This document shows positions 1 through 64,000 of a stretch of 64,000 bases of DNA, piece after piece. This DNA is from an uncultured bacterium (GTDB taxonomy: Bacteria > Cyanobacteriota > Vampirovibrionia > Gastranaerophilales > Gastranaerophilaceae), in the NCBI GenBank assembly GCA_950022495.1, contig CATLLJ010000005.1:52037-116036 (forward strand), written 5' to 3'. A model generated the notes under the pieces. The model saw only the letters and a list, made by a program, of their open reading frames with translations. It did no database searches and was not told where the DNA came from. How positions within the stretch are numbered: the first letter of the stretch is position 1; every line of letters starts with the position of its first letter. The position numbers were made by a program, and so were the translations under genes.

Positions 1-51
1 TCTTTATGTTGTATAATTTGTTCAGATATAATGTAAAGAGATTGATAAATT

Positions 52-846
52 ATGCAAAATGTTTTAGAGAAAAAAGCTATTAAAAATATTGATTTTAACT
101 GTGATTTAGCACAGAGTTTCGGGATTTATAAAAACAGTTCGGAAGCAAGATTACTGGATTATGTTAGTTCTGTTAATATTTCCTGTGGTTTTCATGCCGG
201 AGATCCGTTAACAATTAAAGAAGCTCTTTTACAGGCTAAAGAAAAAAATATAGTTGTTGGTGCTCATATCGGTTTTGATGATATTCAAGGATTTGGCTAC
301 AGACAAATGGATTTGGATGCGGAAGAATTAGAAGCTCTTGTTATGTATCAGGTCGGTGCACTTATGACTTTTGCAAAAGCTTACGGGATGGAAATTGAAC
401 ACGTAAGACCTCACGGAGCTTTATACAGACATGCTTCTGAAGATTTAGAAGTGTCCAGAACAATTGCAAAAGCTATAAAAAAATGTTCTCAATGGTTAAT
501 ATATTACGGAGCAACCGGTGAAATTCTTGCTCAAGTTGGAGAAGAAGAAAATATTCAAGTTGCTCATGAAGTTCATTTAGAAAAAATTTATGATGAAGCT
601 GGTAACATAGATTTTTCAGCAAGAGATTTAGAAAATACCTCAATTTCTATCCAGAGATTAAGAGACTTATTGCAGAATTCTCAAGTCGCTAATAATATTG
701 GCGGAAGAACAATTGTTAGAGCTGATTCAATCCATTTTTCTAATAAGCTTTCAAATGCCAGAGAATTGATAATTCAAGCAAGAGAAATAGTTGAACCGCT
801 GCCGTACAATTATAAAAATGCTCAAAAATCAGGCTGGGTTGATTAA
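52..846 (+). CDS. pxpA: 5-oxoprolinase subunit A (LamB/YcsF family)
   Basis: Family members hydrolyse 5-oxoproline (pyroglutamate) to glutamate with ATP, together with PxpB and PxpC in the cytoplasm. The 264-aa protein shows the family landmarks in order: NIDFNCDLAQSFG near residue 15, NISCGFHAGDP near 43-53, VVGAHIGFDD near 68 and the metal-site-like VRPHGALYRH near 120. Length is normal for the family. PxpB and PxpC are not next to it, so the rest of the complex must lie elsewhere or be missing. Two TATAAT-like boxes lie at 12-17 and 27-32. There is no clear Shine-Dalgarno sequence before the ATG. yvcK follows after 42 nt on the same strand. Confidence 0.9.
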   Translation: MQNVLEKKAIKNIDFNCDLAQSFGIYKNSSEARLLDYVSSVNISCGFHAGDPLTIKEALLQAKEKNIVVGAHIGFDDIQGFGYRQMDLDAEELEALVMYQVGALMTFAKAYGMEIEHVRPHGALYRHASEDLEVSRTIAKAIKKCSQWLIYYGATGEILAQVGEEENIQVAHEVHLEKIYDEAGNIDFSARDLENTSISIQRLRDLLQNSQVANNIGGRTIVRADSIHFSNKLSNARELIIQAREIVEPLPYNYKNAQKSGWVD

Positions 847-888
847 GTTTAATCCAATATTTGAGATATACAGTAAAAAGGGATTAGT

Positions 889-2208
889 ATGATTAAGAAA
901 ATAAAAATGCCAAAACAAGCAGGATGGTTGATACCGGGGTTACAGGTTAAGCGTTGGTTCGCACTTATTTTCGTTGGAACCGCACTTATGACTGTTGGTA
1001 TATTGATACTTTTTGACCTGCAGCCAATCTATAATACTATGCAGTTTATTAGTAAAATTGCTACAAAAATTTCTACAGAATGGCTTGCTTTTGGTATTGT
1101 TATGATTGGTGCTGCTATATTTTTTAAAGGCTGGCAGAAAACTAATTTGTCTATTTTAGATTTAGATGAAGATAAAAATAATGATGTATTGCTAGAAAAT
1201 TTATACCGCAGAAGAAAACTAAACCGTGGTCCGCGTGTTGTTGCAGTTGGGGGCGGAACAGGTTTATCAATGCTGTTAAGCGGTGTTAAAAATATTACAA
1301 ATAATTTAACTGCAATTGTTACAGTGGGCGATGATGGCGGCAGTTCAGGAAGATTAAGAGAAGAAATGGGAATTCTTCCTCCGGGAGATATTAGACACTG
1401 TATTACCGCTTTAGCGGACGATGAAGATTTAGTTAATAAACTTTTTAAATACAGATTTGACAACGGTACCGGTTTAGAAGGTCATAGTTTCGGTAATCTT
1501 TTTATTACTGCGTTATATGATATCACAGGAGATATGGTATCTGCGGTTAGAGCATCATCAAGAGTTTTGTCAATAAGAGGAAGGGTTCTTCCTGCAACTT
1601 TAGATGATATGAAACTTGCGGCTGAAATGGATGATGGCAGAATTATTCATGGCGAATCCACAATTCCTGAAGCTAATGGCAGAATTAAAAGACTATTTAC
1701 CGAACCTGTGAATTGTAAGGCTTTACCGGAAGTAATTGATGCGATTAGAAATGCAGAATTGATAGTTTTAGGACCGGGAAGTCTTTATACAAGTGTTATT
1801 CCAAACTTGTTAATTAAGGAAATTGCAGAAGAAATTGCTAAATCAACTGCTCCGAAAATCTATGTTTGTAATATTATGACCCAACCCGGTGAAACTGATA
1901 ATTATAATGTTTCAGATCACTTAAAAGCATTAATTAACCATGCCGGATCAAATAAAATTGTCGATGCGGTTCTTGTAAATAATTATTTACCTGAGAAACT
2001 TGCAGATAAATATCAGAAAGCGAATTCTTATCCCGTTAGATTGGATGCTGCAGAGGTTAGAAAAATGGGCATCAGAATATGTGCTAAGAAACTTATCGAA
2101 GATAGTAAAGAGGGTTTAGTAAGACATAGTTCTAACCGCGTTGCAAGAGCTCTTTATTACTGGTATAGAAAACAACAGAAAAAAAATCTTAATTTCTGGG
2201 GTAAGTAA
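889..2208 (+). CDS. yvcK: YvcK/CofD-like protein with N-terminal membrane segments
   Basis: YvcK proteins bind UDP-sugars and are needed for normal cell-wall synthesis and growth on gluconeogenic carbon sources in Bacillus; the fold is shared with CofD 2-phospho-L-lactate transferase. The nucleotide-binding motifs VVAVGGGTGLSMLLSG and VTVGDDGGSSGRLR are intact from about residue 117. This copy carries about 110 extra N-terminal residues with two hydrophobic helices (about 22-44 and 64-82), so it should be membrane anchored, an arrangement also known in cyanobacterial homologues. An AAGGGA ribosome site precedes the ATG. The gene lies in a same-strand run with pxpA upstream and panBC downstream. 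Confidence 0.88.
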   Translation: MIKKIKMPKQAGWLIPGLQVKRWFALIFVGTALMTVGILILFDLQPIYNTMQFISKIATKISTEWLAFGIVMIGAAIFFKGWQKTNLSILDLDEDKNNDVLLENLYRRRKLNRGPRVVAVGGGTGLSMLLSGVKNITNNLTAIVTVGDDGGSSGRLREEMGILPPGDIRHCITALADDEDLVNKLFKYRFDNGTGLEGHSFGNLFITALYDITGDMVSAVRASSRVLSIRGRVLPATLDDMKLAAEMDDGRIIHGESTIPEANGRIKRLFTEPVNCKALPEVIDAIRNAELIVLGPGSLYTSVIPNLLIKEIAEEIAKSTAPKIYVCNIMTQPGETDNYNVSDHLKALINHAGSNKIVDAVLVNNYLPEKLADKYQKANSYPVRLDAAEVRKMGIRICAKKLIEDSKEGLVRHSSNRVARALYYWYRKQQKKNLNFWGK

Positions 2209-2236
2209 ATCGTAATTACTCGAAAGGTTTTACATT

Positions 2237-3097
2237 ATGGCAAAAAAAGTAACAGTAAGAACATTGAGAAAATTAAAAGAAACAGGTGAGAAATTCTCTG
2301 CACTTACTGCTTATGATTATTCAACGGCAAAATATATAGATGAAGCAGGTGTTGATATAATTCTAATAGGCGATAGTCTTGCGATGGTTGCTCTTGGTTA
2401 TGAAAATACTAATAGTATCGGTGTTGAAGAAATGACTATATTTACAAAAGCTGTAGCCAGAGGTGTTGAACGGGCAATGGTTGTTACAGATATGCCGTTT
2501 ATGAGTTATACAATTGATATCCCGTCTGCACTTACTAATATTGGTAATATGGTTAAAAATGGTGCCAATGCCGTTAAGCTTGAAGGTTGTAATGATTATA
2601 TTCTAGAACTTATTCAAAGATGTACGCAAATGGGTGTTCCTGTTATGGGGCATATTGGTTTTACTCCTCAATCGCAAAATGTAATCGGCGGACATATTAT
2701 TCAGGGCAAAAGTTTTGAAAATACGTTAAATATTTTAGAACAAGCTAAAAAATTAGAAAAAGCCGGAGTATTTTCTATAGTTTTAGAAATGGTACCCGAA
2801 GAAAGTGCTAAATTTATTTCTGAAAATCTATCTGTTCCGACAATTTCCTGCGGAGCAGGCAGATATTGTGATTCTCAAATTCTGGTTTGTGATGATTTAT
2901 TTGGTAAATTCTCAGATTTTAAACCAAAATTTGCAAGAAAATACGGAGATATGAAAAGTTTAATATTAGAGTGTGCAAAACAATATAATAGTGATGTGAA
3001 GACTGGAAACTTTCCGTCTGATGATGAAGTTTTCAAACTCACACCTGAAGAAGCAGAGCAATTAAGAATGCACACAGGGAGCAGTGTAAAATGTTAA
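2237..3097 (+). CDS. panB: 3-methyl-2-oxobutanoate hydroxymethyltransferase
   Basis: First committed step of pantothenate synthesis: transfer of a hydroxymethyl group from methylene-tetrahydrofolate to 2-oxoisovalerate, giving ketopantoate. Typical PanB motifs are present: FSALTAYDYSTAK, the metal-binding IGDSLAMV, TDMPFMSY, ANAVKLEGC, MGHIGFTPQS and LEMVPEE. The length (286 aa) is slightly longer than the E. coli enzyme owing to the C-terminal tail. AAAGG precedes the ATG. Its last 7 nt overlap the start of panC, so the two are probably translationally coupled. panE and panD are not in this window. Confidence 0.96.
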   Translation: MAKKVTVRTLRKLKETGEKFSALTAYDYSTAKYIDEAGVDIILIGDSLAMVALGYENTNSIGVEEMTIFTKAVARGVERAMVVTDMPFMSYTIDIPSALTNIGNMVKNGANAVKLEGCNDYILELIQRCTQMGVPVMGHIGFTPQSQNVIGGHIIQGKSFENTLNILEQAKKLEKAGVFSIVLEMVPEESAKFISENLSVPTISCGAGRYCDSQILVCDDLFGKFSDFKPKFARKYGDMKSLILECAKQYNSDVKTGNFPSDDEVFKLTPEEAEQLRMHTGSSVKC

Positions 3098-3951
3098 TTC
3101 ATACAATTAAAGAAGTAAGAGAACAGGTAAAAGAGTGGAAAAAACTAGGTTTAACTGTTGGACTGGTTCCAACAATGGGGGCTTTGCATAACGGTCATTT
3201 AAGCCTGATTAAAAAAGCAGTAGAAAAATGTGACAGGGTTGTGGTTTCAGTATTTGTAAATCCTATTCAATTTTGTCCGGGCGAAGATTTAGAAAAATAT
3301 CCTAGAACTTTGGAAGCTGATACGAAGCTTTGTGATGATGCCGGAGTAAATATTGTTTTTGCCCCGTCTCCTGCTGAAATGTACGGTGAAAATCAAATGA
3401 GAACAAACGATTTTCTAACTTATGTTATTCCTCCGTTTTTCTATGTAAATAAACTCTGCGGAAAGTCTAGAGTCGGGCATTTTGACGGGGTTTGTACTGT
3501 AGTAAATAAATTATTCAATATTGTACAGCCTGATTTTACATTCTTTGGCGAAAAAGATGCTCAACAGCTTATTATTATTCAAAAAATGGTTAAAGATTTG
3601 AATATTCCTGTTGAAATTATTCCTTGCCCTATTGTGAGAGAAGAATCAGGTCTTGCATTGAGTTCTCGTAATAAATATTTATCTGATGAAGATAAAATTC
3701 ATGCTCTTGCGTTGAGTAAAATTTTGAACAATATAAAAAATTGCTATAAAAAAGGTATCACTGATGTGGAAGCATTAAAAGAAACAGCATATCAGTTTTT
3801 AGATGAACATCACGACTTAGAATATCTTGAATTCATGAACCAGAATGATTTAGAAGAAACTACAAAAGCTGATGATACAACTAGAGTTTTTATTGCTTGT
3901 AAAGTTGGCGGAGTAAGACTTATTGATAATATTTTACTCGGTGAAAAATAA
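3091..3951 (+). CDS. panC: Pantothenate synthetase
   Basis: ATP-dependent ligation of pantoate and beta-alanine to pantothenate in the cytoplasm. The nucleotidylyltransferase HIGH-type motif is HNGH at residues 33-36 within VPTMGALHNGHLSL. The family motifs GHFDGVCTVVNKLF, FFGEKDAQQL and the KMSKS-like loop ALSSRNKYLS are all present. The start codon lies inside the end of panB (overlap 3091-3097). With coaX and coaE elsewhere in this window, several steps of CoA synthesis are represented, though spread over three loci. Confidence 0.96.
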   Translation: MLIHTIKEVREQVKEWKKLGLTVGLVPTMGALHNGHLSLIKKAVEKCDRVVVSVFVNPIQFCPGEDLEKYPRTLEADTKLCDDAGVNIVFAPSPAEMYGENQMRTNDFLTYVIPPFFYVNKLCGKSRVGHFDGVCTVVNKLFNIVQPDFTFFGEKDAQQLIIIQKMVKDLNIPVEIIPCPIVREESGLALSSRNKYLSDEDKIHALALSKILNNIKNCYKKGITDVEALKETAYQFLDEHHDLEYLEFMNQNDLEETTKADDTTRVFIACKVGGVRLIDNILLGEK

Positions 3952-4005
3952 TATTTCCCCGCAGGTAGAATTGTTTTTATGAATTAATTAAGATAACATC
4001 AATTT

Positions 4006-4971
4006 ATGGCAAATAATCTAATAGAGATAAAAAATTTATATGTTGAATACAATACCAAAAAAGGAATTTTTGGACTTGAACAAACCGTTCATGCCGTAAA
4101 TGGGGTCTCTCTAGATGTTCAAAAGGGAGAAATTCTTGCAATAGCCGGTGAATCAGGTTGTGGTAAATCTACTCTGGCTAAGGCAATAATGATGCTTGTA
4201 AAGTCTTCTAAGGGTTCTATTTGTCTGGATGATGTTGATATATTAAATTTGTCTAAACAATATGACCTTAAAGAGTATTATAAAAAAGTTCAAATGATAT
4301 TTCAAAATCCATACTCAAGTCTTAATCCCAAAATGAAGATTGGAGAGCTTTTAAGAGAACCTCTTGAAATAAATACAAACTTATCAAAAGCAGAAATTGA
4401 TAAAATTATTGAAGAAAAAATTTTGAAAGTCGGACTTGATAAAAATTGTTTAGATCTTTATCCGCATGAGTTTTCAGGTGGTCAAAGACAAAGAATTGCT
4501 ATTGCTCGTTCTCTTGTTTTAAATCCTGAATTTATAATCGCAGATGAACCTGTAAGTGCCTTGGATGTTAGTATTCAAGCACAAATTATCAATCTTTTGA
4601 AGCAATTAAAAAATGATTTTAATTTAACATTTTTATTTATTTCGCACGATTTAAGCGTTATAAAATATCTGTCTGATAGGATTGCAATTATGTATTTAGG
4701 CGAGATTGTAGAAATAGGTAAAACAGAAGAAATCTTTAATAATCCTCGGCATCCATATACCAAGGCTCTTTTAAGTGCAGTTCCAGAAATTAATGGTGTA
4801 AAATCTGAACGTATTGCACTAAAAGGTGAGCTTCCGTCTCCTGAAAATCTTCCGCAAGGGTGCAAATTCCATACAAGATGCCCTTATGTTATGGAACAAT
4901 GCAAGGTTGAGGTTCCAGCGGATATCGAATTTTCTGAAACTCATAAATGCCGGTGCTTTTTATATAAATAG
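4006..4971 (+). CDS. Oligopeptide/dipeptide ABC transporter ATPase (OppF/DppF type)
   Basis: Cytoplasmic ATPase subunit of a peptide-type ABC importer. It has Walker A GESGCGKST near residue 47, Q-loop FQNPYSSLNP, signature FSGGQRQRIAIARSL near 156 and Walker B FIIADEP near 177. The C-terminal oligopeptide-transporter extension contains GELPSPENLPQGCKFHTRCP and a further cluster of cysteines (CKFHTRC, QCKVE, KCRC), which in this family can hold an Fe-S cluster. Permease, binding protein and the OppD partner are not adjacent, so it is an orphan here and its substrate is unknown. No clear ribosome binding site precedes the ATG. oppF is possible but not assigned. Confidence 0.88.
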   Translation: MANNLIEIKNLYVEYNTKKGIFGLEQTVHAVNGVSLDVQKGEILAIAGESGCGKSTLAKAIMMLVKSSKGSICLDDVDILNLSKQYDLKEYYKKVQMIFQNPYSSLNPKMKIGELLREPLEINTNLSKAEIDKIIEEKILKVGLDKNCLDLYPHEFSGGQRQRIAIARSLVLNPEFIIADEPVSALDVSIQAQIINLLKQLKNDFNLTFLFISHDLSVIKYLSDRIAIMYLGEIVEIGKTEEIFNNPRHPYTKALLSAVPEINGVKSERIALKGELPSPENLPQGCKFHTRCPYVMEQCKVEVPADIEFSETHKCRCFLYK

Positions 4972-4994
4972 ATAGAGCAAAAATTTAAACTCTG

Positions 4995-5003
4995 TGTTAT
5001 AAT
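4995..5003 (+). promoter_or_regulatory. Extended -10 promoter of smpB
   Basis: TGTTATAAT forms a perfect extended -10 element. Its last base is 6 nt before the smpB ATG (5010), which puts the likely transcription start at or almost at the initiation codon. There is no ribosome binding site in between, so the transcript is predicted to be leaderless. Confidence 0.6.
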
Positions 5004-5009
5004 CAGCCT

Positions 5010-5462
5010 ATGGATAAAAAGATTATAACAACAAATAGAAAAGCATTTCATGACTATACAATTTTTGATAAATTTGTAGCCGGTATTGTGTTGACAGGTA
5101 CCGAGATTAAATCTGTCAGAAAAAATGCTATCAATTTGAAAGATAGTTTCTGTAAAATTGAGGATAATGAAATCTTTTTGTATAACTGTCACATTTCACC
5201 TTATGAGCAGGGCAACCGTTATAATCATAAAGCAGAAAGAACAAGAAAACTGCTTTTGACCAAAAAAGAAATCTTAAAAATGCATTCTAAGATAAAAAAA
5301 GACGGCTATACAATTGTTCCGCTTGAAGTTTTTATAACAAAAGGTTTTGCAAAAGTAGAAATAGGACTTGCTAAAGGTAAAAAACTTCACGACAAGCGTG
5401 ATGATATAGCCAAAAAAGATCAGCAAAGAGAAATGGATAGAGCATCAAAAATTAGATATTAG
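5010..5462 (+). CDS. smpB: SsrA-binding protein
   Basis: SmpB binds tmRNA and delivers it to stalled ribosomes for trans-translation. The 150-aa protein has the expected N-terminal NRKAFHDYTIFDKFVAGIVL, the TGTEIKSVR loop, the NCHISPYEQGN segment and the basic C-terminal tail GKKLHDKRDDIAKKDQQREM that enters the decoding centre. The length is typical. A strong extended -10 lies directly before the ATG and no Shine-Dalgarno sequence is present. No ssrA gene was recognised nearby. The stop codon is 1 nt from the stop of the convergent gene on the other strand. Confidence 0.97.
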   Translation: MDKKIITTNRKAFHDYTIFDKFVAGIVLTGTEIKSVRKNAINLKDSFCKIEDNEIFLYNCHISPYEQGNRYNHKAERTRKLLLTKKEILKMHSKIKKDGYTIVPLEVFITKGFAKVEIGLAKGKKLHDKRDDIAKKDQQREMDRASKIRY

Positions 5463-5463
5463 T

Positions 5464-6051
5464 CTATCTTGAATATATTGCATTTTTATCAACATCAAGT
5501 TCTGACGGCTTATAATTTTTCAAATAGTCAATCGCTTCCTGTGGTGTTGAAGCTATGCAATATAAGCTTCTCACATTTTTATTTGCAAATTTTTGCTCAA
5601 TGATTTCTTCAAAGAATTCATTTAATTTATTATAAAATCCGTTTGTATTCAGTAGAATAATTGGTTTTTTATTGTAACCTAATTGTTTTTGAACAATCAT
5701 TTCTGAAAGTTCTTCAAGGGTTCCAAAACCGCCGGCTAAAGCGATTACTCCGTCTGAAATTTTATCTAATTGTGCTTTTCTTTCTCTCATCCCTTCAGTA
5801 AGCCAGAATTCGTCGCAGTTATCTGTTTTACAGCCCATTTCAGCAAGCTTTTTAGGCATAACACCATAAACTTTGCCACCATTTTTTTGAACTTCTGAAG
5901 CACAAGCCCACATTAAGCCAAGTGTACTTCCTCCATAAGTTATATCATAGCCGTTTTTGCCTAATAGTATCCCTAATTCTTGTGCATCTTTATAATATTC
6001 TTCTGCTAAATAATTTGATGATGATGCAAATACACATATATTTTTTGTCAT
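5464..6051 (-). CDS. LOG-family protein (lysine decarboxylase-like Rossmann fold)
   Basis: Members of this family (TIGR00730, LOG) act as nucleoside 5'-monophosphate phosphoribohydrolases, releasing free bases such as cytokinins from the ribotide; the natural substrate in bacteria is often unknown. It has the N-terminal Rossmann segment ICVFASSSN, YGGSTLGLMW, the RERKAQLD arginine/lysine pair and the catalytic loop AGGFGTLEELSEM (canonical PGGxGTxxE, with Pro replaced by Ala). The start is set at 6051 because an AGGGAGAAGG ribosome site lies just upstream; an in-frame ATG at 6072 is less likely. It is convergent with smpB. Confidence 0.85.
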   Translation of the reverse strand: MTKNICVFASSSNYLAEEYYKDAQELGILLGKNGYDITYGGSTLGLMWACASEVQKNGGKVYGVMPKKLAEMGCKTDNCDEFWLTEGMRERKAQLDKISDGVIALAGGFGTLEELSEMIVQKQLGYNKKPIILLNTNGFYNKLNEFFEEIIEQKFANKNVRSLYCIASTPQEAIDYLKNYKPSELDVDKNAIYSR

Positions 6052-6107
6052 ATATTCCTTCTCCCTAATCATATTCTACCAAAGCTGAGGATAATATAAT
6101 TTACCCC

Positions 6108-6743
6108 TTATTCGTTGAATTCTCCGCCAATTCGGTAGTAATGCGAACATGATATTCCCGTTCCGGTTTCAGAACAATCTTTTTTCAAATCTTCTAAATC
6201 CCAGCCGGTTCCGATTGGTGTTATTTTACCATCAGTGAAGATGTTTATACCATAAATATCTTTTCCCCATACATTTGGACCTTTTAAACCGTTCATGTCG
6301 AACATCATAAGAAAGCCGGGATGAAAAACATCTTCATCTTTTATATCTTTAATGCCAATAATTATACCGTTTTTTGTAAGATATAATTTTTCAAAGTAGT
6401 ATTGATTATCTTTTGGAATTTTTGTCCCGTTCATAAAGTATGGTGCATAGCGTTTTGTAATTTCATCGCTTTCTTTTATTCTCAAATATGGCTTAACCAG
6501 TTTAATCATTATTTGTTCACGTTCCTGATTTGATTTAGAGTTGAAATCTTTAACAATGTTTTCGTCAGCGTGTGCTGCCATTGCCGTAAACATATAATCA
6601 ATTTTATTGTAGGTGTCATTCCATTTTGTAATAAATGCAGCTTCTTTGGACGAAATGAAAGATGTCGGAATTAAAAGTAAAATTACTCCGAATATTACAA
6701 AAATTGTTATAGAATATTCAATTTTCCAGAAACGTTTTTTCAT
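6108..6743 (-). CDS. Degenerate pseudopilin-like protein
   Basis: 211 aa with one N-terminal hydrophobic helix and a soluble domain. It aligns in register with the type IV pseudopilin signature used by the two other pilins in this window: taking Phe after MKKR as position 1, Glu falls at position 5, Ile-Thr at 8-9 and Ile-Pro at 21-22. However, the residue at -1 is Arg instead of Gly or Ala and FTLA is replaced by FWKI, so prepilin peptidase may not cut it. The C-terminal part (MMFDMNGLKGPNVWGKDIYG, then a short Cys pair) resembles the pilin tails of this lineage. The start at 6743 is chosen because a GGGGG ribosome site lies 4 nt upstream. Function unknown; possibly a minor pseudopilin. Confidence 0.6.
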   Translation of the reverse strand: MKKRFWKIEYSITIFVIFGVILLLIPTSFISSKEAAFITKWNDTYNKIDYMFTAMAAHADENIVKDFNSKSNQEREQIMIKLVKPYLRIKESDEITKRYAPYFMNGTKIPKDNQYYFEKLYLTKNGIIIGIKDIKDEDVFHPGFLMMFDMNGLKGPNVWGKDIYGINIFTDGKITPIGTGWDLEDLKKDCSETGTGISCSHYYRIGGEFNE

Positions 6744-6754
6744 TGTCCCCCTTC

Positions 6755-6791
6755 TCGAAATCAAAGATTTCGATCCTCCCTCAATGGGAGG
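6755..6791. repeat. Two adjacent perfect hairpins between PHP and pilin-like genes
   Basis: TCGAAATC-aaa-GATTTCGA (6755-6773) is followed at once by CCTCCC-tcaa-GGGAGG (about 6776-6791). Both lie in the 61-nt gap between two minus-strand genes and could be transcript-processing or terminator-like structures, or a small palindromic repeat. No second copy was seen in the window. Confidence 0.5.
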
Positions 6792-6804
6792 ACCTGAAGT
6801 TTTT

Positions 6805-7659
6805 CTATGCTAAATCTATGCGTTTTTTCTCTTCTTTTAGTTTTTCGTAAACCCATTCAGGTATGAAGTTTTTGCCTAAGATAATCTGACCGTTCATTAT
6901 ATTCGGTGTATGGAAGTCAGATCCGCCTGTTACTATTAACCCAAGATTTTCCGCCATTGATGAGAAATATTCAACACAAGCAGGTGAATGTTTTCTGTGA
7001 TAAGCCTCAATCCCACGCAAACCGTAATTCATAAGTTCTTTAATAAGAGATTCTGCTATATCTAAATCATGCGGGTGGGCAATAACTGGAATTCCGCCTG
7101 CGTCGTAGATTATTTCAACTGCATCATGCGGTGAAACAGTCTTTCTTTGTACATAAACAGGTGAATCATCATGGATATATTTTGCATAAGCATCCATAAC
7201 ATTAGTTGTACCGCCGGCATTTGTAATTGCCTTTGCGATATGAGGTCGCCCAATACTGCCACCTTCAGCAACCAATTTTTTGATATCTTCAAATTTTATT
7301 TTAATACCTTCTTTTTTAGATAAAAGTGTTAAAATTTCTTTGGTTTGCTTAATTCTTGCCTGTTGTTGATTTTTAAGCAGTTCAACAAAGTCTTTATCTT
7401 TTGTGTTCATAAAGTATCCGAGAATATGAACTTCATTATTTTTATACAATGTATTGACTTCAATACCTCTAATAACTTCAATTTTATCTTCAAGATTATT
7501 ATCTTTGATATGTTTTTGTGCGATATCGTAAGCTAAGACATTATCGTGATCGGTAATTGCTATAGCTTGTAATCCGACATCTATTGCCGTATCCACAATC
7601 TTTTCCGGCGAGAACACCCCGTCCGAGAAATATGTGTGAATATGTAAATCAGTCCTCAT
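6805..7659 (-). CDS. PHP-domain phosphoesterase (TrpH/YciV, RNase AM-like)
   Basis: PHP-domain proteins of this type remove 5'-phosphate or nucleotides from short RNAs or 3',5'-nucleoside bisphosphates using a trinuclear metal site. It has the N-terminal DLHIHTYFSDG (HxH metal ligands), AITDHDNVLAY, the later IEVNTLYKNNEVHILGY, VIAHPHDL and the C-terminal GGSDFHTPN. The length is typical. The ATG at 7659 is preferred (GAGG 9 nt upstream); a GTG at 7665 is also in frame. It overlaps the end of ymdB by about 11 nt, so it is probably translated with ymdB, and the ymdB-rny neighbourhood points to RNA turnover. Confidence 0.85.
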   Translation of the reverse strand: MRTDLHIHTYFSDGVFSPEKIVDTAIDVGLQAIAITDHDNVLAYDIAQKHIKDNNLEDKIEVIRGIEVNTLYKNNEVHILGYFMNTKDKDFVELLKNQQQARIKQTKEILTLLSKKEGIKIKFEDIKKLVAEGGSIGRPHIAKAITNAGGTTNVMDAYAKYIHDDSPVYVQRKTVSPHDAVEIIYDAGGIPVIAHPHDLDIAESLIKELMNYGLRGIEAYHRKHSPACVEYFSSMAENLGLIVTGGSDFHTPNIMNGQIILGKNFIPEWVYEKLKEEKKRIDLA

Positions 7660-8476
7660 TTTCACTTTCCTCTTCTATATTATCTCTATTACATAAAATT
7701 CTTTTTATAGCTAAGGCTTTTCCTGTTGTGGAATCTATTTCAACTTCTACAGCATTAACTTGTGTAGATTTGCCTTCAGCTACTTCATAACGTTCGGGAA
7801 TACAGGTTAAAAATCTGGAAAGTGATGTTTTGTATTCCATCCCTATTACTCCGTCTGATGCTCCGCAAAATCCTGCATCAGTAATGTAGCCCATTCCGTT
7901 TATAATACTTTCATCTGCTGTCTGAACATGAGTATGAGTTCCAAAAAATGCACTAACTCCTAATTCAGAACAGAATTTTCCAAAACAAATTTTTTCAGCA
8001 GTTGCTTCTGCGTGAAAATCAATAACAATAATCGGTGTAATTTCTTTTATTCGTAGAATTTCATCTCTTACAATTTCCCACGGTGAATCTACGAGGTTCA
8101 TAAATACTCTGCCGAGTACATTTATTACACCAATCTTAAACTCTCCCATATCAAATATTCTGCTGCCAACACCTTTTGTGCCCTCAGGATAATTAATTGG
8201 TCTAAGAAGTTTGTCAGCTTCATCGATGTAGTTATAAATATCTCTCTTATCCCAAATATGATTACCGCAGGTCATTGCGTTTATGCCATATTCTATAAAA
8301 TCTTTATAATTCTTTTCTGTTAATCCGAAACCGTGGGATGCATTTTCAATATTGGCAATAATAAAATCATAATTTTTGAAGGTATCGTTATTTGCAAGAA
8401 AATCTCTAACGGCAAACCTTCCTGGTTTGCCTACTATATCTCCAAAAAATATAATTTTTATTATGTCTTTTTCCAT
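7649..8476 (-). CDS. ymdB: YmdB-family metallophosphoesterase
   Basis: The Bacillus homologue is a 2',3'-cAMP / cyclic-nucleotide phosphodiesterase that influences biofilm and motility decisions. The protein has the calcineurin-like metal-site motifs of the TIGR00282 family: FFGDIVGKPGR, ANIENASHGFGLT, TCGNHIWDKRDI, IVIDFHAEATAEK and FFGTHTHVQTADE. The start is placed at the ATG 8476 with AAGAG 9 nt upstream; an in-frame TTG at 8485 abuts that site and is unlikely. It ends in TGA, evidence that TGA is a normal stop here. It sits just downstream of rny, a conserved neighbourhood in many bacteria. Confidence 0.9.
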   Translation of the reverse strand: MEKDIIKIIFFGDIVGKPGRFAVRDFLANNDTFKNYDFIIANIENASHGFGLTEKNYKDFIEYGINAMTCGNHIWDKRDIYNYIDEADKLLRPINYPEGTKGVGSRIFDMGEFKIGVINVLGRVFMNLVDSPWEIVRDEILRIKEITPIIVIDFHAEATAEKICFGKFCSELGVSAFFGTHTHVQTADESIINGMGYITDAGFCGASDGVIGMEYKTSLSRFLTCIPERYEVAEGKSTQVNAVEVEIDSTTGKALAIKRILCNRDNIEEESENED

Positions 8477-8504
8477 TGTATTCAACTCTTTAATTTATAT
8501 ATCA

Positions 8505-8533
8505 AGGCAAGATGTTTATTAAACATCTTGCCT
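8505..8533 (-). terminator. Perfect 13-bp hairpin after rny
   Basis: AGGCAAGATGTTT, a 3-nt loop, then AAACATCTTGCCT lie between the rny stop and the ymdB start. The stem is terminator-strength, but the T-tract on the minus strand is weak, so it may be a processing or partial attenuation site between rny and ymdB. Confidence 0.6.
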
Positions 8534-8542
8534 CAACTTTGA

Positions 8543-10069
8543 TTATTTTGCAATTTCTGTTGTTCTGAATTCTCTAACAACTGTTACTCTGATTTGTCCA
8601 GGGTAATCAAGTTCGTTTTCAATTCGTTTAGCTACATCTCTTGCCAGTTTGCCGGAAGCTAAATCATCAAACATTTCAGCTTGAACAATTATTCTAACTT
8701 CGCGGCCGGCTTGAACTGCGAATGACTGCTTGATACCTTCGTAACTATTAACTATTTCTTCGATTTTTTGAAGACGTTTAATATAGATTTCCAAAGTATC
8801 ACGTCTTGCACCCGGTCTGCCTGCTGAAATTGCATCGGCAACTTTGACAAGAACAGCTTCTATTGTGTTTGCAACAACATCATCGTGGTGAGCTTCAATT
8901 GCATGAATAACTTCAGGTTTTTCACCAAATCTGCTTGCAATCTCAACACCGAGTTGAATATGTGTACCTTCTTGAGTCTGGTCAACAGCTTTACCTATAT
9001 CGTGAAGCAGACCTGCTCGTTTAGCGATTTTTTCATTTGCTCCAAGTTCTGCTGCTAACATACCTGCGATATGACCAACTTCAAGAGAGTGTTTTAGAAC
9101 ATTCTGTCCGTAACTTGTTCTGTAATATAATCTTCCTAAAGTTTTAATAAGCTCTTTATTTAAGCCCATAACACCCATTTCAAGAGCTGCGTTTTCACCT
9201 TCTGTCCAGATTTTTTTATCAATTTCTTCTCTGGCTTTTTCAACCATTTCTTCAATTCTTACAGGGTGAATACGACCGTCAACAATAAGTTTTTCCAATG
9301 CAAGCTTTGCTATTTCACGTCTTACAGGGTCAAAACTTGATAATACAACCGCTTCTGGAGTATCATCAATAATTAGATCAACACCAGTTAAGGTTTCTAA
9401 GGCACGAATGTTTCTTCCTTCGCGTCCAATAATACGGCCTTTCATTTCATCGTTTGGCAGACCTACAACTGAAACTGTTGTTTCTACAACCTGTTCAATC
9501 ATACATCTTTGCATTGTTGTTGATAATATTTCTTTAGATTTTTCTAATGAAATCTCTTTAATTTTTGCTTCATTTTCTCTAACAAGCTGCATTTGTTCTT
9601 GAGCTAAATCATTTTTAAGTTGTTCAAGAAGAGTTCTTTTTGCATCTTCGCAAGACATTCCTGAAATTCTTTCTAATTCTTCCGTTTGTTTTTGAACAAG
9701 TTCTGCAAGGTAATCTTCTTTTTCTAAAAGCTGATCCATTTTGTGTTGAACTTGAATGTCTTTTTCAGTATATTCTTGAATTTTATCTTCAAGCATATCC
9801 TCACGTTTTGCTAATTTTTGTTCTTGTCTTGCAAGTTCTTGTCTACGTTCTCTTTCTTCTTCGTTTAATTGTTCTCTGTCTTCTTGAAGTTCTTCTACTG
9901 CTTTAATTTTAGCTTCTTTGTAGAGAATTTTTTCTTTGTCATCAAGTGCTTTTTTGTCTTTTTCAATAGCCTCTAAGGCACTTTTAACTTTTTGTTTTTG
10001 AATAATTAGCATCACAGCTAAGACTATTACCGCAATAGCCGCAATTACTAACAAGGTGTTTAATACCAT
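8543..10069 (-). CDS. rny: Ribonuclease Y
   Basis: Membrane-anchored endoribonuclease that starts mRNA decay in many bacteria. The 508-aa protein has one N-terminal transmembrane helix (about 2-23), a long charged coiled coil (about 25-190), a KH domain with [17 protein letters not shown] and an HD domain with [18 protein letters not shown] and [11 protein letters not shown]. The C-terminal half is the usual conserved part. AAGG precedes the ATG. It lies upstream of ymdB and the PHP protein, forming an RNA/nucleotide-turnover group. Confidence 0.97.
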
Positions 10070-10299
10070 AAAGTAATACCTTATCCTTTTCTATTTTTTT
10101 ATAATACACGCAATGCCGGGTACATATATCCTACCCGTTCTTTTTATTAAATTTTAATTAATTCAAAGTCATTGCATATATAATCAAAAAATATTTCCTA
10201 CTACATCTGTCTTCATCTTATCATATAAAATGTTTTTTGTATAGTAGGATAATTATTAATATCACCCTTATGTATTATTTATTTGTCTAAATTTGAAAC

Positions 10300-10328
10300 T
10301 TGAATTCTGTATAAAATTTTGTTACAAT
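10300..10328 (+). promoter_or_regulatory. Sigma-70-type promoter of first pseudopilin
   Basis: TTGAAT (10300-10305), a 17-nt spacer and TACAAT (10323-10328), followed by an AAGGAGA ribosome site at 10344-10350 and ATG at 10356. The rest of the 286-nt gap between rny and this gene (10070-10355) shows only AT-rich sequence. Confidence 0.65.
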
Positions 10329-10355
10329 AATTGTTGTTTACAAAAGGAGAGCTTT

Positions 10356-11169
10356 ATGTTGAAATTCAATAATATTAAGAAAATCGGGGGGGGGTAACCT
10401 TTTAAAGCCTCTCCTGTGCGGGTTTTGCGGATTATCTGATTCCATGTCATTCCGAACTTGTTTCGGAATCTCTAATAAAATTTTTGCATTTACCCTTGCT
10501 GAAGTTTTAATTACTCTGGGGATAATAGGAGTTGTTGCCGCAATAACAATTCCGGGTCTTGTTACAAAATATCAGCAATCGATTGCTGAATCTAAATTGA
10601 AGAAAATGTATTCAACATTGTTGAATGCTGAAAAAATGGCTTTTGCAGAATATGATGAGCCGCCGGAAAGCTGGGCTCGACCGGAGTCTTCTATATCAAA
10701 AGAATGGTTTCAAAAATATTATTTGCCATTTTTAAATAAGGCGAATGTTGAGCATAGATCTAAAACTCAAAAAGATTCTTATCCTATATATAATATGAAT
10801 GGACAACTTGCTGATACGCAGCCGGGTGGAAGAATGTTTACTAAATTTTCTGATGGTTCTTGCATTACCCATTTTGTAAATAATCAATTTTATTTTTTAG
10901 TATATGATGTTAATTGTTCTTCTCCACCAAATGTTTTAGGCAAAGATGTATGGGATATTGCTGAATATAGTTGGAATACTTATTTGTATCAAAATGGTTT
11001 TTTAGAAAAACGGGAAACTATTCCTCAAATAAAAAACTATAGAACAGCCGGTCGAGAACAATATGTAGAAAATTGTAAAACTGGTACGCATATGGGAGGT
11101 GCCCCAACAACATGTTTTGCTGTATTTGTTGCGGATGGCTTTAAGTTTTCAAAAGATTTGCACTGGTAA
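10356..11169 (+). CDS. Pseudopilin, reading frame interrupted at a poly-G tract (phase-OFF form)
   Basis: Type II secretion / type IV pilus-like subunit. A promoter, an AAGGAGA site and the ATG at 10356 start a leader MLKFNNIKKI, then nine G (10386-10394), after which the frame stops at once (TAA). With eight or eleven G the same ATG reads in frame into KIFAFTLAEVLITLGIIG, the prepilin signature (Ala at -1, Phe 1, Glu 5), and on to the stop at 11169. The soluble part is about 190 aa with late cysteines (VENCKTG, TTCFAVF) as usual for this lineage's pilins. The in-frame ATG at 10444 has no ribosome site. Part of the leader (10445-10472) is a palindromic repeat. Either truly phase-variable or a homopolymer sequencing error. 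Confidence 0.72.
10386..10394 (+). repeat. Poly-G tract (9 G) in pseudopilin leader
   Basis: Nine consecutive G in a genome that is otherwise AT-rich, ten codons after a well-equipped ATG. The pilin frame needs 8 or 11 G. Such tracts are known slipped-strand hotspots in phase-variable genes. Confidence 0.85.
10445..10472 (+). repeat. Small palindromic repeat inside pilin leader
   Basis: ATTCCGAA and TTCGGAAT form an 8-bp stem with a short loop (within tgtcattccgaacttgtttcggaatctc). It encodes SFRTCFGIS in the pilin frame, between the G tract and the FTLAE signature. It resembles dispersed palindromic repeats seen in many bacterial genomes (from memory); no second copy is in the window. Confidence 0.5.
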
Positions 11170-11171
11170 TA

Positions 11172-12506
11172 TTAGTTTTTTAATCCCGGATCAAGGTATG
11201 AACCTGTGACTTTTTTATTGAATTCGTATTGTAATTTCGGTAAAACAACAGCTAGTAAGAAGCTTGAAATACCTACGTTAGCCAGAATGTTTGCAAATTT
11301 CACATATTTTGCTTTTTTAGCAAAGTTTTCAATATTTGCAGATTTTTTTGCACTTTCAATAAATGTTTCAAATTCTTTTTTGAATTTTTCTAAATCTTTG
11401 AAATCAACAAATCTTCTCGGGTCTCTAACTCCGCAGTCTAAATATGAAACTTTTTTAGATTGTTGTGCAAATTTTGCAAACAGGCTGTCCGGTTTTGAAT
11501 CTAAAAATTCAAGTAAATCTTTAGGAGTATTTGATTTTGGAAGTTCAAATGAGCCGTTTTGTATTTGTTCTATAAATTCTTTATTCTCCAGAATAAGCGG
11601 ATCCAAATTTACATTAATTTTAAACAATTTATTTGCAGTTGCATCCAAGCCTTTTGCTATATAAATAGGGGTTACAAAATTTAAAATCATTGAGCCAATC
11701 ATTCTAAATGCATTTACGTAACCTTCTTCTTTATTTCTTGATGTTGTGACTCTTCCGACTGTTAAGCCGCCGTCTGAAATTGCCATTTTATCAATGGTTC
11801 TTAAGTTGGCGATTGTAGATGTGAATGAACCTGTGAAATTGATGTTTTGATTCTTTTCATTTAGTGAGCTGATAGCATTGAATTTTGTTCTATCTATACC
11901 GGTGAAGGTTGAAAAGTTTTGTGTTGGTTGTGTTTGTTGAGAGGTTTGAGCCGCTTTCTTTTCTCTTATTTTACGTGTTAGAGCAAAATTTAATTTAGGT
12001 AGAACAAATCCCATAATTATTGTAGGGATAATAGTTGCTGCACAGAATTTTTTAGTAAGTATTTTTTCAAATGCACTTTTGTTTTCTTTTACTTTTACAA
12101 GGTCTGCTACAGCATCTTTTACTTCTTGCTGTGTATAATTTTTGAATTTTTGAATATTATATTCAATACCTTGAAGAATTTCTTGTCCTGCATTTTTTGC
12201 ACCTTTGATTTTTTCTTCTTCTTTGAATAATTTTAAATTAACGTCAGGATTATACCCTTTTCTTCGGATATATTTATCCATAACGTATTCTGTTGCAGGA
12301 ATTCCTCCAAGCCAAATTGCAGATGTTGCATATTCATCAATAAATTTTTCGCGTGTTGCATCATTTGCAACTTCTTCTGATTCTTTCAGGTTTTCTTTTC
12401 TTGCAATATAAATTTTTGAAGGAACTTCTATGCAGCAATCCCTTACCAGCAGCGGGTAAATTGTACTATTATTTCCGATAGCGGATATTATACTTGTTAG
12501 TGTCAT
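11172..12506 (-). CDS. Unknown membrane-associated protein
   Basis: 444 aa; no family recognised. It has several hydrophobic stretches (about 155-175 FCAATIIPTIIMGFVLP; about 270-290; about 410-428 ILANVGISSFLLAVVLP) separated by charged segments, including a Gln/Thr-rich linker near 190-205 and the short motif QNINFTGSFT near 222. Two similar pieces ending in VLPKL (N- and C-terminal) suggest an internal duplication. GAGG precedes the ATG. Its end is 2 nt from the stop of the convergent pseudopilin. Upstream on the same strand are a terminator-like hairpin and a 20-codon His-rich mini-ORF. Confidence 0.7.
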   Translation of the reverse strand: MTLTSIISAIGNNSTIYPLLVRDCCIEVPSKIYIARKENLKESEEVANDATREKFIDEYATSAIWLGGIPATEYVMDKYIRRKGYNPDVNLKLFKEEEKIKGAKNAGQEILQGIEYNIQKFKNYTQQEVKDAVADLVKVKENKSAFEKILTKKFCAATIIPTIIMGFVLPKLNFALTRKIREKKAAQTSQQTQPTQNFSTFTGIDRTKFNAISSLNEKNQNINFTGSFTSTIANLRTIDKMAISDGGLTVGRVTTSRNKEEGYVNAFRMIGSMILNFVTPIYIAKGLDATANKLFKINVNLDPLILENKEFIEQIQNGSFELPKSNTPKDLLEFLDSKPDSLFAKFAQQSKKVSYLDCGVRDPRRFVDFKDLEKFKKEFETFIESAKKSANIENFAKKAKYVKFANILANVGISSFLLAVVLPKLQYEFNKKVTGSYLDPGLKN

Positions 12507-12518
12507 AATTTTTTAACC

Positions 12519-12592
12519 TCAATTCTTTTAACTAAAAACAACTTCTTCGCTCTTGTCTTTATATCCTGAAGAAGTTGTTTTTAAGAATTGAT
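12519..12592. terminator. Long inverted repeat upstream of the 444-aa gene
   Basis: AAAAACAACTTCTTC (12534-12548) pairs perfectly with GAAGAAGTTGTTTTT (12568-12582), and outer arms TCAATTCTT / AAGAATTGA extend it past a small bulge. On the minus strand the stem is followed by TTTTTAGTT, so it can act as an intrinsic terminator between the mini-ORF at 12623-12685 and the gene starting at 12506. Confidence 0.75.
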
Positions 12593-12622
12593 TTATTGTT
12601 TATTACAAGGGCATTACCAATC

Positions 12623-12685
12623 TTACAACCTCTTCAGGTCGATATGATGGTTTTTATGATGCTTTTGTAATAAGTTATTTGTCAT
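12623..12685 (-). CDS. 20-codon His-rich mini-ORF (possible leader peptide)
   Basis: ATG at 12685 is preceded by AAAGGAAATATAA, a good ribosome site, and upstream TATTAT-like boxes. It encodes a 20-aa peptide with the run KHHKNHHID, then TAA. It is followed by the strong hairpin 12519-12592 and then the 444-aa gene. This looks like either a leader peptide or an independent tiny transcript. Coding status is uncertain. Confidence 0.35.
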   Translation of the reverse strand: MTNNLLQKHHKNHHIDLKRL

Positions 12686-12739
12686 TTATATTTCCTTTAT
12701 TACTATAATAATAGTATAAAAATTTTATTTGTAAAGGGT

Positions 12740-13117
12740 TTAATTGTTTTGAATGTTTTGGACTGTTGATAATGCTAATTTATCTGCAGTTTCAGCCCGT
12801 TTTTTATTGATTTTTTTGTCTATTATATTACCAAGCCATACTCCGCATGATAAATCTATTGCTATACCTGCTATTGATAATAATGTTTTAACTGTTTTTG
12901 TTGGTTTGATTTTTAAGATTTGCATTAAATCTTTGGTAAGTAATTGTTCACTTGACAAATACTTTGCAACTTTATTATCTTTCCAGATATATCCGCTTGC
13001 ATCAATAGCTGCAAATGCTGCTATCATTGAAGAAGTTCCAAGGTTTGATTTTTTGTATTTGTTACCCTGTTCAGTTTTTGATTCGTAGCCGATAGGGTTT
13101 AATTTTGAGATATTCAT
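12740..13117 (-). CDS. Unknown small protein with hydrophobic segments
   Basis: 125 aa, no family recognised. N-terminal NISKLNPIGYESKTEQG is polar; two moderately hydrophobic helices follow (about 30-45 SMIAAFAAIDASGYIW and about 78-98 KTLLSIAGIAIDLSCGVWLG), then a basic tail. The start overlaps the stop of the upstream gene by one base (TAATG), which indicates translational coupling. Its partner at 13117-13449 is also of unknown function. Confidence 0.7.
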   Translation of the reverse strand: MNISKLNPIGYESKTEQGNKYKKSNLGTSSMIAAFAAIDASGYIWKDNKVAKYLSSEQLLTKDLMQILKIKPTKTVKTLLSIAGIAIDLSCGVWLGNIIDKKINKKRAETADKLALSTVQNIQNN

Positions 13118-13449
13118 TAAATTTCAACCCTTAAAGTTGATGATTCTTTTGATGGTTTAATAAGTTTTTCTTGAATTACCTTTTTAGTAGTAACAGCATC
13201 AGAATTGTTGTTAAGGTAATTTACCAGTGCTACAAGTGATGAGCCGATGAGTGCGTTTTGTTTATCCATTGCTTTTTTGAAATTTGCTTCTTGTTCTTTT
13301 AATCTTTTATCTATATAAATTTCTTGAGGTGTTAGTAATCTTTCGCAATTTTTAGAAATTCTTTCTGATGGGTAATTGTCATCTTTTTGAACTCTACTTT
13401 TATGTAAGTTTCCGAAAGTTGTTGCCATTGATATTTTATCTATTTGCAT
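13117..13449 (-). CDS. Unknown small protein
   Basis: 110 aa from the ATG at 13449, which has a perfect AGGAG 8 nt upstream; an ATG at 13485 is in frame but has no ribosome site. The N-terminus reads MQIDKISMATTFGNLHKSR, followed by a charged, helix-rich region (about 35-75) and a short hydrophobic part IGSSLVALVNYL near 73. No family recognised. It is the first gene of a two-gene unit with the 125-aa protein (TAATG overlap). Confidence 0.7.
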   Translation of the reverse strand: MQIDKISMATTFGNLHKSRVQKDDNYPSERISKNCERLLTPQEIYIDKRLKEQEANFKKAMDKQNALIGSSLVALVNYLNNNSDAVTTKKVIQEKLIKPSKESSTLRVEI

Positions 13450-13499
13450 GTATATTCTCCTTTTTTTATTTATAAATATAAGCATATAATTTTTTGCTA

Positions 13500-13784
13500 C
13501 TAAGAAAATGTATTGTTAAGTAATTTTACTTTCTCAGTATCTGAGGTTTTAAAAAGAATAGTTTTATCTTTAGAGGTTTCACCTTTTAAAATTTTAATAG
13601 ATGTTTTAGGAATTTTAAAATTCTTTGAAAGGTATTCAATCAAAGCTTTGTTGGCTTTACCATCTATAGGTTGAGCGGTAATTTTTACTTTAACAATTTC
13701 ACCTTCATTAATTATTTCATTTTTTTTCGCATTGGGTGAAATTCGGATATTAACTACAATTCCGTCAGGTGTTTCTTTCAGCAT
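13500..13784 (-). CDS. DUF167 (YggU) family protein
   Basis: 94 aa. The pattern VVNIRISPNAKKNEI ... VKVKITAQPIDGKANKALIEYLSK, with the GKAN motif, and ILKGETSKDKTI is diagnostic of the YggU/DUF167 family, small cytoplasmic proteins of unknown function. The family usually starts MLKE, so the ATG at 13784 is chosen rather than the one at 13811, which lies inside the end repeat of the neighbouring MITE-like element. No ribosome site is visible. It follows a repeat-rich gap upstream. Confidence 0.85.
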   Translation of the reverse strand: MLKETPDGIVVNIRISPNAKKNEIINEGEIVKVKITAQPIDGKANKALIEYLSKNFKIPKTSIKILKGETSKDKTILFKTSDTEKVKLLNNTFS

Positions 13785-13807
13785 ACTAAAAAATATAGCA
13801 CAAAAAT

Positions 13808-14139
13808 ACATAATATTTATTAGGGGTAAATATCAAAACGATATTTTTATAAGGGGGTTCGGGGGCAAAGCCCCTGATGACTCGAGCCATTCAATCAAGC
13901 GTGTTTTTCTTTTTCGGTTCTACTTTTTCTTTTTGCGTCGCAATCAAAAAGAAAAAGTGAACAAAGAAAGGTTCTTTTTAAAATAAATACAGTTCCTTCA
14001 TTTCTTTCTCTTTTATTGCGAGTAAAAGAGAAAGAAACGTAAGCAAAGAAAGAGAAAAACGCGACCAAATGAAACGAGTCATCAGAAACTACGTTTCCGA
14101 ACCTTCATTGGATTATCTTGCGGATAATAAATATTATGT
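13808..14139. mobile_element. MITE-like noncoding repeat element, copy 1
   Basis: About 330 bp with no gene, bounded by ACATAATATTTATTA (13808-13822) and its exact reverse complement TAATAAATATTATGT (14125-14139). It contains a G-rich hairpin (GGGGC-aaa-GCCCC near 13862-13874), a 13-bp hairpin (13923-13935 / 13945-13957) and a 15-bp hairpin (14001-14015 / 14023-14037). About 85 bp (near 13997-14085) match the copy at 57.5 kb in inverted orientation almost perfectly, and the segment from 13853 matches it in direct orientation. ORFs across it are repeat-derived. The remaining gap to rel holds the rel promoter. Confidence 0.7.
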
Positions 14140-14183
14140 GGAATATTTAACTAATGTTTTTGGATGAAATTTTTCAGGTTTTC

Positions 14184-14212
14184 TTGAAAATCATTAATAT
14201 AATTTATATCAT
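14184..14212 (+). promoter_or_regulatory. Promoter of rel, predicted leaderless transcript
   Basis: TTGAAA (14184-14189), 17-nt spacer, TATCAT (14207-14212); the ATG follows 9 nt later with no ribosome binding site. Confidence 0.55.
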
Positions 14213-14221
14213 TATTCTATT

Positions 14222-16438
14222 ATGTCAGATTTAGAAACATTTAAAGAAATAAAAGAAATTTTAATCTCTCAGAAACATTCTGCCGAAGATATTGCTCTGG
14301 TCGAAAAAGCTTATAAATTTGCTAAAAAACTCCATGATGGTCAATTTAGAGTTTCGGGTGAACCTTATATTATTCACCCCTGTGAAGTTGCTAAAATTCT
14401 TGCAGGGCTTGAAGTTGATACTCATACGTTGATTGCGGCATTTTTGCATGATGTGCTGGAAGATACTGATACTAAGCCGGAAACCATTGAAGAACTTTTT
14501 GGAACCGATGTTTTGAATCTTGTTCAAGGCGTTACAAAACTTGGTAAATTAAAATTCAAATCAAAAGAAGAGCGTCAGGCTGAAAACTTTAGACGATTAT
14601 TTATCGCAATGGCAAATGATATTCGTGTAATTTTCTTGAAACTCGCAGACAGGCTTCACAATATGAGAACACTCAATTTTATGGAACCTGCAAAGCAGAA
14701 AAAAATCGCACAGGAAACAATTGATATTTTTGCCCCGCTTGCTAATCGCTTGGGTATCTATAAAATTAAAGCCGAACTTGAAGATTTGTCACTTAAATAC
14801 TTAGAACCTGAAAAATATTTTGAAATTGCACAACTTGTTGCACAAACAAAATCAGATAGAGAAGAAACAGTTAACGCATTAATTGATAAAATTACACACG
14901 ACGTTGAAAAAAATGGTATTAATGCTCAAATTACAGGACGTGCAAAACATTACTACAGTATTTACGCAAAAATGAAACGCCAGAATATAACGTTTCATGA
15001 TTTGTATGATATAACTGCGGTTCGTGTAATTGTTGATAGTGTAAAAGAATGTTATGAAGTTTTAGGTCTTATTCACTCCCAATTTAAACCAATTCCGGGC
15101 AGATTTAAAGACTATATTGCAATGCCGAAAGGCAATATGTACCAGTCACTTCATACTTCTGTTATTGGTCCTCGTTCAAAACCGCTGGAAGTTCAGATTA
15201 GAACATGGGAAATGCATCAGGTTGCAGAATATGGTATTGCTGCACACTGGAGATATAAGGAAAAAGGCTCTCAAAAAGCTAATAACTCTTCAGATATGAA
15301 ATTCTCATGGATGCACAAACTTGTAGAATATGATAAAGATACTAAAAATGCAGAAGATTATGTGAAAAGTGTAAAATTAGATTTATTTTCGGATCAAGTT
15401 TTTGCATTTACACCAGACGGTGATGTTTTGGACTTGCCTAAAGATGCAACCCCTGTTGATTTTTCATATCGTATTCACTCAGATGTTGGGCATAAAACTG
15501 TAGGTGCTTTGATTAACGGCAGAATTGTTCCATTAAGTACAAAGTTGAATAACGGTGATATTGTTGAAATTTTAACATCAAAAAATCCGGCACCGCGACT
15601 TGACTGGTTGACTTTTGTTGTTACAAAACAGGCATCACAAAAAATTAAACAGTGGTTTAAGAAAAATAATAGAGACGAACATGTTAATATTGGCAGATCA
15701 AATCTTGAACATGAATTGACCAAAGCTGTATTTGATGAATATTTAAAACAAGGTGAGTTTGATAAGATTGCTAAGACAATGAATTATCAATCTTCTGAAG
15801 ATTTGTTTGCAGCTCTAGGGTATGGTGAAACTACTTTAACAAAAGTTGTAAATAAATTAAAGAAACCTCAGGATAAAAAACCGGAAGACAGCTTCCATTT
15901 TTCAAATCGAAAGAGCTCTCAAAAAGATATTATTGGATTGGAAGGTTTGCTGTATTCCTTTGCAAGATGTTGTTCTCCAATTCCGGGCGAACCTATTGTC
16001 GGTGTAGTTACAAGGGCAAAAGGGGTAACTGTTCACCGTGTTGATTGTAAAACACTTGAAACTATTCCGCCGGAAAGATTAATGGATATCCGCTGGGCTG
16101 GTGTTAATACAAATAAAACTTATACAACAACTATTAGAATTGAAACTGCTGAAAAATTAGGTCTGTTGAAAGATGTTATTGCCGCTGTTTCGGATAATAA
16201 TGCAAATATTGTGAATGCAAATATTAAAACTAAAAACCATGTTGGTATTATTGAAATGGGATTAGAACTTGATAATATTGAAACACTTAAAAAAGTTATA
16301 ATATGTGTTCAATCATTACCGGATGTATTTAGTGTAAAACGTGTTCAAACATCTGCAAATATTATTAAAAAATCTTCTGCAAGCAAACCTAAAAAAGGTT
16401 TTAAAAATAAAAGATCTCAGAAAAAAAGTGAAGGTTAA
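14222..16438 (+). CDS. rel: Bifunctional (p)ppGpp synthetase/hydrolase (Rel/SpoT)
   Basis: 738-aa stringent-response enzyme with all four usual parts. The HD hydrolase domain has HPCEVAKIL and FLHDVLEDTDT near 76-83; the synthetase domain has GRFKDYIAMPKGNMYQSLHT near 290-310 and VQIRTWEMHQVAEYGIAAHW near 325-345. The TGS domain starts near VFAFTPDGDVLDLPKDATP (about 395), followed by a zinc-finger/CC region (FARCCSPIPGEP, about 580) and a C-terminal ACT domain. Hydrolase and synthetase residues both look intact, so it probably makes and degrades (p)ppGpp. A TTGAAA/TATCAT promoter sits immediately upstream, suggesting a leaderless mRNA. Confidence 0.96.
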   Translation: MSDLETFKEIKEILISQKHSAEDIALVEKAYKFAKKLHDGQFRVSGEPYIIHPCEVAKILAGLEVDTHTLIAAFLHDVLEDTDTKPETIEELFGTDVLNLVQGVTKLGKLKFKSKEERQAENFRRLFIAMANDIRVIFLKLADRLHNMRTLNFMEPAKQKKIAQETIDIFAPLANRLGIYKIKAELEDLSLKYLEPEKYFEIAQLVAQTKSDREETVNALIDKITHDVEKNGINAQITGRAKHYYSIYAKMKRQNITFHDLYDITAVRVIVDSVKECYEVLGLIHSQFKPIPGRFKDYIAMPKGNMYQSLHTSVIGPRSKPLEVQIRTWEMHQVAEYGIAAHWRYKEKGSQKANNSSDMKFSWMHKLVEYDKDTKNAEDYVKSVKLDLFSDQVFAFTPDGDVLDLPKDATPVDFSYRIHSDVGHKTVGALINGRIVPLSTKLNNGDIVEILTSKNPAPRLDWLTFVVTKQASQKIKQWFKKNNRDEHVNIGRSNLEHELTKAVFDEYLKQGEFDKIAKTMNYQSSEDLFAALGYGETTLTKVVNKLKKPQDKKPEDSFHFSNRKSSQKDIIGLEGLLYSFARCCSPIPGEPIVGVVTRAKGVTVHRVDCKTLETIPPERLMDIRWAGVNTNKTYTTTIRIETAEKLGLLKDVIAAVSDNNANIVNANIKTKNHVGIIEMGLELDNIETLKKVIICVQSLPDVFSVKRVQTSANIIKKSSASKPKKGFKNKRSQKKSEG

Positions 16439-16458
16439 TAATTTAAGGAGTAAAATTT

Positions 16459-17019
16459 ATGACATTAGCATTATCACCGGAAAGTTTATTAAAAGGATAT
16501 TATTACTTAGCCTGGTTTGCAACAATAATATTTGTAATAAAATTGGCTATTTATGCTGTTGCAGGGGGCGGGAGCGAAGTTTTTGGTGATTTTAATACCG
16601 AAACGGATACGGATTGTTCATTTAATTTCTTATCAATACAATCAATATTGTCATTTATGATGGGATTTGGCTGGATGGGTTTTGCAGGCATTAGGCAATT
16701 TGGATTTAGTCAATTAATGAATTTCGGAGTTGCGTTTGCTGTAGGTCTAATTTTCATGATTGTAAATGCATCTTTAATGTTTGCAGTGAAAAAATTAGAA
16801 AAGAATGTGAAAAAAGACAAAGCAACTGCTCTTAATCAAATAGGTAAAGCTTATACCAATTTTGAACCTCACGGTTTAGGGCAGATTGAAGTAGTTATCA
16901 ATGGACAGCTTTCTGTTGTTAACGCTACAAATAAATCTGACGAACGAATTAATTCTTTTGATTCGGTCAAGGTTACAGAAGTCAGCAATGACATGCTTTA
17001 TATAGAAAAAGTTAAATAG
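16459..17019 (+). CDS. NfeD-like membrane protein paired with flotillin
   Basis: 186 aa. Three hydrophobic segments (about 14-36, 58-80 and 86-109) are followed by a soluble C-terminal domain (about 125-186) with GLGQIEVVINGQLSVVNA, consistent with the OB fold of NfeD/YuaF-type proteins. NfeD-like proteins are almost always encoded next to a flotillin and are thought to organise membrane microdomains with it. The ribosome site is AAGGAG, and the flotillin gene follows after 25 nt. The assignment rests on topology plus context rather than a sharp motif. Confidence 0.75.
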   Translation: MTLALSPESLLKGYYYLAWFATIIFVIKLAIYAVAGGGSEVFGDFNTETDTDCSFNFLSIQSILSFMMGFGWMGFAGIRQFGFSQLMNFGVAFAVGLIFMIVNASLMFAVKKLEKNVKKDKATALNQIGKAYTNFEPHGLGQIEVVINGQLSVVNATNKSDERINSFDSVKVTEVSNDMLYIEKVK

Positions 17020-17044
17020 TAATACATAAAAGAAGGAGAGAAAC

Positions 17045-18463
17045 ATGTTTGGATTAGTTATTACAGGAGCTTTAGTCCTGATTGCAGCATTTATGTTTAT
17101 TGCAAATCAGTACAAAAGATGTCCATCAAACAAAATTATTGTAGTTTATGGTAAAACAGGCGGTGAAAGAACTGCGAAATGTGTACACGGCGGCGGTACA
17201 TTTATAATCCCGTTAATTCAGGATTACGGTGTATTATCATTAGAACCTATGACAACAGATATTGATTTGAAAGGTGCACTTTCTAAAGGCAATATCCGTG
17301 TTGCGGTTCCTTCAACATTTACATTTGGTATTTCAACAGAACCAAGAATAATGATAAATGCTGCAGAACGTTTGTTAGGTTTGTCAAAAGCTGATGTAAT
17401 TACTCAGGCAAGTGATATTATTCTTGGTCAATTACGTCTTGCTATTGCTACTTTAACAATTGAAGAAATTAACCAGGATAGAGAAAAATTCTTAGAACAG
17501 ATTAACGCAAACGTTAATACTGAGTTGAATAAAATCGGTCTTGAAATCATTAACGTAAACATTAAAGATATTACAGATGAATCAGGATATATTGATGCAA
17601 TCGGTAAAAAAGCCGCAGCTGAAGCAATTAACAAAGCAAAAGTTGAAGTTGCTCAACAAGAAAAACTGGGTGCTGTTGGTGAAGCTTCTGCAAATAAAGA
17701 AAAAGAAGTTCAAGTTGCAGAACAAACAGCACAAACATTCATCGGTAAAACCAACGCAGAAAGAGAACAACGTATTAAAACTGCTGAACTTGAAGCTCAA
17801 GCAGTTGAAGGTGAAAATATTTCTAAAGCAAATATTGCTGAATACAATGCAACTCTTGCAGTTAAACAAGCAAGTGCCTTTAAAGAAGGTGAAGTTGCAA
17901 AAGCAAACGCTCAACGTGATGTATTGTTAGCTCAAAAAGAACAAGAAGAAGCTAAACTTAAAAAAGAAGAACTTGCAAGACAAGAAGTTGAAAAACTTAA
18001 AATTCAGGTTCAAGCAGATGCAGAAGCTGAAAGAGCAAGAAGAATTGCACTCGGTGAAGCTGACGCAATTAAAGCTAAATACTTTGCAGAAGCAGAAGGT
18101 GTGAAAGCTGTATTGGAAGCAAAAGCTAAAGGTTACGAAGACCTTGTTAAAATTTCTAATAACAGACCTGAAATTGCTACAAGCTTTTTGATGATTGAAA
18201 AAATCGAAAAAATTGTTGAAAAACAAGTTGACGCAATTAAAAATATCAAATTTGATAAAATCACTGTTTGGGATGGTGGAACAGGTTCTGCTAACGGCTC
18301 AACTACAGCTAATTTTATGAAAGATCTTATCAAAGCTCTTCCTGCAATGCACGATTTGGCAGGTCAAGCCGGAATTGAGCTTCCTCAAATTTTAGGTAAA
18401 GTTGATAATGGTATAGAAGAAGCCACAGTTGTTTCTCCTGCTGATAAAAAATCAACAAAATAA
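17045..18463 (+). CDS. Flotillin-like SPFH-domain protein
   Basis: 472-aa membrane scaffold protein. It has an N-terminal hydrophobic anchor (about 2-22), an SPFH/band 7 domain (about 25-190) starting CPSNKIIVVYGKTGG, then a long Ala/Glu/Lys-rich coiled coil (about 190-350) with repeated AEAE and EAK stretches typical of flotillins, and a C-terminal tail. The family (FloT/YuaG/YqiK) builds membrane microdomains and affects fluidity and protein assembly. AAGGAG precedes the ATG. It forms an operon with the NfeD-like gene and is ended by the terminator at 18490. Confidence 0.9.
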   Translation: MFGLVITGALVLIAAFMFIANQYKRCPSNKIIVVYGKTGGERTAKCVHGGGTFIIPLIQDYGVLSLEPMTTDIDLKGALSKGNIRVAVPSTFTFGISTEPRIMINAAERLLGLSKADVITQASDIILGQLRLAIATLTIEEINQDREKFLEQINANVNTELNKIGLEIINVNIKDITDESGYIDAIGKKAAAEAINKAKVEVAQQEKLGAVGEASANKEKEVQVAEQTAQTFIGKTNAEREQRIKTAELEAQAVEGENISKANIAEYNATLAVKQASAFKEGEVAKANAQRDVLLAQKEQEEAKLKKEELARQEVEKLKIQVQADAEAERARRIALGEADAIKAKYFAEAEGVKAVLEAKAKGYEDLVKISNNRPEIATSFLMIEKIEKIVEKQVDAIKNIKFDKITVWDGGTGSANGSTTANFMKDLIKALPAMHDLAGQAGIELPQILGKVDNGIEEATVVSPADKKSTK

Positions 18464-18489
18464 AATAAAAATATTCTCAAATGTTTTTT

Positions 18490-18521
18490 AAAGGTGTTTC
18501 AAACTTGAAGCACCTTTTTTT
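18490..18521 (+). terminator. Intrinsic terminator after flotillin
   Basis: AAAGGTGTTTCAA pairs with TTGAAGCACCTTT (one G-U pair) and is followed by a T run. Confidence 0.85.
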
Positions 18522-18597
18522 ATTCTATTTGTGTCTTTTCAAATTAAAGTATTTGGTGTATAATTTGGTTGTAAGATTATGTTACAAGGAGAAATCC

Positions 18598-19440
18598 ATG
18601 GGATATAAAATTTTATCCAAAAAAGAAATATGCCCTAATCAATATGAAATTACTATTGATGCCCCATACGTTGTTCGTAATGCTCAGGCTGGGCAATTTA
18701 TAATATTTAGAGTGGAAGAAGAAGGCGAAAGAGTTCCTTTAACAATCGCTGATGTTGATAAAGAAAAGGGCGAATTAACCTTAGTATTTATGGCTGTCGG
18801 ATATTCTACAAAAAAACTTGCACAATTAAATGTAGGTGACGAATTGGTGGATTTAGTAGGACCGTTAGGCAAACCTACTCATATTAAAAATTACGGTACT
18901 GCTGTTTGCGTAGCCGGCGGTTATGGTGCTGCTCCTTGTTATTTGATTTCAAAAGCTTTAAAAGATGCCGGTAATAAAGTTTATATGATTGCCGGAGCCA
19001 GAACAAAAGATTTATTATTCTGGGAAGATAAAATGAAAGAAGCGTGTACTGAATTGTACTTGACTACCGATGACGGTTCTTATGGTATTAAGGGTTTTGG
19101 TACGGCAGTTCTTCAAGATATTATTGATAGAGAAAAAGTTGATTATGTAATTGCGGTTGGTCCTATGCCTATGATGAGAGCGGTTGCAGAATTGACAAGA
19201 GATAAGGGTATTTATACAGAAGCAAGTATGAATCCGATTATGGTCGACGGTACAGGTATGTGCGGAGCATGCAGGGTTACAGTCGGCGGAGAAACCAAGT
19301 TTGCGTGTGTAGACGGTCCTGATTTTGATGCTCATAAAATTGATTTTGATGAGGTTATAAATAGAACTCGTATTTACAAAGACCAGGAACGTAAACGCAG
19401 CGAAAATTGTAATTTATTAAAACAAACAGAAAGGGTATAA
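18598..19440 (+). CDS. NfnA/SudB-like FAD and [2Fe-2S] electron-transfer subunit
   Basis: 280 aa, starting at the ATG 18598 (AAGGAG upstream); a longer frame back to 18481 crosses a terminator and is rejected. This is a ferredoxin-NADP reductase-like protein of the dihydroorotate dehydrogenase electron-transfer / NfnA / sulfide dehydrogenase beta group. It has the FAD-binding RVPLTIADVD near 40-50, the NAD(P)-binding VCVAGGYGAAPCYLIS near 101 and the C-terminal MCGACRV...FAC cysteine pattern (CxxC, 11 residues, C) for a [2Fe-2S] cluster. The usual NfnB/GltD-like partner is not adjacent; instead a Cys-rich 61-aa protein and etfBA follow. Confidence 0.82.
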   Translation: MGYKILSKKEICPNQYEITIDAPYVVRNAQAGQFIIFRVEEEGERVPLTIADVDKEKGELTLVFMAVGYSTKKLAQLNVGDELVDLVGPLGKPTHIKNYGTAVCVAGGYGAAPCYLISKALKDAGNKVYMIAGARTKDLLFWEDKMKEACTELYLTTDDGSYGIKGFGTAVLQDIIDREKVDYVIAVGPMPMMRAVAELTRDKGIYTEASMNPIMVDGTGMCGACRVTVGGETKFACVDGPDFDAHKIDFDEVINRTRIYKDQERKRSENCNLLKQTERV

Positions 19441-19450
19441 GAGAAAAGTT

Positions 19451-19636
19451 ATGGCAAGAAATGAAATTCCGGCATGTCCGTTAATTAGTATCGGTTCAGG
19501 TATAGACATGGTTTGTTCTCAAACCAGATGTGCATGGTATGTGCCAAGTGTTCAAAAATGTTCAATGTACTTGTTAGCCTATAATGCGTTATTAGAAGCT
19601 AATGAAAAACAAAGAGCTAAGAAAGCAAAAAGTTAA
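19451..19636 (+). CDS. Small four-cysteine protein in electron-transfer cluster
   Basis: 61 aa, no family recognised. Cysteines at about 9, 22, 27 and 37 (ACPLISIG, MVCSQTRCAWYV, KCSMYLL) with a basic tail. The number and spacing of cysteines would allow an Fe-S or zinc site, but this is inference. It lies 10 nt after the NfnA-like gene and its stop is 3 nt before the etfB ATG, so all four genes are almost certainly co-translated. Confidence 0.75.
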   Translation: MARNEIPACPLISIGSGIDMVCSQTRCAWYVPSVQKCSMYLLAYNALLEANEKQRAKKAKS

Positions 19637-19639
19637 ATT

Positions 19640-20431
19640 ATGATAAAAATTGCGTTATGCATAAAGCAAGTTCCTGATACAACTGATATCAAGTGGACTG
19701 AACATAATACAATACAGCGGGAAGGGGTTGAAAGTATAATCAATCCTTTTGACGTATATGCTGCTGAATTTGCATTGAAATTGAAATCTGAAATTCAGGA
19801 TGCAAGTATAACAGTTTTTACTATGGGGCCTGCTCAAGCCGAAGGAATGCTTAGAAAAATGCTTTCTATAGGATGTGATGATGCGGTACTTGTTTCTGAT
19901 AAAAAGTTTGCGGGTGCAGATACTTATGCAACCGGACTTACTCTTTCACGAGCAATAAGAACTGTTATGCCGGATTTTGATTTGATAATTTGCGGTCAAT
20001 TTGCTGTTGATGGCGACACTGCTCAAACCGGACCAAATATAGCATCTTTCTTGGATATTCCTCAGGTTACTTATGTAAAAGATTTAATTTCATACTCTGA
20101 TAAATCTCTTACTCTTTCAAGAGAAATGGAAGATGGTGTAGAAAATGTAAAAGTCTCTTTCCCATCTTTAATCTGTGTTCTACAAAATGATTTTGAACCT
20201 CGGCGACCGATGATAAACGGGATTATTACTGCATCAAAAAAACAAATAAAGGTTTGTTCAATGGAAGATATTGGTTTAACTCCGGATAGGGTTGGTTTAA
20301 AAGGTTCTCCAACGTATGTAAGTAAAGCTTTCCGTAATGTTACAGCACATAATGCTCAAAAATTTAAATTAAATGTAGAAGACAGTGTTGATTTACTAAA
20401 ACAAAGATTAGAACAACTTTCAGCTAAATAG
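19640..20431 (+). CDS. etfB: Electron transfer flavoprotein beta subunit
   Basis: 263 aa. EtfB with EtfA carries electrons between dehydrogenases and quinone or ferredoxin/NAD partners; some versions bifurcate electrons. Diagnostic stretches are ALCIKQVPDT, NPFDVYAAEFAL, TMGPAQAEGMLRKMLSIGCD and the nucleotide-binding AVDGDTAQTGPNIASFL. The DGDTAQTGP loop resembles the form found in bifurcating ETFs. There is no clear ribosome site; translation is probably coupled to the 61-aa gene ending 3 nt upstream. etfA follows after 10 nt. Confidence 0.93.
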   Translation: MIKIALCIKQVPDTTDIKWTEHNTIQREGVESIINPFDVYAAEFALKLKSEIQDASITVFTMGPAQAEGMLRKMLSIGCDDAVLVSDKKFAGADTYATGLTLSRAIRTVMPDFDLIICGQFAVDGDTAQTGPNIASFLDIPQVTYVKDLISYSDKSLTLSREMEDGVENVKVSFPSLICVLQNDFEPRRPMINGIITASKKQIKVCSMEDIGLTPDRVGLKGSPTYVSKAFRNVTAHNAQKFKLNVEDSVDLLKQRLEQLSAK

Positions 20432-20441
20432 TAAAGGGTTA

Positions 20442-21449
20442 TTGGTTATGCCTAATAATGAAAATTCAGGGATATTAATATATGCACAGCTAACAAGAGA
20501 AGAATATATTCATACTGTGTTTTTTGAATTGCTTGATAAAGCTAAAGATTTATCTCAAAAACTTGGCGGAGTTGATGTAAATGCTGTTTTTATATCTCGT
20601 AACGGGTTAATTAATTCATTTAAAGAATCCTTTCAAAATATGGGTGTTAATAAGGTTTACTATTTTGAAGATGATAATTTAAAGAATTATTCAACTGAAT
20701 ATTATTCAAAATTAATAGTTGATTTGGTTGGAGTTATAAAGCCTGAAATTTTGCTTATAGGTGCAACTAATCAAGGAAGAGATTTGGCCCCCAGAATTGC
20801 CGCTAGTTTAGGTACAGGTTTAACTGCGGATTGTATTGATTTAGATATTAATGAAAAAGGACAGCTTGCTGCTACCCGTCCAACTTTTGGCGGACAATTA
20901 ATGGCTACAATTCTATGTAAAAATTATCCGCAAATGGCTACTGTGAGACCAAATGTTTTTAAAGTTCATTCTGTAGATGATAAAGTCGAAACAGAATTTG
21001 TTTCCTGCCCTGTAAATATTTCTTATGTGAAAAATAGTGTTGAATTATTAGAATTCAAAAAGACTGTAGAAACATTGATAAACGATTTAGATTCTGCTGA
21101 AATTATTGTAGCAGGCGGGAAAGGCTTAAAAAATCAAAAGGGATTTGAACTTTTAAAACGCTTTGCAGATTCTATCGGAGGAACTGTTGCGGCAACAAGA
21201 GGTGCCATAGAGATGGGTTTAGCTCCTGCCAGTATTCAAGTTGGTCAAACTGGTAAAACTGTACATCCAAAAATTTATATAGCATGCGGAATTTCCGGGG
21301 CGGTACAGCACACAGTAGGTATGACAGGTTCAGAACATATTATTGCTATAAATAATGATGAAAATGCTCCGATATTTGAAATTGCAGATACCGGCATTGT
21401 TGGAGATTTTTTTGATGTTGTTCCTGAATATTTAGAAACAAACACATAA
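20442..21449 (+). CDS. etfA: Electron transfer flavoprotein alpha subunit
   Basis: 335 aa. The C-terminal FAD domain shows IIVAGGKGLKNQKGFEL, AATRGAIEMG, VGQTGKTVHPKIYIACGISG and AVQHTVGMTGSE, all typical of EtfA. The N-terminal domain has EILLIGATNQGRDLAPRIAASL and TGLTADCIDL. It forms a heterodimer with EtfB. No acyl-CoA dehydrogenase, Fix or lactate dehydrogenase gene is adjacent; the redox partner may be the NfnA-like flavoprotein of the same operon. AAAGGG precedes the ATG. Confidence 0.95.
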   Translation: MVMPNNENSGILIYAQLTREEYIHTVFFELLDKAKDLSQKLGGVDVNAVFISRNGLINSFKESFQNMGVNKVYYFEDDNLKNYSTEYYSKLIVDLVGVIKPEILLIGATNQGRDLAPRIAASLGTGLTADCIDLDINEKGQLAATRPTFGGQLMATILCKNYPQMATVRPNVFKVHSVDDKVETEFVSCPVNISYVKNSVELLEFKKTVETLINDLDSAEIIVAGGKGLKNQKGFELLKRFADSIGGTVAATRGAIEMGLAPASIQVGQTGKTVHPKIYIACGISGAVQHTVGMTGSEHIIAINNDENAPIFEIADTGIVGDFFDVVPEYLETNT

Positions 21450-21451
21450 CC

Positions 21452-21480
21452 TTTACTTATTTTAAAAAAAATGTTATAAT
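21452..21480 (+). promoter_or_regulatory. Promoter upstream of the 241-aa unknown gene
   Basis: TTTACT (21452-21457), 17-nt spacer, extended -10 TGTTATAAT (ending 21480). It marks the gene at 21546 as its own transcription unit. Confidence 0.55.
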
Positions 21481-21545
21481 TACTCTGTCCTAGCCGAAAA
21501 AATTGATTAAAAGAAAGTTGTCCTTGAAGAAAGGATAATTTTTAA

Positions 21546-22271
21546 ATGGGTAAAAAATCAAAAAAATATCCGGAATATTCCACAGGTAGTATTTCGGTTA
21601 ATGGAAATACTGTTGCAACAACAAAAAGAGATAAAAATAATAATATTGTAGACTCCAGCTACAACATGTCTGCAACAGAGAAAAAAATCTATGATTCTAT
21701 TCAAAAAAATATGAGTTCGTCATTGAGTAATTTATTTAAGATTACTGATGCGAACCGACAAGAATGGAATAATCAGCTTGATGCTATCAAAACTAAAGGC
21801 ATGGAACAAATTGATAGTATTTATAAACCTATAGAAACAAATTTAAAAAATGATATTGCCTCCAGATTTGGCAATTTTGATAATTCAGTGTTTATGGATA
21901 ATCTTAATACTATTACTGATAAAAAGGCTAAAGCAGTATCTGACTTAAGTAATAACTTAGTTGCAGTTCAGAGCCAGCTGTATAATGAAGAATTGTCAAA
22001 CAGAATCAATACGCTTTCATTCTTGAATAATTTGAATTCTGTAATGAATAATAATATTATCAACTTTACAAATGCTGCAATGTCCAATTCTTCATCCGGT
22101 AACAGTTATAATAATACTGCTTATAATGCCAATAGTGCTTCCGGCGGATTTTTGAACGGTGCGTCCAGTCTGGCAAATACGTTCTTGACGGGTGCGACTG
22201 CCTTATCTACCGGTGCAAATGCTGCGACAACAGGTATTGCTGCTATCGGTGCATTGAAAAGCTTATTTTAA
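21546..22271 (+). CDS. Unknown Asn/Ser-rich protein
   Basis: 241 aa. Charged N-terminus MGKKSKKYPEYSTG, a central helix-rich region (about 45-165), then a Ser/Asn/Gly/Ala-rich low-complexity tail with GNSYNNTAYNANSASGG and a final alanine-rich, weakly hydrophobic stretch. No signal peptide. The composition is reminiscent of phage or secreted structural proteins, but no phage genes surround it and no domain is recognised. AAAGGAT precedes the ATG, and it has its own promoter. A hairpin that overlaps the leader of the next gene may end its transcript. Confidence 0.7.
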   Translation: MGKKSKKYPEYSTGSISVNGNTVATTKRDKNNNIVDSSYNMSATEKKIYDSIQKNMSSSLSNLFKITDANRQEWNNQLDAIKTKGMEQIDSIYKPIETNLKNDIASRFGNFDNSVFMDNLNTITDKKAKAVSDLSNNLVAVQSQLYNEELSNRINTLSFLNNLNSVMNNNIINFTNAAMSNSSSGNSYNNTAYNANSASGGFLNGASSLANTFLTGATALSTGANAATTGIAAIGALKSLF

Positions 22272-22304
22272 TATATGTTAACTTTTTATTTTTAAAATAG
22301 CAAT

Positions 22305-22346
22305 AAAATCTACTTGTGTGTTTTCATTAATACATAGGTAGATTTT
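22305..22346 (+). terminator. Terminator-like hairpin abutting the M16 peptidase start
   Basis: AAAATCTAC (22305-22313) pairs with GTAGATTTT (22338-22346), followed by TT and the ATG at 22349. The right arm and loop carry the AGG that would serve as ribosome site for the next gene, so terminator and translation start overlap. Confidence 0.5.
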
Positions 22347-22348
22347 TT

Positions 22349-25186
22349 ATGAATTTTATTCAAAATTATATGGCAATAAATGCCTCTCAAATAGTGAATA
22401 GTATTAATAAAACTAAGAAGGTTAATTTTACATCAGAACCGGTAAAACCTGCAGCGAATAATTCGATTGATACAATACAGAATGTCACACCGGATTATAA
22501 TGTTTCAACTCCGATGAAGTATAATTTTATAAAGGATTTGAAGGTATCTGACACTTTAAATGCAAAATGTTATAAGCTTGCAAATGGTCAAAATGTTATC
22601 ATTGTGCCAAAAGATGGTACTACAGTTGTTAAAACTTACGTAAATACAGGATCTTTCAATGAACCTGATAATTTACGCGGAATCAGCCATTTTATTGAAC
22701 ATAATTTGTTTAACGGTTCAGAAACGCTTGGTGACAAAGTATTTTTTGATGAAGTGAATAAAATGGGAGCAAATACAAATGCGTCAACTTCATTTTCAGT
22801 CACTGATTATTATATAAGTTCAAATCTTTTAGATGATAATGATTTGGAAAATAAAATTAAACTTCATGCCGGCATGATTCAAACTCCGAAATTTCTTTTG
22901 GAAAAGTTAAACAAAGAGAAAAATATTGTTAATTCTGAAATTAACATGTGCTTATCGGAAGATGAAAATATCGGTTATACCGAAACCATAAAAAATTTAT
23001 TTAATATTAAATCTTCATCTTTAGATTTAGTTGCCGGTTCTACTGATAATATTACTGCTCTAACAAGAGATGATGTTGTAAATTACTTTAATAATAATTA
23101 TTATCCGGCAAATATGACAACCGTTATTACCGGCGAAGTTGATCCTGATGATACAATGAAATTAATTTCAAAGTATTTCACATCTAAAAAAACACCAGTA
23201 CAAAACAGACATTTTGAGCAAATGACACCAACTGATAAATCAGTGAGAAAAGATATTATTTCTAAGAAATCTACAGGCGGAGCAAGTATATTTTTAGGTT
23301 TTGCAGGTCCTGAAAATTCAAATTCCAAAGACAAAATTTATATGAATGCCCTGTCTACATTGCTTGTAGATTTGCTTAATTCCAGACTGTCATCTCTGGA
23401 AAGAAAATATTCAACATTAATTGGTGTGCAGTCAGAAAGATTAAGTCCGAGACCTGATGATAAGGGTATGGTTTTGTTTGACGCAAATGTAAAAGATGAC
23501 TATACCGAAATTTTCTTGAAAGAGTTGTATGGCAAACTTACTGATTTAAAAAATAATCCTATAACTGACGATGAATTATCCGCAATTAAAAATAATATGA
23601 AAAAGAGTCATCAGCAGTGGTTAGAATGTTCGCATGCTTTGAATAATGCACTCGGTCAATCATTTTTAGATAATAGAGCTGATTATTTAAACAATTATAA
23701 CGAGATTGTAGAAAATATGACGGCTGAAGATATTGCAAATGCTGCGAAAAAATATCTTGATTTAAATAAAGTTTCGCTCACAGTTGTTCACCCTAGCGAT
23801 AGTGAAGCGGAAAAAATTAGTAATAATTATAATTCTGCTAAAACAGTTTCATTTACCGGTATAAATAAAAAAACACCGATCAATATGGACAAGGTATCAG
23901 AATATAAATTACAAAATAATTTTGATGTTATCTTAAACGATACTGATTCAGATATTGTAGAATATAGATTTTCGCTGGGTAAAAATATTTGGACTCCTAA
24001 AAAAGCGGCTGTGGCAGATGTCTTGTCTCAAATGCTTCAATATGGCGGAACACAAAAACGTAACTTGAGTGAAATGTCAGCAATGTTTGATACTCTCGGT
24101 GCAGATACTGGTATTAGTGCAGCTCAAACAGGAATAAATTTATCTTCAAGCTTTCCGATTGAAAATACAGAAAAAGTAATGAATTTATTCTTTGAAAAAC
24201 TTTATCAGCCTGACCTGACTGAAAAAACATTCAAGCAGGCATTGCAAAGATGCGAAGATTTCTATTCTACAGAAGAAGTTTCTGCCTTTGATAAATTTAA
24301 TAAAGCTATGTATAATGGAACCCCAGCGGCTCTAACTACAAAAGAAAGACAAGAAAGTCTTTCTAAAATTACCCTTGATGACGTTAAAGAATTGTATCGT
24401 GATATCTTTGAAAATGGTCAGGGACAGGTAGTTGTATCCGGCGGTTTTTCTAAAAATCCCGAGTTGAAAAATACTATTTTTAATCAAATTTCTAAATTCG
24501 CACCGGTTCAGCCAAAAGATATTTCAGTAGAAGATAAATATACTGCAATTCAACAAACTGAAGTTCATACTGCTGAATACAAGAAAAATCAGGCTCAAAT
24601 TATTGAAGGGTTTAGATTTAAATACAACAAAAATATAAAAGATGCGGTATGCCTGCAGCTGCTTAATGATATTCTCGGCGGTTCCCCATCATCAAGATTG
24701 TTCTCTGATTTAAGAGAACAAAGACACCTTGCATATCATGTATCTTCTAATTTTGATGTAGTTGATAATATTGGTACAATGTCTTTATTTATCGGTACTA
24801 CAACCGAAAATCAAGAAACAGGTGAACAAACTTTTGATAATATTAAAAAATCTATAGACGGATTTAATGAAAATATCAATAGAATTATGACAGAACCTGT
24901 ATCAGCTGAAGAATTAGATGCAGCTAAAAAAGCATTAAAAACCTCAATCCTTTCTCCGCTTGAAATGACGTCCGTAAAGACTTCTATTCTTGAATCTGCA
25001 ACAAGAAATCCTTATGGTTTAGATATTGTAAATAAAAAATTAGAATTAATTGATAAAATTACACCGGAAGATATATTAAATACAGCAAGAAATGTCTTTT
25101 CATCAAAGCCTATTTATTCAGTGGCTGCAACAAAAGCTTCTCTTGACGCTAATAAAAATTATCTCGATAGTTTATTAACAGCTTAA
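22349..25186 (+). CDS. M16-family (insulinase-like) metallopeptidase
   Basis: 945 aa with two consecutive M16 modules. The active half has the inverted zinc motif HFIEHNLFNG near residue 113 and the downstream glutamate NIVNSEINM near 192. The second half (from about 530) keeps the fold (VLSQMLQYGGTQKR, LLNDILGGSPSSRLFSDLRE) but lacks the zinc motif, as is usual. A linker near 505 contains TVSFTGINKK and the N-terminus KVNFTSEP. No signal peptide is seen, so it is predicted to be cytoplasmic, or exported by an unrecognised route. Its stop codon overlaps that of a tiny minus-strand gene. Confidence 0.9.
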   Translation: MNFIQNYMAINASQIVNSINKTKKVNFTSEPVKPAANNSIDTIQNVTPDYNVSTPMKYNFIKDLKVSDTLNAKCYKLANGQNVIIVPKDGTTVVKTYVNTGSFNEPDNLRGISHFIEHNLFNGSETLGDKVFFDEVNKMGANTNASTSFSVTDYYISSNLLDDNDLENKIKLHAGMIQTPKFLLEKLNKEKNIVNSEINMCLSEDENIGYTETIKNLFNIKSSSLDLVAGSTDNITALTRDDVVNYFNNNYYPANMTTVITGEVDPDDTMKLISKYFTSKKTPVQNRHFEQMTPTDKSVRKDIISKKSTGGASIFLGFAGPENSNSKDKIYMNALSTLLVDLLNSRLSSLERKYSTLIGVQSERLSPRPDDKGMVLFDANVKDDYTEIFLKELYGKLTDLKNNPITDDELSAIKNNMKKSHQQWLECSHALNNALGQSFLDNRADYLNNYNEIVENMTAEDIANAAKKYLDLNKVSLTVVHPSDSEAEKISNNYNSAKTVSFTGINKKTPINMDKVSEYKLQNNFDVILNDTDSDIVEYRFSLGKNIWTPKKAAVADVLSQMLQYGGTQKRNLSEMSAMFDTLGADTGISAAQTGINLSSSFPIENTEKVMNLFFEKLYQPDLTEKTFKQALQRCEDFYSTEEVSAFDKFNKAMYNGTPAALTTKERQESLSKITLDDVKELYRDIFENGQGQVVVSGGFSKNPELKNTIFNQISKFAPVQPKDISVEDKYTAIQQTEVHTAEYKKNQAQIIEGFRFKYNKNIKDAVCLQLLNDILGGSPSSRLFSDLREQRHLAYHVSSNFDVVDNIGTMSLFIGTTTENQETGEQTFDNIKKSIDGFNENINRIMTEPVSAEELDAAKKALKTSILSPLEMTSVKTSILESATRNPYGLDIVNKKLELIDKITPEDILNTARNVFSSKPIYSVAATKASLDANKNYLDSLLTA

Positions 25187-25347
25187 ATTTCTTCAGGAAT
25201 ATAAAAATGATTTTTTGCCAGAATTTCTCTGGTGTGTTCATAACAGCAGCTTTCTCTTGTAAGCTGTTGGTACTCTCTAATAATATTAATCACGTCATCT
25301 ACGGATAATTTAACCATTCTTCTTTGACCTTCAATAATTTTTGCCAT
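25183..25347 (-). CDS. Unknown 54-aa protein
   Basis: ATG at 25347 with GAAAGGGAAA upstream; encodes a 54-aa, charged, helix-prone protein (MAKIIEGQRRMVKLSVDD at the start, a Cys-Cys pair at about 31-32, ending FYIPEEI). Codon use looks like the neighbours. Its stop overlaps the stop of the M16 peptidase on the other strand (25183-25186). No family recognised; possibly regulatory given its size and charge. Confidence 0.6.
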   Translation of the reverse strand: MAKIIEGQRRMVKLSVDDVINIIREYQQLTRESCCYEHTREILAKNHFYIPEEI

Positions 25348-25386
25348 AATAATTTCCCTTTCTTTTTGTCTATTATCGGCAAGAAA

Positions 25387-25411
25387 AAAATGAACTTAAA
25401 AAGTTCATTTT
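25387..25411. terminator. Perfect 11-bp hairpin
   Basis: AAAATGAACTT, loop aaa, AAGTTCATTTT. It sits between the 54-aa gene and the terminator of the TGA-interrupted gene and is likely a bidirectional transcription stop for the convergent units. Confidence 0.6.
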
Positions 25412-25437
25412 AAAGGTGTAGAAATTTATTTTAAAAT

Positions 25438-25468
25438 AATAAAAGAGCGGCAACGCCACTCTTTTATT
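25438..25468 (-). terminator. Intrinsic terminator immediately after the in-frame extension
   Basis: AATAAAAGAG, inner stem GGC-aac-GCC, CTCTTTTATT, with an AT-rich tail on the minus strand. It starts right where the reading frame downstream of the TGA ends (25468), which supports the extended frame as the natural gene end. Confidence 0.75.
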
Positions 25469-25755
25469 TATTGTATATTCATTTGTGAATACGCAAATTC
25501 CTTTATTTTTTCTGTATTACCTCCGAGTTCTGCGACTTTATTTGCTGGAACCTTAAAGGTTACCATATTCGTTGGCGGTTTAAGATAAGTAACAGTTTGA
25601 GGATAATAAGTTGTAGTTGTAACTCCATCGGCATTTGTTACAGTTGCATGTTCACCTGCAAAATCCATATTATACGCCGAACTAGATTTACCTGTAACTG
25701 TTAAGTTATCTTTTACTTCAGCGTAAGGAGGTTTTTGGGATTCACCGCCAGCACC
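25468..25755 (-). other. Open frame downstream of in-frame TGA (C-terminal extension, paralogue 1)
   Basis: After the TGA at 25756-25758 the same frame continues for 95 sense codons beginning GAGGESQKPPYAEVK and ending AYSQMNIQ-stop, followed at once by a terminator. Composition (Thr/Val/Lys, TTTTYYPQTVTYLKPP) looks like real protein. An internal ATG at 25668 has no obvious ribosome site. It is likely the lost or readthrough C-terminus of the upstream gene. Confidence 0.6.
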
Positions 25756-26424
25756 TCAGCTAGAGATATCTGCGATATTATATCCATTATCACCCTCGTG
25801 CTGATTTAAATAAACTTGTTCACCCTGTTGTTCAAGTCTGTAAGATTGTCCACCCTCTCTAGTGTACATAGGGCAACCTTTTTCTTTACTTAAAGATGCA
25901 TTATAATTGTAGTTTCTTCCTTTTACTGTAATAGATTTAGGTAATCCTTTACCATCACCCTCAGTAGCAATTTCTCCAATACTAGAGTTTGTTTTATCTC
26001 CCACAATATCAGTAGGAGCACCATCGTCATGTACAGTTACTGGTGTTGCCCCAGCTTTTAATGAGTTAGGTTTTACAGCCTGTGGTTCATTAGAAGTCTG
26101 CGTAGACGTATTAGTCTGCGTAGACGTATTAGTCTGAGTAGAAGTATTAGTCTGAGTAGATGTCTGAGTCGAAGTATTAGTTTGTGTCGAAGTACCTTGA
26201 GTGCCACCTGTAGCCTTAGCCATTAATTCATCAAATGTACCGGTAATAGCTGTACCGTCACCCTTAGTTAAAATATATTTACCACCGGAATCCGGCATAA
26301 CTTTATATTGTGAATAAACAGTCTGTAATTTAGCCAGATTAGGATCGGCAGCCCCTTGAGCTTGTCCCATCCCAGCCGGATTAATACCGGTACTGAAGGA
26401 ATTGAATTGTTGATAAGGTGTCAT
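25745..26424. repeat. 680-bp perfect direct repeat, copy 1
   Basis: Identical base for base to 26985-27664 (checked line by line). It covers the C-terminal three quarters of the paralogue up to and just past its TGA. Identity begins and ends abruptly, which points to recent duplication or gene conversion. Confidence 0.95.
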
Positions 26425-26706
26425 TCCAAATCCAAAACCGGTACCAAACGAACTAAAACTCTGGAAGCTGGACACTGTACCTTTATTCCACGGCATAAGA
26501 CCTTTCAAGAAGTCTAATCCACCCATAGCAAGGTTAGTAAAGAAGTTATACTTAGCAGCTTTTCCCAAACCATTATCATGGTTGAAGTTAAAGGTAATCT
26601 TCGTATCACCGCCGCTAAATCTAGGACCACGCTGGATATTTACACCAGGGTAGAATTGCGTGTGACTTGCTCGGCGTCCGCCCACAAGAAATGGCATGTT
26701 GTTCAT
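25756..26706 (-). CDS. Asn/Gln/Thr-rich unknown protein, paralogue 1 (ends at in-frame TGA)
   Basis: 316 aa to the TGA, or 412 residues if it is read through. The N-terminal part has a Gly/Asn-rich stretch with ITFNFNHDNGLG, then AAKYNFFTNLAMGGLDFLKG; next Phe/Ser/Gly-rich sequence (SSFQSFSSFG). A low-complexity run of STQTN repeats follows (about 176-208), then a compact domain with SITVKGRNYNYNASLSKEKG and QQGEQVYLNQHEGDNGY. No signal peptide and no known domain. It is 75% or more identical to paralogue 2 because of the shared block. A CTTTATATATATAAGAG promoter-like motif lies about 39 nt before the ATG. Confidence 0.75.
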   Translation of the reverse strand: MNNMPFLVGGRRASHTQFYPGVNIQRGPRFSGGDTKITFNFNHDNGLGKAAKYNFFTNLAMGGLDFLKGLMPWNKGTVSSFQSFSSFGTGFGFGMTPYQQFNSFSTGINPAGMGQAQGAADPNLAKLQTVYSQYKVMPDSGGKYILTKGDGTAITGTFDELMAKATGGTQGTSTQTNTSTQTSTQTNTSTQTNTSTQTNTSTQTSNEPQAVKPNSLKAGATPVTVHDDGAPTDIVGDKTNSSIGEIATEGDGKGLPKSITVKGRNYNYNASLSKEKGCPMYTREGGQSYRLEQQGEQVYLNQHEGDNGYNIADISS

Positions 26707-26728
26707 TGCTCTGTCCTCTTCTTAGTAT

Positions 26729-26753
26729 CTCTTATATATATAAAGTATATACT
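26729..26753 (-). promoter_or_regulatory. Shared CTTTATATA promoter-like motif, site 1
   Basis: Minus strand reads GTATATACTTTATATATA followed by TAAGAGA, starting about 39 nt before the ATG at 26706. One of six matching sites in the window. Confidence 0.55.
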
Positions 26754-26806
26754 AAGGTGAGAATTTCACATGTAAGTAATTTTTGTTACAATTCGTAATA
26801 TTTGTT

Positions 26807-26995
26807 TTATGCCATCGGTGGTAAAAGGTCTGGTCTTACAACTCGGGTATTATCTGCAGGACAAGTTAAATCTGGTCTAGGAATACTGCTTCTTGCAGGC
26901 ACTCTAGGTTCTGTCGGTGTATTATTTGCGGGAGCCTGATTTTCGGTATCGTTAGATTTTTTGACAGGCTTTTTCTTTCTAACTCCGCCAGCACC
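26807..26995 (-). other. Open frame downstream of in-frame TGA (C-terminal extension, paralogue 2)
   Basis: After the TGA at 26996-26998 the frame stays open for 62 codons, beginning GAGGVRKKKPVKKSND and ending VVRPDLLPPMA-stop. Its sequence is unrelated to the extension of paralogue 1 beyond the first four residues, and is basic and proline-rich. There is no start codon with a ribosome site inside it, so it makes sense only as a continuation of the upstream gene. Confidence 0.6.
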
Positions 26996-27664
26996 TCAGC
27001 TAGAGATATCTGCGATATTATATCCATTATCACCCTCGTGCTGATTTAAATAAACTTGTTCACCCTGTTGTTCAAGTCTGTAAGATTGTCCACCCTCTCT
27101 AGTGTACATAGGGCAACCTTTTTCTTTACTTAAAGATGCATTATAATTGTAGTTTCTTCCTTTTACTGTAATAGATTTAGGTAATCCTTTACCATCACCC
27201 TCAGTAGCAATTTCTCCAATACTAGAGTTTGTTTTATCTCCCACAATATCAGTAGGAGCACCATCGTCATGTACAGTTACTGGTGTTGCCCCAGCTTTTA
27301 ATGAGTTAGGTTTTACAGCCTGTGGTTCATTAGAAGTCTGCGTAGACGTATTAGTCTGCGTAGACGTATTAGTCTGAGTAGAAGTATTAGTCTGAGTAGA
27401 TGTCTGAGTCGAAGTATTAGTTTGTGTCGAAGTACCTTGAGTGCCACCTGTAGCCTTAGCCATTAATTCATCAAATGTACCGGTAATAGCTGTACCGTCA
27501 CCCTTAGTTAAAATATATTTACCACCGGAATCCGGCATAACTTTATATTGTGAATAAACAGTCTGTAATTTAGCCAGATTAGGATCGGCAGCCCCTTGAG
27601 CTTGTCCCATCCCAGCCGGATTAATACCGGTACTGAAGGAATTGAATTGTTGATAAGGTGTCAT
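26985..27664. repeat. 680-bp perfect direct repeat, copy 2
   Basis: Exact copy of 25745-26424, offset 1240 bp. It includes the Thr/Gln repeat region and the TGA stop with the four codons after it. Confidence 0.95.
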
Positions 27665-27958
27665 GCCAAACGGAGACATCCCACCAAAAGAACTAAAGCT
27701 TTGGAAGCTGGAAACATTACCTTTATTCCATGGCATAAGACCTTTCAAGAAGTCTAATCCACCCATAACAAGGTTAGTAAAGAAGTTATACTTAGCAGCT
27801 TTTCCAATACCATTATTATTGTAATTAAAGTTAATAGTGGTATTACCGCCACCACCGGAAATAGTCGGCGGTGCAAAACTACGCATACTTTGAATAGGTC
27901 TGCGTTGATAGATTTGACTATTTAAAGGTATTCCATTACTATAGAATCCGCCAGCCAT
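26996..27958 (-). CDS. Asn/Gln/Thr-rich unknown protein, paralogue 2 (ends at in-frame TGA)
   Basis: 320 aa to the TGA, 383 residues with readthrough. Same layout as paralogue 1: a divergent N-terminus (MAGGFYSNGIPLNSQIYQ), then TTINFNYNNNGIGKAAKYNF, MGGLDFLKGLMPWNKG, a Phe/Ser-rich stretch, STQTN repeats and the conserved C-terminal domain with one cysteine (KEKGCPMYTREGG). GAGGAG precedes the ATG, and the CTTTATATATACAAGAG motif lies about 41 nt upstream. No known family. Two adjacent copies with the same promoter motif suggest members of a switchable or redundant surface or effector set (inference). Confidence 0.75.
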   Translation of the reverse strand: MAGGFYSNGIPLNSQIYQRRPIQSMRSFAPPTISGGGGNTTINFNYNNNGIGKAAKYNFFTNLVMGGLDFLKGLMPWNKGNVSSFQSFSSFGGMSPFGMTPYQQFNSFSTGINPAGMGQAQGAADPNLAKLQTVYSQYKVMPDSGGKYILTKGDGTAITGTFDELMAKATGGTQGTSTQTNTSTQTSTQTNTSTQTNTSTQTNTSTQTSNEPQAVKPNSLKAGATPVTVHDDGAPTDIVGDKTNSSIGEIATEGDGKGLPKSITVKGRNYNYNASLSKEKGCPMYTREGGQSYRLEQQGEQVYLNQHEGDNGYNIADISS

Positions 27959-27982
27959 ATTGTAGCTCCTCTTAATTATATT

Positions 27983-28007
27983 CTCTTGTATATATAAAGT
28001 ATATACT
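27983..28007 (-). promoter_or_regulatory. Shared CTTTATATA promoter-like motif, site 2
   Basis: Minus strand reads AGTATATACTTTATATATA then CAAGAG, about 41 nt before the ATG at 27958. Confidence 0.55.
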
Positions 28008-28068
28008 CAATTAAATATTTCATATTTTTGATATTTTTGTAATATTTTGTTACAATTAAAAGCGCACG

Positions 28069-28102
28069 AAAAAGCCAATAACCTTACAGGTATTGGCTTT
28101 TT
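28069..28102 (-). terminator. Intrinsic terminator after purA
   Basis: AAAAAGCCAATA and TATTGGCTTTTT flank a short loop with an extra CC/GG pair; T-rich on either strand. Confidence 0.85.
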
Positions 28103-28123
28103 GGAAAATGCTTTAAAATCAAT

Positions 28124-29407
28124 TTAGTTTTTGAAAATAGTTTGATCTCTATCAGGTCCAACTGAAACTATAGAAATTGGTGTTTCTAAAATTTCTTCCA
28201 AGCGTTCCAGATATTTACGTGCATTTTCAGGTAAATCTTCATATTTACGAACGTTAGAAATATTTACTCCCCAGCCTTTGTGAGTTTCATAAACCGGTTC
28301 TAAATATTTGTGAATAAATACATCTTCCGGATAAGATGTGTATATCTTGCCGTTACGGGTATCTTTGTATGCTGTACAGATTTTAATTTCGTCAAATGTA
28401 TCAAATACGTCTATTTTTGTTAAAGCAATAGATGTCATTCCGCCAACAAGACATGCGTATCTCATTGTGACTGCATCAAACCAGCCACAACGTCTAGGAC
28501 GACCTGTTGTTACTCCAAATTCGTGACCAATATCCTGAATTTTTTTACCGGTTTCATCAGTTAATTCTGTTACGAATGGACCTTCACCAACACGGGTTAC
28601 ATAAGCTTTTGAAACCCCGATAACTTCATCAATCATTTTCGGTCCGTAGCCGGAACCTGTTGCAGCTCCTCCGCCTACAGGGTTTGAACTTGTCACAAAC
28701 GGGTATGTGCCAAAATCAACATCAAGCATTACACCTTGAGCACCTTCAAATAAAATCTTTTTACCTTCTCGTTTTGTATCTCTCAGTATATCCTGCCAAT
28801 CAAAACATACATAAGGTTTGAAGATTTCTGCATATTTTTTGCAAAGTTCCAAAACTTCTTCTTTAGTGTAAGTTTTAAGGTTATATAATTCTTTTAATTG
28901 TTTGTTTTTTATAGGTAAAATTACATCAAGTTTTTCAGATAAAGCTTCAGGCGAATATAAATCTCCGACTTTTAGTGCAATTCGCTGCATTTTGTCAGTA
29001 TAAGTCGGTCCAATGCCTTTTTTTGTTGTACCGATTTTACCTTTTGTTGCTGTGCTTTCGGAATATCCGTCAACTTCTGTATGCCATGGCATTGTGATAG
29101 TTGCAAGAGGGCTTACTTTTAGTCCTGATAAATCTATATTTTCAGCTTTAAGACCGTCTATTTCTTCTTGAAAATATTCAGGAAGGATTACTGTTCCGTT
29201 TCCAATCAGGCAGGTTTTACCTTTATACAAAATACCTGACGGTATAAGGTGAAATTTAAAAGTTTTGCCATGTGCAACTACGGTGTGTCCTGCATTGCAG
29301 CCGCCTTGATATCTAATAATTAAATCGGCATCTTCTGCTAAAAGATCGGTTATTTTTGCTTTACCTTCGTCACCCCATTGAGCTCCGATAACAACTTTAT
29401 TTGTCAT
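28124..29407 (-). CDS. purA: Adenylosuccinate synthetase
   Basis: Converts IMP and aspartate to adenylosuccinate with GTP, the first step from IMP to AMP. The 427-aa protein has the N-terminal P-loop VIGAQWGDEGKAKITDLLA, the catalytic GCNAGHTV, IGTTKKGIGPTYTDKM, LFEGAQGVMLDVDFGTYPFVTSS and TGRPRRCGWFDAV. The length is normal. GAGGG precedes the ATG. It stands alone as a transcription unit between its terminator and the divergent uvrA gene. apt at the end of the window belongs to the same purine economy. Confidence 0.97.
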   Translation of the reverse strand: MTNKVVIGAQWGDEGKAKITDLLAEDADLIIRYQGGCNAGHTVVAHGKTFKFHLIPSGILYKGKTCLIGNGTVILPEYFQEEIDGLKAENIDLSGLKVSPLATITMPWHTEVDGYSESTATKGKIGTTKKGIGPTYTDKMQRIALKVGDLYSPEALSEKLDVILPIKNKQLKELYNLKTYTKEEVLELCKKYAEIFKPYVCFDWQDILRDTKREGKKILFEGAQGVMLDVDFGTYPFVTSSNPVGGGAATGSGYGPKMIDEVIGVSKAYVTRVGEGPFVTELTDETGKKIQDIGHEFGVTTGRPRRCGWFDAVTMRYACLVGGMTSIALTKIDVFDTFDEIKICTAYKDTRNGKIYTSYPEDVFIHKYLEPVYETHKGWGVNISNVRKYEDLPENARKYLERLEEILETPISIVSVGPDRDQTIFKN

Positions 29408-29500
29408 AATTTATCCCTCTTTTTCAATACTCTTTTACCTGTATATTATACCACGATAGATTAGGATTTTGACCCCTTTGTAAATTTCAATTTAAAATAT

Positions 29501-29529
29501 TTGAAAATTGTATATTCTCGTATCATAAT
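29501..29529 (+). promoter_or_regulatory. Promoter of uvrA, predicted leaderless transcript
   Basis: TTGAAA (29501-29506), 17-nt spacer, CATAAT (29524-29529), with the ATG at 29539 only 9 nt after the -10 and no ribosome site. Confidence 0.6.
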
Positions 29530-29538
29530 ATTAGTACT

Positions 29539-32373
29539 ATGGCAGATAAAATTAAAATAGTCGGAGCAAAAGAGCATAATTTAAAGAATGTATCACTAGA
29601 ATTACCCAAAAATGAGCTTGTAGTGTTTACCGGTGTTTCAGGTTCAGGAAAAAGTTCATTGGCTTTCGATACAATTTTTGCAGAGGGGCAAAGACGTTAT
29701 ATTGAAAGTTTGTCAACTTATGCAAGACAATTTTTAGGACAGATGGACAAGCCGAATGTTGAATATATTGACGGGCTTTCTCCTGCAATTTCTATTGATC
29801 AGAAATCAAAAAGTAATAATCCTCGTTCAACAGTGGGTACAATTACAGAGATTTATGACTATTTAAGACTACTTTATGCCAGAGTCGGAACTCCTTACTG
29901 TCCAAATTGCGGTAAGCCGATAAAACCTCAAACTCTTGACGAAATAGTTAATAAAATTATTCAGCTTGGAGAAGGTACAAAAATTCAAATTCTTGCACCT
30001 GTTGTGAGAGGAAAAAAAGGTGAGTATTCTTCACTATTTGAAGAATTAAGACAGGAAGGTTTTGTCAGAGTTAAAGTTGACGGCGAAATTTATAATCTTG
30101 ATGAAGATGAAATTGAACTTGCCAAAACTAAAAAACACGATATCAGTGTAGTTGTTGACAGAATTGTAGTCAAAGAAGCTGCATCGTCAAGAATTGCTGA
30201 CAGTGTTCAGATAGCACTGAAAAAATCTGACGGCATTATGGTTGTTGATGTTGTCGGAGAGAAGGAAATTGTTTTTAGTGAAAAACTGGCATGTCCTGAT
30301 TGTAATTTGAGTTTTGAAGAGTTAACACCACGAATTTTTTCTTTCAATGCTCCGTATGGTGCGTGCGAAAGATGTTCTGGATTGGGTGCAGATTTTATTG
30401 TTGACCCTGATCTTGTTGTTCCTGACAAAACAAAATCTTTGAATGATGGTGCTATTTATGCATGGGCAACCCGAAGTGCTACAACTTACTATCACGATTT
30501 ATTGAGTTCTGTTTGCTCTGCGTATAACATTGATATGGATAAACCGTTTGGTCAGCTATCCGAAAAAGAACGTGATATTATTTTATACGGCTCAAAAGAA
30601 GCTATAAAGATTAAAGTACAGCAATTTGGTACACATCGATATCAAACAAATGTTGCACCGTTTGTCGGAGTTATTCCGTTTCTCGAAAAACGTTATAATG
30701 ATGCCAATGGCGATTACTGGCGTGAAGAAATTGAAAAGTTTATGGTTGCAAAGCCATGTCCGGCTTGCGGCGGTGCAAGATTAAAACCGTTTCCGCTTGC
30801 TGTAAAAATCAAAGACAAGAATATTTTTGAATTTACAACAATGTCTATTGACGATGAATTTCAATTTATTACAGATTTGTATTTGGATTTAAATCAATAC
30901 CAATTAAAAATTGCAAAACAGATTCTTGATGAAATCCGTGCACGTTTGAAATTCCTTATAGATGTTGGGTTGCACTATCTAAATCTTGCCCGTATGGCTG
31001 GAACTTTATCCGGTGGAGAATCTCAGAGAATTCGTCTTGCATCTCAAATTGGAAGCGGTTTGAGTGGTGTTTTATATGTATTGGATGAACCGTCAATCGG
31101 GCTGCATCAGCGTGATAATGATATGCTTATCAAAACATTGTTTAAGCTTAGAAACCTGGGTAATACATTGATTGTTGTTGAACACGACGAAGATACAATA
31201 AGAAGTGCTGATTATATTGTAGATATCGGTCCGCGTGCCGGTGTTGCAGGCGGTAAGATTATTGCCCAGGGTTCAGTTGATGATATTATTGCAGCAAAAT
31301 CTTCTATTACAGGAAAATATTTGAGCGGTGAAAAATTTATACCGGTTCCTGACAAAATTAGGGAAGGTAATGGTTGTTTTTTAAGTGTTAAAAATGCACA
31401 TTTGAACAACTTAAAAAATATTGATGTTGATATTCCTTTGGGTAAAATTGTAGTGCTTACAGGTGTTTCAGGAAGCGGAAAATCAACTTTAATGCAAGAA
31501 TTATTATATGAATATGCAGTTCATAAATTAAGAAAAAATAAACCAAAACCTCAAGGGGTCGATGAGATTACAGGTTTTGAAAATATTGATAAGATTATTG
31601 ATATTGACCAATCTCCGATTGGTAGAACGCCTCGTTCAAATCCTGCAACGTATACCGATGTGTTTACACCGATTAGGGATTTGTTTGCGAAAACTAATGA
31701 ATCAAAGGTTCGCGGATATAAACCGGGCAGGTTTAGTTTCAACGTTAAAGGCGGCCGCTGCGAGGCTTGTAAAGGTGACGGGCTTGTTAAAATTGAAATG
31801 AATTTCTTGTCTGACGTGTATGTAAAATGTGATGTTTGTAAAGGTAAACGTTATAACAGAGAAACTCTTGAAGTTAAGTATAAAGGTAAAACAATTTCTG
31901 ATGTTCTTGATATGAGCGTAAAAGAAGCTTTGGAATTCTTTGACAGTATTCCTACAATTAAAAACAAACTTCAAACACTTAATGATGTCGGTCTGGATTA
32001 TATGAAACTAGGGCAGAGTGCAACAACTTTATCCGGCGGGGAAGCTCAGCGTATTAAATTAGCGTCTGAATTAAACAAACGCTCAACTGGTAAAACTTTA
32101 TATTTACTTGATGAGCCGTCAGTTGGTTTGCACTGGGCAGATTTGGATAAGCTTGCAAAGATTCTTCAAGCTCTTGCTGATCAGGGTAATACAATTTTAA
32201 TGATTGAGCATAATCTTGATTTGATTAAAATTGCTGACCACGTCATAGATTTGGGACCGGAAGGCGGAGTTGACGGTGGTAATATTGTTGCTTGTGGTAC
32301 TCCGAATGAAATTATGAAATGTAAAGAATCTTATACTGGAAAATATCTGGCTAAATATTTGAAAAAAGCTTAA
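29539..32373 (+). CDS. uvrA: Excinuclease ABC subunit A
   Basis: Damage-recognition ATPase of nucleotide excision repair. The 944-aa protein contains two ABC modules: Walker A GVSGSGKSSLAFDT near 33 and GVSGSGKSTLM near 644, signatures LSGGESQRIRLASQIGSG and LSGGEAQRIKLASEL. Zinc-binding CxxC pairs are seen at YCPNCGKP, CPDCNLSFEEL with CERCSG, CPACGG, and CEACKGDG with CDVCKGKRY. The length is typical. There is a good -35/-10 just upstream but no ribosome site, so initiation is probably leaderless. uvrB and uvrC are not in the window. Confidence 0.98.
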   Translation: MADKIKIVGAKEHNLKNVSLELPKNELVVFTGVSGSGKSSLAFDTIFAEGQRRYIESLSTYARQFLGQMDKPNVEYIDGLSPAISIDQKSKSNNPRSTVGTITEIYDYLRLLYARVGTPYCPNCGKPIKPQTLDEIVNKIIQLGEGTKIQILAPVVRGKKGEYSSLFEELRQEGFVRVKVDGEIYNLDEDEIELAKTKKHDISVVVDRIVVKEAASSRIADSVQIALKKSDGIMVVDVVGEKEIVFSEKLACPDCNLSFEELTPRIFSFNAPYGACERCSGLGADFIVDPDLVVPDKTKSLNDGAIYAWATRSATTYYHDLLSSVCSAYNIDMDKPFGQLSEKERDIILYGSKEAIKIKVQQFGTHRYQTNVAPFVGVIPFLEKRYNDANGDYWREEIEKFMVAKPCPACGGARLKPFPLAVKIKDKNIFEFTTMSIDDEFQFITDLYLDLNQYQLKIAKQILDEIRARLKFLIDVGLHYLNLARMAGTLSGGESQRIRLASQIGSGLSGVLYVLDEPSIGLHQRDNDMLIKTLFKLRNLGNTLIVVEHDEDTIRSADYIVDIGPRAGVAGGKIIAQGSVDDIIAAKSSITGKYLSGEKFIPVPDKIREGNGCFLSVKNAHLNNLKNIDVDIPLGKIVVLTGVSGSGKSTLMQELLYEYAVHKLRKNKPKPQGVDEITGFENIDKIIDIDQSPIGRTPRSNPATYTDVFTPIRDLFAKTNESKVRGYKPGRFSFNVKGGRCEACKGDGLVKIEMNFLSDVYVKCDVCKGKRYNRETLEVKYKGKTISDVLDMSVKEALEFFDSIPTIKNKLQTLNDVGLDYMKLGQSATTLSGGEAQRIKLASELNKRSTGKTLYLLDEPSVGLHWADLDKLAKILQALADQGNTILMIEHNLDLIKIADHVIDLGPEGGVDGGNIVACGTPNEIMKCKESYTGKYLAKYLKKA

Positions 32374-32437
32374 TATAACTGTATATTTGATATTTTAAAA
32401 AAAATTTGTTATTATATTTTCAAAGTAGGATAATAGT

Positions 32438-33067
32438 ATGAAGCAAAAATTTTTATATTTATGTTTTTCTATATTATTGTCGGGTATGTTTTGTCAAACA
32501 TACGCACAGACAGTAGCGGTTGTTTCACTGGATGATTTCTCCACAGACAATCCGCCGGCATCAATTTCAGTATCTTTATCTGAACCTTTGGAATTGAAAA
32601 ATGATATGATTTTAAATTCCGGATGTACTTTGAAAGGTGATTTAATTGATGTTGTCAGTCCAAAAAGGCTGAAAAGAGATGCAAGTTTTTCATTTAAACT
32701 CAAGTCATATACTGATGAAAATGGAAAAATACATGATGTAGAAAATGATGTTGTTGCATCTTATACAGTTCCTATAGATAAAGGTGATTTAGCTAAAAAC
32801 GCGGTTGTCGGAGTCGGTAATTACTTTGTAAAAGGCTTATCTATGGGGGTTGCAGCAGTCGAAGGTGCTGTAAAAAATGAGGAAGATAACAGGCTGAAAT
32901 CATCTGTTGTTTCTGTATATGAGTCAAGTCCATTATCTCTCGCTCAAAAAGGTGAAGATTTAGAAATTAAGAAAGATGATACTTTTTTCTTAAAATTTCC
33001 AAATCCTGGCAAAGTAAAAGATGAAAAAAAAGAATCAAACGAAAATTATACAATTGAAAAGGAGTAA
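32438..33067 (+). CDS. Exported protein, paralogue of the next gene
   Basis: 209 aa with a classical signal peptide (MKQKFLYLCFSILLSGMF, cleavage likely after TYA). The mature N-terminus TVAVVSLDDFSTDNPP matches the next protein's TVQVSALEDFNAANPP, and the LELKNDMILNSGCTLKG part also aligns with it. So these are two members of one family, here with an extra C-terminal domain (KNAVVGVGNYFVKGLSMG, acidic tail). Probably periplasmic or surface exposed; function unknown. AGGA precedes the ATG, and the next gene follows after 6 nt. Confidence 0.8.
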   Translation: MKQKFLYLCFSILLSGMFCQTYAQTVAVVSLDDFSTDNPPASISVSLSEPLELKNDMILNSGCTLKGDLIDVVSPKRLKRDASFSFKLKSYTDENGKIHDVENDVVASYTVPIDKGDLAKNAVVGVGNYFVKGLSMGVAAVEGAVKNEEDNRLKSSVVSVYESSPLSLAQKGEDLEIKKDDTFFLKFPNPGKVKDEKKESNENYTIEKE

Positions 33068-33073
33068 ATAGAA

Positions 33074-33487
33074 ATGAAAAAATTATTTGTTGCATTTGCT
33101 GGTTTAGTACTTTCGCTAAGTATGATGCAATCAGTAGAAGCAAAAACAGTTCAAGTTTCAGCTTTGGAAGACTTTAATGCTGCTAATCCGCCGCAAGTTT
33201 TGCATGTTCAAATGAACGCAAATACCAGATTGGATTATGACTTAATGTTATTTCAAGGCTTCCAGGTAACAGGTAAAGTTGTTCCACAAAATGGCGGATT
33301 TGTATTTGTACCGGTCAGTTACGTTAATTTTCAGGAAGAAAGTCTTCCTATTGACAAAGAATTTCCGGCTACATACAAAGGGCAAGCTGGTTTAATCAGA
33401 CAAAACCAGCCATTCTTGTTAGTTTTCCCTGATAATGAACCTGATACATTCCAGTATTACGTACCTAGCGTAAGTGATATGAATTAA
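33074..33487 (+). CDS. Exported protein, short paralogue
   Basis: 137 aa with signal peptide MKKLFVAFAGLVLSLSMMQS (cleavage likely after VEA). The mature part consists of one beta-rich domain that aligns with the first domain of the upstream protein (DFxxxNPP, D-x2-L, a G near the centre, PV near the end). It is co-transcribed with that gene: the AAGGAG ribosome site overlaps the upstream stop. The function is unknown; location is probably the periplasm. Confidence 0.8.
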   Translation: MKKLFVAFAGLVLSLSMMQSVEAKTVQVSALEDFNAANPPQVLHVQMNANTRLDYDLMLFQGFQVTGKVVPQNGGFVFVPVSYVNFQEESLPIDKEFPATYKGQAGLIRQNQPFLLVFPDNEPDTFQYYVPSVSDMN

Positions 33488-33512
33488 TTTTATTAATAGT
33501 TTTATATTTGAG

Positions 33513-33550
33513 CGTCAGCTGATTTTAAATCAGCCGACGTTTTATTTTTG
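33513..33550 (+). terminator. Intrinsic terminator after the exported pair
   Basis: CGTC-a-GCTGATTT / AAATCAGC-c-GACG stem followed by TTTTATTTTT. Confidence 0.85.
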
Positions 33551-33620
33551 TTTAATCCTTTTAAAGGATATGTAAAAGTCTGTTTTGATATAAAATTGTT
33601 GAAGAAAAGAGGGAAATAAT

Positions 33621-34673
33621 ATGCATAAATATTTTATAGGATCTTATTTATTAACAGTATTTGGTGTTATAGCCGCATATTTTTGGGGCGAGCATGTTCA
33701 CAGCGGAACAGGATTGGTTTGTGTATTTATTGCATTAATTCTTGCGGTATTAGAAACAAGTTTGTCTTTTGATAATGCTGTAGTTAATGCAATGAAACTT
33801 GAACACATGTCCGAAGTTTGGAGGCATAGATTTTTGACCTGGGGTATTGCTATTGCAGTCTTCGGGATGAGATTTTTGTTTCCGATACTGGTTGTTTCTA
33901 TCTTTGCTCATTTGGACATGTTAACTGTTGCAAATATCGCTTTAACGGATTCTCAAAAATATGCAAGTTACCTTCATGCAACACATGCTCCGATTGTTAC
34001 ATTCGGCGGATTATTTTTAATAATGCTATTCTTGAACTATTTCTTTAACCATGAAAAAACTGTTCACTGGATTAAATTTATTGAATCTCCGCTATCACAT
34101 TTAGATAATATTAAAGGTATTGAAATTATAATATCATTACTTGTTGTTCTATTTTTGCAATCATTTATGCCTGAAGATATAAAACTTTCTGTAATGATAT
34201 CCGGTATTTCTGGAATTATAACATTCCTTGCAATTGAAGGTGTTTCCCATTATTTGGAAAAACATGAAGAAATGAGAATGGCTAAATGTGCAACTGATGC
34301 AGTGAAATGTACAGGATTGATTAGTTTTATTTATTTAGAATTGATAGACGCATCTTTCTCTTTAGATGGAGTGTTAGGTGCATTTGCATTAAGTAATGAT
34401 ATCATTATTATCACTATTGGTCTTGCTATTGGTGCAATGTTTGTAAGATCATTAACTATCATGCTTGTTGAAACAAAAACACTGGCTAAATTTTTGTATT
34501 TAGAACATGGTGCACATTGGGCAATTGGAGCTTTAGCAATTATTATGTTAATTACGACAGTTAAGGAAATCCCGGAAGTTGTAACAGGTTTGATTGGTTT
34601 GTTCTTTATTGTTGCAGCACTAATTTCCTCAATTATTCATAACAAAAAAGAAGCTAAGAAACAAAATGTATAA
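33621..34673 (+). CDS. TerC/DUF475-family integral membrane protein
   Basis: 350 aa, about nine hydrophobic helices. It carries the DUF475 hallmark LETSLSFDNAVVNAMKLEHM in the second helix and the repeated acidic motif LELIDASFSLDGVLGAFALS near residue 240, both features of the TerC superfamily. Related proteins are linked to metal (manganese) export or tellurite resistance; the substrate here cannot be told. GAGGG precedes the ATG. It is a single-gene unit between two terminators. Confidence 0.85.
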   Translation: MHKYFIGSYLLTVFGVIAAYFWGEHVHSGTGLVCVFIALILAVLETSLSFDNAVVNAMKLEHMSEVWRHRFLTWGIAIAVFGMRFLFPILVVSIFAHLDMLTVANIALTDSQKYASYLHATHAPIVTFGGLFLIMLFLNYFFNHEKTVHWIKFIESPLSHLDNIKGIEIIISLLVVLFLQSFMPEDIKLSVMISGISGIITFLAIEGVSHYLEKHEEMRMAKCATDAVKCTGLISFIYLELIDASFSLDGVLGAFALSNDIIIITIGLAIGAMFVRSLTIMLVETKTLAKFLYLEHGAHWAIGALAIIMLITTVKEIPEVVTGLIGLFFIVAALISSIIHNKKEAKKQNV

Positions 34674-34675
34674 AC

Positions 34676-34707
34676 AAAAAAAGACCTCAGATATTGAGGT
34701 CTTTTTT
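34676..34707. terminator. Bidirectional terminator
   Basis: AAAAAGACCTCA-gatat-TGAGGTCTTTTTT between convergent DUF475 and ahcY genes. Confidence 0.9.
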
Positions 34708-34734
34708 CGTTCGGAGTTGAATTAAAATATTTTA

Positions 34735-36054
<1,320 letters not shown>

Positions 36055-36154
36055 TTATAGCCAAAAAAATGCCTAATGTGTAAGTATTAAATGGCATTGT
36101 AAAAATTTCTTAATAATGCACTTTATGGTGGCAAAATTTTTCCTTTATGCTTGT

Positions 36155-36160
36155 TATAAT
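36155..36160 (+). promoter_or_regulatory. -10 box of the GH13-like gene
   Basis: TATAAT 25 nt before the GTG start, followed by an AAGGAG ribosome site (36168-36173). Confidence 0.45.
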
Positions 36161-36179
36161 TATCGTTAAGGAGTGTTTT

Positions 36180-39100
36180 GTGAAAGTTAGTTTAGATTTA
36201 AAAAATGATAATGTAAAAAAGCAAAAAGAACTGGTTGCTTTTAAGGGGTTTAAACCCGCATTATCAGAAGACGGTTTTAAAAATTATGAATTTTCTTATG
36301 TCTTTGATGAAAACAAAGATGATTGTTATCTTGAGGTATTTAAATTAGGGCATGATCGTAACGGTAATTATTTTACCAATGGTCTTGCATATAATTCAGA
36401 CGGCTCAACTTCGTATAAATTGACATCCGGTTTGAACCGTATAGATTTAGCTCAAACATTTGGTATTGATGATAATGCTCCTTTTGCTTACCATTATGTT
36501 TTAGTTGATAAAAATTCAAAACATGCTGATATTAGAATTGATTCCGGCGAATCTATTGATTTTAGAAAAAATAACAATGACGATTATTCAATTTATAATA
36601 TAGTACTCCCTACAAAATCTAATCTTTCACGCGGCGGCTCAATGAAACTTGTTATTGTTGATTCCCAAAATGTTGGTAAGGTTTACAATGACAAAAACAT
36701 GATTGTTGAAGATTCTAATCTAATTAAGCGTGCTATTAAAGGTATTAAAACCATTACAAATAAATACGGCGGAACTCTTGCAGGTCTTGAAGAAGATGTA
36801 GAAAACGGTAAATATGATATGTATAACCGTATTATTTCATTACCGTTGTTTACGGATGATGATTTTAGTGCTCATGCTTACTGGAATAAAAACTGTATGC
36901 AAATGGCATCATCTTTAGGAAATATCAATAATTATGCTTCATTGCAGCGTAAAATGTTTGCTCACGGACTAAATTTTGTTTCTGACGGTGCTTTTGTAAA
37001 CGAAGGTCTTCAAGGTGTCCATTTTAAAAATATGCTGTACTGGGGCGAGGAGTCTCCTTATTTCAATTGGTTTAAAGCTTCAGGATTAAAAGATAGTCCT
37101 TTGTCGATGGGTGTATTTGCTAAGAATAAAAAATATATTTCTCACAAAATTGTAAACTCTCCATACACTTATGTTCAAAAAGATAACGGCAAAGTTGTTA
37201 TTCATAAAAATAATAAAAATTATGACCCTAAAAAACCAACTTATATTCAATTCTTTGATTCTCGTTTAGTTACAGAAGAAGAAAAAAATGATACAAAATC
37301 TTTAATCAAAACATATTCCAAAATGAGTACTGATAATGTGTATAAAATTCATACACATAATGATTCTGTATTCCCTTATTCATTTGAAATTAATCCGGAA
37401 ACCTATAATAAAAATATAAAATTATTGAACGAATATAATGATGCCTTAAGTGCAAATGATATTATAGATATATCAAGTCCTATGGCAGCACGTATACTTT
37501 CAAAATTTGATAATTTCATTGTGGATGGCAAGTCAGAAAGCGGATTTGAAACATGGGACGCTAATCCGGATATTGCTAAATTGAATTTTGTGTATTCCCA
37601 TGCTGATACTAAGTTCTTTAAAAATATAGATCCTAGCCATAGGGAACGTGAAGTTCAAAAATTTAAAAGAGCAAATTATCAAACTCAGGATTACGCTGTA
37701 ACATCCGGTCAATATTGGACTCAAAAAACAGATGATATCCTAAGATTATCTATTGCTCAGAAACTGAAACATCTGGATAAACAAAATCCGGCTTTAGTTT
37801 ATGATACGATTTTACACAATTCTGACGGCAAATCATTCCCTAAATCTTTAAGAAGTGAAATAACAAGACTTGAAGTCTCAAATGTTTTATCCGGTTATTA
37901 TAATAATAAACGAGTTTTATCTAACGAAGACAAAAAATCTCAGATTTTAGAAGGTCTGATGAATACACCATTAGACAGCTTTGAATTTGGAGATAATATT
38001 GTTGGAGCTCTTGCATCTCCTTATATTTCAAAAAGGGCAATGACCAAAGATGAAATAGGTGTTTCAAGATACGAACTTTATAAAAATGGTAACAAAAATC
38101 TACCATCTGAATTTAAGAAAACTTATAGTATGATGGATAGTTTATACAAAAATGAACTATCTGATTTTTCCGTAAAAGTTCTTTCTGCTGCAGAAACAAA
38201 ACTTGTTAATGAATACCATGGCGAAAAACTTTTTGATGGCGATGAAGTTACTGAGTATGGTAAATATGTATTACCGTTACTAATGCCTGAAATCGCAAAA
38301 TATGCGATAGTTCACGGACTTGCTCCGAAAGTTAATATTTCTGTGGATAAACAATCCGGTGAAATTTCGTATGATTATAACGCATTAAAAGAAACTTATC
38401 TGCAAGGGCTTGGAATTACTAATCCATCATCTCCTCGAGATGAAGCTGAAATGTTATTAGGCAAAATGAGAGATGGTATTAAAAAACTTTCAGTTTCTGA
38501 AGATAGCAAAATTGTTGATAGTATTGTTAAAACTTTAAAAGGCACTAATGTAGAAAGTTTTAAACTAGCCGATTTAATTATAAATAAAACTCAGGCAGGT
38601 TTAGATTGGAGAATTGACGCAGCTAAAGATATTGCAGACATAGAATCTGTCCGCAGTAAAAATAATTCTTTTGAATATACATGGCAAAAGATTATAGATT
38701 TTTGGAAGGCATTTAATCAGGGTGTTATTTCCAGAAATCCAAATGCGTATACTGTTGCTGAAATTACAGATGAAGGTCTGGTATATATGGCAGGTCACGG
38801 TGAACGTTCTGCAAAATTCAGCAGTGCAAGCGACATTGTTGCAAAATTCCAGAGAGAAACCGGTATGACTTCAACCGCCCATTATTCACATTTCTTTAAT
38901 GGTTTACCTGAAATCTTTTCTAAAAAATTTGAAGACGGTAATTCAGTTGGTAATGATAACGGACAAAGAGAATGGAAATTGTATAATATTCTGGATGGGT
39001 ATTTAAGATCAGCTTCTCTTGATTCGTTGATGTATTCATATACATTTATAGGCAACCACGATAAACCTAGAGCACTTCATTGTATGGCAATCGATATGAC

Positions 39101-40328
39101 ATTATTCTATACAAATTTAAATGATATTAACAATAAAAAATACAGAATGATGGCTTATAAATTAATTCATGACAAATTTGACGATAACAATCCGGTTCCT
39201 GAATGGAAAGTTGATAATTACGATTTTTCAGGCGTTTCTCCAAAAGCTGTCGCAATGGGATATGCTCTAAGATCAGCATTTATCAAAGTTTTGAATGATA
39301 GAAAGCAAAATATGTCAAATGAAGATTTTGTTTTTGCATTTGAATCAATAAGTAAATCTATATCAGACTTAACTCAAGGCAAATTTGACGGTAAACGATT
39401 TAATCCTGACGCATTTGGTATAAAACCTTTTGATGTTTCTATTTCAATGGTGTTAAAGAATGCAAGAGATAAATACGGTTTACCTGCTTCTTTAGGCAAG
39501 GATTATGAAGATGCTGTATTTGAAAAAGCTTTAACCCCTGCTATGCAAAAACTGCAAGGTATGATGGAATACCTTGTTGCACTACCTGGCATGCCGACAT
39601 TATTCGATGGTGATGATATGGGTGCGACAGGTTATGAGTCAAAAACAAAGAATATGTTCTTGCAAAACCGTCAGCGAATTCACAATGAGTGGGGAGAAGA
39701 AGGAAACCCTAAATATAAAGAATTTATATTTAAAAACAAAGAAAAATTTGATAAAATTATGAAAGTCCGCAGGGATCCAAAATGTAATGCGTTAAACAAT
39801 GGTGCACCATTTATATTGCCGCCGCAACATTCTGAATCCGGTGTAACTTGTCCTGCAGTGTTAAGACAAAGCACTGATGGACGTATGGCAATCTCTATAT
39901 TTAATACTTCCGGATTGCATGATAATTATGAAGGTGAATATCATCCGCAGACTCAAACTTTTGAGGCAATTAACTTGAATTTTGAAGTCCAAAAAAGGGA
40001 TGATAAACAGCATATTGAATTTATGACCGGAAAAGATGCAGGACGTGGTATTGCCGGATTAAAACACGATACAATTTTTGTTAATGCAAATGATCCAAAT
40101 GATTTGTATTATGTTAATGAACATGATGGAAAATACTTCTTAAAACATGGTTCAGGTGATGGTAAAATTCGTGTTGATGGTTCTACATTGATTTTATATC
40201 ATGTTCCGGATGGTACGCCTTTAACATTTACAGGTCGTGTTGATATAAATACTCCTGCAAATATAGTTGCTGATGCTTATTCTAATAAAACTATTGATTG
40301 CGGAAAAAATTTAGCACTATATAAATAA
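36180..40328 (+). CDS. Very large GH13-like (alpha-amylase superfamily) protein
   Basis: 1382 aa from a GTG at 36180 with AAGGAG upstream. The alpha-amylase conserved regions can be read in order: region I FVSDGAFVNEG near 265 (usual NH is NE here), region II GLDWRIDAAKDI with the nucleophile Asp near 810, region III TVAEITDEG with the acid Glu near 861, region IV FIGNHDKPR near 957, and LPGMPTLFDGDDMGATG near 1135. About 540 residues are inserted between regions I and II, far more than in ordinary amylases. No signal peptide, so it probably acts on intracellular alpha-glucans such as glycogen. N-terminal LVAFKGFKP resembles short motifs in other proteins here. Single gene, strong terminator after it. 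Confidence 0.78.
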   Translation: MKVSLDLKNDNVKKQKELVAFKGFKPALSEDGFKNYEFSYVFDENKDDCYLEVFKLGHDRNGNYFTNGLAYNSDGSTSYKLTSGLNRIDLAQTFGIDDNAPFAYHYVLVDKNSKHADIRIDSGESIDFRKNNNDDYSIYNIVLPTKSNLSRGGSMKLVIVDSQNVGKVYNDKNMIVEDSNLIKRAIKGIKTITNKYGGTLAGLEEDVENGKYDMYNRIISLPLFTDDDFSAHAYWNKNCMQMASSLGNINNYASLQRKMFAHGLNFVSDGAFVNEGLQGVHFKNMLYWGEESPYFNWFKASGLKDSPLSMGVFAKNKKYISHKIVNSPYTYVQKDNGKVVIHKNNKNYDPKKPTYIQFFDSRLVTEEEKNDTKSLIKTYSKMSTDNVYKIHTHNDSVFPYSFEINPETYNKNIKLLNEYNDALSANDIIDISSPMAARILSKFDNFIVDGKSESGFETWDANPDIAKLNFVYSHADTKFFKNIDPSHREREVQKFKRANYQTQDYAVTSGQYWTQKTDDILRLSIAQKLKHLDKQNPALVYDTILHNSDGKSFPKSLRSEITRLEVSNVLSGYYNNKRVLSNEDKKSQILEGLMNTPLDSFEFGDNIVGALASPYISKRAMTKDEIGVSRYELYKNGNKNLPSEFKKTYSMMDSLYKNELSDFSVKVLSAAETKLVNEYHGEKLFDGDEVTEYGKYVLPLLMPEIAKYAIVHGLAPKVNISVDKQSGEISYDYNALKETYLQGLGITNPSSPRDEAEMLLGKMRDGIKKLSVSEDSKIVDSIVKTLKGTNVESFKLADLIINKTQAGLDWRIDAAKDIADIESVRSKNNSFEYTWQKIIDFWKAFNQGVISRNPNAYTVAEITDEGLVYMAGHGERSAKFSSASDIVAKFQRETGMTSTAHYSHFFNGLPEIFSKKFEDGNSVGNDNGQREWKLYNILDGYLRSASLDSLMYSYTFIGNHDKPRALHCMAIDMTLFYTNLNDINNKKYRMMAYKLIHDKFDDNNPVPEWKVDNYDFSGVSPKAVAMGYALRSAFIKVLNDRKQNMSNEDFVFAFESISKSISDLTQGKFDGKRFNPDAFGIKPFDVSISMVLKNARDKYGLPASLGKDYEDAVFEKALTPAMQKLQGMMEYLVALPGMPTLFDGDDMGATGYESKTKNMFLQNRQRIHNEWGEEGNPKYKEFIFKNKEKFDKIMKVRRDPKCNALNNGAPFILPPQHSESGVTCPAVLRQSTDGRMAISIFNTSGLHDNYEGEYHPQTQTFEAINLNFEVQKRDDKQHIEFMTGKDAGRGIAGLKHDTIFVNANDPNDLYYVNEHDGKYFLKHGSGDGKIRVDGSTLILYHVPDGTPLTFTGRVDINTPANIVADAYSNKTIDCGKNLALYK

Positions 40329-40345
40329 TCTAAGTATAAAATAAA

Positions 40346-40377
40346 AAATGCGGCGGTTATTTATAACCGCCGCATTT
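40346..40377. terminator. Strong bidirectional terminator
   Basis: AAATGCGGCGGTTA-ttta-TAACCGCCGCATTT, 14-bp perfect stem between the convergent GH13-like gene and ychF. Confidence 0.9.
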
Positions 40378-40396
40378 ATGTTTGTATGAATTTAAA

Positions 40397-41494
40397 TTAT
40401 ACTGCAAATCTAAAATGAACAAGATCTCCATCTTGAATTACATAATCTTTACCTTCAAGACGGGTTACTCCTTTTTCTTTGCAGGCATTGTATGAACCAA
40501 GTTCCGCGAATTCTTTATAAGGTGTAATTTCTGCCCTGATAAAACCTTTTTCAAAGTCTGTATGGATTACACCGGCAGCTTGAGGAGCTTTTGTTCCTGC
40601 AGTAATTGTCCATGCACGAACTTCTTTTTCTCCCGCAGTAATAAATGTTCTTAGTTTTAATAAATTATAAACAGATTTTATCATTCTGTTGATGCCACTG
40701 TCTTCGATACCCAGTTCTTTTAAGTATTCTTCAGCTTCTTCTTTACCAAGTTCAGCAAGTTCTTCTTCTATTTTTGCGGTGATGATAACCATTTCAGCAC
40801 CATGATTTTTTGCATATTCGCCAACTTTTCTGGTGTAATCGTTGCCGTCTTTCAAATCAAATTCAGATACGTTTGCACAATAAATCACAGGTTTTACAGA
40901 CATTAGATTGAGCATTTTTACAAAAGGAATTTCATCTTCTGTAAAATGTTCATTCAGGTCGATAAATGTGCATTCAGATAATAATTCTATCAATTTTTTT
41001 AGTACTTTATCTTCTAAAACTGCATCTTTATCACCTGATTTTACTGTTTTAGCGATTCTTGCCTGACGTCTTTCGACAGAAGCCATATCCGCAAGTGCTA
41101 ATTCTGTATTAATAGTTTCAATATCGCTTATAGGGTCAACTTTACCTTCTACGTGGATTGTATTTTCATCATCAAAACATCTTACCACTTGAATAATAGC
41201 ATCAACTTCACGGATATTTTGTAAAAACTGGTTACCTAAGCCTTCACCCTTACTTGCACCCTTAACTAAACCTGCAATATCTACAAATTCTATTGCTGTT
41301 GGGATAATTGTCTCGGTTTTGCAAAGTTCAGCAAGGATTTGTAATCTTTCGTCCGGTACTTCTACAACACCAATATTTGGTTCAATTGTACAAAACGGGT
41401 AATTTGCACTTTGAGCATTTCTTGTATTTGTCAGGGCATTAAATAATGTTGATTTTCCTACATTCGGAAGCCCTACTATTCCAGTTCTAAGCAT
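40397..41494 (-). CDS. ychF: Ribosome-binding ATPase/GTPase YchF (OLA1 family)
   Basis: 365 aa. Obg-like P-loop protein that prefers ATP and associates with ribosomes. Walker A GLPNVGKSTLFNAL (7-20), switch region with YPFCTIEPNIGVV, FVDIAGLVKGASKGEGLGNQFL, the NxxE-type specificity segment YCANVSE, and the C-terminal TGS domain (RAWTITAGTKAPQAAGVIHTDFEKGFIRAE). The length is typical. AAGGAAAT precedes the ATG. Confidence 0.97.
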   Translation of the reverse strand: MLRTGIVGLPNVGKSTLFNALTNTRNAQSANYPFCTIEPNIGVVEVPDERLQILAELCKTETIIPTAIEFVDIAGLVKGASKGEGLGNQFLQNIREVDAIIQVVRCFDDENTIHVEGKVDPISDIETINTELALADMASVERRQARIAKTVKSGDKDAVLEDKVLKKLIELLSECTFIDLNEHFTEDEIPFVKMLNLMSVKPVIYCANVSEFDLKDGNDYTRKVGEYAKNHGAEMVIITAKIEEELAELGKEEAEEYLKELGIEDSGINRMIKSVYNLLKLRTFITAGEKEVRAWTITAGTKAPQAAGVIHTDFEKGFIRAEITPYKEFAELGSYNACKEKGVTRLEGKDYVIQDGDLVHFRFAV

Positions 41495-41638
41495 TTATAT
41501 TTCCTTTTTTCTAGCTAATCAATAATTTAATTTTACCCCAAAGCCTCTTTAAAATATACCTATTTGTCATATTGTAACGAAATGTAACGAATATATACTT
41601 TTTAGATAAATTTTAGGCAATTTTTAAATCTTAAATAA

Positions 41639-41657
41639 CTTTATATATATGTAAGGG
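41639..41657 (+). promoter_or_regulatory. Shared CTTTATATA promoter-like motif, site 3
   Basis: CTTTATATATATGTAAGGG, 47 nt before the ATG at 41686 (41 nt before the in-frame ATG at 41680). Confidence 0.55.
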
Positions 41658-41685
41658 ATATTTAAGAGACACGGGGATAATGATT

Positions 41686-41847
41686 ATGAGAAATGAATAT
41701 GAAATGGTAACTTTAGTAGATTATTTAAATAACGATAACGTTGAATCACTTCAAGAAAAAGAAATTGCTGCTCAAGTTGAAAAATACTTATTAAATCAAA
41801 AAAGATACGAAACTAATGCTAAAATCGTTGAAGCATTATTAGCTTAA
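41686..41847 (+). CDS. Tiny protein with C-terminal NAKIVEALLA tail
   Basis: 53 aa (MRNEYEMVTLVDYLNND at the start), with in-frame ATGs at 41680 and 41683; GGGG lies 9 nt before 41686. It is a paralogue of the 58-aa protein at 42972: both share a YxMxTxxDY opening, a central KYLLN-x2-R and the end NA-x-I-x-E-x-LLA. Entirely helical in appearance, charged, no known family. It has its own promoter motif and a downstream hairpin. Confidence 0.65.
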   Translation: MRNEYEMVTLVDYLNNDNVESLQEKEIAAQVEKYLLNQKRYETNAKIVEALLA

Positions 41848-41885
41848 TAAATAAACTCTCTCTTCTTATATCTTGTATTATTAAA

Positions 41886-41913
41886 AACCTGTTGGGAATA
41901 ATCTCAACAGGTT
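41886..41913. terminator. Terminator between convergent small genes
   Basis: AACCTGTTG ... CAACAGGTT, then CTTTATT. Confidence 0.7.
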
Positions 41914-41932
41914 CTTTATTGGTGTGAATATA

Positions 41933-42490
41933 TTATTTATTGGCATTTATAAATTCGTTTGTTATTTTTTTATCAGCGTTTTCAGCTTTAATTGAAGGGA
42001 TAAGTAAACTAAATATACCTGCCATAATTCCAGTTATCAATGCTGCTTCTTTTACATTACTTTTTACATTAACTTTTTTAAAGTTATTTTCTAATATATC
42101 AAATGTATGTTTTAATTTACTTGATGATATATCTTTATGTTTAAGAAGTGCATCTCTTAGTGTATATCCGTCTTTATTATGTTTTAAAGCAAAATCTTTT
42201 ATTTGAGGATTTAATTCATCAATAAGTTTATTTAAGTTGTTATTTTTTGCATAACTTATTCCTGCACTAATTCCGGTAGCGGCTGCAGTGGTTAATCCAG
42301 CTAAGGCAAAACCGGTTTTATTTGCATGTGAAATTACACTATTTCTGTCTTTTATAAATTCTTCTGCCTCTTCCGGTGTTGTAATGACTGTTCTTCTATT
42401 GCCAAGAGCTCTGTCATATACACTAACACCCTGTTGATTACCTTTAACCGGTCCTAATGATGGATTGTAATTGGGAATAACAAATAACAT
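41933..42490 (-). CDS. Unknown protein with two hydrophobic segments
   Basis: 185 aa from the ATG at 42490 (AAAGGA about 10 nt upstream; the GTG at 42508 lies before that site and is rejected). N-terminus MLFVIPNYNPSLGPVKGNQQ, then hydrophobic Ala/Gly-rich segment (about 57-75 TGFALAGLTTAAATGISAG), a charged middle and a second hydrophobic stretch (about 148-165 ALITGIMAGIFSLLIPS) near the end. General layout resembles the unknown 125-aa and 444-aa proteins at 11-13 kb (two short hydrophobic stretches flanking charged helices). No family recognised. Confidence 0.65.
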   Translation of the reverse strand: MLFVIPNYNPSLGPVKGNQQGVSVYDRALGNRRTVITTPEEAEEFIKDRNSVISHANKTGFALAGLTTAAATGISAGISYAKNNNLNKLIDELNPQIKDFALKHNKDGYTLRDALLKHKDISSSKLKHTFDILENNFKKVNVKSNVKEAALITGIMAGIFSLLIPSIKAENADKKITNEFINANK

Positions 42491-42693
42491 TCTACTAATT
42501 CCTTTCACTATTACTTCTGCTGAAATAAAACAGGTGAAGATTATTAATTGTTATATTTAGGATTTTTTTGTTACAAATAGTAATTTTTATCCCCTTCAAA
42601 TGCTTTATTTTAGCACATATTTTGGTTTGTAAACTTATATTACAATTATATACTATTTAATTATAAAAATAGCAATTTTATATAAAAAAAATA

Positions 42694-42713
42694 CTTTATA
42701 TATATGTCAGGGG
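42694..42713 (+). promoter_or_regulatory. Shared CTTTATATA promoter-like motif, site 4
   Basis: CTTTATATATATGTCAGGGG, 52 nt before the RHH gene start at 42746. Confidence 0.55.
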
Positions 42714-42745
42714 ATTACAATAAGGAAAAATTAAAGGAGAAGAAT

Positions 42746-42934
42746 ATGGCAAGAGTACTAATTTCAATGCCGGAAAAATTTTTAGACGAAATCGATTCAG
42801 TAGCAGATTCAGAAAATCGTACACGTTCAGAATTGATTCGTGAAGCATTGAGAACTTATATGTATAGAAATCAAGTTAGAAACGGCAAAAAAGCTGTATC
42901 TAATGCAGAAATTTTAGACGCTTTACTTGGATAA
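42746..42934 (+). CDS. Ribbon-helix-helix (CopG-like) DNA-binding protein
   Basis: 62 aa from ATG 42746, preceded by AAAGGAG; an upstream in-frame ATG at 42704 lies inside the promoter motif and is rejected. The N-terminal MARVLISMPEKFLDEIDS strand-helix followed by ENRTRSELIREALRTYMY is a clear RHH fold. Such proteins are dimeric repressors or antitoxins. Its tail KAVSNAEILDALLG matches the C-terminal motif of the two tiny proteins beside it (41686 and 42972), so the tail may be a shared interaction or turnover signal (inference). No toxin gene recognised next to it. Confidence 0.85.
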   Translation: MARVLISMPEKFLDEIDSVADSENRTRSELIREALRTYMYRNQVRNGKKAVSNAEILDALLG

Positions 42935-42971
42935 GTAAGTTTCTATAAAAAAAAGAATTGGATAGGGGAAA

Positions 42972-43148
42972 ATGACAAGTCGTGATTATCAAATGATCAC
43001 AGTGTATGATTATGTAAAAATGCTTGATGGTGATATCAAGTATTTTGATAATAATACACGTGAATTAAGAAAAAATGTCGCAAAATATTTGTTAAATATT
43101 AGGCGGGCACAAGTTAATGCTAGAATTTTAGAAGAATTACTGGCATAA
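42972..43148 (+). CDS. Tiny protein with C-terminal NARILEELLA tail
   Basis: 58 aa (starts MTSRDYQMITVYDYVKML); GGGG 5 nt before the ATG. It follows the RHH gene after 37 nt and is probably in the same operon. Paralogue of the 53-aa protein at 41686 (shared DYxMxTxxDY-like opening, KYLLN-x2-R, NA-x-I-x-E-x-LLA end). Charged and helical; no known family. Ended by the strong terminator at 43216. Confidence 0.65.
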   Translation: MTSRDYQMITVYDYVKMLDGDIKYFDNNTRELRKNVAKYLLNIRRAQVNARILEELLA

Positions 43149-43215
43149 AATAAATATGAACTTCATTGGTAAATTTCTCAGTAAAAGAAAAAGGTAAAGA
43201 AAGTAAAGAAAGCAA

Positions 43216-43250
43216 AAAAAGACTTGATTATAATATAATCAAGTCTTTTT
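43216..43250. terminator. 17-bp bidirectional terminator
   Basis: AAAAAGACTTGATTATA-a-TATAATCAAGTCTTTTT between the small-gene operon and tuf. Confidence 0.9.
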
Positions 43251-43269
43251 CTATATTGCTTAAAAATTA

Positions 43270-44478
43270 TTATTCAATAATTTTGTCAACAACACCGGCA
43301 CCAACTGTTCTTCCGCCTTCACGGATAGCAAATCTCATACCTTCTTCGATAGCTACTGGGTTGATAAGTTCAACTTCCATAACTACGTTATCACCAGGCA
43401 TTACCATTTGACCTTCGAATTTGATTGAACCAGTAACGTCAGTTGTTCTGATGTAGAACTGAGGTCTGTAACCAGGGAAGAATGGAGTGTGACGTCCACC
43501 TTCATCTTTAGTCAATACGTAAACGTTTGCTGTGAATTTAGTGTGTGGGTGAATTGAACCTGGTTTACAAAGAACTTGACCACGTTGGATTTCAGTTTTA
43601 TCAACACCACGAAGTAAAGCACCAATGTTATCACCAGCTTGACCTTGGTCAAGAGATTTTCTGAACATTTCAACACCGGTAACAGTTGTTTTCTTAGTTT
43701 CGCCTAAACCAACTAATTCAACTTCGTCACCAACTTTAACGATACCACGTTCTACTCTACCAGTAGCAACTGTACCACGACCAGTGATTGAGAATACGTC
43801 TTCAACCGGCATTAAGAATGGTTTGTCTAATTCTCTTTCAGGTTCTGGGAAGTAAGAATCTAAAGCATCCATTAAATCCCAAATTTTAGCTGTCCATTCG
43901 TTATCATCACGAGTAACTGTAGGGTTAGCTTGAACTGCTTCTAAAGCTTTTAAAGCTGAACCATGGATGAATGGAATGTTGTCACCATCGAATTCGTAAG
44001 AAGAAAGAAGTTCTCTAACTTCCATTTCTACTAATTCTAATAATTCTGGATCGTCAACCATATCGCATTTGTTTAAGAATACAACAAGGTTAGGAACACC
44101 AACTTGGCGAGCAAGTAGGATGTGTTCACGAGTTTGAGGCATAGCACCGTCAGTTGCTGCAACTACAAGAATTGCACCGTCCATTTGAGCAGCACCAGTG
44201 ATCATGTTTTTAACATAGTCAGCGTGGCCCGGGCAGTCAACGTGTGCATAGTGTCTTTTATCTGTTTCGTATTCTACGTGAGCTGTAGAGATGGTAATAC
44301 CTCTAGCTTTTTCTTCTGGAGCAGCATCGATTTCATCGAATTTTTTAAGTTCAGCTTTACCAGCTGCTGCTAATGTACCGGTAATAGCTGCTGTTAATGT
44401 AGTTTTACCGTGGTCAACGTGGCCGATTGTACCTACGTTAACGTGCGGTTTCGTACGTTCATACTTTTCACGTGCCAT
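43270..44478 (-). CDS. tuf: Elongation factor Tu
   Basis: 402 aa. GTPase that delivers aminoacyl-tRNA to the ribosome. G1 [10 protein letters not shown], switch I RGITI, G3 [14 protein letters not shown]4 NKCDMVDD and G5 GSALKALE are intact; domains 2 and 3 follow with [22 protein letters not shown] and the end [11 protein letters not shown]. The codon use is more restricted, as expected for a highly expressed gene. AAGGAG precedes the ATG. It is not in the usual fus/rps string, standing alone here. Confidence 0.98.
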
Positions 44479-44665
44479 GAGATTAATCTCCTTCTTTTCT
44501 GTCTACTATATACTACTATAAAATTAGTATTCTACGATAATTCTAATTCTAACCGCTCATAAATTTTTGTCAAGATTATAATATCTATTTTATTACTTTG
44601 TTGAATTTTATTTGTAACGAAATGTAACAATATTTTTGATTTTGTGCAATTCCGTTATTAAAAAA

Positions 44666-44686
44666 TATTTTATATATGTAAGTAAG
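44666..44686 (+). promoter_or_regulatory. Shared CTTTATATA promoter-like motif, site 5
   Basis: ATTTTATATATGTAAGTAAG, a shorter variant (TTTTATATATG), about 44 nt before the ATG at 44712. Confidence 0.5.
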
Positions 44687-44711
44687 ATTATGACATCTGG
44701 AGGATTAAGAT

Positions 44712-44930
44712 ATGGGTGCCAATGCAATTGAAGCAATCAGCAATAGTTATAAAAAAGCAAGTACTTTAATTAAAGGCTTCGGCTCAGGTGAAGTTAATTT
44801 TAAACAACTTCTGTTTGACGAAGAAGGCAAATTAAAAAAAGGTCATGTTCCTGCAGTTAATCACGGATCAGCATTCGGTTACGGATTTGCCGCTTCCGGT
44901 TCACAGGCTTTAGGAGCATCAAATATATAA
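44712..44930 (+). CDS. Unknown small Gly/Ala-rich protein
   Basis: 72 aa, GGAGG 8 nt before the ATG. N-terminal helix ANAIEAISNSYKKASTLIK, middle VNFKQLLFDEEGKLKKG, and a Gly/Ser/Ala tail (GSAFGYGFAASGSQALG). No signal peptide, no known family. It is preceded by the shared TATATA promoter motif, linking it to the RHH and NN-rich genes. The coaX hairpin follows. Confidence 0.7.
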   Translation: MGANAIEAISNSYKKASTLIKGFGSGEVNFKQLLFDEEGKLKKGHVPAVNHGSAFGYGFAASGSQALGASNI

Positions 44931-44956
44931 CTTTGCATAAAAACTATATTTGTAAT

Positions 44957-44988
44957 AAAATGGTTCTCAGATATGTGAGGACCATTTT
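44957..44988 (+). terminator. Terminator-like hairpin abutting the coaX start
   Basis: AAAATGGTTCTCA / TGAGGACCATTTT (one G-U pair), then TT and the ATG at 44991. The GAGG that would act as coaX ribosome site is inside the right arm. Confidence 0.6.
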
Positions 44989-44990
44989 TT

Positions 44991-45782
44991 ATGTTATTAA
45001 CAGCAGATATTGGAAATACAAATATTACCCTTGCCTTATTTGAAGGCGATAAATATATTAATGAATTTCGTCTTGCTTCAGATAAAGATTTATCGGGCGA
45101 AGAATATGAAATTCTTTTAAAATCTTTATTTAAAGACTATACAATTGAGGGTTGTGTTATTGCTTCGGTAGTTGAAGAATTAAATGTGAAATTCAAACGT
45201 GCTGTTGACAATGTTTTCAATATTACTTCAGTATTTGTTGCACATGATATTAATTTAGGTATAAAAATAGCAACAGATAATCCGCACGAGGTTGGTGCTG
45301 ACCGATTGGCAAATGCTGTGGCGGCTGCTAATTTGTATAATGGTGCTGTGATTGTAATTGATTTTGGAACTGCAACATCATTTGATATTATTAATTCAAA
45401 ACATGAATTTCTGGGCGGAGTTATAGCACCGGGTATTAATACCCAGATGAAATGCTTAAAAACTTCAACATCTAAACTTCCGAGAATTGATGTTACCATA
45501 TCTCAGAATGCTATCGGACATAATACAACAGATGCAATTTTATCAGGTGTTATTCGCGGTACTGCTTGTATGGTGGATGGATTGGTTGCTCAATGTGAAG
45601 CTGAATTGGGTGAAAAAGCGACTTTAGTCGCAACCGGCGGATATTGCGGTTTGATTGCAAATTATTTAAAAAGACCTTTTGACATCGTGAATCCTATTCT
45701 AACTCTAGAAGGGTTAAGATTAATTTATCAAATGAATACTAATAATAAAAATAAGGAGAAAATTTATGAAATGCATTCATAG
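44991..45782 (+). CDS. coaX: Type III pantothenate kinase
   Basis: Phosphorylates pantothenate, the first step of CoA synthesis from the vitamin. 263 aa with N-terminal phosphate-binding LLTADIGNTNITLALFEG, the substrate region NPHEVGADRLANAVAA, the catalytic VIVIDFGTATSFDII, and LGGVIAPGINTQMKCL. The last 17 nt overlap the ATG of the following phase-variable pseudopilin (45766) in another frame, and the pilin's AAGGAG site lies within coaX. The ribosome site of coaX itself is embedded in a terminator-like hairpin. Together with panB, panC and coaE this covers much of CoA synthesis. Confidence 0.95.
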   Translation: MLLTADIGNTNITLALFEGDKYINEFRLASDKDLSGEEYEILLKSLFKDYTIEGCVIASVVEELNVKFKRAVDNVFNITSVFVAHDINLGIKIATDNPHEVGADRLANAVAAANLYNGAVIVIDFGTATSFDIINSKHEFLGGVIAPGINTQMKCLKTSTSKLPRIDVTISQNAIGHNTTDAILSGVIRGTACMVDGLVAQCEAELGEKATLVATGGYCGLIANYLKRPFDIVNPILTLEGLRLIYQMNTNNKNKEKIYEMHS

Positions 45783-46502
45783 TCATAATTTCGGGGGGGG
45801 GGTACCCGTTTAAGGCTCTATAATAAGGCTTTTCAAGGATTTACGTTAGCCGAAGTGTTAATTACACTGGGGGTTATTGGTATTGTTTCTGCTATAACTA
45901 TTCCGGGTTTGATTACGGCTCATAAGAGAATTGTTCTCGCAGCTCAATTTAAAAAGGCTAAATCACAGCTATTTCAAGCTGTTAGATTATGGCAGGAAGA
46001 AGAAACGGAAGATTTGTGGGGGACATATTATCATCCAACCGATAAAAACGGTACCGCTTTAAGAAACGGTTTTTATAAATATTTAAAAGGTACAAATGGT
46101 ACGTATGACAGAATTTTAGAGTCAGAATTAACAACTTATTATACTTCTGCAAAAGGTTCACATTTGAAGGCTCATTACTGTCCTTCGAATTGTTGTACTC
46201 ATCCGGTTAAACATAGTTTTACAACTTTTGACGGTATAATGTACAATGTCTGCACCCGTGATGGGCAAATTAATTTCACATTTGATATAAATGGATATGA
46301 TAAAGGTCCAAATAAATGGGGTGTTGATTTATTTGATTTTGATTTGAATGAAAATAATGTCCTCTATAATCGGTATTCATGTTCAGTCAGCGGCTGTCAG
46401 GTTTATTTTCGTTCTCGTGGCGGAGGCGGGGTTAATGACGGGATTGGCTGTACTGCTTGTGCTGTTAAAGACAATGATTATTTTAAAAATATTGAATTAT
46501 AA
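45766..46502 (+). CDS. Pseudopilin, reading frame interrupted at a poly-G tract (phase-OFF form)
   Basis: AAGGAG, then ATG at 45766 and the leader MKCIHSHNF, followed by ten G (45793-45802); in this state the frame ends at TAA after GTACCCGTT. With eight or eleven G it continues into LYNKAFQGFTLAEVLITLG, a textbook prepilin cleavage site (Gly at -1, Phe 1, Glu 5), and on to the stop at 46502. No start codon exists in the pilin frame between the upstream stop (45786) and the signature, so the gene cannot be made without a frame switch. The soluble domain has several cysteines (HYCPSNCCTH, YSCSVSGCQ, GCTACAV) and FDINGYDKGPNKWGVDLFDF. It overlaps the end of coaX and is convergent with rex. Confidence 0.78.
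45793..45802 (+). repeat. Poly-G tract (10 G) in pseudopilin leader
   Basis: Ten consecutive G after the ninth codon. The sequence just after it (TACCCGTTTAAGGCTCT) aligns with that after the tract at 10386 (TAACCTTTTAAAGCCTCT), showing that the whole leader is a conserved module. Confidence 0.88.
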
Positions 46503-46505
46503 CGT

Positions 46506-47120
46506 TTATATTTGATATGTAAATTGTAGGAAGTTGCCCATCAGGTTTTCATTCCAAACCTGCACATCTTCAGGAACATCTAAAACTGTGGGAGAAAAAT
46601 TCCATATATATTTAATATTAGATTGTACAATGAAATCAGCAGTTTCTTGTGCAAATTTGCCTGGAACTGTCAAAATTGCAATATCGACAGAGTTTTCTTC
46701 TGTATATTTTGGAAGTGTTTTTATGTCCAGAATTTTTTTTCCATTAATTTCTGAACCAATTTTATTTTTATCATTATCAAATAAACTTATAATATTTAAT
46801 CCATAGCTCGTAAAATTATCATATTTTGCCAGAGCCATTCCAAGGTTTCCTGCACCTATAATGTAGGCTCTTTTGTTTTTTGTAAATCCAAGTGTTGTTT
46901 CTATTGATTTTTTTAACTCTTTTACAATGTAGCCTACGCGAGATTTCCCAGAATTATTTAATAAATTGATATCTTTTCTTACCTGAGAATCATCAATTCT
47001 TAAAAGTGTTGCGATTTGTTTACTTGAAATATATTCGTTTCCGCTATCGATAAAATCCTGTAAAATACAGTGATATAAGGTTAATCTGTTAATAACTTTA
47101 TCTGAAATTTTTTTATCCAT
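46506..47120 (-). CDS. rex: Redox-sensing transcriptional repressor Rex
   Basis: 204 aa. Rex senses the NADH/NAD ratio and represses fermentation and respiration genes. N-terminal winged helix with YISSKQIATLLRIDDSQVRKDI, then a Rossmann domain starting AYIIGAGNLGMALAKYDNF with the NAD motif, and VDIAILTVPGKFAQETADFIV; ends with FTYQI. Length typical. It sits 46 bp from the divergent ybgC-like gene; the intergenic -10 boxes face both ways. A Rex regulon would fit the electron-transfer genes at 18-21 kb, but no Rex operator was confirmed. Confidence 0.93.
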   Translation of the reverse strand: MDKKISDKVINRLTLYHCILQDFIDSGNEYISSKQIATLLRIDDSQVRKDINLLNNSGKSRVGYIVKELKKSIETTLGFTKNKRAYIIGAGNLGMALAKYDNFTSYGLNIISLFDNDKNKIGSEINGKKILDIKTLPKYTEENSVDIAILTVPGKFAQETADFIVQSNIKYIWNFSPTVLDVPEDVQVWNENLMGNFLQFTYQI

Positions 47121-47151
47121 ATTCTAATTATACATAAAAATTGAATTTTGA

Positions 47152-47160
47152 TGGTATAAT
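47152..47160 (+). promoter_or_regulatory. Extended -10 promoter of the thioesterase gene
   Basis: TGGTATAAT ending 6 nt before the ATG at 47167; leaderless start predicted. A TATAAT on the minus strand about 7 nt before the rex ATG gives the same picture for rex. Confidence 0.6.
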
Positions 47161-47166
47161 TCAAGT

Positions 47167-47589
47167 ATGAAACATATATTTGAACAGAAAGTATTTTATT
47201 CTGACACCGATGCTTATGGTGTTGTCTGGCATGGATCTTATTTAAGATGGCTTGAAATGGGACGTGTGGAACTTTGTGCAATGATGGGACACAGTATTGC
47301 CGAGTTAACCGCGAGAGACATTGTTCTTCCTGTTGTTAATATCAATCTGAAGTATAAAGCTTCTGCCAGGATGGAAGACATTATGATTATTGAAACTGAA
47401 ATTTCCGAATTTAAAGGTTTTTCTGTGACATTTAAGCAATCCATTAAATCAAAAGAAACAGGTAAAACTTTTATTGAAGCGGATGTTGTGGTTGTAGCAA
47501 TTCATAATGACGGAAAGTTATACCGCAGAATGCCTGAAATTTTAGCAAATTCATTTGAAGAGGCGATGAAATGTCCGGCACTCGTTTAA
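47167..47589 (+). CDS. ybgC: Acyl-CoA thioesterase, YbgC/FcbC type
   Basis: 140-aa hotdog-fold thioesterase. The motif FYSDTDAYGVVWHGSYLRWLEMGRVEL near 10-37 contains the catalytic Asp and the His-x-x-Tyr seen in YbgC/4-hydroxybenzoyl-CoA thioesterases, here with D-TDAYGVVWH. It would hydrolyse acyl-CoA in the cytoplasm. Its 3' end overlaps the start of the pseudouridine synthase gene by 19 nt, so the two are co-translated. An extended -10 just before the ATG and no ribosome site suggest leaderless initiation. Confidence 0.85.
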   Translation: MKHIFEQKVFYSDTDAYGVVWHGSYLRWLEMGRVELCAMMGHSIAELTARDIVLPVVNINLKYKASARMEDIMIIETEISEFKGFSVTFKQSIKSKETGKTFIEADVVVVAIHNDGKLYRRMPEILANSFEEAMKCPALV

Positions 47590-48308
47590 ATAAATATATA
47601 GCATCATCAGGTTTGTGTTCTCGAAGAAAAGCAGATGAACTTATCGAGAGCGGTGTTGTAATGGTTAACGGCAAAAAGGTTACCGAATTAGGTTTTACTG
47701 TAAATCCTAAAGACAAAGTTTTTGTTAACGGTAAAATGATTCATCCTGTAAAACATGAATATTACAGATTTTATAAACCTGCCGGATATATTACAACAGC
47801 AGATGATGAAAACGGCAGAAAAACTATTTATGATTTAATTCCAGAAAATCTTCATCATTTAAAACCTGTGGGACGTTTAGATAGAGAATCTACGGGACTA
47901 ATTATTTTAACTAATGATGGCGATTTGATTAATGATTTAACCCACCCGTCAGTTAAAGTGCCTAAATTGTACAGAGTTTCAATTAATGGCAAAATTTCTC
48001 AAAAAGATATTGATACAATGTATAAAGGCATTGAAATTGAGCCAAATAAAATTGCTTATGCAGAAGTTGATGTTTTAGAAGTTGATAATAATCATACAAT
48101 AATGGAAGTTATGCTTTATCAAGGATTAAACAGACAAATTCGTAAAATGTTTGAACATTTAGGTTTTGAAGTTTTAACACTTAAAAGAATTCAGCATGCA
48201 ACTTTGAATTTGGACGGACTTAAACGCGGAATGATTAAGCCGATAAAGCCTCAGCAAATTAAAGAATTACGTAATTTCTTAAATAGGATTGCTTCTAAAA
48301 ATGATTAA
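47571..48308 (+). CDS. RsuA/RluB-family pseudouridine synthase
   Basis: 245 aa. N-terminal S4 RNA-binding domain (RLNKYIASSGLCSRRKADELI), then the catalytic domain with LKPVGRLDRESTGLIILTNDG, containing the catalytic Asp, and MLYQGLNRQIRKMFEHLG. It modifies uridine in 16S or 23S rRNA; the exact member (RsuA, RluB, RluE, RluF) cannot be decided. GAGG precedes the ATG, inside the end of ybgC. Followed with an 8-nt overlap by coaE. Confidence 0.93.
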   Translation: MSGTRLNKYIASSGLCSRRKADELIESGVVMVNGKKVTELGFTVNPKDKVFVNGKMIHPVKHEYYRFYKPAGYITTADDENGRKTIYDLIPENLHHLKPVGRLDRESTGLIILTNDGDLINDLTHPSVKVPKLYRVSINGKISQKDIDTMYKGIEIEPNKIAYAEVDVLEVDNNHTIMEVMLYQGLNRQIRKMFEHLGFEVLTLKRIQHATLNLDGLKRGMIKPIKPQQIKELRNFLNRIASKND

Positions 48309-48867
48309 AATTGCTCTGGTTGGTAACATTGCAAGCGGAAAATCTACAGTGCAGAGTTTTCTGATTTCAAAAGGTTATTCAGTTTTAGATACTGATGATG
48401 TTGCCCACCGGTTATTAGAAGATTCTGTAGATGTAAAAAATACTTTCAAAGATTATGATGTTTTTGAAAATGGTGTGCTTTCCCGTGTTAAACTGGGCAA
48501 ATTAATATTTTCAAATAACGAAATGAAATTAGCATTAGAAAATATCCTTCATCCATTAATCAGGAATGAAATTGAAGAATTTTTTAATGCAAATCAAAAT
48601 AAAAAGTCTGTATTTGTTGCGATTCCGCTGTTATTTGAAGCAGGCATGGAAGATTTGTTTGATAAAATTTTATTTGTTTATACTGATGATAATATTCGAT
48701 TAGAACGCTTAATGAAGCGAAATAATTATACCAGAGAGTACGCTCAAATTCGTATGAATTCACAAATCAGTCAGGATAAAAAAGTCAACAAGGCTGATTA
48801 TGTGGTTTATAACAATTCAACTGTAAACGATTTAGAAGAACAGTTAATTAAGCTGTTAGACGAATGA
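48301..48867 (+). CDS. coaE: Dephospho-CoA kinase
   Basis: Last step of CoA synthesis: phosphorylation of dephospho-CoA. 188 aa from the ATG at 48301, overlapping the preceding stop (ATGATTAA); the longer frame starting at 48289 is not needed. Walker A LVGNIASGKSTV, DTDDVAH, ILHPLI, and LLFEAGMEDLFD are typical. It ends in TGA. Its final 20 bp overlap the end of the convergent CHAP-protein gene. Confidence 0.95.
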   Translation: MIKIALVGNIASGKSTVQSFLISKGYSVLDTDDVAHRLLEDSVDVKNTFKDYDVFENGVLSRVKLGKLIFSNNEMKLALENILHPLIRNEIEEFFNANQNKKSVFVAIPLLFEAGMEDLFDKILFVYTDDNIRLERLMKRNNYTREYAQIRMNSQISQDKKVNKADYVVYNNSTVNDLEEQLIKLLDE

Positions 48868-49867
48868 ATCCGCTAAGATCAGGATAATCAGGACTGTATG
48901 TTGCGGTACATACTTTATCATTTCTGTTGCCTTCTATAGTTTTGAATGATCCGTCTTTATTTACCTGCGTTACAAAACCAATATGAGAAGCATCATTTTC
49001 ACGTAAAATCATGATGTCTCCGGGTTTTATTTGTTCAGCAATAAGCTGTCCTTTTTTCTTGCGTCCGGCAGTGTGCAAGTATTTACCATTATCAATTCCC
49101 CATTGTTTCATGTCCTCAACTCTTCGATTAATTCGATCATCGCTGAGTTTAATGAAATCTTCCGGAGCTTTTAAACCGGCGTTTTCATAGCTTTCTTTTA
49201 CAACGTAAGCTACAAAGTCTGCACACCATTCGCCACTGTTTGAAAATTTTCTGTATGAGCCATCAGCTTCATTGTAGCCCATATATTGTTCGGCAGTAGT
49301 AACAAAACTTTTTCTTAGTTCCTGTCCTGAGACTTTTGAGGATTTTTTTGTTTCTTTTATTGGATTAGAGACAGTTTCTTTTGATTTTTCAACTTTTGCT
49401 GCAGTTGTTGTCGCTGAAGTTGATTCTACATTAGCAGATGATGTTGCAGTTGAGGGATTGCTTTGTCCCCACAAGCATCCACCGAAGTCTCCGGTATAGA
49501 TGTTGTAGCTGTCCATCGGGGTATAATAATTACTGCTGTTGGTGTTGGTTCCACCCTGCCATAGGCATCCGCCAAAATTATCTGTATATATATTATATCT
49601 AGGCGTTGTTGTATAAATGCTTGAAGATGTTGACGCAGTCGGCTGTTGTCTCCAGCTGCAACCACCTGTGTTTCCGGTATAGATATTGTATCCCGGAATA
49701 GGTGTCATATATGGATTTCTATAACCATTGCCTAAGATTCTTTCCCCATCAATATTGTATTCTGTTGTTGGTGCAAAAAATGGTGAGTATGCTCCGCCGC
49801 TATTGTAGTATGCTACCGGAGTGTTAACATCTGTGTTAAACGTAATTGGACTGAAATAACTAAACAT
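48848..49867 (-). CDS. CHAP-domain protein with N-terminal YNIYT-GGC repeats
   Basis: 339 aa. The C-terminal half (about 190-338) is a CHAP/NlpC-type amidase: catalytic Cys in GEWCADFVAYVVKESY and His in NDASHIGFVTQV, plus KTIEGN. Such domains cut peptidoglycan peptides or act as effectors. The N-terminal 130 aa hold three near-repeats of about 34 aa: YNIYTGNTGGCSW, YNIYTDNFGGCLW and YNIYTGDFGGCLW, with a degenerate first one (YNIDGERILGNGY). A Ser/Thr/Ala/Lys-rich linker joins the halves. No signal peptide, so export would need another route. The CTTTATATA promoter motif lies 36 nt before the ATG. Confidence 0.8.
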   Translation of the reverse strand: MFSYFSPITFNTDVNTPVAYYNSGGAYSPFFAPTTEYNIDGERILGNGYRNPYMTPIPGYNIYTGNTGGCSWRQQPTASTSSSIYTTTPRYNIYTDNFGGCLWQGGTNTNSSNYYTPMDSYNIYTGDFGGCLWGQSNPSTATSSANVESTSATTTAAKVEKSKETVSNPIKETKKSSKVSGQELRKSFVTTAEQYMGYNEADGSYRKFSNSGEWCADFVAYVVKESYENAGLKAPEDFIKLSDDRINRRVEDMKQWGIDNGKYLHTAGRKKKGQLIAEQIKPGDIMILRENDASHIGFVTQVNKDGSFKTIEGNRNDKVCTATYSPDYPDLSGFIRLTA

Positions 49868-49884
49868 AATTTCCCCGCTATTTT

Positions 49885-49903
49885 CCCCTATATTTATATA
49901 AAG
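49885..49903 (-). promoter_or_regulatory. Shared CTTTATATA promoter-like motif, site 6
   Basis: Minus strand CTTTATATAAATATAGGGG, 36 nt before the CHAP gene start at 49867. Confidence 0.55.
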
Positions 49904-49943
49904 TATTTTTAACGTGGAAAATTGCCTTAAATTAATAAATTTA

Positions 49944-50291
49944 TTAATAAATTATAATACTGGCTTCGGCTTTGCCCATATCAACCATATCAAAAGGTGC
50001 AGATATGCTATCTTTTTCAATAATGAAATCTTTTTGTTCAAAACTAAAAATGTTTTGAAGCTTTGCCCAGATATCAAATTCATCGTTTCGTGTAAATAAA
50101 TAATATTTATTCACATTTTTCATGTAAAGTCCGATAGAATATTGAGACTGTCCAAGTTCTTTGAAAAATTTTTTCTTTTCCATTGATTTTGAAATAGTAT
50201 CAAATGTGAAATCTTTGTATTGATAATCTTCTTTTATTGTTTCAAGAAGTTTGTACGGTTCAATCCATTTAGTGATAATAATACTTTTCAT
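49944..50291 (-). CDS. Unknown protein coupled to the MsbA-like exporter
   Basis: 115 aa, no signal peptide or membrane segment, several aromatic residues and lysines (EDYQYKDFTFDTISKS, KYYLFTRNDEFDIWAKL). No family recognised. Its ATG shares one base with the stop of the exporter gene (TAATG), so it is translated with it and may act in the same process. Confidence 0.7.
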   Translation of the reverse strand: MKSIIITKWIEPYKLLETIKEDYQYKDFTFDTISKSMEKKKFFKELGQSQYSIGLYMKNVNKYYLFTRNDEFDIWAKLQNIFSFEQKDFIIEKDSISAPFDMVDMGKAEASIIIY

Positions 50292-52108
50292 TAAACAGCA
50301 GCCTCTTGGTTTTTAAATTGCATTTCATAAAGGTGTCTGTAATTTCCGTTAGGAATACTCATAAGTTCGCTGTGAGTACCAAGTTCTACCAGCTCACCTT
50401 CGTTAATTACTGCAATCCTGTCTGCGTTATTAATTGTTGATAGTCTATGTGCAATAACAAAAACTGTTTTGTTTTTCATTAAATTATCCAGTGCCTTTTG
50501 AACAATGGCTTCTGACTCATTATCAAGAGCTGATGTAGCTTCATCCAGAATTACAATTGGAGCGTTTTTAATGATGGCTCTTGCAATTGCAACACGCTGT
50601 CTTTGACCTCCGGATAAAGATGTTCCGCGTTCCCCTACGAATGTGTCAATTCCGTCATCAAGTGTATTTAAAAATTCATCAAGATGAGCCATTTTTATTG
50701 CATTTTCAAGTTCAGAGTCTGATGCATCACTTTTGCCCATTAAAATATTTTCGCGAATAGTTCCTGAAAATAAAAAGTTATCCTGAAAAACAAACGAAAT
50801 ATTATTTCGTAAAGAACTGAGTTCAAGATTTTTAATATCTATTCCGTCAAATTTTACCGCACCGCTTTTAACATCATAAAATCTTGGCAGCAGGTTAACG
50901 GTTGTACTTTTGCCGCCGCCGGAGTTTCCGACAAGAGCAATTGTTTCACCTTTATTAATGTGTAATGAAAAATTCTTCAATACAGGAACATTTTCTTCAT
51001 ATTCAAAATAAACATTCTCAAAATCAATACCGGAATCAAGAGTTACCATTTTGCAGGCATGTTCTTTATTCTTGATATAAGGTATAAGATCAAACAATTC
51101 AAAAACTCTGCCCAGGGCAACAAAGGTTGTTTGTAAATCCGTTAATGTTCTGCCTAAATCTTTAACCGGTTTGTAAAGTAATAATAAAGAGGTTACGAAT
51201 GACGCAAAACTTCCGGCAGTCATCTGACCGCTAATAATAAGATGGTTTCCGTAAAACATAACAAGTGCGATACCGATAGAGCATATAAAATACATTATTG
51301 GCGACATCCAGCCGACACGTTTTGTTAGTGAAATTGTAAGATCAAATTGTGTCTTTATCTGGTTTTCAAATTTTTCATTCTGAAGTTTTTGCAGGTTATA
51401 AGCCGTCATAATTTTGTTGCCGGCAAAGGTTTCATTAAAGTTTGTAGTCATGTCTCCGCCAACAACCATTGTTGCGTTGGATACTTTTTTAATTTTTTTT
51501 CTGATAAGAGTAACCGGTGTAATCGCAATAGCCATAATACCAACCCCGATAATCGCAAGTTTCCAGGAATTTATAAGCAATACCGCAACAAGTCCTGCAA
51601 TACCGAATATACTCATTATAAAACTTTTAATTGTATTAATTATATTTTTTGATGCAGTTTCCGGATCTGTAAAAAATCTTGTTAAGACAAGCCCGGAAGA
51701 ATTAACGTCATAAAATTTGGAATCAAGAGAGGTTAATTTCCTGAATAAATCAACTTTCAACGAGTTTGATATTTTATTTCCGGTCCAATCTGTAAGGTAG
51801 TTATTTGTATATTTCAAGAGCCCTTGAACCAGTGCAAAAATCACAATACCAAATGGGATAATAAGAGCAAGAGTGTTTTGTTCGATAGAGAAACTTCCGA
51901 CTGTAAAAGTTTTTCCATTTATAACACAATCCATATAAGGTTTTAACGCATAGGCAACAACACCATCTAGCAGCCCTAAAGGTACAGCAAGAATCATATT
52001 TAAAATAATTCTTCCAAGATGTGGTTTTACAAACGGAAAAATTTTATTTACCAGATATCCGTATCTGAAAGCGTCTTTTGACAGTGTGTCTTTTAATTTA
52101 TACTCCAT
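50291..52108 (-). CDS. MsbA-like ABC exporter (fused membrane and ATPase domains)
   Basis: 605 aa. Six hydrophobic helices in the first 330 residues form an ABC type-1 exporter membrane domain. The ATPase domain has Walker A LVGNSGGGKST, Q-loop VFQDNFLFSGTIREN, signature TSLSGGQRQRVAIARAI, Walker B PIVILDEATSALD and the switch His in FVIAHRLST. The half-transporter probably works as a homodimer. MsbA-type lipid/LPS flippases are the closest idea, but substrate cannot be assigned. Followed by the TAATG-coupled 115-aa gene. Confidence 0.9.
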   Translation of the reverse strand: MEYKLKDTLSKDAFRYGYLVNKIFPFVKPHLGRIILNMILAVPLGLLDGVVAYALKPYMDCVINGKTFTVGSFSIEQNTLALIIPFGIVIFALVQGLLKYTNNYLTDWTGNKISNSLKVDLFRKLTSLDSKFYDVNSSGLVLTRFFTDPETASKNIINTIKSFIMSIFGIAGLVAVLLINSWKLAIIGVGIMAIAITPVTLIRKKIKKVSNATMVVGGDMTTNFNETFAGNKIMTAYNLQKLQNEKFENQIKTQFDLTISLTKRVGWMSPIMYFICSIGIALVMFYGNHLIISGQMTAGSFASFVTSLLLLYKPVKDLGRTLTDLQTTFVALGRVFELFDLIPYIKNKEHACKMVTLDSGIDFENVYFEYEENVPVLKNFSLHINKGETIALVGNSGGGKSTTVNLLPRFYDVKSGAVKFDGIDIKNLELSSLRNNISFVFQDNFLFSGTIRENILMGKSDASDSELENAIKMAHLDEFLNTLDDGIDTFVGERGTSLSGGQRQRVAIARAIIKNAPIVILDEATSALDNESEAIVQKALDNLMKNKTVFVIAHRLSTINNADRIAVINEGELVELGTHSELMSIPNGNYRHLYEMQFKNQEAAV

Positions 52109-52162
52109 AACTCATCCCTAATATAATAATATTTTATGAATAATATTATTACATAAAGAGAT

Positions 52163-53065
52163 TTATTTTACAAATGAGTCAAGAATTTTAGAAATTACTT
52201 CTACTTTATCGTTGTCAACTTTATGTCCGCCGGTAGGAAGAGTTATGAATTGTTCTAAAATACCACATCTTCTTGCGTTTTTAGCCAGTCCTCTTGCCGG
52301 ACGAATAGGGGTTACTGAATCATTTTTGGATTGAATAAGATAAGTTGGAGCTTTAATATGTTTAAGTTTATTTATAGTGCTGAATCTTAAACCGTAAAGC
52401 CATTTTAAAGGTTTAATTTTATCAGTAAGAATGCTAAGAAATTTTGGAATCCCTTCTCCCAGAGTTTTGTGCTCCATAAATTTTTCACCTAAATTTGCAG
52501 CATTATATAAAGGCGAAACCAAAATCAAGGATTTAATGTCTTTATGTCTGCTCGCAAAATTTGCAGCTAAGGCTCCGCCCATGCTGTGACCTATAACTAT
52601 AACATTTTCGGGCTTTATATTTTTTGATTTTAGTAAATGTTGATAAGCGATTTCAATATCTTTTCTAAATTTGTCTTCACTTATCGGGCTTGTTTTGTTA
52701 ACGCCATAGCTTCTAAATTCTACTGCCCAAACGCCTAAGTCTTTACTTAGTATGCTTTTATATAAGTGTTGGTAATTTGTAGTATTTTGAGCCATACCAT
52801 GCAGGAATAATACATAGTTTTCAGGTTGTTTTGTTTTATTTGCAAACTCGTCTATTGAAACAATATTTTTTCCTTGTTTTGCCCAATGTACAGACCAGGC
52901 ATCATATAAATCTTTGCAAATTGGTTCAATATTTGATTGAGAGCGTTTTGATGCTCTTCTGAAATATCTGTTGGAGTAATATGAAATAGGGTTTAAAGCA
53001 TTAAGCGATTTAAGCCTGCTTTGAAATGCTATATTGTTTTGATTTACTGTATATTTTGTTTCCAT
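52163..53065 (-). CDS. Alpha/beta hydrolase (serine aminopeptidase / lysophospholipase-like)
   Basis: 300 aa. Oxyanion-side motif YVLFLHGMAQNTTNY near 80, nucleophile elbow VIVIGHSMGGALAANF near 155, acid in LIQSKNDSVTP near 247 and His in PTGGHKVDND near 280 form a complete catalytic triad. The substrate is unknown (lipid esters or peptides). The N-terminal 50 residues are basic and begin with TVNQNNIAFQSRLKSLNALN, with no clear signal peptide. AAGGAG precedes the ATG. Confidence 0.85.
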   Translation of the reverse strand: METKYTVNQNNIAFQSRLKSLNALNPISYYSNRYFRRASKRSQSNIEPICKDLYDAWSVHWAKQGKNIVSIDEFANKTKQPENYVLFLHGMAQNTTNYQHLYKSILSKDLGVWAVEFRSYGVNKTSPISEDKFRKDIEIAYQHLLKSKNIKPENVIVIGHSMGGALAANFASRHKDIKSLILVSPLYNAANLGEKFMEHKTLGEGIPKFLSILTDKIKPLKWLYGLRFSTINKLKHIKAPTYLIQSKNDSVTPIRPARGLAKNARRCGILEQFITLPTGGHKVDNDKVEVISKILDSFVK

Positions 53066-53197
53066 CTATTTCTCCTTAGGATATCTTTAAGTATATCCTA
53101 AAAATTTTTAATGTAAATATTCTGAACTCTTGACATTAAGATATGATTATAATAAATTAGTTATATCATCATTTAATATGATTTCGCAAAAGCACGT

Positions 53198-53276
53198 GGG
53201 CGTGTGGTGGAATGGTAGACACGCTAGTCTTAGGAACTAGTGCGAAAGCGTGGGAGTTCGAGTCTCTTCACGCCCA
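53198..53276 (+). tRNA. tRNA-Leu(UAG)
   Basis: Acceptor stem GGGCGTG / CACGCCC, D arm with GGTAGACACG, anticodon stem CTAGT/ACTAG around loop CTTAGGA (anticodon UAG), short variable arm TGCGAAAGCGT, T loop GTTCGAGTC, discriminator A. CCA is not encoded. A terminator follows at once. Confidence 0.93.
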
Positions 53277-53280
53277 ATTA

Positions 53281-53312
53281 AAAAAAGAACCTTGCAAGAG
53301 GTTCTTTTTTTT
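53281..53312 (+). terminator. Terminator after tRNA-Leu
   Basis: AAAAAAGAACCT ... AGGTTCTTTTTT with continuing T run. Confidence 0.85.
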
Positions 53313-53341
53313 GCTAAGAAATGGGTAGAATCGATTCGAAA

Positions 53342-53512
53342 GTTCTTTGATGTTGTTAAAATCAAAGAACCTCATCAGCCGTTACACGGCATACAGCAGC
53401 CGTTAGCGAGAGCTTCCGACTCCCGCTAACGGCTGCTGCATCTTCAAGCCCAGTTAAAAAACTTATCCGAACACCATCGAATGAGTTTTTTAATATTATA
53501 AAAATACTGTTA
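53342..53512. repeat. Hairpin-rich noncoding stretch between the two tRNA genes
   Basis: Three perfect stems in a row: GTTCTTTGAT / ATCAAAGAAC (about 53342-53370); a 15-bp GC-rich stem CAGCAGCCGTTAGCG (53394-53408) / CGCTAACGGCTGCTG (53424-53438); and TTAAAAAACT / AGTTTTTTAA (about 53455-53495). The GC content of the middle part is far above its surroundings. No protein frame or known RNA family was recognised; it may be a small RNA or a repeat element. Confidence 0.55.
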
Positions 53513-53546
53513 TAAATTGTTAATTTATGATATACTTATTTTCAAC

Positions 53547-53619
53547 GGGGCGTTAGCGCAGTTGGTAGCGCACAACACTGGCAGTGTTGGGGTCAGGGGT
53601 TCGAATCCCCTACGCTCCA
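53547..53619 (+). tRNA. tRNA-Ala(GGC)
   Basis: Acceptor GGGGCGT / ACGCTCC with the G3-U70 wobble pair that identifies alanine tRNA, D arm GCGCAGTTGGTAGCGC, anticodon stem CAACA/TGTTG with loop CTGGCAG (anticodon GGC), T arm AGGGGTTCGAATCCCCT, discriminator A. CCA not encoded. Confidence 0.94.
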
Positions 53620-53635
53620 AATTAAAGGTGACTTT

Positions 53636-54331
53636 ATGGATAAGATTGAACCGGTTAAATCAATTACACCTTTCGAGGTATACAAAGTTTTATCTTCGGA
53701 AAAACTTACTGATGGTCAAAAGGCAGAATTTATAAAAATGAATTCTGCGGCGGTAAAAAATGCTGCTGATGCCGAGATTTCCGCAATTGAATTTAAAGAA
53801 ATGATGGCTCATAGACCTCTGGTAAGGTTTAGACCGCTTAAAAATTCCTTTACAAAGCAGGGAGATGATATTATCCTTGCTAAAGCTTTAAATATTGATA
53901 AAAGAAGTATAAATATTTATATAAATTCTTTAATTAGCTCAAATTTTGAAGCAAAAGATGTTGATAAAGATACAATTGATAAGGTTAAAACCTATGTTTA
54001 CCGGCATGGAACAAAAGATCAGGTTGTTGCCTTTTTGGAATATGAATTGTCGGATGTTAAATTTGTGCTGGAAAGATTATATCGAACTTTTGACAGTAAT
54101 TCCGGCGGCGTGTTCGGCTATTTTTTACGCCCGATTCATAGGATGGACAATAATACTTTAAGTAGAATATATAATGTGGTCGATAAAAGTTTAAGAAATT
54201 CTCTTAATGCCGGATATATCGATCAAACAAAGTTTAATTCTACTGCCGAATGGGCTCTTGTCAAAATTCACGAAATTCAAAATAACTCAAAGGTTTTAAG
54301 AGCTTATGATTTGTATAAAGATTTAACATAA
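53636..54331 (+). CDS. Unknown helical protein next to tRNA-Ala
   Basis: 231 aa, starting 17 nt after the tRNA with AAAGGTG before the ATG, so it may share its transcript. Charged, helix-rich, no membrane segment or signal peptide. Recognisable pieces: an N-terminal ITPFEVYKVLSSEKLTDGQKAEFIK segment with the look of a short all-helical repeat, a central HRPLVRFRPLKNSFTKQGDD and a C-terminal NSKVLRAYDLYKDL. No family recognised. Confidence 0.75.
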   Translation: MDKIEPVKSITPFEVYKVLSSEKLTDGQKAEFIKMNSAAVKNAADAEISAIEFKEMMAHRPLVRFRPLKNSFTKQGDDIILAKALNIDKRSINIYINSLISSNFEAKDVDKDTIDKVKTYVYRHGTKDQVVAFLEYELSDVKFVLERLYRTFDSNSGGVFGYFLRPIHRMDNNTLSRIYNVVDKSLRNSLNAGYIDQTKFNSTAEWALVKIHEIQNNSKVLRAYDLYKDLT

Positions 54332-54377
54332 TTGCTTTGTTATATTCGATTATTTAGGCGTAATTTTAATCATGTAT

Positions 54378-54406
54378 TTGAAAAATTTTAAATATAGGTG
54401 TATAAT
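54378..54406 (+). promoter_or_regulatory. Consensus promoter of the symporter gene
   Basis: TTGAAA (54378-54383), 17-nt spacer, TATAAT (54401-54406), 43 nt before the ATG. Confidence 0.75.
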
Positions 54407-54448
54407 AAACAAGTCGTATATATAGATAAGAATTAAGAGGATAAATAT

Positions 54449-55771
54449 ATGAAGCTTCACATGCAGATTTTAATTGCACTAGGTCTAGGTATTAAACGAA
54501 ATTGGCATATTTTCTTCGGGATTATTGCCGGTATTTTGTTAGGAATATTCCTTCATTCGCATCCTAATATGCTTGTCGATAATATCTTAACCTTTGTAGG
54601 ACAGGTATTTATCAGATTAATTCAAATGGTTGTAATTCCGTTAGTTGTCTCTGCTATTATTATTGGGATTACGAGTGTTGGTGATAATAAGCAGCTTGGA
54701 AAATTCGGTTCTAAGATGATTATTTATTATGGTATTTTAACAACTATTGCAGTTACAATCGGTACAGTTTTAGCTTTGTTAATTAAACCGGGTACTGGTG
54801 CCGCTCATTACATAGCTTCTAATATTGCTTCTGATGTTCAAGCTTCTGTTGCTACAGCTATGCAGCAGCAACAAGGCAATATTTTAAACTTATTTTTAGG
54901 TTTTATTCCGAATAATCCGATGGAAGCTTTTGCTACCGGTAACATGGTTCCAATTATAATCTTTGTTGTTTTATTTGCTTTAGCTCTTGTGAAAGTTGGC
55001 GATGTAAACAGACCAATTGTTTCATTTTTTGAATCAGTATTTGCGGCTACAATGAAAATAACTGATTGGATTATGTTATTTGCCGCACCCGGTGTATTTG
55101 CACTTACCGCTAGTGCTGTATCAAGTTTTGGTGTTGATATATTCACAACAATATCTAAATATTTATTAGTACTTATGGCTGGCTTTGCAATTCAAGCCTT
55201 TGTTGTATATCCGGTATTTTTAAAATGTTTTTCAAAAGTATCTGCACCGATTTTGTTTTCAGCAATAGCTGAAGCAATAATGGTTGCCTTTGGTACAGCA
55301 AGCTCATCTGCAACATTGCCGTTAACAATTGCCTGCTGTGAAAAAAGAGGAATTTCTCATAAAATTTCAAGTTTTGTTTTACCTTTAGGTGCAACCTTGA
55401 ACTTTGATGGTACTGCTTTACTTCAAACAGTAGCGGTTATTTTCTTAGCTCAAGCTTACGGAGTGCCTCTTGATTTATTCTTGATTATTCAAATTGCATT
55501 ATTGGCAATAGTAGCTTCTAGTACATGTGCCGGTATTCCTGGCGGTGGATTGATTACTATTTCGTTAATCCTTAATGGTATGGGCTTAAGTCCTGAACAA
55601 TTAGTTGCAGGTTTTGCATTCTTATTTACAATTGAAAGACTTACTGATATGTTCAGATCTACTTTGAATGTAACTTCAGATGCTGTTGTTGCTGCAACAA
55701 TTGCGGATAATGAAAACGAAATCAATTATGATTTATTAAATAATCCGCAGGCTTATGAAGAGATTGCTTAG
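54449..55771 (+). CDS. Dicarboxylate/amino acid:cation symporter (DAACS, GltP/DctA type)
   Basis: 440 aa, about eight transmembrane helices plus the two re-entrant hairpins of this family. Serine-rich motif AFGTASSSATLPLTI near 270, the sodium/substrate segment VLPLGATLNFDGTAL near 312, IPGGGLI near 367 and RLTDMFRSTLNVTSDAVVA near 395. Family members take up glutamate, aspartate or C4-dicarboxylates with Na+ or H+. It has a consensus promoter and GAGGAT ribosome site, and is followed after 8 nt by queF. Confidence 0.93.
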   Translation: MKLHMQILIALGLGIKRNWHIFFGIIAGILLGIFLHSHPNMLVDNILTFVGQVFIRLIQMVVIPLVVSAIIIGITSVGDNKQLGKFGSKMIIYYGILTTIAVTIGTVLALLIKPGTGAAHYIASNIASDVQASVATAMQQQQGNILNLFLGFIPNNPMEAFATGNMVPIIIFVVLFALALVKVGDVNRPIVSFFESVFAATMKITDWIMLFAAPGVFALTASAVSSFGVDIFTTISKYLLVLMAGFAIQAFVVYPVFLKCFSKVSAPILFSAIAEAIMVAFGTASSSATLPLTIACCEKRGISHKISSFVLPLGATLNFDGTALLQTVAVIFLAQAYGVPLDLFLIIQIALLAIVASSTCAGIPGGGLITISLILNGMGLSPEQLVAGFAFLFTIERLTDMFRSTLNVTSDAVVAATIADNENEINYDLLNNPQAYEEIA

Positions 55772-55779
55772 AGGTTTTC

Positions 55780-56685
55780 ATGTCTGATTTGTCAATAACG
55801 GATAAAATAGCTTCTACATGGCTGGGTAAAAAAATCAGCGGTAGTGAGGAATATAATCCGTCATTACTTGTTGCAGTACCACGAGCAGAAAATCGTTCAC
55901 AATATAATATTAAAAATGGTAAACTTCCATTTTGCGGCTGGGATGTCTGGCATGCTTATGAATTCTCTGCGTTAACTGAAAATGGTTTGCCGGTGACTAG
56001 ATTATTAAAGTTAAAATATAATTGTAATAATGAGTTTATTGTTGAATCAAAATCATTAAAACTTTATCTAAATTCTTATAATATGAGCAGATTTGGAACT
56101 AATATTAATGAGTGTCTTGCTATCTGCAAAGAAAATATTGAAAAAGATTTATCAAATGTATTAAAAACTAATGTAGAGGTTAATTTTCTGGATAATAATG
56201 CGGAACGGGTTTATATATTTAATGAATTTGAGAATATTTTAAACTTTGTTGATGAAAAATCCTTAAAAATAACGAAATTTAAAGAGTCTCCAGACGTCAT
56301 TAAATTGGATAATTCAGAACAGGTTAAGGAACATTATTTAATGTTTGACTCATTGCGTTCAAATTGCAGAGTTACCCACCAGCCTGATTTTGGTGATGTT
56401 TTCATTTATTATAAATCTTCAAAAGATATTAGTGAAGGAAGTTTAGTGGAATATCTTGTATCATTCCGTTCTGAATATCATTTTCATGAAGAATGTTGTG
56501 AAATGATTTATAAAAGGTTGTATGATTTGCTTGACGCAGATGATGAATTGTTTGTTTGTGCATTATATACAAGACGCGGCGGTATAGATATTTCTCCTGC
56601 TCGCTGGAGTAAAAATTGTGAAATCAGCGATGTCTATAACTTATTAGACTTATCAAAATATGCAAGATGTGGAATTAAGCAATAG
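55780..56685 (+). CDS. queF: NADPH-dependent 7-cyano-7-deazaguanine reductase (long, YqfM-like form)
   Basis: Reduces preQ0 to preQ1 for queuosine synthesis. At 301 aa it belongs to the long, two-module QueF type: LYNPSLL-like NPSLLVAVPRAENR, ESKSLKLYLNSYNMSRF, the catalytic cysteine in LRSNCRVTHQPDFGD and the C-terminal FHEECCEMIYKRL and YTRRGGIDISPARW. All key residues are intact. GAGG precedes the ATG. No other queuosine gene is in the window. yraN follows after 9 nt. Confidence 0.95.
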   Translation: MSDLSITDKIASTWLGKKISGSEEYNPSLLVAVPRAENRSQYNIKNGKLPFCGWDVWHAYEFSALTENGLPVTRLLKLKYNCNNEFIVESKSLKLYLNSYNMSRFGTNINECLAICKENIEKDLSNVLKTNVEVNFLDNNAERVYIFNEFENILNFVDEKSLKITKFKESPDVIKLDNSEQVKEHYLMFDSLRSNCRVTHQPDFGDVFIYYKSSKDISEGSLVEYLVSFRSEYHFHEECCEMIYKRLYDLLDADDELFVCALYTRRGGIDISPARWSKNCEISDVYNLLDLSKYARCGIKQ

Positions 56686-56694
56686 GTGTAACCA

Positions 56695-57036
56695 GTGAAT
56701 AACAGGCAGTTTGGAAATTCAGGTGAAGATTTAGCTTGCGAATACCTAATAAAAAACGGGTATGAAATACTTGAGCGTAATAAACATTTTTCAAAATTCT
56801 GTGAAATTGATATTATTGCCAAACACAAGAAAACAGTAGTATTTGTCGAGGTAAAAACTCGTAAAACTGATAATTTTGGAACCCCGTTAGAATCAATTAC
56901 AAAGACTAAATATAATAATATTAAAACAGGGGTTTTATCCTATGCAACTGAGAATAAAATAAAAGATTTTCAGATTGATGTAATTGGAATAACCCTGTAC
57001 CCTGAGCTAAAGTTAGAACATTTAAAAAATGTATAA
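56695..57036 (+). CDS. yraN: YraN/UPF0102-family endonuclease-like protein
   Basis: 113 aa from a GTG start (AGGTG upstream). The pattern GNSGEDLACEYLIKNGYEILERNKHF, CEIDIIAKHKKTVVFVEVKTRK is that of the UPF0102 family, a Holliday-junction-resolvase-like fold with Asp/Glu-x-Lys active-site residues. Function not established, possibly nuclease. Co-transcribed with queF and the symporter. Confidence 0.9.
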   Translation: MNNRQFGNSGEDLACEYLIKNGYEILERNKHFSKFCEIDIIAKHKKTVVFVEVKTRKTDNFGTPLESITKTKYNNIKTGVLSYATENKIKDFQIDVIGITLYPELKLEHLKNV

Positions 57037-57039
57037 CAA

Positions 57040-57599
57040 GATAACATATATTATGTAATACTATTTTTACGGTAAAGCTTCTGTAGATTTGTTTTTATTC
57101 CACATTTCTTTGACCGCAAAGAAACGTGGAGCAAAGAAACTCTCTCCCAGCACTGTCTTGCGTCGCTCGCGATAAACGGGTCTACCGGCAAGGCTCAACG
57201 CCTTGACCGTTCGCCCTCTGCTCGCTAGCGTTGCGTTCACTAATAAATTGTAAATGCTCAACCCAAAGCGAGTAAACTCACTCAGGTGTCACCCTGACTC
57301 CTCACCGGAGTGGGTACATTGCTACCAATATTGGTATACGGAGTCTAATTACCTAATATATTTACCCCTAGTCGTTCAAACAATACTCGCTTTTGTTGTT
57401 GTTTCGCATAACATTTATTGTTCACTTCGTGGAGGTCGAACCTTTCTCAATCTAACTCGGGGGTTCGGGGGCGATGCCCCTGATGACTCGTTTCATTTGG
57501 TCGCGTTTTTCTCTTTCTTTGCTTCCGTTTCTTTCTCTTTTACTCGCAATAAAAGAGAAAGAAATGAAGAATGAGATTTTATACATAATATATGTTATC
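57040..57599. mobile_element. MITE-like noncoding repeat element, copy 2
   Basis: A 560-bp gene-free stretch bounded by GATAACATATATTATGT (57040-57056) and its exact reverse complement ACATAATATATGTTATC (57583-57599). The ends share the ACATAATAT core with the element at 13.8 kb. It contains a hairpin at 57101-57128, a locally GC-rich middle (about 57145-57300), a G-rich hairpin GGGGC-gat-GCCCC (57468-57480) and a 15-bp hairpin (57528-57542 / 57550-57564) identical to that of copy 1. The last 100 bp match copy 1 in inverted orientation. No transposase. The rest of the gap to 57681 holds the speB leader. Confidence 0.7.
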
Positions 57600-57681
57600 A
57601 AACTCTAGTCTTATCAGTGTCTAAGATTTATTTTTATAGTAAAATATAAAAAGTTAGGGATAATATTTAAGAGGAGTAAAA

Positions 57682-58518
57682 ATGTTAAGAGGACCTTTTT
57701 TAGATAGAAGCTGGATGGCTCAAAATTCGGATTATAACTCATCGGATATTGTTATGTTAGGACTGCCGTTTGACGGTACTGTGTCATATCGCCCGGGCTC
57801 AAGATTTGCACCGGAACAAATTCGGCTTGCAAGCTGGGGGCTGGAAGAATATTCGCCAACTTTTGATAAAGAATTGTCCGATGTGAACTTTCATGATGCA
57901 GGGGATTTGGAATTTCCTCTTGGTAATACTTATAAAACTCTTGAACAAATTGAACAAAATGTCGAAGATATTTATAAAGACGGGAAACGTGTTTTTGGTA
58001 TAGGGGGAGAACATCTGGTAACACTTCCTGAAGTTAAAGCTGTTTCTAAATTTTATGATAACTTAGCAGTTGTGCATTTTGATGCTCATACTGATTTAAG
58101 AGAAGAATATATGGGTGAAGAAATGTCTCATAGTGCTGTAATACGACATATTTCAAAATTTGTGAAGCCTGAAAATATTAAACAAGTCGGTATTCGCTCA
58201 GGTATGAAAGAAGAATGGGAGTTTATGCAAAAACATAATACATTGTGTCATAAATATTCTGATTTGGATTCATTAAAATGTAAAAATGTATTTATTACCG
58301 TAGATTTGGATTGTCTTGATACTTCAATTATGCCTGGAACAGGTACGCCTGAGGTTGGCGGTATGACATTTGATGAACTTCTTGGCTGGTTTAAATATTT
58401 GAAAGATTTCAATATTGTAGGCGCTGATGTTGTAGAATTGGCACCGGATTACGATGCAAGCGGTGCTTCAACGGCGGTTGCTACAAAAGTTATTAGAGAA
58501 CTTTTAATGATTATGTAG
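57682..58518 (+). CDS. speB: Agmatinase
   Basis: Hydrolyses agmatine to putrescine and urea with a dinuclear Mn site. 278 aa with the ureohydrolase motifs GIGGEHLVTLPEV, VVHFDAHTDLREEYMGEEMSH and ITVDLDCLDTSIMPGTGTPEVGG, containing the metal-binding His and Asp residues, and VGADVVELAPDYD. Length typical. GAGGAG precedes the ATG. The next gene, ligA, starts 12 nt later. Arginine decarboxylase is not nearby. Confidence 0.93.
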   Translation: MLRGPFLDRSWMAQNSDYNSSDIVMLGLPFDGTVSYRPGSRFAPEQIRLASWGLEEYSPTFDKELSDVNFHDAGDLEFPLGNTYKTLEQIEQNVEDIYKDGKRVFGIGGEHLVTLPEVKAVSKFYDNLAVVHFDAHTDLREEYMGEEMSHSAVIRHISKFVKPENIKQVGIRSGMKEEWEFMQKHNTLCHKYSDLDSLKCKNVFITVDLDCLDTSIMPGTGTPEVGGMTFDELLGWFKYLKDFNIVGADVVELAPDYDASGASTAVATKVIRELLMIM

Positions 58519-60522
<2,004 letters not shown>

Positions 60523-60538
60523 AAGGATTTATGGATAT

Positions 60539-61009
60539 ATGAAAATAATTCAAATTGATGGTTTTAAAGGTTTAATAACGGCTGCTTTTATAGGTATTTG
60601 CCTATTTGCAGGCTTTGTAGTATTCCCGGGAATGGTGTCAATGCACTTATGGAATAAATATCTTGTTAATTTGTTTATGTTTCCTGTGCTGGATGTTTTT
60701 CAGGGTGTCCTTTTATGGGGGATTATTGCAATTACTTATTGTATATTATCCAAAAAAGGTTTAGCAGTTTCCTTTAAAGAAAGTGAAGCTTTAAGCGAGT
60801 CTGAACTTGATATGATTATGAAAAAGGCAAAAATCCACTCTCAAATGAAAAAAGTTAATCATATTATTCAGAAATCAGATTGTTTTGAGTTTCAAAAAGA
60901 ATCTTCCAAGTCAAACAAGGATTTGTCTCAAATGTCATCACCAATTGCAAAATCATGTGATATATCAAGCGAGAAGAATAACGAAGAAGAAACAGTTTCA
61001 AAATTATAA
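60539..61009 (+). CDS. Small membrane protein of unknown function
   Basis: 156 aa. Two hydrophobic helices (about 10-33 GLITAAFIGICLFAGFVVFPG and about 48-70 FPVLDVFQGVLLWGIIAITYCIL) and a charged, Ser/Glu/Lys-rich cytoplasmic tail of about 85 residues with ESEALSESELDMIMKKAK. No family recognised. It lies 16 nt after ligA and 26 nt before the SIMPL gene. Confidence 0.75.
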   Translation: MKIIQIDGFKGLITAAFIGICLFAGFVVFPGMVSMHLWNKYLVNLFMFPVLDVFQGVLLWGIIAITYCILSKKGLAVSFKESEALSESELDMIMKKAKIHSQMKKVNHIIQKSDCFEFQKESSKSNKDLSQMSSPIAKSCDISSEKNNEEETVSKL

Positions 61010-61035
61010 TAATATTTGTTTTTAAAGGAGGTATT

Positions 61036-61797
61036 ATGAAAAAGTTAGTAATGGCATCTTTATTTAGTGCGGCACTATTGGTTGCACCTTTTGCAGCTTT
61101 ACCGGCTGGAGCATTGAATAATGAGGTTGAAAAAGGAAGTATTTCAGTTTCTTATACTGCAGAAAAAGAAGTTGCACCTGACACAGTGGAAGTTTCAATT
61201 GCGATTAAAACCGATGATAAAAAATCTATGTCTGTTGCAGTTTCTAAGAATAAAGAAATCTCAGATAAGGTTTATGAATATGTAAAAGGTGTTATTACAC
61301 CTTCAAATGGTGACTATATAAAAACTTCAAATTACTCAGCTAATCCATCTTATGTTTATGAAAGTGGTAAAAGATTGTTCAGTAAATATGAGGTTTCAAA
61401 TAATATAATTGTTCATACTAAATCTATTGATAAAATCTCTACAATAATAGATAAATCTTTGGCTTTAGGTGCAACTAATGTTGATAGTTTAAACTTTAGC
61501 TTATCAAAGAAAGATGCTGAATGTGCAGAGTTATTATCTTTAGCAACACGTCAGGCAAAAAATAGAGCAAATATTATTGCCGAATCAGCAGGAACTACTG
61601 TTGCAGGAATTCGTAATATTGATGCTTCTTGTACCCTAAATAGACACAATACTATCAATTATGCAAGAAATACTATGCTAATGAAGAGTATGGCTATGGA
61701 TGGTGCTGTTGCTGAAGCTGCCGGTGCCTCTCCGCAGATTGAATCCGGTGTGATTACTGTTTATTCAAATGTAAATGCAACATTCTATGTAAAATAA
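61036..61797 (+). CDS. SIMPL (DUF541) domain exported protein
   Basis: 253 aa. Signal peptide MKKLVMASLFSAALLVAPFA (cleavage likely near GALN). The mature protein has the SIMPL beginning SISVSYTAEKEVAPDTVEVSIAIKT and ends with VITVYSNVNATFYVK. DUF541 proteins are periplasmic or outer-membrane oxidative-stress or signalling-associated proteins whose role is not settled. AAGGAGG precedes the ATG; a terminator follows. Confidence 0.9.
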   Translation: MKKLVMASLFSAALLVAPFAALPAGALNNEVEKGSISVSYTAEKEVAPDTVEVSIAIKTDDKKSMSVAVSKNKEISDKVYEYVKGVITPSNGDYIKTSNYSANPSYVYESGKRLFSKYEVSNNIIVHTKSIDKISTIIDKSLALGATNVDSLNFSLSKKDAECAELLSLATRQAKNRANIIAESAGTTVAGIRNIDASCTLNRHNTINYARNTMLMKSMAMDGAVAEAAGASPQIESGVITVYSNVNATFYVK

Positions 61798-61815
61798 TTA
61801 CAATAAACGCATAAC

Positions 61816-61853
61816 AAAAAGCTCGAAGTATTTATTTATACTTCGAGCTTTTT
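61816..61853. terminator. Bidirectional terminator
   Basis: AAAAAGCTCGAAGTAT-ttattt-ATACTTCGAGCTTTTT between convergent SIMPL and the small exported-protein gene. Confidence 0.9.
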
Positions 61854-61869
61854 GTTTAATGTTAAAAAA

Positions 61870-62097
61870 TTACTTTTTGTAAGTTCTTTTACCGTTATTT
61901 AACCAAGGTGCAGCTTCCAAATCATCAATATTATATTTCAACAAATATGTTGAATCTGTATCTGCTGGTTTTTGAACATTTGGAGTTGCTGTTGAAGCAG
62001 CTTTTTTTGCCGGTTTTTTATCATAATTTGCGGCTGCCATTGTCATAACTTGAGTTTGGAATAACAATAAAGCTATAATAATTGCAATCTTTTTCAT
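61870..62097 (-). CDS. Small exported protein of unknown function
   Basis: 75 aa with signal peptide MKKIAIIIALLLFQTQVM (cleavage probably after MAA). The mature part is Lys/Ala/Pro-rich (DKKPAKKAASTATPNVQ) and ends with DDLEAAPWLNNGKRTYKK. No family recognised. AGGAG precedes the ATG. It follows apt on the same strand after 26 nt. Confidence 0.75.
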   Translation of the reverse strand: MKKIAIIIALLLFQTQVMTMAAANYDKKPAKKAASTATPNVQKPADTDSTYLLKYNIDDLEAAPWLNNGKRTYKK

Positions 62098-62123
62098 TCT
62101 ATTTTCTCCTACAATTCATTCTG

Positions 62124-62657
62124 CTAGTATTGTAACATAGAAATTACTTTTCCGCAATCTGTTAATTTTTCTTTTCCGTTTAATGCGGAAAGTTCAATTA
62201 AAAATGCAGCACCAACTAAATTCCCGCCTGCTTTTTTGATTAAGTTACATGCAGCTTTAGCTGTTCCGCCTGTAGCTAGAAGGTCATCTACAACTAGAAC
62301 ATTTGCACCTTTTTCTATTGCATCTGCGTGAATTTCAATAGTATCTGAACCGTATTCAAGATCATAAGATTCTTTTATTGTTTCTGCAGGTAATTTGTTT
62401 GGTTTTCTTACCGGTATAAATCCGCAGTTTAATTTATAAGCCATTGGCATACCAAAAATAAATCCGCGGCTTTCAATCCCTGCAATGTAGTCTATTTTGT
62501 AATCTTTGTACTGGTCACAAAGATAATCAACCATAACTTTCATTGTTTCTGCGTCTTTAAGTCCGGTTGTAATATCTCTAAATATGATTCCTTCTTTCGG
62601 AAAATTAGGAACTGCTCTAATTTTATTTTTTACATCTTCAATTGTTAATGTTGTCAT
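62124..62657 (-). CDS. apt: Adenine phosphoribosyltransferase
   Basis: Salvages adenine to AMP with PRPP. 177 aa; IRAVPNFPKEGIIFRDIT start, GIESRGFIFGMPMAYKL, FIPVRKPNKLPAETIKESYDLEYG and the PRPP motif VLVVDDLLATGGTAKAACNL are all typical. GGAG 11 nt before the ATG. It lies between the glycosyltransferase and the small exported protein in a minus-strand run. Confidence 0.96.
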   Translation of the reverse strand: MTTLTIEDVKNKIRAVPNFPKEGIIFRDITTGLKDAETMKVMVDYLCDQYKDYKIDYIAGIESRGFIFGMPMAYKLNCGFIPVRKPNKLPAETIKESYDLEYGSDTIEIHADAIEKGANVLVVDDLLATGGTAKAACNLIKKAGGNLVGAAFLIELSALNGKEKLTDCGKVISMLQY

Positions 62658-62670
62658 TTATCTTTTTCTC

Positions 62671-64000
62671 CTATCTATTCAGTAATAAATTTTTTAATTC
62701 ATCTTTTGCTTTTTTAATTTTTTGTTTAGCACGCTGAATTGCGTGTTCATGCTGGATAAGTCCGTGAGCTGTTTTACCCCAGTTCATATCTTTTTTCATA
62801 AATAATATTTTTGTTCCGATGAATAATACAAGCGGGAACCATATTATTAAAAGGTAAATCGAAGTTTCAATTGCTTGAACCAGAGCATTCCATCTGGAAA
62901 GATTATCATATCTTCTCAAGCTGTATCTGCATGCTATCATAAATCCAAGTCCAATGATAGCCCCCATAATAACAGATGACATTAAAATGTGCGGAGTGGC
63001 ACCTTTTATTATTACTTTCATCAGAAGTATGCCTATTTCAATAATAAACCACGCAGGCATTATGAATTCTGAAATATACGCTATCATGTCTAATCTTACA
63101 CGAAGTGACATTTTTTTTGATGTGAGAATATCCCAAAAATATTCTAAATATCTTCTAATAGTGCCTTCTAACCAGCGTCTGCGTTGTCTGTATAACGGTG
63201 AAAGGTACATAATACCTTCTTCATACACAACTGTGTCAGGACAAAATCTTACGTCCCATCCCTTGATGTGAAGTCTGGTTGACATGTCTAAATCATCTGT
63301 AATTGTATAATTATTCCAGCCGTTAATATCTTCAAGAGCTTCTCTTTTGATAAGTTCGCCGTTACCGCGAAGTTCAACTGCACCTTTAACGGAGTCTCTG
63401 CTTACTTGAAAATGTGTATCCATTGTCATTTCATTGTTTTGACATCTGGTCAAAAGGTTTGTGTCTTTATTTCTAACAACTTTTCTAGCTTGAACAGCTC
63501 CAACATCTTTAGGTTCCAGTTCGTAAACTAAATTTGTTAAAAAATCCTTTTCCATTGTTGCATCGGCGTCAAAAACCAGAATAGCTTCGCCTTTCGCAAA
63601 TTGTAATGCATCATTTAGTACAGCGGATTTCCCAGGAAACGCATCTTTTGGTCTAATAAAAGCGATAACTTTATTAGGATATTTTTGTTCTAAATCCTTG
63701 ATAACAGATGCTGTATTATCTGTACTTCTGTCATCAATAGCAATGATTTCAAAATTTGGATAATCCATTTGTAAAACTGTTTCTACAGTATTACTTATAA
63801 CTGATTCTTCATTATGTGCTGGAATCATAATGCTAATGAACGGTTTATAATTTTCATTTTTTTCTTTAGGATTTTTAAGGGCAATTCTTTTTTTTATTTT
63901 AGTTGCAATTGTAGTAAACAATGCATAAACACTCATGATAGAAACAAGAATAGCAAGTCCCCATACTGTATAACTTTGAAATATGTAAATAAATGCAGTT
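62671..64000 (-). CDS. Family 2 membrane glycosyltransferase (5' end outside window)
   Basis: Open frame from the window end to 62671. From the ATG at 63936, the GT2 motifs are SIMIPAHNEES (about 35), IDDRSTDN (68), the DxD-like VFDADATME (121-129), TDDLDM (213-218) and QRRRW (251-255), the Q/RxxRW signature of processive synthases. Three to four C-terminal membrane helices follow (from about 280). The frame stays open and hydrophobic upstream of that ATG (21 more codons), so the true start and an N-terminal helix are outside the window. BcsA/PgaC-like polysaccharide synthase is likely; the product is unknown. Confidence 0.88.
   Translation of the reverse strand, partial: TAFIYIFQSYTVWGLAILVSIMSVYALFTTIATKIKKRIALKNPKEKNENYKPFISIMIPAHNEESVISNTVETVLQMDYPNFEIIAIDDRSTDNTASVIKDLEQKYPNKVIAFIRPKDAFPGKSAVLNDALQFAKGEAILVFDADATMEKDFLTNLVYELEPKDVGAVQARKVVRNKDTNLLTRCQNNEMTMDTHFQVSRDSVKGAVELRGNGELIKREALEDINGWNNYTITDDLDMSTRLHIKGWDVRFCPDTVVYEEGIMYLSPLYRQRRRWLEGTIRRYLEYFWDILTSKKMSLRVRLDMIAYISEFIMPAWFIIEIGILLMKVIIKGATPHILMSSVIMGAIIGLGFMIACRYSLRRYDNLSRWNALVQAIETSIYLLIIWFPLVLFIGTKILFMKKDMNWGKTAHGLIQHEHAIQRAKQKIKKAKDELKNLLLNR

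Follow-up and report, generated by a model that had tools for sequence, protein, structure and literature searches.

The window analysed here is a stretch of 64,000 nucleotides from an uncultured bacterium of the Gastranaerophilales, and the locus under study (locus 2) lies between coaX and rex. The coaX gene, encoding a type III pantothenate kinase (44991-45782, forward strand; Pfam PF03309, E 4.8e-61, and NCBIfam), shares 17 bases at its 3' end with a short switch leader on the same strand that has its own Shine-Dalgarno sequence, AAGGAG (45753-45758), and, 7 bases on, an ATG at 45766. This ATG and the eight codons that follow encode MKCIHSHNF (45766-45792) and run into a pure tract of ten G (45793-45802), exactly as the first-pass annotation had read it. 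Behind the tract lies the post-tract part of a cassette (TACCCGTTTAAGG..., 45803-45839), in which stops close two of the frames and the pilin frame yields TRLRLYNKAFQG, whose last residue is the Gly at position -1 of the prepilin cleavage site. The FTLAEV signature starts at 45840 (sequence from there: FTLAEVLITLGVIG), and the pilin reading frame as a whole (45804-46502, forward strand; translation, Pfam and TIGR02532) specifies 232 aa past the tract and has no start codon of its own, since none of ATG, GTG and TTG occurs in it from the last stop codon up to the signature, a point on which the earlier reading was correct. The flanking gene rex, encoding a redox-sensing repressor, occupies 46506-47120 on the reverse strand (Pfam and NCBIfam). 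When the tract was set in silico to lengths from 7 to 13 G, the leader entered FTLAEVLITLG with 8 and 11 G only, the two lengths originally proposed, and 7, 9, 10, 12 and 13 G led to a stop after 14-19 codons.

The protein encoded at locus 2 combines Gly at -1 (Gly or Ala being usual in prepilins), an FTxxE methylation motif and a hydrophobic helix, as expected of a prepilin. The prepilin methylation motif was the sole match in the body (PF07963 N_methyl, 24.4 bits against a cut-off of 21.2), with TIGR02532 (NCBIfam) likewise above its cut-off. An AlphaFold model predicts a long N-terminal helix (residues 3-54; mean pLDDT 74.5), and a search of the PDB with this model, at that pLDDT, returned 1oqw_A as the best pilin match (TMq 0.33, E 2.6), which is too weak to be convincing. 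The GspG-like pseudopilin model TIGR01710 scored 19.7 bits, below its cut-off of 88.85; because the score falls so far short, the first-pass label "pseudopilin" is not established and "type IV pilin-like" is the safer name. The same genome encodes a prepilin peptidase (PF06750, E 3.2e-35) and has 46 N_methyl matches.

A comparable arrangement (locus 1) occurs on the forward strand of the window, where an ATG at 10356 opens the leader MLKFNNIKKI, followed by a G9 tract at 10386-10394 (leader and tract together, 10356-10394), and the pilin frame extends from FTLAEV at 10489 to 11169. Layout and post-tract motif are alike at the two loci, but locus 1, unlike locus 2, has an in-frame ATG 3' of the tract, in a repeat-derived stretch and without a Shine-Dalgarno sequence. 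The pattern GGGGGGGG gave five matches, from two tracts, in the window, compared to 0.14 expected by shuffling. At 10434-10488, repeat-like DNA (CATTCCGAACTTGTTTCGGAATC) is inserted in frame in the pilin leader of locus 1; such in-frame insertions are also found in the pilin leaders of L165, L182, L185, L186, L190 and L415, and several pilins carry a doubled signature, FTLA-GATHV..PP..AK.G-FTLAEV.

The first-pass annotation had described a conserved cassette used twice. The shared post-tract motif bears this out, but the number is too low: the genome of the window (G000, 1.93 Mb) contains 14 runs of at least nine G, 12 of them in pilin leaders, and in 11 of these 12 both leader and tract are intact. 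Broken switch copies include L022 (G000:C19), with a frameshift within the pilin N-terminal helix, and L400 (G000:C12), in which the start codon is lost and the tract interrupted, as well as L019 and L404. The two remaining G9 tracts, L013 (G000:C3:138656) and L021 (G000:C18:12010), are both in frame in non-pilin genes, for a Gly/His/Pro-rich secreted protein (tract in the signal peptide) and a hexapeptide-repeat acyltransferase-like protein; these are possible additional contingency genes.

Of 46 genomes in the same genus, 13 have tract-FTLAE arrangements; G001 has more than 30 of them and G039 about 20, and in G014, of the same genus, we counted at least 37 cassette copies, and many contigs break at them. 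The search of related genomes that the first-pass annotation had suggested, done as a DNA pattern search across the Gastranaerophilales, recovered pilins with such tracts from 84 of the 286 genomes, belonging to 16 of the 50 genera, with up to 83 matches per genome, and a reversed control pattern in the same order-wide search gave none. A broader contig scan, whose pattern permitted any base in the gap and hence chance matches, placed the cassette in JAMPCZ, CALUWC and JAFUPZ contigs only, the rest being mostly chance matches in unrelated phyla.

To compare reading frames, we used loci collected by DNA patterns that are neutral as to frame. In the stretch that separates the tract from FTLAE, the pilin frame of 124 leaders of the genus contained no stop in 1,581 codons, compared to 155 and 220 stops in the two alternative frames; for 74 further leaders, taken from other genera, the figures were 0 in 961 as opposed to 86 and 126, so that the 198 leaders together show 0 stops in 2,542 pilin-frame codons as opposed to 241 and 346 elsewhere. 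A start codon 3' of the tract was absent from 112 of 127 loci in the genus and from 69 of 74 in other genera; an internal start in the pilin frame, which we considered as a way around the tract, is thus lacking at most loci. Orthologues that are out of frame (OFF) in both species had dN/dS values of 0.02-0.25, with dS nearly saturated in some pairs: 0.23 over the whole gene for L139/L145, and 0.02, 0.08 and 0.04 for three more pairs over short 5' parts only. Locus 2 and its orthologue in G034 gave 0.17. Because stops are missing from the pilin frame and dN/dS is low, we conclude that the out-of-frame genes are kept and that translation must cross the tract; the sequences thus suggest that ribosomes enter the pilin across it often enough for selection to act.

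The tract itself varies in length, as seen among paralogues and species from one assembled sequence per species, mostly MAGs. Four G025 copies, 94-100% alike in the compared region, have G11, G12, G14 and G15; the orthologues L139 and L145, 87% identical along 229 aa, differ by two G (G11 and G9); and near-identical paralogues with differing tracts also occur in G013, the range among near-identical copies being G9-G15. Several other orthologue pairs have equal lengths, which argues that the tract is not wildly unstable, and length is uniform in some species (all G9 in G045, nearly all G8 in G039).

We determined the frame of 191 loci whose ATG start has a clear Shine-Dalgarno sequence. Only 18 were in frame (ON), where 64 were expected, and the 173 OFF loci comprised 92 that need one base fewer and 81 that need one more. 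Since loci within one genome are not independent, we also drew one locus per species, which gave a median of about 6 of 44 in frame (p about 0.003); ON was the commonest state in just 1 of 16 species with at least three loci. Among OFF loci, tracts no longer than 10 G were mostly one G short (69 of 98) and tracts with at least 11 G mostly had one G too many (63 of 75), indicating that ON lengths cluster around 10-11. In a small control read by hand, 5 of 9 tracts that are short or interrupted, and hence expected to slip less, were in frame, compared to the 18 of 191 above. If switching were random, roughly one locus in three would be in frame, and selection for OFF, or another mechanism, is therefore needed. 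A probable explanation of the bias is that cells in the ON state are usually counter-selected or that only one or few of the many pilins are displayed at once.

Relatives of the locus 2 body carry different leaders. In G045, a body with 64% identity sits in the same coaX-pilin-rex order behind a plain in-frame MKKSA-FTLAEV leader without a tract, whereas in G034 a body with 65% identity lies elsewhere in the genome behind an out-of-frame G8 leader of that species' own type. By the first-pass annotation, a switch would be refuted if homologues had a single fixed tract length that always kept the leader in frame; these two relatives, one out of frame and the other tractless, show a different picture. 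Leader types are specific to a species and common to paralogues whose bodies are often less than 50% identical, which, together with the G045 and G034 leaders, argues that the switch was gained, lost and replaced, perhaps through gene conversion or duplication, without regard to the body. The conserved cassette DNA (TAACCNNTTAA) was considered as a mobile element or recombination site and rejected, being found in one genus only; post-tract sequences differ in other species, between which only the reading frame is conserved. Silent pilS-like cassettes were ruled out for most copies, which have their own Shine-Dalgarno sequence, ATG and intact body.

We propose, with a probability of roughly three in four, that locus 2 is a poly-G contingency locus, one of a repertoire of separately switched paralogues whose consensus state is OFF. 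In the proposed mechanism, a pure G tract links a type IV pilin-like gene to a leader that brings its own Shine-Dalgarno sequence and ATG; with 8 or 11 G, a single leader of 24-25 residues would run into FTLAEVLITLG to give a prepilin, and with 9, 10 or 12 G the ribosome would stop after 15-19 codons and make no pilin. Replication slippage, probably acting on DNA rather than RNA, would change the tract length, so that few cells of a population would be ON at any time and switching within the population would presumably be reversible. The subunits may assemble into a filament of benefit to the cell, and the many paralogues with the same switch (11 intact copies in this genome and as many as dozens in related ones) would then constitute a repertoire of filament subunits. 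As in other contingency loci, repeat length sets the frame, lengths differ between close copies, and ON and OFF lengths both occur, ON being strongly rare. The first-pass proposal of a tract-length frame switch on a pilin is thus strongly supported at the sequence level by frame protection, purifying selection and length variation, although it missed the scale across genome and order, the exchange of leaders and the OFF bias. Working against our reading are the shortage of ON loci, the uniform lengths in some species and the full-length MutS1 encoded in the genome, which would lower slippage rates. A broader picture, which we advance only tentatively, is that up to dozens of type IV pilin-like genes per genome stand, almost without exception, one base off, each cell showing none or few of them through rare slippage, as a one-of-many antigenic or bet-hedging display with an exchangeable leader cassette that is held OFF by selection or read through RNA slippage.

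The strongest competitor, though an unlikely one, is RNA-level recoding, in which the DNA would be stably out of frame and RNA polymerase would slip on the G run, so that a constant minority of mRNA gives low-level pilin. Such recoding would account jointly for consensus-OFF DNA and purifying selection and suits frame errors in both directions, and in insect endosymbionts homopolymers that are out of frame are known to persist through slippage (Wernegreen, 2010, as cited in PMC6260861). However, transcriptional slippage in the literature consulted concerns A/T runs, tract length differs between near-identical copies, and recoding offers no reason for avoiding in-frame DNA unless low expression is selected. 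We favour replication slippage as the best supported mechanism because the same layout in Bifidobacterium breve has been shown to switch. Less probable than recoding of the RNA is a programmed frameshift of the ribosome on the GGG GGG run: its G_GGG_GGG could serve as a -1 slippery heptamer, and most loci have a zero-frame stop behind it, but the direction required is split 92 to 81 among OFF loci and mixed within genomes (8 and 3 in G000, 5 and 5 in G163), and one event cannot serve both directions.

Equally improbable is that miscounted G runs make in-frame genes seem out of frame. G runs are difficult to sequence and database lengths can deviate from those of the population (PMC9187656), yet the miscount would have to be -1 in G039, G045 and G066 but +1 in G001, G093 and G120, and fixed in-frame genes need no pure G run; a general miscount is also unlikely because both non-pilin G9 tracts of G000 are in frame. 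The least credible explanation is that these are decaying pseudogenes, or pilins started elsewhere 3' of the tract. It fits the few broken copies, but as a general explanation it is contradicted by the stop-free pilin frame of the 198 leaders, most without a start codon, and by dN/dS values far below 1.

The poly-G contingency reading extends such switching to uncultured gut relatives of cyanobacteria, where it would act on type IV pilin-like genes and form a large system spanning the lineage. Ordinary gene calling would miss or mis-start many pilins of such genomes. The system also offers a natural test of the way in which gut conditions set ON and OFF frequencies, and the strong OFF bias despite preserved coding poses a concrete puzzle. 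Our literature search found no link between Gastranaerophilales and phase variation, and one paper mentions type IV pilus genes for a termite-gut member of the order but does not mention switching. The switch works on a known principle; its occurrence in this lineage and on this gene family, its scale, its exchangeable leader and its bias towards OFF are new.

In mucosal pathogens, switching by poly-G tracts is a classic phenomenon. The poly-G/C loci of Campylobacter jejuni resemble those described here in having pure G8-11 tracts within coding sequence, 20-30 loci per genome and mixed ON and OFF states (PMC6097035). They differ in serving diverse genes, many for surface modification, rather than a single pilin family with a common leader. 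The repeats of Opa genes are pentamers, and Opa proteins are beta-barrel adhesins, not pilins. In other respects Opa of Neisseria gonorrhoeae offers a parallel, with about 11 paralogous surface proteins that are scattered in the chromosome and each stochastically phase-variable (PMC3745409). Homopolymeric tract switches near the 5' end of genes, where slippage gives a short truncated product, were surveyed in 99 genomes (Orsi et al., 2010, PMC2831843), but these are poly-A/T and include no multi-copy pilin family. The closest counterpart is the G-tract switch of sortase-dependent pili in the bbr_0113 and bbr_1889 clusters of B. breve UCC2003 (Penno et al., 2022, PMC9187656), likewise a gut commensal, in which a first ORF with an export signal is followed by a G-tract and by a pilin body that is in a different frame and lacks a translation start of its own. 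There, omission of a single base joins the ORFs, the major lengths in culture are OFF, and deep sequencing revealed a mixture of tract lengths, among which the in-frame one was enriched in mice (PMC9187656). B. breve, however, is an actinobacterium with sortase-linked LPXTG pili in one or two clusters per genome, whereas the genes described here are type IV pilin-like, number up to dozens of scattered copies and share leader types among unrelated bodies.
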